From Chloroflexota bacterium (GTDB lineage Archaea > Iainarchaeota > Iainarchaeia > Iainarchaeales > GCA-2688035), in contig JAFCCG010000003.1 in NCBI GenBank assembly GCA_017610335.1, positions 1 through 36,740 of the forward strand: a stretch of DNA of 36,740 nucleotides. The letters run 5' to 3'. The position numbers and the translations under genes are program-made. Within the stretch, counting starts at the first letter, position 1. Every line of letters starts with the position of its first letter. The notes under the pieces were generated by a model, which did not search any database, was not told the origin of the DNA, and worked only from the letters and a program-made list of their open reading frames with translations. Shown one piece after another: positions 1 through 36,740 of this stretch.

Positions 1-129
1 AAACTGCGAATAATGCAATGTGTTTTTGTTAAACCAGGCAAGAACGCTTGTATCACATGCCCTTGGCTGCTTTTTTCTCCTGACCCTTTTTGCAGTCTTC
101 TTTACCTTTTCAACCATATCAACCATCAT
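1..129 (-). CDS. Partial basic protein running off the left edge (MMVDMVEKVKKTAKRVRRKKQPRACDTSVLAWFNKNTLHYSQF...)
   Basis: Open minus-strand frame from ATG at 129 to window edge; no stop in window. Confidence 0.5.
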   Translation of the reverse strand, partial: MMVDMVEKVKKTAKRVRRKKQPRACDTSVLAWFNKNTLHYSQF

Positions 130-219
130 ACAAACTAACTCAAATTGGTACAAACTTGTTAATTAAGGTATTGTGAAACAAAAGTTTTAAAGGCTTTAAA
201 AAATGGGAAAACCCAGTAT

Positions 220-320
220 TGGCGCGTAGAAGATTTGAACTCCTGCTGCAGCAATTTTGGCAGTGTTTAACAAGACACTGGCCCCAATGCTGAGTCCTAA
301 CCAAACTAGACTAACGCACC
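220..320 (-). tRNA. tRNA-Pro(GGG) with a 27-nt intron after position 37
   Basis: Acceptor GGTGCGT/ACGCGCC, D arm GTC..GAC, anticodon stem CAGCA/TGCTG, T arm AGGAG-TTCAAAT-CTTCT; between anticodon stems TTGGGG + ccagtgtcttgttaaacactgccaaaa (255-281) + T. Confidence 0.9.
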
Positions 321-369
321 TATTATAGATATTTACCCCTTAAGAAGATTTAAAATGTTTTGGAGAATT

Positions 370-1008
370 TCATTTCCGGCAAATTACTTCAAAGCTAGCA
401 ATGTTTATTTTTCGTCTTTTACTCCAGCCGGTGTCATGTTTGAATTCAAGTATTTTAAAATCCTTCAGCTCGTTTCTCAGCTCTTTCTCTGAAAAGTAGT
501 GGTGGGAAACGTCTGCTTCATCAGGAAACATTGTCGGCAAAAAAGTGTTTTTCTCTATTTCTTCACCTTTGCCAAACCAGCCGTCCTTGTCTGACAAAAC
601 AATAAAAACAAACAAGCCGCCTTTTTTCAAAATTCTTTTGACTTCAGAAATTATTTTTCTAAATTTTTCAATTTTCGCGTGATTGATAACATAGATTGAA
701 ATTATTGCGTCAAAAAAATTGTCTTCAAAATCAAGTGAAGCCATATCATTTACTTTCAATTTTGGTTCTTTTCCAAGTTCTTCCAGCCTTTTTTTGGTTA
801 TTTCAAGCCCTGATTCTGAAATGTCCACACCGTAGACGTCAAAACCTTCTGCAGCCAAAAAAACAATGTGGCGTCCAGTTCCACAGCCAAGGTCCAAAAT
901 TTTTGAAAAATTCTTTTCTTTGAAAATTCCTGCAGCTTTTTTAACAAGAGGAACTACATCACTTTGAATTACGCCCCTTTCCTTGTATAATTTATTCCAA
1001 TCCTTCAA
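370..1008 (-). CDS. SAM-dependent class I methyltransferase
   Basis: ORF 212 aa; motif I ILDLGCGTGRHIVFLA, GVDIS, post-motif architecture. Confidence 0.85.
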   Translation of the reverse strand: MKDWNKLYKERGVIQSDVVPLVKKAAGIFKEKNFSKILDLGCGTGRHIVFLAAEGFDVYGVDISESGLEITKKRLEELGKEPKLKVNDMASLDFEDNFFDAIISIYVINHAKIEKFRKIISEVKRILKKGGLFVFIVLSDKDGWFGKGEEIEKNTFLPTMFPDEADVSHHYFSEKELRNELKDFKILEFKHDTGWSKRRKINIASFEVICRK

Positions 1009-1033
1009 GCAATCACCAAAGCAAGATGTTATA

Positions 1034-1106
1034 TGGGAATGCGAGGATTTGAACCCCGGCCGCAGCGTCCCAAACGCAGAATCCTACCAGACTAGACTAC
1101 ATCCCC
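1034..1106 (-). tRNA. tRNA-Pro(TGG), no intron
   Basis: Acceptor GGGGATG/CATTCCC, anticodon loop TTTGGGA on stem CTGCG/CGCTG (one mismatch), T arm CGGGG-TTCAAAT-CCTCG. Confidence 0.92.
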
Positions 1107-1370
1107 AAGAAAATAAATCTGTTTCTAAAATAATTGTGTTTGAAAAGCTTTAAAAAACGCTTATTTTTGCTTTTTTTTGCCTTGCCTTGGGTCTTGGCAA
1201 GAAGAAGACAATCCATACCTTACGCATAGAACAGGCCAAGCCTCTCTACTTTTCATTATTTCTGGAAGATATTTACATTTTGTAAACGGAGTAGCCTTTG
1301 CTCTTAAAGGCACTTGATTGCTTTTTTTCATAAATATAAAAAGAGTTAAACTCCTTTAAAATACTTTTTA

Positions 1371-1414
1371 TAATTTTCACCGGAAACATTTAACCCCTAA
1401 TTTTCACCGGAAAC
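1371..1414. repeat. Two 17-bp direct repeats TAATTTTCACCGGAAAC (1371-1387, 1398-1414)
   Basis: Exact repeat, 27-bp period, in an intergenic region. Confidence 0.85.
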
Positions 1415-1492
1415 CCCGACTCTCTCCTTTTGTTTTTAAACGCGTTAAACAACATTATTTCAATTGATTAAAAAAAATGGAGAGTGATGTTA

Positions 1493-1564
1493 ATGAGATC
1501 ATTTAGATTATGCAGGTTTGTTGAAGCCTATGGAAGCAAAGAAACTATCAGGCCCTTGATTTAA
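1493..1564 (+). CDS. Possible 23-aa small protein MRSFRLCRFVEAYGSKETIRPLI
   Basis: ATG preceded by GGAGAGTGATGTTA (SD-like), followed by T-rich run resembling a terminator. Confidence 0.35.
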   Translation: MRSFRLCRFVEAYGSKETIRPLI

Positions 1565-1672
1565 AGGGTTTTTTTATTTTTATTGCTTGGCAGGAGGAAT
1601 GTAGGCAATTTGCTTGCACCTGCCGGCGTTACACTTATGATAAATATTAACTGGCAAAGGAGGTGAGGATTA

Positions 1673-1948
1673 ATGAGTTTACCGATAAAAAAAATTGCTG
1701 TCGGAAGAATTCAGGTCGCAGTATGGGAGAATGAAGGAAAGGAAGGACGCAACTATTACAGTGTTTCTTTTGACAAAAGATACAAGGACAAAAATGACGA
1801 ATGGAAAAGCAGTAATTCTTTGAGAGCAAATGATATCCCAAAAGCAGTTCTTGCATTGGAAAAAGCATATGAGTTTCTTTCATTAAAGGAAACAGGACAG
1901 CAGGGAAACAAAGAAGCTGAAAAGACACTTGCAGCAGCAATGGCATAA
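1673..1948 (+). CDS. Conserved-looking small protein, 91 aa (possible nucleic-acid-binding fold)
   Basis: Strong SD GGAGGTGAGG upstream of ATG; sequence VGRIQVAVWENEG..YYSVSFDKRYKDKNDEWKSSNSL. Confidence 0.7.
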   Translation: MSLPIKKIAVGRIQVAVWENEGKEGRNYYSVSFDKRYKDKNDEWKSSNSLRANDIPKAVLALEKAYEFLSLKETGQQGNKEAEKTLAAAMA

Positions 1949-2007
1949 ATGTATTTCAAAAGCATTAACGAAAGATTTATCTTTACCAAAAAGAATTAAT
2001 TATTGCA

Positions 2008-2280
2008 ATGAGAAAGCATTTGAAAAAAGTTAGAAAATCCATTGTTACAAAAGAAGAGCTTATAGCCGATGCGATTTTTCTGGGAATTTCAGCCTTTGTT
2101 TCATTTTTTATAATTTTCATGTTTGATGTCCACCACAGTTTTTACGAATGGCCAATGCAACTTAAATTTATTTTTACAACACCCTACCCCTATCTTTTAT
2201 TTGTGCCAATCGGAGCAATTATGGGCTTTTTTATTATAAAGGTTATTTTGTTTGGAGTAAAGGAAGAGGAAAGGGCCTGA
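2008..2280 (+). CDS. Small membrane protein, 90 aa, ~2 TM segments
   Basis: ORF; hydrophobic segments AIFLGISAFVSFFIIFMF and YLLFVPIGAIMGFFIIKVILF. Confidence 0.65.
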   Translation: MRKHLKKVRKSIVTKEELIADAIFLGISAFVSFFIIFMFDVHHSFYEWPMQLKFIFTTPYPYLLFVPIGAIMGFFIIKVILFGVKEEERA

Positions 2281-2282
2281 GA

Positions 2283-2633
2283 TTATTTTATCCTTTCAAA
2301 TCCATCAAAATGAATTTTTGAATCGGAGGGGTCAAAGGTTTCCACAACCTTGTACTTTCCTTTGGTAAAGGGCTTTTTGTCCAGCATGAAGTGGATTGCT
2401 TCAAGAATTTCCACTGCTGCCACCGGCCTTGAAAGCTGCTGGTTTCCTTTTGTTTCCACCAGAGGAATCTGCCCCTGAAGCCAGTAATTGCGTTGTCCGA
2501 TTTTTAGAAAAGCATAGGTTTGACCTGCTTTAATCTTTCCAGGGATACATTCTTCCTCTTTCCTGTTTCCGTTTTTGTGCTCTGAAATGTTTCTCAAAGC
2601 AAGGTCTGGATTGAATTCAACCTGTATTCCCAT
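2283..2633 (-). CDS. Hypothetical protein, 116 aa
   Basis: ORF fills the gap between neighbours. Confidence 0.6.
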   Translation of the reverse strand: MGIQVEFNPDLALRNISEHKNGNRKEEECIPGKIKAGQTYAFLKIGQRNYWLQGQIPLVETKGNQQLSRPVAAVEILEAIHFMLDKKPFTKGKYKVVETFDPSDSKIHFDGFERIK

Positions 2634-2658
2634 GCATTCATTATGCTGGCAAATTTAT

Positions 2659-3231
2659 TTAAAGTTGTTGAACTGTTTTAGAAGATTCTTTTGAAAACAA
2701 AAGGGTTGAAACAATAAGACCAAGAATTGAAAGAACAAGCATTACAAAGAACAAAAACCTGAAGCCAAAAAATTCCGCCAAAAAAGCTCCAACAGCTGCT
2801 GAAATTCCTATCAAAATATAATTCATCGATTCCCAAAGACCCCATTCCGAAACAAATTTTCCTTTATCCAAATGTTTTGAATAAAGGCCGTCATATGCAG
2901 GTGTTCCAATAGCAACCGAAATTCCAAAAATTATTTGAACAGCAAAAAGGTCAAATGGGTCTTGAATTAAAAGATAACCTAAAAAGCCAAAACAGCCAAG
3001 AGCATAACCCATTACTACAAACTTTTCCTTATATTTGACATGATCTTCCCATCTGCTCACCAAAAAAATTGTGACGCCGGCTACAATTGCAAAAGAAGCA
3101 TAAGCAGTCCCTGCTGTTAAAATGTCTCCACCAATTTGTTCAACAAAAATAGCATAAATTGGACCAAACAGACCACCGGCTAATATTGACAAACCAGAAG
3201 CTAAAAGAAGTATTTTCAAAACCTTTTGCAT
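2659..3231 (-). CDS. MFS-like membrane protein of half size (~6 TM)
   Basis: 190 aa with about six hydrophobic segments; MFS-like GLFGPIYAIFVEQIGG start and IIFGISVAIGTPAYDGLYSKHLDKGKF loop. Confidence 0.65.
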   Translation of the reverse strand: MQKVLKILLLASGLSILAGGLFGPIYAIFVEQIGGDILTAGTAYASFAIVAGVTIFLVSRWEDHVKYKEKFVVMGYALGCFGFLGYLLIQDPFDLFAVQIIFGISVAIGTPAYDGLYSKHLDKGKFVSEWGLWESMNYILIGISAAVGAFLAEFFGFRFLFFVMLVLSILGLIVSTLLFSKESSKTVQQL

Positions 3232-3323
3232 AGAGGAAATACTATTGTGTCATATTTATAGCTTTTGATTTCAAGCTAGTTTGCAAAAGGGTTATATTTG
3301 CGAATATTCTTATAGAATACTGC

Positions 3324-5162
3324 ATGGAATTCAAGATTTTAGCAGACTCTTTTGACAAAGTTGAAAAGGTAAGTAAGCGGCTTGAAATGACTGATTTGCT
3401 TGCAGAACTTTTTGAAAAAAGCGATGTTGATGAGATTGCACGCGTTATATATCTTTGTCAGGGACAACTTGCTCCGCCATATAAGGACATTGAAATTGGA
3501 ATGGGAGAAAAATATGCCGAAGAAGCAATTGCAAAAGCAGCTGGTTATACCAAAACAGAGGTTGAAAAGGAATTTAAGAAAAAAGGCGATTTGGGTCTTG
3601 TTGCAGAAGAATTTTTAAAGAAAAAAAAACAACGTTCGCTTTTCAGTGCAGAACTTACTGTTGAAAAGGTTTTCAAAAATTTAATGAGAATTGCAACTGT
3701 TGAAGGAAGCGGAAGCCAACAGCTTAAAATAAAACTTTTGGCAGAACTTTTGAACAGTGCTTCTCCTGTTGAAGCGCGTTATCTCATTCGGATTCCTTTG
3801 GGAAGCCTGCGTTTGGGAATCGGAGACCCAACTATTATGGATGCCTTTGCCATAAACCTTTTACCTGAAGCAAAAAAAGACAAGGCACTTGTAAAAAAAG
3901 TTGAAAAAAAACTGAAGGAAAAAAAGGAAGAAAAACGTGCAGAAGAATTTGACAAAAAACTAAGACTTGCAATAAGAGAAATTATTGAAAGCAAGTATAA
4001 TGTCCACAGTGACTTGGGAGACCTTGCTGAAACACTAAAAAGACACGACCTTAAAGGAATAGAAAAAATCGGAATAGAACCAGGCATTCCAATAAGACCA
4101 ACTCTTGCCGAAAGACTTCCAACAGCAAAAAAAATAATTGAAAAATTAGGAAAGTGTGCAGTTGAAGCAAAGTATGACGGATTCAGACTTGCAATACACA
4201 AAAAGGGGGAAAAGGTGACAATTTTTAGCAGAAGGCAGGAAAATGTTACAGAAATGTTTCCGGAAATTGTTGAAGCAGTAAAAAACCTGAAGGCAAGCGA
4301 TGCAATTTTCGAAGGAGAAGCACTCGCATTCAACGAGGAAACAGAGGAATATTATCCTTTTCAGGTAACAATTCAGAGGAAAAGAAAATATGACATTGAC
4401 AAAATGGCAAAAGAATTTCCATTAACATTGTTTGCTTTTGATTTGCTTTACGCAAATGGCCAAAGCTTAATGGATTTGCCCTTTAAGGAAAGGCGCGAAA
4501 GGCTTGGAAAAATAATTGGTAAAAATAAAACAATTGTTTTAACTGATACCATAATAACAAACTCTGCTAAAGAACTTGAAGAATATTTTAACAAAAGTGT
4601 TGAAAAAGGACTTGAAGGAATTATTGCAAAAGACCTAAACGCAAAATATATTGCCGGCGCAAGAAAGTTTTCATGGATTAAACTAAAGCGAAGCTATAAA
4701 GGTGAGTTAGGAGATACTATTGACACAGTAATAATTGGATTTTTCAAAGGAAAAGGCAAAAGGACTAAATTTGGATTGGGCGGATTGCTAACAGCAGTAT
4801 ATGATAAAAAAAGCGATTCATTCAAATCAATTGCAAAAATTGGAACAGGAATGAGTGAAGAAATGCTTGAAAGCCTTTTCAAAATGCTTTCAAAAATAAA
4901 AAAAGAAAAAAAACCTGTAAGAGTTGATTCTGAATTGAAACCGGATATTTGGGTTGAACCAAAATATGTTATTGAAGTTAATGCAGATGAAATAACAAAA
5001 AGCCCTGTTCATACAGCTGGAAAAGAAAAAGGTGAAGGATTTGCACTGCGTTTTCCAAGAATGATTAAACTCAGACAAGATAAAACTCCGGAACAGGCTA
5101 CAACAGTTAAAGAAATTGAACAAATGTTCAAAAAACAAAGACATGTAAGCACAGGTGCGTAA
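3324..5162 (+). CDS. lig: ATP-dependent DNA ligase, archaeal type
   Basis: 612 aa; nucleotidyl-transfer motif VEAKYDGFRLAIHKKG, IFEGEALAF, EGIIAKDL, WIKLKRSY. Confidence 0.97.
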   Translation: MEFKILADSFDKVEKVSKRLEMTDLLAELFEKSDVDEIARVIYLCQGQLAPPYKDIEIGMGEKYAEEAIAKAAGYTKTEVEKEFKKKGDLGLVAEEFLKKKKQRSLFSAELTVEKVFKNLMRIATVEGSGSQQLKIKLLAELLNSASPVEARYLIRIPLGSLRLGIGDPTIMDAFAINLLPEAKKDKALVKKVEKKLKEKKEEKRAEEFDKKLRLAIREIIESKYNVHSDLGDLAETLKRHDLKGIEKIGIEPGIPIRPTLAERLPTAKKIIEKLGKCAVEAKYDGFRLAIHKKGEKVTIFSRRQENVTEMFPEIVEAVKNLKASDAIFEGEALAFNEETEEYYPFQVTIQRKRKYDIDKMAKEFPLTLFAFDLLYANGQSLMDLPFKERRERLGKIIGKNKTIVLTDTIITNSAKELEEYFNKSVEKGLEGIIAKDLNAKYIAGARKFSWIKLKRSYKGELGDTIDTVIIGFFKGKGKRTKFGLGGLLTAVYDKKSDSFKSIAKIGTGMSEEMLESLFKMLSKIKKEKKPVRVDSELKPDIWVEPKYVIEVNADEITKSPVHTAGKEKGEGFALRFPRMIKLRQDKTPEQATTVKEIEQMFKKQRHVSTGA

Positions 5163-5403
5163 AATGAGCAATTTTGTATCAAGAACAACCGGAAATTTAG
5201 TTAAAATTTTAATAACACTAGGCGGTTTAATCCTCGTCTTTTATGTTTTAATTGAATTCAGATTATGGAGCGGTAATTGGACCGGTTATTTTCTGAAAAG
5301 AGGAGCATTTGAGGAAATAATTTTTGTAAGCCTGATTGTTGCAGGCATAAGCATAGTAGTCCTTTGGCTGTTCAAATGGCATCTAAGACTACAAGCAAGG
5401 TGA
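5155..5403 (+). CDS. Small membrane protein, 2 TM (start could be ATG at 5164)
   Basis: ORF overlaps the ligase stop; two hydrophobic segments. Confidence 0.65.
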   Translation: MRKMSNFVSRTTGNLVKILITLGGLILVFYVLIEFRLWSGNWTGYFLKRGAFEEIIFVSLIVAGISIVVLWLFKWHLRLQAR

Positions 5404-5407
5404 AAAA

Positions 5408-6400
5408 ATGAATGGCCCAATGAAATTATTGGTTTACTCGATAGCTAGCATAATAATAATATCGCTTCTAACCCTTATTATTTTTCCAATGCTTTTTCCA
5501 GAAGGAAACAATCTTGCAATTTTTGAAAACAACCTTAAAGCAGCCGAAACAGGACTTGGATTTGGATTCACCAGCGAACTCGAAGTAAAACAAGGAGATG
5601 GATTTGGAGGAAAAACATTCGATTCAACAACAAAAAATGTTATATTCCAATGTAATAGCAGCACACTTTGCTGCCCACAAGGACAAGAATGCGATTTAGC
5701 AATTGAATGGGGTAGTAAAATGGTCAAATTTAACAAAACAAAAGACATAACAACAACAACAAGATGCAAAAAAGAATACACCATCTATACTTGCACAATT
5801 TACTTTGGAGAACGCCCTGCACAAATTGAAATAGATTCATTAAAAGTTCCTAAAAAAGTTGACCTTGAAAAAGAATCTCCTACATTTGAAATAACCTTTT
5901 CAAATACAGGCGGGCTTGATGCACTTCAGACCACAGTTGAAATAGAAATTTTTAGACGTTACCTTGAAGAAGGAAGATGGATTGAAAAAAGAATTGAAAA
6001 TATTTCAACAGTTGAAAACTTTGGCGTACTTGACAAAGGTAAAAGCAAAACTGAAACAATTGAAATAAAACTCAATGAAAACGGATTATTTAAAACAAGG
6101 ATTAGGGCTTCAGGACTTGAAGCAGGCTTTGACGAAAAAATAGTACAGTTTGAAGTAACAGGTGCAAACACAGGATGTATTGCAAGCCATTGTGAAGAAC
6201 AACGCCTAATTGAAGAAAACTGCATTACCAGATGTCATTGTAACAACTGCCTTTTTGGAAGCAACTGCACAGAAAAACTGCTTCAGGCAGACAATGTTAC
6301 CCTGCAATTAATACCGGAAATTGATTTAAAAAATTACGAACAAGAAGTGCTTGGAAGCAATATTGTTGATTTCAAAGTGCCTAAAGATTATTGCCAGTAA
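5408..6400 (+). CDS. Secreted/membrane-anchored Cys-containing protein with Ig-like/CARDB-type region
   Basis: N-terminal TM; VPKKVDLEKESPTFEITFSNTGGLDALQTTVEIEIF resembles CARDB-like strands; Cys cluster CITRCHCNNCLFGSNC. Confidence 0.65.
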   Translation: MNGPMKLLVYSIASIIIISLLTLIIFPMLFPEGNNLAIFENNLKAAETGLGFGFTSELEVKQGDGFGGKTFDSTTKNVIFQCNSSTLCCPQGQECDLAIEWGSKMVKFNKTKDITTTTRCKKEYTIYTCTIYFGERPAQIEIDSLKVPKKVDLEKESPTFEITFSNTGGLDALQTTVEIEIFRRYLEEGRWIEKRIENISTVENFGVLDKGKSKTETIEIKLNENGLFKTRIRASGLEAGFDEKIVQFEVTGANTGCIASHCEEQRLIEENCITRCHCNNCLFGSNCTEKLLQADNVTLQLIPEIDLKNYEQEVLGSNIVDFKVPKDYCQ

Positions 6401-6541
6401 ATAGCCCCCCCTCCCGGATGACATTATTCCAGATGACACCATTCCCAACCCAGACGATATTGAGCCCTATAACATTGACCCTGATTATATAATTCCGAAT
6501 GACCCTGTTTCAGACCCTTCTAATGTAGACATTTAACAAAA

Positions 6542-7444
6542 TTAGGCTTTTCCTTTTGCACCAAACAAAACAAGTTTGTGCACACAAACCTTTTGGGTTA
6601 AATCCTGTGCAAGTAATAAAGCATTTCTTGGATCAAAATCTTTTGGATTCTTTGCATAAAATTCGCGCATTCCGGCGGTAAAAGCAAGCCTTAAATCGGT
6701 GTCAATATTTATTTTGGCAACACCGAACTTTATTGCTTTTTTCAAATCAGTTTCAGAAACGCCTTTTGCTTTGGAAATCTTTGCACCAAAACGATTGCAT
6801 TTTTGCACAAGCTCTTTTGGAACAGAAGAAGCACCATGCAAAACCAAAGGAACTGAAACAAGCTCGTTGATTTCCTTCAATCTGGAAAAATCAAGCTTCG
6901 ACTTTCCCTTAAATTTGTGAGCACCATGTGATGTGCCTATTGCAACAGCCAAGCTATCACAATTTGTTTTTTCAACAAAAAATTTTGCTTCTTGTGGATC
7001 TGTTAAATGTGAGTCACTTGAACCAAGCCTTTTAAGCGCACCAAGCTCTGCTTCAACAGAACAACCTTTACTTTTTGCCATTAAAACAACCTTTTTTGTA
7101 ATTGCAATATTTTTTTTTAAAGAATACTTACTTGCATCAACCATAACACTTTTGAAACCAATATCGATGCAGTTTTTTATCAAAGACAAATGCTTGCCAT
7201 GGTCAAGGTGCACGCAAACAGGCACCTTTGCATTTCTTTCAAACTCTTGTACAATTCCAAAAACGTTTTCAAGACCAGCATACCTTATTGTGCTTTCGGT
7301 AACCTGAATCATCAAAGGCGATTTTGTCTTTTCAGCTGCCTGAAAAATTGCCTTGCTTACTTCAAGATTACTTGTATTAAAAGAAGGGAGCGCATAACGA
7401 CCTTTTTTTGCCTGTCTTAACAAAGAAACTGCTTGTTTAAACAT
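6542..7444 (-). CDS. fba: Class II fructose-bisphosphate aldolase family protein
   Basis: 300 aa; VCVHLDHGK, SVMVDAS, EAELG, AIGTSHGAHKF, PLVLHGASS, GVAKINIDTDLR. Confidence 0.92.
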   Translation of the reverse strand: MFKQAVSLLRQAKKGRYALPSFNTSNLEVSKAIFQAAEKTKSPLMIQVTESTIRYAGLENVFGIVQEFERNAKVPVCVHLDHGKHLSLIKNCIDIGFKSVMVDASKYSLKKNIAITKKVVLMAKSKGCSVEAELGALKRLGSSDSHLTDPQEAKFFVEKTNCDSLAVAIGTSHGAHKFKGKSKLDFSRLKEINELVSVPLVLHGASSVPKELVQKCNRFGAKISKAKGVSETDLKKAIKFGVAKINIDTDLRLAFTAGMREFYAKNPKDFDPRNALLLAQDLTQKVCVHKLVLFGAKGKA

Positions 7445-7509
7445 TATATCACCTAAAAAACAACCGATTAATATAAATTGCTTCTTTTATATTAATTTAT
7501 TGGATTAAC

Positions 7510-8841
7510 ATGAATGAAAATATAAACGAATTTCTGAAAAAAAACAAAGTTGAAGAAGGCAACATTGTTGAAATTGCTGAACAAAAAGGCAATCTAATGA
7601 AAGGAACAATAATTCCTTCAAAAGAAAACGTTCTTGCACTAAAACTTGAAAACGGCTACAATGTTGGAATTTCACTAAAAAAAATAAAATCGGTAAAAAA
7701 AATTGGCTCTGGAAAAACTGTTGGAAAGGCAAAAACTGTTGAAATAAAAAAGAACCCAAAACTTCCAACAATAAGTATTTTACACACAGGAGGCACAATT
7801 GCCTCAAGAGTTGATTATAGAACAGGCGGTGTTTATGCAGCATTTGGAGCAAACGATTTATTTGCAATGTTTCCAGAACTTGCCAAAATAGCAAATTTTA
7901 ATTCAAGACTTGTAACAAATATTATGAGCGAAGACATCATATTTAAAGATTATCAAACGATTGCAAAAGCAGTTACAGAAGAAATAAAAAAAGGCGTAAA
8001 AGGAATAATCATTGGACATGGAACAGACACTCTTGCAGTAACAGCAACTGCTCTTACATTCATGTTTGAAAATTTACCAATTCCTGTTCTGATTGTTGGA
8101 TCACAAAGAAGCAGTGACAGAGGCAGTTCGGATGCTGCAATGAATTTAACCTGTGCAGCAAACTTTATTGCAAAATCTAATTTTGCAGGAGTTGCAATCT
8201 GCATGCATCACCACGAATCTGATACAGAATGTGCAATCCTCCCAGCATGCAAAACAAGAAAACTTCACACAAGCAGACGGGATGCTTTCAAAGCTGTAAA
8301 CGATACACCAATTGCATTAATTGAATACAAAACAGCAAACATTAAATTTTTGAAAAAAAACTATGAAAAATCTGATAAAAGCAAAAAATTTTCATTAAAA
8401 GATAAGTTTGAAGAAAGAACCGGGTTATTAAAAACACATATAAACATGCAGATAGAAGCGTTTGAATTTTTCAAAAAAAACAAATACAAAGGATTTGTAT
8501 TGGAAGCAACAGGAATTGGTCAGGCTCCCACAAACACAAAAAAACATGAAAAAAATTATGAAACATTAAAAAAATTCATAAAAAGCGGAGGAATTATTGC
8601 ATTAACCTCGCAATGCATCTTTGGAAGAGTTCATCCTACAATTTACACAAACTGCAGAAGACTTGCGAATATAGGAATAATTTTCTGCGAAGACATGCTT
8701 ACAGAAACCGCCTTTATCAAGCTTGCATGGCTGCTTGGAAATTACTCAGCAGAAGAAACAAAAAAACTCATGGCAAAAAACCTGCGCGGGGAAATAAGCA
8801 AAAGGACAGAAATAACCGAAATTGAAACAGGCGAAAACTAG
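7510..8841 (+). CDS. gatD: Glu-tRNA(Gln) amidotransferase subunit D (asparaginase-like)
   Basis: 443 aa; N-terminal beta domain then SILHTGGTIASRVDYRTGG and IIIGHGTDTLAVTA. Confidence 0.96.
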   Translation: MNENINEFLKKNKVEEGNIVEIAEQKGNLMKGTIIPSKENVLALKLENGYNVGISLKKIKSVKKIGSGKTVGKAKTVEIKKNPKLPTISILHTGGTIASRVDYRTGGVYAAFGANDLFAMFPELAKIANFNSRLVTNIMSEDIIFKDYQTIAKAVTEEIKKGVKGIIIGHGTDTLAVTATALTFMFENLPIPVLIVGSQRSSDRGSSDAAMNLTCAANFIAKSNFAGVAICMHHHESDTECAILPACKTRKLHTSRRDAFKAVNDTPIALIEYKTANIKFLKKNYEKSDKSKKFSLKDKFEERTGLLKTHINMQIEAFEFFKKNKYKGFVLEATGIGQAPTNTKKHEKNYETLKKFIKSGGIIALTSQCIFGRVHPTIYTNCRRLANIGIIFCEDMLTETAFIKLAWLLGNYSAEETKKLMAKNLRGEISKRTEITEIETGEN

Positions 8842-9545
8842 CTTGCAATGGTCACAGTAGCCTTTCCAGCCCTTTTGCTTTTGTTAACAGCACGATTTGC
8901 AGCGAGATTCAGGGTTATAACCTTATTTTTCAAAGAAGGAAGGTTTGCAATCTTTGAAGAGCCTGTAACACCTGCTGAAAAACTTACACCATTATTTTGA
9001 AGCACTGCAAGAGCTGCTTTTAAATCCCCGGAAAGTGTTCTGACCCCCTTTGGAATAAGAATTTTCAGCTCATCTCCGCCAAACCTTGCAGCAAAGCCAT
9101 CATTCTTCTTTGCGACTTTGGATATTTCTTTAACAAACATTGACAATAGCTTGTCTGCTGCAGCATAGCCTTTTTTTGTATTTAAATGTTTTAGATTATC
9201 AAAATCCACAATTGCAAAAGAAAATGGCTTTTTTGCTTTTGGAGAACGCAGGAAATGAAAAAATCTTTCATTGAAAGCAGAATCAGACTCTATGTTGAAC
9301 TTTGCATCAAGAAGCAGAAGCCTGTTTAACCGCCTCTTTGCTATAGCAGATTGCATTGCTTTACCAATAAGAACTCTTCCAGAACCCTTTCCTTTATAAA
9401 ATTGCTCTGAAGCCTTATGAAGAGCTTCTTCCGTGGCAATCATTTCCCTCCAGGCACCCCGGGGATTTCTTTTAACAGCCCTTCTTTTTGAAAATACCAT
9501 AAAAGAATTATACTGTAAATAATAATTAAATGTTTGCTTTCTCAA
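8838..9545 (-). CDS. GGDEF-domain protein (putative diguanylate cyclase or related nucleotide cyclase)
   Basis: 235 aa; FAIVDFDNLKHLNTKKGYAAADKLL and FAARFGGDELKILIPKG. Confidence 0.85.
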   Translation of the reverse strand: MRKQTFNYYLQYNSFMVFSKRRAVKRNPRGAWREMIATEEALHKASEQFYKGKGSGRVLIGKAMQSAIAKRRLNRLLLLDAKFNIESDSAFNERFFHFLRSPKAKKPFSFAIVDFDNLKHLNTKKGYAAADKLLSMFVKEISKVAKKNDGFAARFGGDELKILIPKGVRTLSGDLKAALAVLQNNGVSFSAGVTGSSKIANLPSLKNKVITLNLAANRAVNKSKRAGKATVTIAS

Positions 9546-11149
9546 AACCCAAAGGTCGTTGCCAGAGCAATATTGTGTGCGTGGTCACTTATTCTTTCAA
9601 GGTTTCTGATCAATTCAGCAAACACAACGCTTGCCTTTGCACCGCATCTCTTGCCATTCATTCGCTCAAAATTGTTTTGCTCAAACTGATTCTGCAAACC
9701 ATCAATTTCTGCTTCAAGAACAGAAACCTTTTCAGCAATTTTAGCATTTCCTGAAACCATAACATTCAATGCCTTGTTAAAGCAATCCCTGCATTTCCTG
9801 GACATTATGCCAAATTCACGCAGGGCAGGAGCTGAAAGAACAATTTTTTCCTGTGCCTTCCTTTTAGCAAGCTCTCCAATATTGTTTGCATGATCTGAAA
9901 CCCTTTCAATGTCGGAAATAATGTGCGTCAATGAAGCAACCCTTTTTGCCTGCTTCTTGCTAAGCTCTTGCCTACTAATCTTAATAAGGAAAGCCTCAAT
10001 TGCATTATCCAATTCATCAACAGCCTCTTCCTGCTTTTCAACAACTTTGACAAGCTTTAGGTCGTTTGTTTGAAAAGCTTTAATTGACTGGCCAAGTGCA
10101 AATAACGCCATACTACCCATTCTTTCTACTTCTTTTTCAGCAAGGGTTATTGCAATGGCGGGCGTTCTAAGAGTACGCTTATCAAGGAACTTTACACCAC
10201 GTTCAATTGTTGGCTCTTCACCCGGAAGAAGCTTTTTAACAGCCAAAATAAGCAGACCTATAAACGGAAAGAATATTATTGCAAAAGCAATGTTGAATAT
10301 TGTATTAGCGTTTGCAATTTGCCTTGGAACACTTGCAGCAGTAAGTGAAAAAACAGGAATAAGCAACGACAAAAACGGAAAGATTATTAGAACGCCGACG
10401 ACATTGAAAATAATATGTGACAAAGCAGCTCTTTTAGCTGAAATCCTTGCACCAATTGAAGCAAACATGACCGTTACACATGTTCCAATGTTAGCACCAA
10501 GAATAATTGGAAGGGCAACAGGCAATCCAATAAGCCCCTGCATAGACATGACAATAACCAAGGCAAGTGTTGCACTGCTGCTCTGAATTACAGCGGTAAA
10601 AATTAATCCAACCAAAAGACCAAGTATTGGATATATACCAAACTCCTGTATAATTCCCATAAAAAGAGGCGACTCTTTCAAGGGGGCAACAGCAACACCC
10701 ATCATTTCCATTCCAAGAAAAAGCAATCCAAATCCAAGAATTACTTCACCTGCAAGCCTTTGCTTATAGCTTTTTCCGGCAAAGAAAAAAAGAAAACCAA
10801 AAGCAATAATTGGCATTGCAAACGCTCCGATTTTGAACGCAATCAATTGTGCCGTAATGGTTGTTCCAATGTTTGCCCCGATTATTACCGGAACAGCCTG
10901 TGCCAAGGTTAAAAGCCCTGCATTAATCAATCCAATTACAGTTACTGTTGTTACGCTGCTGCTTTGGACTACGGCAGTAATTCCTGCGCCTACTGCAACA
11001 CCTTTCCACCTCTTGCTGGTAATCTTTTCCAAAATGGTTTTGAGCCTGTCACCTGCAATCTTTTGCAAAGAAGTGCTCAGCAAAAGCAAACCATACAAAA
11101 ACAGGGCAAGGCCTCCAACCATGCCAAAAACAATAGGAATAACATCCAT
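9542..11149 (-). CDS. Na+/Pi cotransporter family protein with C-terminal PhoU-like domain
   Basis: 535 aa; duplicated QSSSVTTVTVIGLINAGLL / QSSSATLALVIVMSMQGLI and GANIGT repeats, C-terminal helical PhoU-like region. Confidence 0.93.
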   Translation of the reverse strand: MDVIPIVFGMVGGLALFLYGLLLLSTSLQKIAGDRLKTILEKITSKRWKGVAVGAGITAVVQSSSVTTVTVIGLINAGLLTLAQAVPVIIGANIGTTITAQLIAFKIGAFAMPIIAFGFLFFFAGKSYKQRLAGEVILGFGLLFLGMEMMGVAVAPLKESPLFMGIIQEFGIYPILGLLVGLIFTAVIQSSSATLALVIVMSMQGLIGLPVALPIILGANIGTCVTVMFASIGARISAKRAALSHIIFNVVGVLIIFPFLSLLIPVFSLTAASVPRQIANANTIFNIAFAIIFFPFIGLLILAVKKLLPGEEPTIERGVKFLDKRTLRTPAIAITLAEKEVERMGSMALFALGQSIKAFQTNDLKLVKVVEKQEEAVDELDNAIEAFLIKISRQELSKKQAKRVASLTHIISDIERVSDHANNIGELAKRKAQEKIVLSAPALREFGIMSRKCRDCFNKALNVMVSGNAKIAEKVSVLEAEIDGLQNQFEQNNFERMNGKRCGAKASVVFAELIRNLERISDHAHNIALATTFGF

Positions 11150-11217
11150 TATTAATCCACCACTTAAATAGAATGGAAAGGAAAGTACTTAAAAAACTAA
11201 GTGGCTAAATTAGTGCC

Positions 11218-11748
11218 ATGGACGAGATTCCTTTGGAAAAAGCAATTGGCCTAATTTACCCAAGAATTACTGTTTTGGTTACAACACAAAACGCAAAAGG
11301 AAAAACAAACGCTGCACCCTATTCCTGGATTGCCCCTGTTTCATTCAAGCCGCCAATGCTTTATTTGGGAATTCAGCGCAGGGAAACGCTTACAATAAAA
11401 AACATGCGTGAAACAAAGGAATTTGTTGTAAACATTGTCACAAAAGAATGGGCTTCAAAAGCCATCGCATGCGAGGCAAAGATTCCTGACAAGATTGAAA
11501 AAAGCGGAATAACCATGAAGGAAAGCAAGAAGGTAAAGGCCCCAAGCGCTGCAGAGGCAAAAATTGTGCTTGAATGCAAGCTCCACAAAATAATTGAAAC
11601 AGACAAAGCAGACCACTTTTTGGTAATTGGAGAAATAGTGCACGCGGAAAAAGACGAAGGGCTTAAGGACAAAGAGATTGTAATGCATTACACTGGGGCA
11701 AACTTTGTCTCTCCAGGGCCAGGCTATAAGGTTGAACGAAAGAAATAA
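11218..11748 (+). CDS. Flavin reductase-like (FMN-binding split barrel) protein
   Basis: 176 aa; ITVLVTTQNAKGKTNAAPYSWIAPVSFKPPMLYLGI, TKEFVVNIV. Confidence 0.88.
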   Translation: MDEIPLEKAIGLIYPRITVLVTTQNAKGKTNAAPYSWIAPVSFKPPMLYLGIQRRETLTIKNMRETKEFVVNIVTKEWASKAIACEAKIPDKIEKSGITMKESKKVKAPSAAEAKIVLECKLHKIIETDKADHFLVIGEIVHAEKDEGLKDKEIVMHYTGANFVSPGPGYKVERKK

Positions 11749-11784
11749 AAACAAGGAAGAATATTAGTTTTTAGGTGAAAAAGA

Positions 11785-11994
11785 ATGCCAAGAAGAAGCA
11801 AGAGTACAATAGACCATCACCCAAGCAGCAACAAGTAGAAAAGAGAGGCCTCAAAGCAGAAAAAAAAGGACAAGGCACACAAAAATTGGCTTGATTCAGA
11901 AAAAAACAGGCCTGCAAGTGCAGAGGCGATTCAAAAAAATAGGGCCGAAGCCATTCAAGCAGCCAAAAAGAAAGGCAGCCACAAGAAAAGGTAA
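11785..11994 (+). pseudogene. 69-aa basic small protein with one in-frame TAG at codon 18
   Basis: MPRRSKSTIDHHPSSNK*KREASKQKKKDKAHKNWLDSEKNRPASAEAIQKNRAEAIQAAKKKGSHKKR; one frame interrupted once at 11836-11838; AGGTGA upstream. Confidence 0.5.
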
Positions 11995-12034
11995 ATCACT
12001 TTCCTTTAAATCACTTTTTCTGCTTGTTTTATTT

Positions 12035-12571
12035 ATGAAAATCCTTGCAATCAACGGCTCGCACAGAAAGGGCAATACAGAAGCCATTCTTAAAAAAATT
12101 CTTGACGGGGCAGCAGGCAATGGCGCAAGAATTGAACTAATTAATTTGTATGACAAAAATGTTGAAGCCTGCAAGGCATGCATGGGCTGTGAAAACACAG
12201 GAACGTGCAAAATACAGGATGAGTTTCCGCAAATTTTTGAAAAGATGGTTCACGCAGACGTTTTAGTGCTTGGCTCGCCAAACTACTTCAACAATGTTTC
12301 TGGTTTGATGAAAAACTTTATTGACAGAATGAACGCCCACTGGCAGGATACAAGGCTTGAAAGCAAAAAAGTTGTCCTTGTGATGCCAGGAGGGCAGGGA
12401 AAAGAAAGCAGGGAAAAGGGAATGAGTGCATTTGAGCAATTTCCAAAAATCTGCAAAATGAAGGTGGTTGAAAGGCTTTCCCCGCAGGTTGATTTGCCAA
12501 AAGAGGCAAAAAACGATGAAAAGCTTATGGCAAAATGCCTTGAATTGGGCAAAAAAATTGTCCTTTCCTAA
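12035..12571 (+). CDS. NADPH-dependent FMN reductase / flavodoxin-like (track start 11891 is probably too early)
   Basis: MKILAINGSHRKGNTEAILKKIL, CKACMGCENTGTC, VLGSPNYFNNVSGLMKNFIDR. Confidence 0.9.
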   Translation: MKILAINGSHRKGNTEAILKKILDGAAGNGARIELINLYDKNVEACKACMGCENTGTCKIQDEFPQIFEKMVHADVLVLGSPNYFNNVSGLMKNFIDRMNAHWQDTRLESKKVVLVMPGGQGKESREKGMSAFEQFPKICKMKVVERLSPQVDLPKEAKNDEKLMAKCLELGKKIVLS

Positions 12572-12595
12572 TTCACTTAAAAAGCTTTTTTCTGC

Positions 12596-14491
12596 TTGAA
12601 TACTTTGATTAAAATGGAGGAAAACTGGGAAAAGCTTGGATTAAAAGCAGGATTGGAATGCCACCAACAACTAGACACAGGAAAATTGTTCTGCAGGTGC
12701 CCTTCGGTGCTTAGAGAAGACAAACCTGATATTGAAGTAAAACGATTTCTTAGACCGGTTGCATCAGAATTAGGAGAATTTGACAAAGCCGCTTTGGAAG
12801 CATTTAGCAAAAACCGTTCATATAAATATGAAGTATACAATGATAGCAACTGCGAAATCGAATTAGATGATGAGCCACCGCAACCAGTTGACAAAGAAGC
12901 CCTTAAAATAACTCTTAAATCAGCCTTGATGACAAAAAGCAATATTTTGGACGAATCGTTTGTAATGCGAAAACTTGTAATTGACGGTTCGAATACTTCT
13001 GGATTTCAGAGAACAATGCTTGTTGCCCTTGGCGGAGAAATTGAATTAAGCAACAAAAAAGTAGGCATTCTAACCATTGCATTGGAAGAGGATGCCGCAA
13101 GGCCCATGGAAAAAAAGGAGCTTGAAACAGTTTACAGACTTGATAGATTAGGAATCCCTTTGATAGAGCTTGCAACCGCTCCTGATTTGAAAACTCCTGA
13201 GGAGGTTAAAGAATGTGCAAAAAAAATTGGAGAAATGTTTAGAAGAACATGCAAAGCAAAACGTGGTCTTGGAACAATAAGACAGGATGTAAATGTTTCA
13301 ATTAAAGAAGGGGCAAGGGTTGAAATTAAAGGAGTGCAAGAGCTTAATCTGATAGATGAATATGTGCGAAGAGAAGTGCAAAGGCAGAAGGCATTAATTG
13401 CAATAAGAGAAGAAATGAAAAAAAGAAAAATTGGAAAAGAAGATTTTGGAAATATTGAAATTGCCAACCTTTCTCAAATTTTTGCAGAAAGCGAATGCAA
13501 GTTTTTAAAAGGGAAACAGGTTTTTGGCGCAAAGCTCCATAAAATGCAGGACCTTTTAGGAAAAGAAATTCAATCCGAAAGAAGATTTGGCACAGAGCTT
13601 GCCGGATATGTAAAATCAAAAGCAGGGCTTAAAGGAATTCTGCATTCGGATGAATTGCCTGCTTACGGTGTAAGTGAAAGGGAAGTTGAACAAACCAGGC
13701 ACAAGTGCAACTGCATAATGGACGATGCTTTTGTCATAGTGCAGGCGGAAGAAAAAAAGGTCGAAAAAGCAATTGATGCAGTGCTTGAAAGATGCAAAGA
13801 AGCCTTGAAAGGTGTGCCTGAAGAAACAAGAAATGCCTTGGAAGATGGAAATACAGAATACAGCAGGCCATTGCCTGGCGCAGCAAGAATGTACCCTGAA
13901 ACAGACCTTGCGCCGATAATTGTTAACGAAAAAGAGCTTGCAGGCATTGCAAAGCAATTGCCTTTAACAGTAAAGGCAAGGGAAAAACTTTACTTGGAAA
14001 AAGGGCTTTCAGGAAAGCTTGTTGAAGGAATGAAACTAAGTAATTTCGCCTGCTTTTTTGAAAAGCTTTTGAAAAAAGGAATTAATGCAACAACCGCTGC
14101 TTCTCTGCTGCTTGATGGCATTACGCAATTGAGAAGGGAAGGCATGAAAAATATTGGAAATGAAATGGTTGAAACAGTACTTGTGTTTGAAAAGGAAAAA
14201 AAGATTTCAAAAGACATTTTGCTTGATTTCCTAAGAGAATGGAGCAAAAGCCCTGAATCAAAAGCCGAGAAAATTTTGAAGACAATGAATGTTGAAAGAG
14301 CTGATGAAAGCCAGCTGCAAAAAGTCATTGCAAGCGTAATTGAGAAAAACAAAGCCATTGTGGAAACAAGAGGCGAAAGGGCAATCGGAGCATTGATGGG
14401 AGAGACCATGAAAGAGCTGAAGGGAAAAGCCGACGGTTCCACAATAAGCAGGATATTAAAAGAAGAACTTGCAAAAAAGACAAAAAAATAA
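12596..14491 (+). CDS. gatE: Glu-tRNA(Gln) amidotransferase subunit E (start possibly ATG at 12614)
   Basis: 631 aa; LGLKAGLECHQQLDTGKLFCRCPS, ALEEDAARPM, LIELATAPDLKTPEE, GTIRQDVNVSI, YPETDLAPI. Confidence 0.97.
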   Translation: MNTLIKMEENWEKLGLKAGLECHQQLDTGKLFCRCPSVLREDKPDIEVKRFLRPVASELGEFDKAALEAFSKNRSYKYEVYNDSNCEIELDDEPPQPVDKEALKITLKSALMTKSNILDESFVMRKLVIDGSNTSGFQRTMLVALGGEIELSNKKVGILTIALEEDAARPMEKKELETVYRLDRLGIPLIELATAPDLKTPEEVKECAKKIGEMFRRTCKAKRGLGTIRQDVNVSIKEGARVEIKGVQELNLIDEYVRREVQRQKALIAIREEMKKRKIGKEDFGNIEIANLSQIFAESECKFLKGKQVFGAKLHKMQDLLGKEIQSERRFGTELAGYVKSKAGLKGILHSDELPAYGVSEREVEQTRHKCNCIMDDAFVIVQAEEKKVEKAIDAVLERCKEALKGVPEETRNALEDGNTEYSRPLPGAARMYPETDLAPIIVNEKELAGIAKQLPLTVKAREKLYLEKGLSGKLVEGMKLSNFACFFEKLLKKGINATTAASLLLDGITQLRREGMKNIGNEMVETVLVFEKEKKISKDILLDFLREWSKSPESKAEKILKTMNVERADESQLQKVIASVIEKNKAIVETRGERAIGALMGETMKELKGKADGSTISRILKEELAKKTKK

Positions 14492-14546
14492 AGGCAATTT
14501 TTGAACCAATAACTATTTATTTCCCAAATGAGTTATAGTACTTGTT

Positions 14547-15554
14547 ATGGAATGGGAGAAACTAAAGCAAAAGTATGACAAAAAGAAAGTACTTTCCTGG
14601 ACGAGGACATTTTCAGACCAGTGCATTGAAGCAGTCTACTATGGCAAGAAATTCAAGCCAAAGAAAAGGAAAATCGACAAGATTATTGCCTGCGGAATGG
14701 GAGGAAGTGGCGTAGGAGCCGCTATCCTGCGGAATCTGTTCAAAGACGAATTAAATGTTCCTTTTGAAACATTCAATTCTTATGAGCTTCCGGCATATGT
14801 TGACAGAAAAACATTGGTTTTCTGCGTTTCCTTTTCAGGAAACACAGAGGAAACGCTTGCCTGCTTCAAACAGGCAAAGAAGAAACAGGCCTACACCGTA
14901 AGCATTACAACAAACGGAAAACTCAAGAAAATGATGAAAGGAAACGGCATTCTGGTTCCAAGCAGTGCACCACAGCCAAGAATGGGATTAGCTTACACCA
15001 GCCTGCCGATTTTGATTGTGCTTGAAAAAATGGGACTAATCAAAAAGAAGGATAGCGAGCTTGGTGAAGCGGTTTTCCTCCTTAAAAAAGAGCAAAGGTC
15101 GCTTGAGGAAAAGGCAAAAGAGCTGGCCCTGAAAATGAAGGACAAATTGCCAATAATCTATGCAGCAGAAGAACTCCAAACTATTGCATACAGGTTCAGG
15201 ACAGAAATTAACGAAAATGCGAAGCAGTTTGCATTAAGCCATTTTTTGCCGGAGCAAAACCACAATGAGATATGCTCAAGCTTTGGCTTAAGCAGGGGAA
15301 GCTGCGAAATTTTCCTCTTGAGACATGATAATGAAAACAAGAGGGTTGAAAAAAGATTTAAGATTTTGAAAAGAATAATGGGAAAGAACTACAATATTAC
15401 GGAAGTGAATTTAAAAGGAAAATCTCTTATGGCGACAACCTTTTACGTACTGCAGCTTGCGGCACTAACATCTTACTATTTGGCTTTACTAAACCAGATT
15501 GACCCAGAGCCAGTGCCGTTGATAGGCGTTCTCAAAAAAGCGCTGAAAAAATAG
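14547..15554 (+). CDS. Bifunctional phosphoglucose/phosphomannose isomerase (SIS domain)
   Basis: 335 aa; ACGMGGSGVGAAIL, SFSGNTEETL, FLPEQNHNEI. Confidence 0.92.
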   Translation: MEWEKLKQKYDKKKVLSWTRTFSDQCIEAVYYGKKFKPKKRKIDKIIACGMGGSGVGAAILRNLFKDELNVPFETFNSYELPAYVDRKTLVFCVSFSGNTEETLACFKQAKKKQAYTVSITTNGKLKKMMKGNGILVPSSAPQPRMGLAYTSLPILIVLEKMGLIKKKDSELGEAVFLLKKEQRSLEEKAKELALKMKDKLPIIYAAEELQTIAYRFRTEINENAKQFALSHFLPEQNHNEICSSFGLSRGSCEIFLLRHDNENKRVEKRFKILKRIMGKNYNITEVNLKGKSLMATTFYVLQLAALTSYYLALLNQIDPEPVPLIGVLKKALKK

Positions 15555-15595
15555 CTTTTTCAGTATAGTATAACGGCTTTTCAAAAAAATTCGAA

Positions 15596-15616
15596 TCCTA
15601 AGAAAAAATTCCAATA
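15596..15616. repeat. 21-bp direct repeat copy 1 TCCTAAGAAAAAATTCCAATA
   Basis: Identical to 17774-17794. Confidence 0.85.
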
Positions 15617-15645
15617 ATAGAGATTATGATAAATCTATAGAAGAA

Positions 15646-15849
15646 CTACATCATTTTGCGACTTGATTTACGTGTTTGGCGCAAGCATTTGTGATGCCAG
15701 TATTGTCCCATCCACTTTTTTTCAGTTCCGACACCACCACAAAGAGAACAAGGATTATTATATTTCCCTTCAGGCTGTGCCTCTTCGGCTTCTTTTTTTT
15801 GCTTTTCAAGCTCTTCCTTTTTTCCTTTCAACTTGTCAAAAAAGCCCAT
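15646..15849 (-). CDS. Small zinc-ribbon-like protein, 67 aa
   Basis: CSLCGGVGTEKKWMGQYWHHKC Cys/His spacing. Confidence 0.65.
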   Translation of the reverse strand: MGFFDKLKGKKEELEKQKKEAEEAQPEGKYNNPCSLCGGVGTEKKWMGQYWHHKCLRQTRKSSRKMM

Positions 15850-15886
15850 GTGGTAAGGGAATAGATACTGCAGAATATAAAAAGGT

Positions 15887-15959
15887 TAGCCCCGCAGAGA
15901 TTCGAACTCTGGTCCCAGGCTCCAAAGGCCTGTATCCTTGGCCACTAGACGACGGGGCT
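15887..15959 (-). tRNA. tRNA-Gln(TTG)
   Basis: Acceptor AGCCCCG/CGGGGCT, anticodon stem CAGGC/GCCTG with loop CTTTGGA, T arm CAGAG-TTCGAAT-CTCTG. Confidence 0.95.
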
Positions 15960-16027
15960 AATGGTAATAAGAAAAATTAGGGGGTAAATAGCTTTAAATT
16001 AGTTCCCAATTCTAAATTATTAATAAA

Positions 16028-16101
16028 GCGCCTGTGGCTTAGTTTGGTAGAGCACGCGACTGATAATCGCGCGGTCATCGGTTCAAATCCGATCAGGCGC
16101 A
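16028..16101 (+). tRNA. tRNA-Ile(GAT)
   Basis: Acceptor GCGCCTG/CAGGCGC, anticodon stem CGCGA/TCGCG with loop CTGATAA, T arm ATCGG-TTCAAAT-CCGAT. Confidence 0.96.
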
Positions 16102-17408
16102 CTATAAAATTTTAAAGGATTTACTCTCCCTTCCAATATTTCTTTTCTTTGATAGTAATTGAGATTTGGAGGGCAAAACCCAAAATTTTTCCAAATAAGG
16201 AATTTTGAAAGGTAGTTTGGATTTCTGGAACCAATCAATTTAAACCATCTGATAACATTAGCCCTACCGCTAGTTTTTACGGGATATAATTCAATAGTCT
16301 TGCCAAACCTTTTATCGAATTTGGTGCAATCTCTTGTCGAATAAGAAAAACCACTCTGTTTTAAAATTTTAGAAATTGTTTTAACCAAACGTGCGCTCTT
16401 GACTATCAGTTCTATGAAAGGATAAGTGTGAACAGTGTTGTTCTTGTTCTTGAATCCCAAATAAAAGTCAGTATCAAATATTCCGCTAATACAGGCAAGA
16501 GCATATGGCAAACCCGCATCTAAAATAATATTAGGAATGTCAATCAGTCCACTTTTCTTACCAGGAGGTAAACCAATGCATTTGCTGTAAAAACCAATGA
16601 TTGCTTTCGACCTAAATTGGATGGCACAACAACCATTATTATACAATTTTGTATTTAATTCTAAATTGAATAGTTTCTTCTTTAAGGGAATCAAAACAGA
16701 GTCATACCATTTCCTATCATTTATTAGATGCCCACAACAACTGTAGTAATAGCTTATTTGACCCGGGCGTTTATAAATGTTCATGCAGCCATCGCCAATG
16801 TGTGCTCCAATGACATAACACAAATCGACAGAAAGTTCTTTTGGCAAAATGATGCCTTTGGCCAAATCGTTTCTACTAAATGCGACCTTGGAAGTATCCA
16901 AAGAAACAGGGTATGTTTTGATACGGTAATCTAGTGTAGGCAAAACAATATCTTTATTCCCTTTTTTATTCTTTGTAACTAGTTCAAGGCACTTTTTCAA
17001 TGCAACAGTATCTCTCTTCGCCACAGAAGCCTTCATTCTATTTTGAATATACTCCATTCTTGGGGCACTGGCTTTTTGAGCTTTCTTTGTACCCCAATCA
17101 GAAAGCAATTCCTCTTGAATGAACTTGCCAAAGTTTCTATATTTTGGGAAAGAAATACAAATTCTCTCAAAAACATTCTTGGGTAAAAGAAGTTTTTCTT
17201 TGCGCCAATCAAAAACATTTCTTCTTGAAAAGCCAATAAACTGCACAAACTTGTTGAGAAGTTTGAATTCTTCCCAAATCACTTTCTCCAAAAACTCCTT
17301 CTGCTTTCCTTTCTGAAAACGCAATCTTTTGTCTAGCATGATAAATTTTTGTTTCTTCTTTTTAAACCGCTTTGCATAGTCGAGGTTTCCGGTAATCAAA
17401 GGAAACAC
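16083..17408 (-). CDS. LAGLIDADG homing endonuclease-like protein with N-terminal HTH-like region
   Basis: 441 aa; CYVIGAHIGDGCMNI and ALACISGIFDTDFYLGF double LAGLIDADG-type helices; N-terminal KFVQFIGFSRRNVFDWRKEKLLLPKNVFERI. Confidence 0.85.
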   Translation of the reverse strand: MFPLITGNLDYAKRFKKKKQKFIMLDKRLRFQKGKQKEFLEKVIWEEFKLLNKFVQFIGFSRRNVFDWRKEKLLLPKNVFERICISFPKYRNFGKFIQEELLSDWGTKKAQKASAPRMEYIQNRMKASVAKRDTVALKKCLELVTKNKKGNKDIVLPTLDYRIKTYPVSLDTSKVAFSRNDLAKGIILPKELSVDLCYVIGAHIGDGCMNIYKRPGQISYYYSCCGHLINDRKWYDSVLIPLKKKLFNLELNTKLYNNGCCAIQFRSKAIIGFYSKCIGLPPGKKSGLIDIPNIILDAGLPYALACISGIFDTDFYLGFKNKNNTVHTYPFIELIVKSARLVKTISKILKQSGFSYSTRDCTKFDKRFGKTIELYPVKTSGRANVIRWFKLIGSRNPNYLSKFLIWKNFGFCPPNLNYYQRKEILEGRVNPLKFYSAPDRI

Positions 17409-17548
17409 TATCCAAAAGCTATCCCGAGAAAAAAGCCTATATAATAGGTATAGAGCTCTGTGCTCTTCCAGTCAAAGCCAAGCATTTGCAATGCAATTGG
17501 CGGAATGACGAGAAGAAATAAAGGAAAGGCCATCCACTTCAAGTTCAT
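17408..17548 (-). CDS. Small membrane protein, 46 aa (MNLKWMAFPLFLLVIPPIALQMLGFDWKSTELYTYYIGFFLGIAFG)
   Basis: ORF with two hydrophobic segments; ATGA overlap with upstream smORF, stop G shared with GTG start of the endonuclease ORF. Confidence 0.5.
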   Translation of the reverse strand: MNLKWMAFPLFLLVIPPIALQMLGFDWKSTELYTYYIGFFLGIAFG

Positions 17549-17649
17549 TGTGAAGACCTCTTCTTCATGTTCTGCAATATTTCATTTAAAGAAATCCCGT
17601 AACTTATAGGATTTCCTTTTGTTTCTGAAAGTTTTTGAGAAAAACTCAT
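17545..17649 (-). CDS. Small protein, 34 aa (MSFSQKLSETKGNPISYGISLNEILQNMKKRSSQ)
   Basis: Strong SD GGAGGTGAT before ATG at 17649. Confidence 0.5.
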   Translation of the reverse strand: MSFSQKLSETKGNPISYGISLNEILQNMKKRSSQ

Positions 17650-17773
17650 TATATCACCTCCAATTTAGAATGAATTTTTTCGTGGACTGTTTTGCTGCTT
17701 TTGGAGGCATTAAACCCTTTGCACCAAAATTAAAGATTTAAACGTGCAAAGGTTTAAGCCGAGAAAAGCAGAG

Positions 17774-17794
17774 TCCTAAGAAAAAATTCCAATA
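17774..17794. repeat. 21-bp direct repeat copy 2 TCCTAAGAAAAAATTCCAATA
   Basis: Identical to 15596-15616. Confidence 0.85.
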
Positions 17795-17841
17795 TTGGAG
17801 GTGATGAGAGTTTTTTATAGTTTAACTGTAGCAATTATATC

Positions 17842-18150
17842 ATGCCTTCCCTTGAAATAAAGTTTGCAATTCTTGGCATTTTTTTGATTGCACATTTCAC
17901 TGCATTTTATAAAAAATGGTATTATACAAGGCCGTATATTGACACAATTACGCATTTTTTGGGAGGCCTTGCTGTAGGCGCATTTATCAAGGATTGGGGC
18001 ATTGCAATTGCTTTGATTGTTGCATGGGAATTCCTAGAAATGATGATGGTAAGCAAATATTGGAGGGCTTTCAGGGAAACCCCTTTGAACAAGATACAGG
18101 ATACTTTGTTTGGCTTGCTTGGATTTTTTATAGCAGTTGACGTGTTTTAG
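17842..18150 (+). CDS. YjdF/DUF2238-like membrane protein
   Basis: 102 aa; DTITHFLGGLAVGAF, VAWEFLEMM, DTLFGLLGFF pattern. Confidence 0.6.
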   Translation: MPSLEIKFAILGIFLIAHFTAFYKKWYYTRPYIDTITHFLGGLAVGAFIKDWGIAIALIVAWEFLEMMMVSKYWRAFRETPLNKIQDTLFGLLGFFIAVDVF

Positions 18151-18158
18151 GTGATTTT

Positions 18159-18935
18159 GTGGGAATGTCAAGGGCTCCGGAGTATTATATAAAAAAAATA
18201 AGAAGTAAATTAGTTAGAAACAAGTTGGGAATTGGAGCAGGGTATGCACCTGTTATCCTAACCGAAAACAGGGGTTTGAGGATTTACAACAACCTTTTCA
18301 GAATTGGCACAGGACGCAACATAATTGATGTACTCCAGGAAATGAAAAGGAAAAAGCTTGTTATAATAGACGACGGTGCCGGAAGGAAGGGGCGGTTTTT
18401 GGTTGAGCTGAAAAAGGCGCTTCTGGAAAATGGCATTGAATCAAGGACTATTGCGGTAAGCCTGCGCAGGCGAAAGGGCATTGAAAAAAACCTGAAAACA
18501 GGCTTGATTAATGAAGCAGTCTATGGACCTGCAGAAGAGTTTGTTCCAAAAAAGCAGGCTGACGCAATTTTTTCCGTTCTCGGCTCAATAGACCACGTGC
18601 AAAATTTGGTAAAAAAATACCAACTATTGAAATACGCACATTCGCTGAGAAAGGGTGGCATAATGATGCTTGGATTCTGTGTTGAAAAGGCAGGCACACA
18701 CAAGCCAGAAGAGTTTGTATTGCGCAGGGGTCTCTCTAAAAGTACTGACAGAAGGAGAGGAAACTTTCAGGAAGAATTTGCGGCAAGGCTTGAAAATGGC
18801 AGGATGGAGGATGATTTTGAGGGTGTGAAAAAGGCTTTCAGAAAAAGGGGCTTTGAGGCAAGCTTTCACCCAGTGCCATTTAGTACAATTCGCTTTTACC
18901 CAAATTGGGTACTTGTTTTGAAGAAGATAAATTAG
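18159..18935 (+). CDS. Methyltransferase-like (Rossmann) protein
   Basis: 258 aa; VIIDDGAGRKGRFLVELKKALLENG, DAIFSVLGSIDHVQN. Confidence 0.6.
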   Translation: MGMSRAPEYYIKKIRSKLVRNKLGIGAGYAPVILTENRGLRIYNNLFRIGTGRNIIDVLQEMKRKKLVIIDDGAGRKGRFLVELKKALLENGIESRTIAVSLRRRKGIEKNLKTGLINEAVYGPAEEFVPKKQADAIFSVLGSIDHVQNLVKKYQLLKYAHSLRKGGIMMLGFCVEKAGTHKPEEFVLRRGLSKSTDRRRGNFQEEFAARLENGRMEDDFEGVKKAFRKRGFEASFHPVPFSTIRFYPNWVLVLKKIN

Positions 18936-18937
18936 GC

Positions 18938-19489
18938 CTACTTTTTCGGCAACTGCATTTCATCCCAGATTTCAACAAAACTGTCAACCATTTCATCCAA
19001 AAAACTTTTCTTGTAATTGCTTAAAATAGCAGAAATATTTTCGGAGTCTTTAATGTAAAAAAAGGTTTTTCTTCCAACTCGCCTTTTTTCAACAATGTTT
19101 CCTTGAACAAGCTTTACCATGTGCCAACTTACAGTACTTGGACTTAAACCAACTGCGACCGCAATCTTTTCATTATTTGCCCTTTTCTTGGTTAAAAGAA
19201 AAAGAATTATTTTTCTAAGGCTTGGCTGTCTCAAAAGACTCATTGTAACCTGATCCGCTCCAAGCTGAGGACCCCTTGTACTATAATACCTGACAAATTT
19301 ACCATTTTTTTCAGATTTAATCAAATGCCTTTTTAACAAAAAGTCAATATGGTATTGAAGGCTTCCTGTAGCAATTTTTGTGCGCCTTTGCAGTTCTCTG
19401 AAATGCAAACCAGGGTTTTTACTTATTGCCCTGTAAATCTTATTTCTTGCCCCAAGAGCAAGTGCTTCACTTAATTGTTCGTCTTGCAT
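18938..19489 (-). CDS. Tandem winged-helix transcriptional regulator
   Basis: 183 aa; two wHTH units: NPGLHFRELQRRTKIATGSLQYHIDFLLKRHLI and NEKIAVAVGLSPSTVSWHMVKLVQGNIV. Confidence 0.88.
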   Translation of the reverse strand: MQDEQLSEALALGARNKIYRAISKNPGLHFRELQRRTKIATGSLQYHIDFLLKRHLIKSEKNGKFVRYYSTRGPQLGADQVTMSLLRQPSLRKIILFLLTKKRANNEKIAVAVGLSPSTVSWHMVKLVQGNIVEKRRVGRKTFFYIKDSENISAILSNYKKSFLDEMVDSFVEIWDEMQLPKK

Positions 19490-19510
19490 TATGCCAAAAA
19501 CCCCTACTTT

Positions 19511-19813
19511 TTACTTCTTAAAGATTGCCAAGAAAAGACAAATTAAAATGCCTAATTCAAAAATGTTATTTGCTGCCTTGTGAAAAAAATATCCAGGACT
19601 AATAAACAAGTCGATTATATTCAAACTACATTTTGTTGCAAACAAAAAGAATGCTATTGTTACAAACACGAATCGTCTGCTTCTTGTACGCCTGAATGCA
19701 AGAATTGAAATTGCAAAAAGTGCAATTGAAAGTACAAAAACAATTATGCTTGTAAAAAAATCAAAAGCAACTGCCTGATTTGTAACAGGTCTAAGAATAT
19801 CCCAAAAAGCCAT
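19511..19813 (-). CDS. Small membrane protein, 3 TM, paired with wHTH regulator
   Basis: 100 aa hydrophobic; adjacent and codirectional with the wHTH gene. Confidence 0.7.
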   Translation of the reverse strand: MAFWDILRPVTNQAVAFDFFTSIIVFVLSIALFAISILAFRRTRSRRFVFVTIAFFLFATKCSLNIIDLFISPGYFFHKAANNIFELGILICLFLAIFKK

Positions 19814-19872
19814 TGAAAAACCTCCATTTATTTAAATAATGTTAAACCAAAAAGGATTTAAAAAGAAAAATT

Positions 19873-19972
19873 AAGGAAAGGCAACCAACTATGAGGTGAA
19901 ACTGTTTACAAAAATAAACAGGTTGCCTTCCTTTGGGGTGATACAATTGTAGGAGGTAATTGTTTCACATAG
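19873..19972. other. Intergenic inverted-repeat cluster with pseudoknot-capable topology
   Basis: AAGGAA-a-GGCAACC (19873-19886)/GGTTGCCTTCCTT (19921-19933); CTGTTTA/TAAACAG (19902-19921); CTAT-gag-GTGAAAC (19889-19902)/GTTTCACATAG (19962-19972); ACAATT/AATTGT (19943-19963). Confidence 0.6.
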
Positions 19973-20089
19973 TAATAGCCATCTTTGCTTTATAAAGAGA
20001 TTTTGGTACAAAAAAACAATAGTGCAAAAATCGAAGGTGGGCGCGTATTAGCCATAAAATTACAATACAGGCTGATTTAAAAGAAAACA

Positions 20090-20479
20090 TTATTTGATTG
20101 ATATAAGCAATTTTCTGTCACGCGGCCCATCAAATTCTGCAAAAAAAATCCCTTCCCATGTCCCTAAAATAAGCCTTTCAGATTGTACCAAAATTGTTCT
20201 GCTGTTTCCCATGAGAGCCGCCTTTATATGCGAATCCGAGTTTCCTTCGGCATGCTTATAGCCTGCATTTTCAGGAACAAGTTTTTCCAAAGCATCAATA
20301 ATATCACGCTTTACATCAAAATCTGCATTTTCGTTTATTGTTATTGCAGCTGTTGTATGAGGACAGTAAATAACACAAATTCCTTCATTCACACCAGACT
20401 TTGCAACAGCTTCTTGCACCTGGTTTGTAACGTCAATCAGCTCGTTTCTTTTGCCTGATTTTACAGGAATTTCAATCAA
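20090..20479 (-). CDS. YjbQ/UPF0047 family protein
   Basis: 129 aa; VIYCPHTTAAITINENAD, ILVQSERLILGTWEGIFFAEFDGPR. Confidence 0.93.
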   Translation of the reverse strand: MIEIPVKSGKRNELIDVTNQVQEAVAKSGVNEGICVIYCPHTTAAITINENADFDVKRDIIDALEKLVPENAGYKHAEGNSDSHIKAALMGNSRTILVQSERLILGTWEGIFFAEFDGPRDRKLLISIK

Positions 20480-20480
20480 T

Positions 20481-22346
20481 TTATTCGCCCTTTGTTTTTT
20501 TCAAAATAATGTTTTGCACGTCCTTTGGATTTGCTTTTGCTCTTGTCAAACGCATTACCTGCCCTACAAGAAAGTTGAGGCTTTCCTGCTTTCCTCTTTT
20601 CAAATCAGCAACTGCGGCCTTGTTGTTGGCCATAACTTTTTCAACAGCCTTTTCAATTTCCCCTGTGCCCAAATCCATTGCAAGACCTTGGCTGTCAATA
20701 AACTTTGTTGGCTTTATGCCTTTTGTAAGATATGCAATTATTGCATCCTTTGCAACCTTTTCAGTTATTTTGCCAGAGGAACGCAGTGAAAGAAGGGAGG
20801 ATATCTCTTCGGAGTCAAGCTCGAGAGAATCAAGGTCAAGCTCGCTTCTGTTTACTACCGCCATCAATTCTCTTGTAAGGAAATTTGCTGCAATCTTTGC
20901 ATTAATATCTTTTGCTACATGTTCAAAAAGGACTCCCAGAGCAAAATTTCCTGCAAGAACATTTGAAGTATATTCATCCAAGCCAAATTCTTCAATAAAC
21001 CTTTTTGATTTTGCACCATGCAATTCAGGAAGGTTGCGCTTTATTTGTTCTATTTCACTTTTTGTCACCCTGAAAGCAGTTAAATCAGGTTCAAAAATGT
21101 AACCATAATCGGCTTCTGTTTCCTTGCTTCTTGTTGCCCTTGTGGTCCCCTTAGCTTCATCAAATGCCCTTGTTTCCATTACAATTTTCTTACCTCCAAG
21201 CAAAACATGCTTTTGCCTTGCAATTTCAAAAGCAAGTGCCTTTTCAACACCTTTTTTGCCTGAAACATTTTTCACTTCAACCCTATTGTTTCCATAAACA
21301 CTTGCATTGCAGTCTGCCTTTAGCACACCGGTTGTTGGAGAATAAACTTTGAGATATGAAAGAATTGTCGTAAGCTGGTCAAGAAAGTCACGTGCCTCTT
21401 CAGGTGTTTGCATGTCAGGATCTGTTACAATTTCAACCAATGGAATTCCTGAACGATTGTAGTCAACAAGACAAAAATTGCTTGAACCCATTCCTTCAGA
21501 ATGTACTAATGCTGCAGGATCTTCTTCTAAATGAACCCTGGTAATTCCGACTTTTTTGCCAGTGCTTAACATAATATGGCCCTTTTCCCCTATTGGAATT
21601 TCATATTGGGTTATTTGGAAATTTTTTGACATATCAGGGTAAAAATATGTTTTTCTGCTGAAAAAGAATTCCCGATTAATTTCACAATTCAAAGCAAGAG
21701 CAACCTTCATTGCATAATCCAAAGCAGTTGCATTTAACACAGGCTTGCTTCCAGGATGCCCAAGGCAAATTGGACAACATGCAGAATTTGGCTCTTCTGC
21801 CTGAGTTTTGCAACCACAGAACAGCTTGCTTTTTGTACTTAATTGAACATGACATTCAAGACCAATCATTGTTTCGCCTGAACAGATATCGGCTTTGCTG
21901 CAGTGGTCAAGAATCCTATGCAATTCATTTAAATCAATTATTATTCCGGCTGTCGCAATCCCTGCATTGAAAGAAACTTCCTTGTTTTCAAGCAAGGACC
22001 TGTCAATCACTTTCCTAATTTCAGGAATTAGGGGGGGAACAAGGCCTACTTCGCAACCAGTATATTGTTTAACTTCTGCAGGTTCAGCAAACCTGATTCT
22101 TTTTGCATTAACTACTTTTAAGAGCTTTGATTCGTCAACCCGCTTATCACCTGGCAAAATTGCGAGCAATGGATTTCCATCAACCATGTAAACAAGGGCT
22201 TTTGCAATCTGCTTTAGCTCAACGCCCCTTACCTTTGCGCTGTCAACAGGCTTTTTTACAGGCGCGTGTTCAACAAATTTAAATTGAATTTTTCTTTTTT
22301 CAAGAAAATCCTTCACCCAGGCCTTGCCTTCAATTATTTCACTCAT
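20481..22346 (-). CDS. gatB: Fusion of YbaK/INS-type aminoacyl-tRNA deacylase domain (residues ~10-152) and GatB
   Basis: 621 aa; N-terminus KQIAKALVYMVDGNPLLAILPGDKRVD...CEVGLVPPL; GatB starts at MIGLECHVQLSTKSKLFCGC (M160, 21869), then FFSRKTYFYPDMSKNFQITQYEIP, HLEEDPAALVH, GIPLVEIVTDPDM. Confidence 0.93.
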   Translation of the reverse strand: MSEIIEGKAWVKDFLEKRKIQFKFVEHAPVKKPVDSAKVRGVELKQIAKALVYMVDGNPLLAILPGDKRVDESKLLKVVNAKRIRFAEPAEVKQYTGCEVGLVPPLIPEIRKVIDRSLLENKEVSFNAGIATAGIIIDLNELHRILDHCSKADICSGETMIGLECHVQLSTKSKLFCGCKTQAEEPNSACCPICLGHPGSKPVLNATALDYAMKVALALNCEINREFFFSRKTYFYPDMSKNFQITQYEIPIGEKGHIMLSTGKKVGITRVHLEEDPAALVHSEGMGSSNFCLVDYNRSGIPLVEIVTDPDMQTPEEARDFLDQLTTILSYLKVYSPTTGVLKADCNASVYGNNRVEVKNVSGKKGVEKALAFEIARQKHVLLGGKKIVMETRAFDEAKGTTRATRSKETEADYGYIFEPDLTAFRVTKSEIEQIKRNLPELHGAKSKRFIEEFGLDEYTSNVLAGNFALGVLFEHVAKDINAKIAANFLTRELMAVVNRSELDLDSLELDSEEISSLLSLRSSGKITEKVAKDAIIAYLTKGIKPTKFIDSQGLAMDLGTGEIEKAVEKVMANNKAAVADLKRGKQESLNFLVGQVMRLTRAKANPKDVQNIILKKTKGE

Positions 22347-23084
22347 TTAAACATTCACCTGCATTAAGTCTTTGGCAACATAAATCTTGCCCTTGAATTT
22401 TTTAGCAGCAAGCGCTTTTGTATCTGCCTTTTCAGCTTCCGGCGAAAAATGATGTAATAGCAATTCCTTTGCATTGGCTCTTGCAGCAATACTGGCAACC
22501 TGCTCTGCATTCATATGATCTTCACCCTTTTTTTCACCAAAATTGCATTCAGCAACAAATAAATCGGCATTTTTTGCCAAGTCAACAAGGTTTTCATTCT
22601 GCTCAGTATCACCGGAAAAAACAACACTTTTACCGTTTGCCTCAAACCTAAAGCCCAAACTGCTTGACATGTGCTTCATTTTCTTGGTTATTAAAGAAAA
22701 GTTTGGAAATTTATTTGTTGAATGAGCTTCTAATTCAACTACATTCAATTTAAAGGGAAGGTTTTCAAACAAAGGATAAAGTCTAAACATATTTTGAACG
22801 AAATTTTTCAAACCTTTACCTGCAAAGAGATTAATCTGATTTTTTTCAGTAAGCCCTTTTCTTGCAAATAAAAAAGCAGCAAGGTCATTTATATGATCAG
22901 GGTGTTCACAATGGGTAAAGAAAAGATTGTTTACTTTTGAGTAATCAATGCCTGCGCTCTGCATATTCTTAAAACACCCAAAACCTAAATCAATAACAAT
23001 AGTTTGCTTGAGCAATTCAAGTACAAAACCTGTTGTTACCCTGTTTGAATTAGCTGAGCCACTTCCAAGAACTGTTAATTTCAT
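22347..23084 (-). CDS. RNase Z-like metallo-beta-lactamase fold hydrolase
   Basis: 245 aa; LTVLGSGSANSNR, FFTHCEHPDHINDL, VVFSGDTEQNENL, LLLHHFSPE. Confidence 0.85.
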   Translation of the reverse strand: MKLTVLGSGSANSNRVTTGFVLELLKQTIVIDLGFGCFKNMQSAGIDYSKVNNLFFTHCEHPDHINDLAAFLFARKGLTEKNQINLFAGKGLKNFVQNMFRLYPLFENLPFKLNVVELEAHSTNKFPNFSLITKKMKHMSSSLGFRFEANGKSVVFSGDTEQNENLVDLAKNADLFVAECNFGEKKGEDHMNAEQVASIAARANAKELLLHHFSPEAEKADTKALAAKKFKGKIYVAKDLMQVNV

Positions 23085-23869
23085 TTGTTCAGCTCCTTTA
23101 TGATTTGCGAATGTATTTTGCCGTTGCTTGCGACAATTGTTTGCTTGTGTGAAAAAAGGTCAAGTTGCTTCCCTTTATCATTTGTTATCTTTCCGCCTGC
23201 TTCTTTGAGAATTACGCTTCCTGCCGCAAAATCCCATGGAAAAGGGCCATATTCTATCCAAGCATCAAATCTTCCAGCAGAAATAAAGGCAAGCCTCAGG
23301 GAAGCTGCTCCAATTATTCTAAGTACCCCCAACTTGCCGGCGACAAGTTTTTTTAAAACGGCAAAATGCCTTTTTCTCATCCCGGCCCTTATTGAAACAG
23401 GCACGTCAAAAACCGCTTCCTCCATTTTACCGACTGTTGAAACATGAATTCTTTTTCCATTTAAAAAAGCTCCTTTGCCTTTTTCTGCGTAAAAAATATC
23501 GTTGATGCTTGGATCAAAAATCACTCCAAGAACCGCTTTTTTTCTTTTAACCAAACCTATTGACACCGCAAAGGACTTTATTCCACGGGAAAAGTTTTTT
23601 GTTCCATCCAAAGGGTCAACAACCCAAATGGCAGTGTCTGAAACTTTTGGATGCTTTTTATCTTCTTCTGCCAAAAACAATGCGTTTGGAAAGTTTTTTT
23701 TAATAACGCTTTTAATCTTCTTTTGGGCCAGGATATCAGCCTCTGTTACAACTCCAAGCCTTGCACTTTTGATTCGCACATACTGCAAATTGCCATAATG
23801 CTTCATTATAATTTTCCCGGCAGCCTTTGCGGCGATAATTGCAACAAGCAATTCCTTACTTTTCTTCAT
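23081..23869 (-). CDS. Inositol monophosphatase family protein (copy 1)
   Basis: 262 aa; LAEED, WVVDPLDGTKNFSRG, PWDFAAGSVILKEAGGKIT. Confidence 0.93.
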   Translation of the reverse strand: MKKSKELLVAIIAAKAAGKIIMKHYGNLQYVRIKSARLGVVTEADILAQKKIKSVIKKNFPNALFLAEEDKKHPKVSDTAIWVVDPLDGTKNFSRGIKSFAVSIGLVKRKKAVLGVIFDPSINDIFYAEKGKGAFLNGKRIHVSTVGKMEEAVFDVPVSIRAGMRKRHFAVLKKLVAGKLGVLRIIGAASLRLAFISAGRFDAWIEYGPFPWDFAAGSVILKEAGGKITNDKGKQLDLFSHKQTIVASNGKIHSQIIKELNK

Positions 23870-24627
23870 TTGCCCAGCTCCTTCAGGATTTTTTCATGCA
23901 GCAGGCCGTTTGAGGCGACAATGTTTGAAATATATGGCGCAGGCTTTCCTTTAAAGCTTGTTAGCTTTCCGCCTGCTTCTGATATTATCAAACTTGCGGC
24001 AGCAACATCCCAGGGATAGCATTGCACGTGAGCGCAAAAATCGGTTCTCCCTGTTGCGACCATTGCATAGTCGACTACTCCTCCAAGGCTACGCATGCTA
24101 AGCATTTTGGCAAAAATTTTTCCAAAAAGTTTGGCATATTCTTCAAGTGATTTGTAACAGGAATCAAATTCAAAACTTCCGTTTGTTCCCTCAAGACCAG
24201 CATTCTTTGAAACAAAAATCTTTTTGCCGTTCAAAAAAGCACCCTTGCCTTTTTCAGCCGAAAGAAGCTCTCCAAAGACAGGCAGAAATATCACTCCGGC
24301 AATAATCTGCCCTTCTTTTTCCAAAGCAATAGATATTCCAAAGTTTGGAAGCCCCCTCATATAGCTGTGTGTGCCATCAACAGGGTCTATTATCCACTTG
24401 CTTTGGCTTGAATTTTTGCTTTTTCCGCTTTCCTCTGACAAAAAGCTGTGGGAAGGAAAATTTTCCCTTATATGATTTATTATAATTTTTTCGCTTTCCA
24501 AATCAACATCTGTGACAAAATCCTTTGGCCCTTTTTCCTTAAGCTCATGTTTGGAGAACAATTTTTCCAATTGCAGCCTGCCTGCTTTTTTTGCAGCTTC
24601 TATTGCAACATCCAGCTCTTTGCTCAT
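23866..24627 (-). CDS. Inositol monophosphatase family protein (copy 2)
   Basis: 253 aa; LSEESG, WIIDPVDGTHSYMRG, PWDVAAASLIISEAGGKLT. Confidence 0.93.
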   Translation of the reverse strand: MSKELDVAIEAAKKAGRLQLEKLFSKHELKEKGPKDFVTDVDLESEKIIINHIRENFPSHSFLSEESGKSKNSSQSKWIIDPVDGTHSYMRGLPNFGISIALEKEGQIIAGVIFLPVFGELLSAEKGKGAFLNGKKIFVSKNAGLEGTNGSFEFDSCYKSLEEYAKLFGKIFAKMLSMRSLGGVVDYAMVATGRTDFCAHVQCYPWDVAAASLIISEAGGKLTSFKGKPAPYISNIVASNGLLHEKILKELGK

Positions 24628-26057
24628 TTCAGTTCCTCCACTGCCTTTGCTGCCTGCACCATTTTATTTTCCTGCAAATGGTCTGCTGTAATCATCAATC
24701 CAACAGGCATTCCCTTGTGTTCCCCTACCTTAACAGATGCATGCGGCAACCCTGCCAAATTTGCAGGAACAGTACACAAGTCCATTGCATATTGCTCCAG
24801 TGGTGAAAGTTTTTTTATTTCTCCAAAGGTTGGGGCAATTATTGGCATTGTTGGATTTACAAGTACATCAACAGTTTCAAACGCTTGTCTGAATTCTTTT
24901 ATCAGCTTTGTCCTTACCTTCATTGCCTTTAGATAATAAGCATCTCTAAAACCAGACATTCTTGCAAAGGTTCCAAGCAAAATACGCCTTTTTGCTTCAA
25001 TTCCAAAACCCTGTGAACGGACTTTTGAAAAATATTCGTTAAAATCTCCTTCTAATTTATCATGCAAACCATAACGCATTCCACAAAAACGTGCAAGATT
25101 TGTGCTTGCCTCTGTTGTTGAAGCAAGATAGTAAGCAGCAATTCCATATTTTGCATTTAGTGGCAGGGAAATTTCTTCCACTGTTGCACCCTCTTCTTCA
25201 AGCTTGTTAATTGCGTTCATGCATTCTTTTTGCACTTTTTCTTCACAACCTTTAAAAAATTCTTTTACAACACCTATTCTGAAATCGTTTAAATGTTTTA
25301 CATTCCCCAAATTCTGTGCTTCAGCCTTTAAGGAGGTACTGTCGTTCATATCATAACCAGAAATTACTTCAAGAAGCAATGCTGCGTCAGAAATTGTTTT
25401 TCCAATAGTCCCAATTTTATCAAGAGAATTTGCATAATCAATTAATCCAAATCTACTTACCAGGCCATAAGTTGGAGTTAGTCCTGCTACACCACAAAAT
25501 GATGCAGGTGCAGCAATGCTTCCACCAGTACTTTGGCCAATGCTTGCATGCGTCAGACTTGTTAGTGAAGTAAAACCAGCACTTCCGCCAGAACTTCCAC
25601 CACAACATCTTTTTGGATTAAGTGGATTTAATGGTTTTTCAAAGTCTACTCCGACATTGTTTGAAAATGTTCCAAAACCGAATTCGTCCTGTGCTGTTTT
25701 ACCAATTATTATCGCCCCTTCCTTTTTTGCTTTTGCAATAACTGTTGCGTCAAATAAAGGAAGGTAACCAGAAAGAATTTTGCTTCCCGCTCTTGATTCA
25801 AAATCTTTTACACAAATGCAGTCTTTTACACTTATTGGAACACCTAATAGTTTTCCCTTGTGCTGGCCTGTTTTTATTCCTGCATCAATTTCTTTTGCCT
25901 GCAGTAGTGCTGATTTTTTTGCAATTAAATTAAAGTGATGAAATTGTGAATTGCTTTTTTCAGCTTCTTCAATAATTTTTTCAGTATGTTCCACTATGGA
26001 AATGCTTCCCCTTTTGACTTCTTTGACAAATTCAGTAATACTTTGGGCTTTTTTCAT
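24624..26057 (-). CDS. gatA: Asp-tRNA(Asn)/Glu-tRNA(Gln) amidotransferase subunit A
   Basis: 477 aa; GVPISVKDCICV, amidase signature CCGGSSGGSAGF...SIGQSTGGSIAAPASFCGVAGLTPTYGLVSR. Confidence 0.97.
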   Translation of the reverse strand: MKKAQSITEFVKEVKRGSISIVEHTEKIIEEAEKSNSQFHHFNLIAKKSALLQAKEIDAGIKTGQHKGKLLGVPISVKDCICVKDFESRAGSKILSGYLPLFDATVIAKAKKEGAIIIGKTAQDEFGFGTFSNNVGVDFEKPLNPLNPKRCCGGSSGGSAGFTSLTSLTHASIGQSTGGSIAAPASFCGVAGLTPTYGLVSRFGLIDYANSLDKIGTIGKTISDAALLLEVISGYDMNDSTSLKAEAQNLGNVKHLNDFRIGVVKEFFKGCEEKVQKECMNAINKLEEEGATVEEISLPLNAKYGIAAYYLASTTEASTNLARFCGMRYGLHDKLEGDFNEYFSKVRSQGFGIEAKRRILLGTFARMSGFRDAYYLKAMKVRTKLIKEFRQAFETVDVLVNPTMPIIAPTFGEIKKLSPLEQYAMDLCTVPANLAGLPHASVKVGEHKGMPVGLMITADHLQENKMVQAAKAVEELK

Positions 26058-26063
26058 ACAATA

Positions 26064-26357
26064 TCAGGTCACCTTTGGGCCCATAAAATACCCGTCTTTC
26101 TTGTTTTTTGTGTTTTTTAATGCCTCTTCCTGGCTTAAGCACTTTTCAACAAGGTCTTTTCTGGCTACGTTCTCTAAGGATAAGGGTTGAAAGCTTGGCT
26201 TTTCATCTTTGACGTCAATTTCGTCAAGTTTGCCAAATGCTTTGAGAATTTCCTGCAATTGAGGAAGGAATTCGTCAACTTCTTTGCCTGTAAGATTCAG
26301 ACGCGCATTTGTTGAAACCTTTAAAAGAAGCTTTTTGTCAACCTTTGGTTTTGCCAT
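26064..26357 (-). CDS. gatC: Amidotransferase subunit C
   Basis: 97 aa directly upstream of gatA; LLLKVSTNARLNLTGKEVDEFLPQLQEILKAFGKLDEIDV. Confidence 0.88.
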   Translation of the reverse strand: MAKPKVDKKLLLKVSTNARLNLTGKEVDEFLPQLQEILKAFGKLDEIDVKDEKPSFQPLSLENVARKDLVEKCLSQEEALKNTKNKKDGYFMGPKVT

Positions 26358-26400
26358 TTAAACCCCACAATATAGAAGAGTAAAAGGAATTTAAATGGAA

Positions 26401-28194
26401 TTATTGCTTTTTTTGCCCTAGCAATGGCTTTTCAATATCAAGCTTTAGGCCAAGCTCTTTCAGCTGTTTTTCTGTTACTTCGCTTGGAGCTCCATCCATT
26501 AGCGAAACAGTTGCCTTGTTTTTTGGAAAAGCGATTACTTCACGAATACTGTCTTCTCCGGCCATTAAGGCAATAACCCTGTCAAGACCCAAAGCAATTC
26601 CACCATGCGGAGGCGCACCGTATTTAAAGGCACTTAGCAAAAAACCAAATTTGCTTTCGGCTTCCTGTTTGCTGATTCCCAAAGCATTAAACATCTTTTC
26701 CTGAACTTTTTCGTTGTGAATTCTGATGCTTCCACCGCCAACCTCCACACCGTTTAAAACCATATCATAAGCTTTTGCCTTTGCTTTTTCCGGTGCACTG
26801 TCAAGAAGTTTTAGGTCTTCATCTTTTGGAGAAGTGAACGGGTGATGCATTGCAACATATCTTTGCTCGTCATCATTCCAATCCAAAAGAGGAAAATCAT
26901 AAACCCAAAGGAAGTTCCATTTCTTTCCGTCGATTAAGTTAAGCTTTTGTCCAACTGCAAGGCGAACATAGCCCAAAGAATTACAGGCAATTTCCCATGA
27001 ATCTGCAATAAGCAAAATTAAATCCCCTTTCTTTGCCTTTGTTTTGGAAAGCAGTGCCTTTACGGTTTTTTCAGGCAGAAATTTTAAAATCTGACTTTCA
27101 ATTCCGGTGTCCTTAACCCAAACACTCATCAATCCTTTTGCCTTGTAAAGTTTTGCAATTTCAGTAAGCTTGTCAACATCTTTTTTTGACAATTTTTTAC
27201 AACCCTTTTCAACAACCAGGGCTTTTATTGCTCCTTTGACTTCAATTACCGAATTAAAAATTCCAAAATCTGTTCCCTTCAATTCATTTGTTACATCAGC
27301 AAGCTCCAATTCAAAACGGGTATCAGGCTTGTCTGAACCAAACTGATTCATTGCCTCTTCAAAAGACATTCGCGGAAAAGGAATTTTTACATTCAAGCCA
27401 AGCGACTGCTTGAAAACAAATGCCATACACCTTTCCATTAATTTCAAAACATCATTCTGTTCAACAAACGACATTTCCACATCAATTTGAGTAAATTCAA
27501 GCTGCCTGTCAGCCCTCAAATCCTCGTCCCTAAAGCATTTTACAATTTGGAAATATTTGTCAAAACCTGAAACCATTAGAATTTGCTTAAAGAGTTGCGG
27601 ACTCTGGGGCAAAGCAAAAAACTTTCCTGGATGAACACGGCTTGGAACAAGAAAATCTCTGGCACCCTCAGGCGTGCTCTTGGCAAGAATTGGCGTCTCA
27701 ATTTCCAAAAATCCTTCTTTGTCAAAAAAGTCACGAAATGCTTTTGCAACCTTGTGTCTTAAAATAATATTTTTCTGCAACTCAGGTCGCCTTAAATCCA
27801 AAAACCTGTATTTTAGCCTTTGGTCTTCTCCCGCCAAAAGATGCTTGTCGAGCTCTATTGGCAAAGGGGTTTCCGAAGGATTCAAAATTTCAAGCGTGGA
27901 AACATGCACTTCAATTTTGCCAGTGGTAATTTCCTTGTTTTCCGTTCCCTTTGGCCTTTTGCAAACCTTACCCTCTATCAGGACAACGAATTCTTTTCCA
28001 AGCTTTTCCGCCAGCTTGTGTGCATCCTTTGAGTCCTTTGGATTGAACACAACTTGAGTAACACCATACCTGTCGCGCAGGTCAATAAATATCAACTTGC
28101 CATGGTCTCTTCTTTTTGAAACCCAGCCCTGCAAAATTACCTTTTTGCCAATGGCTTTTTCAGAAAGCTGTCCACAAGTATTAGTTCTCTTCAT
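26401..28194 (-). CDS. aspS: Aspartyl-tRNA synthetase, bacterial type with GAD-like insertion
   Basis: 597 aa; GWVSKRRDHGKLIFIDLRDRYGVTQVV, LDLRRPELQKNIILRHK, CFRDEDLRADRQLEFTQIDVEMSF, GGIALGLDRVIALM. Confidence 0.95.
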   Translation of the reverse strand: MKRTNTCGQLSEKAIGKKVILQGWVSKRRDHGKLIFIDLRDRYGVTQVVFNPKDSKDAHKLAEKLGKEFVVLIEGKVCKRPKGTENKEITTGKIEVHVSTLEILNPSETPLPIELDKHLLAGEDQRLKYRFLDLRRPELQKNIILRHKVAKAFRDFFDKEGFLEIETPILAKSTPEGARDFLVPSRVHPGKFFALPQSPQLFKQILMVSGFDKYFQIVKCFRDEDLRADRQLEFTQIDVEMSFVEQNDVLKLMERCMAFVFKQSLGLNVKIPFPRMSFEEAMNQFGSDKPDTRFELELADVTNELKGTDFGIFNSVIEVKGAIKALVVEKGCKKLSKKDVDKLTEIAKLYKAKGLMSVWVKDTGIESQILKFLPEKTVKALLSKTKAKKGDLILLIADSWEIACNSLGYVRLAVGQKLNLIDGKKWNFLWVYDFPLLDWNDDEQRYVAMHHPFTSPKDEDLKLLDSAPEKAKAKAYDMVLNGVEVGGGSIRIHNEKVQEKMFNALGISKQEAESKFGFLLSAFKYGAPPHGGIALGLDRVIALMAGEDSIREVIAFPKNKATVSLMDGAPSEVTEKQLKELGLKLDIEKPLLGQKKQ

Positions 28195-28282
28195 AAAAAA
28201 TCATTTAAACTAAAGAAAAATTGCTAAAAAACGGTTATAAAGCTAATTGTTGCACAAACAAAAAGAATAGACGTATACATAA

Positions 28283-28930
28283 TTATTTCTTTCCTTTCCA
28301 TTCTTCCAAAAATTCTTTCACAAACAACTGTGTAAATTTATACCTGTGCTTTGCAATCTTTTGCGCGGTTTTTGTATTAAACTTTTCAGGGGTGATTTTG
28401 AAAATCTTTTTACGAAAATGCCCAAGACAGCCACCTTCATGTTTTTCATTGTTGCCCTTATAATTTTCCATTGAATCATACAAAGGCCGGCCCATTTCTC
28501 CGCCTCTTGAAAAAATCCTTGCAATTGCAATTGCACCAAGGGTTTCCAGCCTGTCGGCGTCCTGCAAAACCTTTCCTTCAAGGCTTTTTGGAATTTTTCC
28601 TTTCTTGAACCGGTGCAAGAAAATTGCTTCCTTTACGATTGGAATTTTTTCCTTTGGAAAGCTTGTTTCCAGCAAAATTTTTTCAGCTTCTTCAGCCCCC
28701 TTATCCGCATGACAGCCTATTTTTCCGGAGTCCTCCATTTCCCTTGCAATATCATGCAGAATTGCCGCAGCCTGCACTGTTTCCAAATCAGCACCTTCCT
28801 TTTCTGCAATTTTTACAGCAAACTTGAGAACCCTTTCAGTGTGATCAAAGCCGTGCGCTCCAAAACCCTTAAAGAAAGGCAACGCCATTTTTTTCAGTTC
28901 AACAAGTTTTGATTTTTCCATAGCAGTCAT
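28283..28930 (-). CDS. HD-domain phosphohydrolase
   Basis: 215 aa; HGFDHTERVLKFAVKIA, AAILHDIARE, LQDADRLETLG. Confidence 0.92.
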   Translation of the reverse strand: MTAMEKSKLVELKKMALPFFKGFGAHGFDHTERVLKFAVKIAEKEGADLETVQAAAILHDIAREMEDSGKIGCHADKGAEEAEKILLETSFPKEKIPIVKEAIFLHRFKKGKIPKSLEGKVLQDADRLETLGAIAIARIFSRGGEMGRPLYDSMENYKGNNEKHEGGCLGHFRKKIFKITPEKFNTKTAQKIAKHRYKFTQLFVKEFLEEWKGKK

Positions 28931-28939
28931 TTTCCAACC

Positions 28940-29920
28940 TCACGCATACTCCGAAATCGTTTTTTGCCCTTTTTCGCTCAAAGGTCTTGCCGTTATGCCA
29001 AGCCTTCTTTGCATATAGGAAGCCAGTTCCCTTTCTTTGCCGTGCATTGTTACCACAAGCTTTGGCTCTGCCTGCTTTGTGTAATCCATTAGCTGTTGGA
29101 AGTCTGCGTGATCGCTTAGGGGGAAAATTTTGTTAAAGCCGTTTCTGAAATTCCAGCCGGTTGCCATTCCTGAAAAAATCTTTTTGTGCAGGGAAAATTC
29201 AAGAACCTGCAGCATGTTGTGATTGACAAGAGATGGAGGCATTATCAAAACATTGCTGTCATGAAGGTTGTGGTCAAGCTTTAGGAAATTGCCAAGCTTT
29301 GTGCCATGGCTTTCGTAAACCTTGTTGTTGTCGTAAACAGATTCATGCACCAGTGGGGCAATGCCTGCATATTCGTTCACTACTTTGGTGAGCTCTTGGG
29401 CTTTTCCAAGAGAATAACCTGCGAGAACAACAAAACCCTGTTTGGTTTTTTCTTTTACAAAATTTCCAATTTGTTGATATACGTCTTCGCGTGCAGGAAA
29501 AGAATAACATGGCTGTCCAAAAGTGCTTTCAATAACTAAAATGTCACATTTTAATGGCAAGGCTCCTTTTTGAATGATGCTATCCTGTGTTTTGAAATCA
29601 TTGGTTACTGTAACTGTTTTGGTTCCTTCTACAAGAACCTGCGCGCTTCCAAGAATGTGACCTGAATTGTGAAGGCTTATTGTTGAGTCTCCAAAAGAAA
29701 ATTTTTTGTTAAATTTTAATGAGTTAAAATTTCCTTCTTTTTTATATCTGCTTTTAATTATTGCCTTTGTTTCAGGAGTGCAAACATATTCGGTAACCTT
29801 GTTTGTTGCAACATGATCTGAATGACCGTGTGAAATAACAGCTTTTTCAGCTTTACAGCTGGCCTTTGCGTCAATAGGAACATTTCCTACAAAAAGGGCT
29901 TTGTTTGAATGAATTTGCAT
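28940..29920 (-). CDS. Beta-CASP metallo-beta-lactamase nuclease-like (mRNA 3'-end processing/exonuclease family)
   Basis: 326 aa; AVISHGHSDHVATN, NSGHILGSAQVLVEG, VTNDF, IESTFG, PLSDHADFQQLM, VVTMHG. Confidence 0.88.
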   Translation of the reverse strand: MQIHSNKALFVGNVPIDAKASCKAEKAVISHGHSDHVATNKVTEYVCTPETKAIIKSRYKKEGNFNSLKFNKKFSFGDSTISLHNSGHILGSAQVLVEGTKTVTVTNDFKTQDSIIQKGALPLKCDILVIESTFGQPCYSFPAREDVYQQIGNFVKEKTKQGFVVLAGYSLGKAQELTKVVNEYAGIAPLVHESVYDNNKVYESHGTKLGNFLKLDHNLHDSNVLIMPPSLVNHNMLQVLEFSLHKKIFSGMATGWNFRNGFNKIFPLSDHADFQQLMDYTKQAEPKLVVTMHGKERELASYMQRRLGITARPLSEKGQKTISEYA

Positions 29921-30015
29921 TGTGTTAATAATAGAGCTTAATGGAATAAAAATGCTTGGCTAAAACTGAGCAGAAAGAATTAAAACCAAGTTTAGCATTA
30001 TTATAGTGTTGTTTT

Positions 30016-31146
30016 ATGACTAGTGCTGAAAGAGTTGTTGGTGAAATAGGTGAAAAAATAAATGAATTGCAGGCAGGTTTAAGCAGGCAACCTTGGAGAA
30101 CTGCAAGCAAAACTGTTTTTACAAATGCTTTGGATAAAAGTATTGGAAACATTCAGAACATTAACAAATTGTTTGAAGATCTTGTTGAAAATATTGAAAA
30201 AGACCCAAAGGAAGGAAGCCCTGACCTCAGGCCTTTTTTGAAAGAAGTTGAAAAGCTTTTGGCAATGCTTGAAAAAAATTTGAAATTTGAAAAGCAAAAG
30301 AAAAGCAACGCAAAAACTGTAAATGTGCTTGAAAAAGAAGAAATTCCAGAACTTTATGCAGATCTTGAGCAAAGAATTCTTGGAATGCTTTTGAAGGCAA
30401 GATATTCACTTGAAAGAGCTTCAATCTTTTTGCGAAGAGAAGGCTTTACGCCATTAACAGGAAATGGAACGGCAAAACAAGTAATGCAAATCCTTGAAAG
30501 AAAAGAAGATGAATTACAAGAGCTTAGGGGAAAATACGAGGACATCAGGAAAAAAAGCTATCTTGGATATTTTGAAGAAGACAGTATTGCCGATTTAGAA
30601 CACGAACTTGGAGACATTGGAAGAAAAATGGCTTTGAGCGCTGACGAGGTTGGAAAAACAATCACATTCCACAAAAGCCAGGTTGAATATGTTGAAAACA
30701 GCTATGCTGAATTAAAGCAAAAAATCGATTCTTTGGAAGAGCTCTTTTTTGTTTACAGTGAAAAATCAGGCGAGCTAATAAAAAATTTGAAAAAAGAAAG
30801 AGATTATGCAAAAAGTGTTGTTTTAGATGTAGAACACGAAACCTTGCAGCTTAGAAGTTCTTACACAAACGAGCTTTTGGGACTGCAGGAAAACAAACTT
30901 GCTGCAAAAGCAGAGGCTGAAAAAAAGTTTGCGGCAGAATTAAAAAAACTTCACAGACAGGTTTCAGAACAATCTGATTTAGTCAGACATTTTAGAAAAA
31001 TAGCCGAAGACAAACTCAAAAAAGAGCATGGTTTGGAAGAACAAGTAAAAAAACTTTCATTGCTTTTAAAAACAAAAGAAAAACATGATACAGTAAAAAA
31101 ACAATTACTTAAAAAAACACGAAAAACTTTAAAGAAAAAAAAGTAA
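30016..31146 (+). CDS. Long coiled-coil protein, 376 aa
   Basis: Heptad-rich Glu/Lys/Leu composition throughout; no catalytic motif seen. Confidence 0.75.
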   Translation: MTSAERVVGEIGEKINELQAGLSRQPWRTASKTVFTNALDKSIGNIQNINKLFEDLVENIEKDPKEGSPDLRPFLKEVEKLLAMLEKNLKFEKQKKSNAKTVNVLEKEEIPELYADLEQRILGMLLKARYSLERASIFLRREGFTPLTGNGTAKQVMQILERKEDELQELRGKYEDIRKKSYLGYFEEDSIADLEHELGDIGRKMALSADEVGKTITFHKSQVEYVENSYAELKQKIDSLEELFFVYSEKSGELIKNLKKERDYAKSVVLDVEHETLQLRSSYTNELLGLQENKLAAKAEAEKKFAAELKKLHRQVSEQSDLVRHFRKIAEDKLKKEHGLEEQVKKLSLLLKTKEKHDTVKKQLLKKTRKTLKKKK

Positions 31147-31149
31147 ATA

Positions 31150-31578
31150 TCACAATGAAAATCCATCATCTCCTGATTCCTTTGGAACAAAAGAACCTGG
31201 TTTGAATAGTCTGTTTATTATGAGTTCTGACCATTTTTGGGAAAGTTTTTCTTTTTCGACTTTGAGACGCTCCTCGTTTAAGCTTCCAAAGTCTTTTTCT
31301 TCAATTACTTTGATAATTTTTAATTCGCCTCTCATTTCAATTTCAATAAGCTTGTTCAAAAGCGCCTGAATTTTAAAATCAAGCTCGTCATACAAAACAA
31401 ATACAAAAACAAAATCAGCCTCTCCTTCAATAGCATGAACTGCAGCAGGAATGTCTTCCGGAAAAGGCACAAAAATTGTGTCAAGCTCTAAATCGGCAAT
31501 TTGCCCTGCAATCCTTTCTTCAAGCTCTGGAAAAAAGTTAATTCCTGTTTTTGAATCCGATACAAGAAAAATGTGCAT
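31150..31578 (-). CDS. Archaeal riboflavin synthase/lumazine synthase-like protein (tentative)
   Basis: 142 aa; IPAAVHAIEGEADFVFVFVLYDELD and C-terminal WSELIINRLFKPGSFVPKESGDDGF resemble archaeal RibC-type proteins. Confidence 0.4.
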   Translation of the reverse strand: MHIFLVSDSKTGINFFPELEERIAGQIADLELDTIFVPFPEDIPAAVHAIEGEADFVFVFVLYDELDFKIQALLNKLIEIEMRGELKIIKVIEEKDFGSLNEERLKVEKEKLSQKWSELIINRLFKPGSFVPKESGDDGFSL

Positions 31579-31612
31579 TTAAATATAGTACTTCACAAAA
31601 CTATTTTAGGGT

Positions 31613-32044
31613 TTGCATTCCAACAAAAGGATTAACTTAAAGAAGAATATTACTATGTTTGAAAGGAAAAAAACAAAAGCGATAAGGGTTAGCACAATCC
31701 ACTATAAAGGCCCTGAAAGAAGAACAGGCAAAGCAGACAGAAGGCTTGGAGGAGACAGAAGAAAACAGGGCGAAAGGCGCAAGAAAAGGGAAAGGATTCT
31801 GGTAAAAAAAGACCTTGGGGAAACAATTTCACAGACTTTTTGGAAAGAAATGCAGATTTTAAGGACGTATCCAAACCAGAAGTATAGCCTTCCATGGAAA
31901 TCAAAAATCAAAGGCTATGTCATTTTTAGAAATGGAAAATTTTACATTTTTACTGAAAGGCGCTTTCCAGAAGAAAGGCGCTCTGGCAAAGCCAGAAGAA
32001 GCAATGAAAGAAAAACAACAGAAGTGATTAAAAGAGGGAAATAA
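31613..32044 (+). CDS. Arg-rich protein with ERR/DRR repeats (start possibly ATG at 31655)
   Basis: PERRTGKADRRLGGDRRKQGERRKKRER and ERRFPEERRSGKARRSNERK. Confidence 0.7.
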   Translation: MHSNKRINLKKNITMFERKKTKAIRVSTIHYKGPERRTGKADRRLGGDRRKQGERRKKRERILVKKDLGETISQTFWKEMQILRTYPNQKYSLPWKSKIKGYVIFRNGKFYIFTERRFPEERRSGKARRSNERKTTEVIKRGK

Positions 32045-32128
32045 AAACCTGCAAAAGCTATTTAAATAAGATTCGATTTACTTAATACAAAGAATTTGTT
32101 TAATAAAAAATTATTGAGAATGTTTTAA

Positions 32129-33652
32129 ATGGCTGACTTTGACAAATTTGATGACCCATTATATAGCGGAGATGTAGAATTTGAAAACGAAAGTCCAATC
32201 GGGCAGGTAACAGGAGCAATAGGTCCATTGAAAAAATTCCTACCAGCCATAATTGCATTAATAGTAATTGCGGTAATTGCATTCCTTGCATATGACTTTT
32301 TTATTGGCAGTGTGCTTTCTGCAACAATAACAATTCAGAACATTGAAGGCAAAATGCTGAACGAAAATACCATCAAGCTTTATGCCGAAGGGCAAGAAGA
32401 ACCAATGTTTTCTGACTCGGATTCTTCAATTTACGATATGCAACTCAAGCCAGGAACCTACAGGTATGTTGTTACAGTAAATGGCTACGATACAGCAAAA
32501 AGCTCTTTCACCATAAGCAGTGAAGACAAAGAGCCTATAATTAAAGTAAAAAAAGACTTTGACATTGATATAATCAACTTTGAACAAAACTTTCCTGAAA
32601 AACTCTATGCAGGAAGCAAAAGTACTTTTTCTATAAAGCTGAAAAACAATTCTGACAATATTGCAGAAAATGTTGAACTTGTAGCAGAAGACGACATTGA
32701 AAAATGGGTAACTGCAACCGTTGGCACAATTCAGCCAAATTCAACAAAAGACGTGGAAATTGAAATCACTGTTCCGCAAAATGCAGAGATAAATGATGAA
32801 GACGAAGGAGACCAAAAAACAGCAGCTGTCAGAGTAAAATATATAACAAAAAAAAGCAACGCAGACTTTATCCTTTACCCAAACCCTGCAGCCAAAATGG
32901 ACCTTGACGAGGCAAGCTTTGGTGCAAAGGCAGGAGAAAAAGACCAGGACACAATAGGAATTGAAAACAACAACAAGTTTCCAATAGAAGATCTTACACT
33001 TACTATTGAAATAACAAGCGCAACAAACAATTCTAAAAACGAAATAGAACAATGGTTTCAGTTTACAGAAGTGGCAAACAGGCCAAATCCACAGGAAATT
33101 GAAATCACACGCATTGAGGCAAGAGGAGATGTAGAAAAAGAACTTCAGATAATTATTCCAATAACTGCACAAAAAGAAGACGATATAAAAGGAAACATTA
33201 TCCTAAATGCACCATATCTTGCAGAACCAATAAAAAGAACACTAACCCTTGACGTTACAGAAGGGGCAGACTATGGCGTGAGTATTTCTGTTTCGCCAAG
33301 AAGCCCCATAGAAATTGAATGGGATGAAACAATCGGCAATTACGAGGAAAAAATTATTGATATCAAAGCAAAAAATACAGGAAAGCTTGACCTTGAAAAC
33401 ATTGTGTTTTCAGTTGCAAACAACGTAATTTGCGACACAGAATGGCTCTTGCTTATAGAAAACACGATTGACAGCCTTCAAGCAGGAGAAACCGAAACAA
33501 TAAAAGCAAAATTAAGCGCACCAATTTCAATGCGTGGAAGAGAATCCTCAAAACACTGCAACATCCGCTACAGATACGACAATCCAACAATAACAGGAAT
33601 TTACGTTGAAAAAGATCTTATAGACTTTATAGAAGTCGTGCCCGAGCCGTAA
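32129..33652 (+). CDS. Membrane-anchored extracellular protein with tandem Ig-like (CARDB/NEW3-type) domains
   Basis: 507 aa; N-terminal TM AIIALIVIAVIAFLAYDFFIG followed by repeated FSIKLKNNSDNIAENVEL / IDIKAKNTGKLDLENIVF strands. Confidence 0.8.
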   Translation: MADFDKFDDPLYSGDVEFENESPIGQVTGAIGPLKKFLPAIIALIVIAVIAFLAYDFFIGSVLSATITIQNIEGKMLNENTIKLYAEGQEEPMFSDSDSSIYDMQLKPGTYRYVVTVNGYDTAKSSFTISSEDKEPIIKVKKDFDIDIINFEQNFPEKLYAGSKSTFSIKLKNNSDNIAENVELVAEDDIEKWVTATVGTIQPNSTKDVEIEITVPQNAEINDEDEGDQKTAAVRVKYITKKSNADFILYPNPAAKMDLDEASFGAKAGEKDQDTIGIENNNKFPIEDLTLTIEITSATNNSKNEIEQWFQFTEVANRPNPQEIEITRIEARGDVEKELQIIIPITAQKEDDIKGNIILNAPYLAEPIKRTLTLDVTEGADYGVSISVSPRSPIEIEWDETIGNYEEKIIDIKAKNTGKLDLENIVFSVANNVICDTEWLLLIENTIDSLQAGETETIKAKLSAPISMRGRESSKHCNIRYRYDNPTITGIYVEKDLIDFIEVVPEP

Positions 33653-33655
33653 AAA

Positions 33656-34060
33656 TTACAAGTTATTTTTAACAAGCTCTTTAAGACTTTCAGGCGCCTC
33701 AAAATCATTTGACAAAAACTCGTCCTTGCCAATCCATTTGCTGCTTGCAATGCTTTCATTGCTTTTATGCGGCAAAATCACGCTTGCATCCGAGGAAGCC
33801 TTGCATTTGAAAACAGTGCAAACCGAAAGGTTTCCGTCACTAACTCGGTTAAACCAATAAACACCAACAGGCTTTTCCACTTCAACATCAAGGGCGGTTT
33901 CCTCCTTTACCTCACGGCAAAGGGTCTGCATTGGCTCTTCGCCATCCTCAACCTTTCCACCAGGCAAATCCCAAAGCTTTTTTCTGCCAATCTCAAGTTC
34001 TAAGGCAAGAAATTTGCCATCCCTTTCAATCAATGCTTTCATTGCAGCTATTGCAGCCAT
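33656..34060 (-). CDS. NUDIX hydrolase
   Basis: 134 aa; GGKVEDGEEPMQTLCREVKEETALDVE (Nudix box). Confidence 0.93.
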   Translation of the reverse strand: MAAIAAMKALIERDGKFLALELEIGRKKLWDLPGGKVEDGEEPMQTLCREVKEETALDVEVEKPVGVYWFNRVSDGNLSVCTVFKCKASSDASVILPHKSNESIASSKWIGKDEFLSNDFEAPESLKELVKNNL

Positions 34061-34190
34061 AGAAAAAATTAGGGTAAGGAATATTTAAAAAGGAAACTAA
34101 AAGGTATGATATAAAAAGCCTTGCAAGAACAGAATAGCCACTGAATGGGCATTAACCTGAAGTTAGTAACCTCTAAAATCTAAAGGCACT

Positions 34191-34226
34191 AAAGCCGAAA
34201 ACTTTTTTATTATAATATAATAGTAT
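34191..34226. repeat. Upstream repeat copy A of duplicated cassette
   Basis: aaagccgaaaacttttttattataatataatagtat; 33/36 identical to 35004-35039. Confidence 0.85.
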
Positions 34227-34320
34227 TACGTAAGGAATAAACGAGTAACTAATCAGTAAAAGCAAAACAAAAGGTTTAAATACTTTTTAGTAGCTATTAT
34301 TTATTAGTTAATAACTTTTA

Positions 34321-34605
34321 GTGATGTTTATGTTAAAGACCATTCAAAAGCTGGAGCACGCCCCTACACTTAACACCGTTCTGATGGTTGAGAATACCTT
34401 AAAGAACATGCAGGAAAGCGTTATCACTGTCGCAGAGCTTAAAAGGAAACTGCCAAAACAGGTTAACCACAACACCATAAAAGTAATTCTCGAATATCTT
34501 GAAGAAAGCAACAAGATTGCGGTAAGCATGAGGGGCATTACCTGGATTCACAATCCCAACCAAAAGCTGAGGGCAGCAGCAATATCAAGAGGTCTTGAAC
34601 TATGA
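34321..34605 (+). CDS. Winged-helix regulator / putative antitoxin, copy A
   Basis: 94 aa; PTLNTVLMVENTLKN..HNTIKVILEYLEESNKIAVSMRGITWI; ATGA overlap with toxin reading frame. Confidence 0.75.
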   Translation: MMFMLKTIQKLEHAPTLNTVLMVENTLKNMQESVITVAELKRKLPKQVNHNTIKVILEYLEESNKIAVSMRGITWIHNPNQKLRAAAISRGLEL

Positions 34606-34955
34606 AGACTGTAAGAGTTGTCCTTTCTCCAGAAGCTGAAGAAGTCTATAATTACTTGAACAAGGAAGCACCAGTATCCAAAACCGAGAGAACAATATTG
34701 AAAGCCATAAACCAAAAGAAAGAGCTCATAAAGCAAAACCCTCACTAGGGTAGCCCTGTCGGGAAAAAAGCAATTCCAAGAGAGTACAAGGAAAAATATG
34801 GAATAACAAACCTATTCCATGTAGAGCTTCCAAACTACTGGAGAATGTTCTACTCGCTGACAGACAGCGAAACAAAGATTGAAATAATTGCATTTGTGCT
34901 TGATTTGATAGACCACCCGGCATACAACAAAAAGTTTGGTTACAAGAAAAAATAA
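34602..34955 (+). pseudogene. RelE/ParE-like toxin, copy A, interrupted by in-frame TAG at codon 49
   Basis: MKTVRVVLSPEAEEVYNYLNKEAPVSKTERTILKAINQKKELIKQNPH*GSPVGKKAIPREYKEKYGITNLFHVELPNYWRMFYSLTDSETKIEIIAFVLDLIDHPAYNKKFGYKKK, single frame; TAG at 34746-34748. Confidence 0.75.
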
Positions 34956-35003
34956 AGCAAGTTTTGCACCCCGAAATTAGTAGCCCCTACCGCAAAGGCC
35001 TTC

Positions 35004-35039
35004 AAAGCCGAATAATTTTTTACTATAATATAATAGTAT
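35004..35039. repeat. Upstream repeat copy B of duplicated cassette
   Basis: aaagccgaataattttttactataatataatagtat. Confidence 0.85.
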
Positions 35040-35148
35040 AGCGGTAAACATTTATGCATAGCGAAATCAGATGTAGACGAATTAGAAAACTTTAAAAACA
35101 CTTAGGTAATAAGTATATTATAGGTAATAAATTTATATAGGTGGTTTT

Positions 35149-35418
35149 ATGGTTACAAAAACTATTCAGGTTTTGCACTACCCTACACTCAAAACTGTTC
35201 TTATGGTTGAAGAAACACTTAAGGAAGCGAAAGAACCTCTTTCAAGGTACGAAATAATGAAGAGATCTGACAAAAAGATAATGAGGCAAACGCTGAATAC
35301 AATACTTGCATATCTCGAAAAAAGAGGCATGGTATTGGACAGTGAAAAAGGCATAATCTGGACTTATACCCCCCCAACAAAGATGAAGAAATGGCTCAAG
35401 GACAGCGTTGAAGTATGA
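35149..35418 (+). CDS. Winged-helix regulator / putative antitoxin, copy B
   Basis: 89 aa paralog of 34321-34605: TIQVLHYPTLKTVLMVEETLKEA..RQTLNTILAYLEKRGMVLDSEKGIIWT. Confidence 0.75.
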   Translation: MVTKTIQVLHYPTLKTVLMVEETLKEAKEPLSRYEIMKRSDKKIMRQTLNTILAYLEKRGMVLDSEKGIIWTYTPPTKMKKWLKDSVEV

Positions 35419-35533
35419 AAGCAAGAGTCAGACTTATTGAGCAAGGCCTCGGCAAGAAATAGAAATATTCTGCTTTATTCTAATAATAGATTCCAATCCA
35501 GATTACGACAAAAGATTCAAAAAAAAGAGATAA
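35415..35533 (+). pseudogene. Remnant of RelE/ParE-like toxin, copy B, with large internal deletion and frameshift
   Basis: ATGA overlap start MKARVRLIEQ; other frame encodes QEIEIFCFILIIDSNPDYDKRFKKKR*, matching copy A C-terminus TKIEIIAFVLDLIDHPAYNKKFGYKKK. Confidence 0.65.
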
Positions 35534-35629
35534 ACCCCTCCTAGCCCTATATAGCCCCGGGAGGAAAGGCAGCAAAAAGTTCGAGTCCAAAGCTTTAAAT
35601 ATTCCTGACACAGGGAATAGGGAAGGTAA

Positions 35630-36740
35630 TGGACATGAATTTAGAGGAACTGGATTTAAGCGTTTTTGAAAGCGACTTTGGCCCGCATAGAAGAGGAAAG
35701 CAAAGCATTCGCGTAATAAACAATATTAAGGCAAACCACCATCCAAACTTTGAGACCAAGCTTTGCGGCTACAACCAGGAAAAGCTGTTAGAGTATTCGG
35801 CCTGGATGATTCGAAAGATTAAAAGGCAGGAGTTCAGCGTTTGCAGTTTTGAGAAGAATTTGAGCGCAAGCTGGGTTTTATGCATACTCTTTGGCCAGAC
35901 TCCTGCAAACAAAGTAACTGCGGCGCAATTAGGGGAATGGTGGGAAGAAGAATTAAAGCGTTACGAGGAAAAAGAGATAAGGCATGGCACTCTTCAGAAG
36001 AAATTCAAGTGCTGCCAGCGGTTTCTCAAATGGGTTAACGGCTTAAACGGCAAGCAAAGATTGCCTTTGATGGATTCCCTTGAAATGCCGAAGGTGCCCA
36101 GGCCAGAGCTTTGCGGCAGAATGCCCACACAAGAAGAAGTAAAGGAATTGATTAGCGCTGCTTACACCAGCGACAAATTCTCCCTACGAAACCAGGCCAT
36201 CATGGCTTTGGCTAATGACACAGGGGCAAGGATTTCAGAGATTTTGAGCATGCGCAACAAGCATGTAAGGCCAGAGAAAAACTATTTGGTTGTAAGCTTT
36301 CCGGAGTCAAAAACTACGCCGCGAACCGTTATTAGCTATTTGGCCAAGCCTTTTTTGGAGAAGTGGGCCAAGGTTTCGCCTAACAAGCAAGCAGGCCCGG
36401 AAGCTTTCTTTTTCTGCCAGTCAAAGGGCAAGTCAATTACATATGCCGCGATTAAGAAGAGCTTTGATACGGCCTTGAAGAAAACAGGGATTCCTTGGAA
36501 AGAGAGGCGCGCTTTGCACTTTTTCAGGAACATTTTTTCAAGCAGAGCCTATAACTGGCCTTATGTGATAAAACACTATTGGCTAGCCTGGAGTTTCAAG
36601 GACCATGAAAAGGTTTACACGCAAATCGGCTACCAGCAATGCATCGAACAATACTTTGCCATGCTCAAAAAAGAAAACAACCCAATGCTGGGAGAAGAAC
36701 AGCCATTCTGGAACGAACAAAAAGCAGACGACAAAATAAT
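35630..36740 (+). CDS. Tyrosine recombinase/integrase, truncated by window end
   Basis: Open frame from ATG 35630 to edge; ALANDTGARISEILSMRNKHV (Arg I), LHFFRNIFSSRAYN (HxxR), HEKVYTQIGYQQ (Tyr region). Confidence 0.88.

Follow-up and report, generated by a model that had tools for sequence, protein, structure and literature searches.

An INS-superfamily editing domain fused to GatB in a Diapherotrites archaeon: a probable tethered deacylase in the asparagine-tRNA pathway

The window analyzed here is a stretch of 36,740 nucleotides from the genome of an archaeon that, by the labels of related genomes, belongs to the Diapherotrites (DPANN). The genome (G000) amounts to 1.29 Mb in 95 contigs and is 87% complete. 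A minus-strand cluster in the window runs through aspS, gatC, gatA, two inositol-monophosphatase (IMPase)-like genes, a metallo-β-lactamase (MBL)-fold gene, a gatB gene extended at its start by an INS-superfamily domain (INS-gatB), and yjbQ (Table 1). The adjacent IMPase-like genes are paralogues, and their order with the MBL-fold gene is kept in relatives.

Table 1. Features of the INS-gatB locus and of the amidotransferase genes in the window.
Feature	Coordinates	Strand	Basis or remark
INS-GatB fusion gene	20481..22346	-	621 aa, open frame from ATG
INS-superfamily (tRNA_edit) domain, residues 1-155	21882..22346	-	PF04073, E = 1.2e-26; structure model, Foldseek
K49 codon, predicted catalytic Lys of the INS family	22200..22202	-	alignment
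GLVPP = GxxxP loop, residues 101-105	22032..22046	-	alignment; G101 and P105 invariant
INS/GatB junction, four residues (SGET), no stop codon	21870..21881	-	translation
GatB catalytic domain, residues 160-432	21051..21869	-	PF02934, E = 8e-92; NF004012, 538 bits
GatB tail (YqeY) domain, residues 473-617	20496..20930	-	PF02637, E = 2.6e-33
UPF0047 (YjbQ) gene, immediately after gatB	20090..20479	-	
Two IMPase-like genes and MBL-fold gene, between gatA and INS-gatB	22347..24627	-	
gatA	24624..26057	-	Amidase, 4e-119; TIGR00132, 475.5 bits, slightly below the cut-off of 481
gatC	26064..26357	-	TIGR00135, over cut-off
AspRS, bacterial-type, with GAD domain, first of the cluster	26401..28194	-	presumably non-discriminating
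gatD (Gln pathway)	7510..8841	+	
gatE (Gln pathway)	12596..14491	+	

Profile searches confirmed that the INS-gatB frame encodes a complete predicted INS-superfamily editing domain ahead of an intact GatB. In the whole protein, the Pfam tRNA_edit model matches residues 27–144 (E = 1.4e-25), and a search with residues 1–159 alone (E = 1.2e-26) covers positions 1–122 of the 123 in the model; the score is 93.7 bits, against a cut-off of 25.5 bits, bearing out a preliminary description of this DNA that had placed an editing domain N-terminal to GatB. GatB_N and GatB_Yqey follow over the residues given in Table 1, and residues 158–618 lie far above the NCBIfam cut-offs for GatB (NF004012, 538 versus 338 bits; TIGR00133, 469 versus 315 bits); the partner genes gatC and gatA stand in the same cluster. 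The canonical GatB methionine, at nt 21869, is residue 160, and K49 and the GLVPP motif align with the catalytic lysine and the GxxxP loop that are the hallmark of INS proteins (PMC11286415), all as described from the sequence. The hexamer aggcga upstream of nt 21869 is weaker than the aggtga that precedes nt 22346, which speaks, though no more than suggestively, against a plain GatB started at nt 21869. A second, short INS-like protein of ~141 aa occurs in the window's genus (L002, at G000:C32:31478-31714, and L015); it keeps a lysine, its GxxxP glycine is apparently replaced by Glu, and it is probably degenerate.

The pathway served by this GatB can be narrowed down from the gene content. 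No AsnRS scored over the asnS cut-off in the window's genome, 87% complete as noted, in the other genomes with an INS-GatB, or in four genomes with an AspRS-INS fusion. Because no AsnRS was found, the AspRS of the cluster is probably non-discriminating; and since GatD and GatE, which serve Gln, are also encoded, GatCAB remains available for Asn. Most likely, then, GatCAB is here an Asp-tRNA(Asn) amidotransferase, and archaeal GatCAB is described as an Asp-AdT, specific for Asp (PMC9499178).

AlphaFold2 modelled the window protein with high confidence (mean pLDDT 87.9), as well as L029, a relative with the INS domain inserted inside GatB (mean pLDDT 89.4), and both folds, that of INS and that of GatB, appear in each model. 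Foldseek matched the predicted N-terminus to Thermus thermophilus ProX/ProXp-x (2cx5, TMt 0.88), APE2540 (1wdv, 0.86), and YbaK (1dbu, 0.84), and the remainder of the models to GatB, including that of the Asn-transamidosomes 3kfu and 4wj3. Alignments A2, A4, and A5 were left out of folding because INS-only fragments were misplaced in them; the insertion model was made from A3, in which the Nanohaloarchaeal and L095 INS fragments are misplaced and the Diapherotrites INS domains are placed correctly. The N-terminal domain thus belongs to the INS superfamily by a full-length PF04073 match, by its lysine and GxxxP loop, and by its predicted fold.

We surveyed 87 Diapherotrites genomes and inspected individually the PF04073 matches that lie in frames of GatB size or right at GatB. 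In eight of the 87 species, GatB is fused to the same INS subfamily, in two arrangements. The INS domain is N-terminal in the window, G058 (L020), G057 (L130), and G034 (L021); in G068 (L022), G069 (L034), G049 (L029), and G046 (L125), it is internal, lying past about residue 27 within the cysteine-rich hairpin of GatB, where the domain is flanked by the CxC and CxxC motifs and has a linker behind it. Most Diapherotrites GatBs are plain, and the presence of INS is patchy on the GatB tree. The nearest relative, G001 (L016), has a plain GatB, 88% identical, in an identical gene order without INS, and no other close INS homologue was found in that genome; by this comparison, the INS domain is optional in GatB. 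Synonymous sites were saturated in four of five INS pairs, leaving L022/L034 as the usable one (dN 0.28, dS 1.63). Two gatB loci are broken: at 2900–2950 of L021, the last part of INS is absent together with the ~27 residues that begin GatB, and the frame is shifted, as in a pseudogene or an assembly error, and in L033, a close relative (82% identity), gatB consists of two overlapping frames (7913–9296).

That an assembly or sequencing error, be it a frameshift or a chimeric contig, merged two genes is hardly credible. Frame breaks do occur in the same operon in the metagenome-assembled genomes (MAGs) of relatives (L021, L033, L017, and L019), but independent assemblies share the fusion, among them that of G057, which comprises two contigs and is 97% complete, and the internal form could arise neither by read-through nor by the loss of a single stop codon. 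With homologous fusions elsewhere and no tool result pointing to a sequencing frameshift, the fusion proposed from the sequence is confirmed. No viral relatives were found.

Further archaeal sets were surveyed (Nanohaloarchaeota, Woesearchaeota/Nanoarchaeota, Micrarchaeota, and Aenigmatarchaeota; the survey was confined to archaea), and additional links to the Asp/Asn pathway emerged. Nanohaloarchaeota encode a protein of 300–358 aa made of INS and a second GatB tail (INS-tail), which in several genomes directly follows gatB. In the Woesearchaeota/Nanoarchaeota set, 17 distinct bacterial-type AspRSs carry a C-terminal INS domain and are among the best matches to the profile of GatB-fused INS; in 11 of the loci read, gatC comes next, followed by gatA and gatB as far as the stretch extends. 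One AsnRS (L206) has INS at its N-terminus. In G557, G567, and G496, a free-standing INS gene adjoins or overlaps aspS, and in G496 it lies between the AspRS and AsnRS genes; no GatB was found at the family cut-off in G496 or G557. Among the 15 best-scoring Nanoarchaeota matches (L191–L205), ten either form part of an AspRS or AsnRS or lie directly beside its gene. The neighbors of five free-standing INS genes away from aspS showed no link to the pathway. The 156 Aenigmatarchaeota genomes yielded no INS frames of GatB or AspRS size. By gene fusion and gene order, therefore, this INS group is recurrently tied to the enzymes of Asn-tRNA(Asn) synthesis.

A tree of 123 INS domains gathers the GatB-fused domains of both positions in one clade (support 100/98), with the AsnRS-fused INS placed inside it on a long branch and with uncertainty; the INS-tail proteins are its sister (97/84). 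AspRS-linked INS domains are placed close to E. coli YeaK (ProXp-ST1) and to the INS of ThrRS fusions, a position of moderate support (85/92). GatB-fused INS and YeaK share one supergroup (99/96), within which YeaK is closer to the ThrRS- and AspRS-linked domains, whereas YbaK and the INS domain of ProRS sit on a separate long branch, apart from the GatB clade. In the alignment, the catalytic lysine is kept in 8/8 GatB fusions, 9/9 INS-tail proteins, and 16 of 17 AspRS fusions. The GxxxP Gly and Pro are present in every one of these proteins; K49, G101, and P105 are invariant in the eight GatB-fused domains. Arg40 is common to GatB-fused INS and YeaK and absent from YbaK, but several sites set the GatB clade apart from YeaK, for instance, a basic residue at position 112. 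The initial reading of an editing domain with intact signature residues on an intact GatB was therefore sound except for its YbaK label: the domain scores only 55.4 bits against the YbaK_EbsC cut-off of 153.25 (TIGR00011) and falls outside the YbaK/ProRS-INS branch. Nor is the fusion an isolated case, being part of a GatB-associated INS clade with internal and INS-tail forms and with AspRS- and AsnRS-fused relatives.

Several described systems resemble parts of this arrangement. ProXp-ST1 shares with GatB-fused INS the fold family, the catalytic lysine, GxxxP, Arg40, TGC and FNAG motifs, and the supergroup in the tree, but it is a free-standing bacterial Ser/Thr-tRNA deacylase with no GatB fusion, and GatB-fused INS forms its own clade. 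YbaK, a Cys-tRNA(Pro) deacylase, has the INS fold, lysine, and GxxxP loop in common with it; unlike GatB-fused INS, it is free-standing, lies on another branch, and lacks R40, and GatB-fused INS stays under the YbaK equivalog cut-off. The INS domain of bacterial ProRS and the N-terminal ProXp-ala of Plasmodium, Trypanosoma, and Leishmania ProRS offer a precedent for tethering INS to a tRNA-charging enzyme (PMC11286415, PMC3532385), although there the partner is ProRS rather than an amidotransferase or AspRS, and the INS branch is another. SepRS with an N-terminal ThrRS-type editing domain likewise joins editing to indirect tRNA charging (PMC8762117), but with an unrelated editing fold, in the Cys pathway, and on the synthetase rather than on the converting enzyme. 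The GatCAB Asn-transamidosomes (PDB 3kfu and 4wj3) have the same GatB catalytic and tail domains and an AspRS with a GAD domain, without an editing domain. In current reviews, INS-superfamily proteins figure as single-domain except for the INS of ProRS (PMC11295145; PMC11286415 for the ProRS fusions). Three INS clusters are of unknown activity. The open-access PMC papers searched contained no account of a fusion between INS or YbaK and GatB, AspRS, or AsnRS, in agreement with the earlier impression that the GatB fusion had not been described.

With a probability of about 0.6, judged from sequence comparison and predicted structures, we take the gene to encode an Asp-tRNA(Asn) amidotransferase GatB that carries, as a tethered and probably active aminoacyl-tRNA deacylase, a member of a distinct INS subfamily associated with GatB. 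The best explanation for the tether is that the deacylase proofreads aminoacyl-tRNA in the Asp/Asn pathway. AspRS would charge tRNA(Asn) with Asp, and GatCAB would then receive the tRNA, whose 3′ end would swing to the tethered INS site; there, a wrong aminoacyl ester would be hydrolyzed, and the wrong aminoacyl-tRNA would be withheld from the elongation factor. Candidate substrates are Asp-tRNA(Asn) left unamidated, and tRNA(Asn) or tRNA(Asp) bearing a misactivated amino acid, such as Ser or Thr, which would match the kinship with ProXp-ST1. Asp-tRNA(Asn) is the first candidate because it is the sole misacylated species common to errors of AspRS, AsnRS, and GatCAB; the kinship keeps Ser/Thr possible. 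A wider reading, which we hold only tentatively and at well under even odds, is that a dedicated INS family hydrolyzes Asp-tRNA(Asn) or other misacylated tRNA(Asn) within AspRS–GatCAB, as the transamidosome's own editing site, recruited repeatedly by fusion to GatB, AspRS, AsnRS, and a spare GatB tail.

Proofreading of this kind has points against it. The plain GatB of the nearest relative and of most Diapherotrites indicates that the INS function is dispensable, a deacylase of Asp-tRNA(Asn) would compete with the very synthesis on which it sits, and the active relatives ProXp-ST1/YeaK clear Ser/Thr, not Asp (PMC11295145). There is an appreciable, if less than even, chance that Asp-tRNA(Asn) is not the substrate and that INS removes a small or hydroxy amino acid wrongly attached to tRNA(Asp) or tRNA(Asn) by AspRS or AsnRS, with GatB or AspRS serving only as a delivery platform. 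The grouping of AspRS-linked INS with the YeaK and ThrRS INS domains and the R40 held in common with YeaK, not YbaK, fit such a role, as does the hydrolysis of Ser/Thr-tRNAs over a broad tRNA range by ProXp-ST1 and ST2 (PMC11295145). INS also abuts aspS where a full GatB was not found, and the cases in which AsnRS exists and no GatB passes the cut-off (G496 and G557) suggest an origin in AspRS errors, so the ancestral role of INS may concern AspRS rather than GatCAB. On the other hand, no reason is known to us why AspRS would require Ser/Thr editing, and the GatB clade departs from YeaK at the sites mentioned, including the basic residue 112.

Two other roles are less probable. A catalytically dead INS could act as an accessory module that binds the tRNA acceptor and helps GatB or AspRS to hold tRNA(Asn); its patchy presence, the fact that all its partners are tRNA enzymes, and the resemblance of the INS-tail form to a tRNA-binding add-on are compatible with this, but pure binding would not require the near-complete retention of the lysine and the complete retention of the GxxxP Gly and Pro, and we regard a dead domain as improbable. 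That the substrate is Cys- or Ala-tRNA(Pro), the type acted on by YbaK and ProXp-ala, and that the link to GatB is incidental, is more improbable still: the common fold speaks for it, and the score far under the YbaK cut-off, the branch distinct from YbaK and ProRS-INS, and the recurrent ties to AspRS, AsnRS, and GatB speak against it.

The exclusion of Asp-tRNA(Asn) from the ribosome is usually explained by channelling and by rejection by the elongation factor, to which a tethered deacylase would add a further, directly testable answer. That INS has been joined repeatedly, and in differing ways, to AspRS, AsnRS, and GatB points to editing in the course of asparagine-tRNA synthesis, and the data suggest a hitherto undescribed quality-control step in the making of Asn-tRNA in some small uncultured archaea.

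INS domains of other kinds also came to light in the survey. In the Micrarchaeota set, a free INS gene of L189 (G305; 1459–1971) overlaps the end of gatB, and its INS branch differs from that of the GatB-fused domains. Three ThrRSs of 804–944 aa (L213 and L214, Woesearchaeota set; L215, Micrarchaeota set) carry two editing domains in tandem: an archaeal tRNA-Thr_ED and, behind it, an INS domain close to YeaK. Two archaea of the Woesearchaeota set (L207 in G782 and L208 in G745) encode ProRS with INS at the N-terminus, as in protozoan ProRS. The 2.0-Mb G782 (L206, G782:C90) has AspRS-INS, AsnRS-INS, and ProRS-INS together and may be a mixed MAG.
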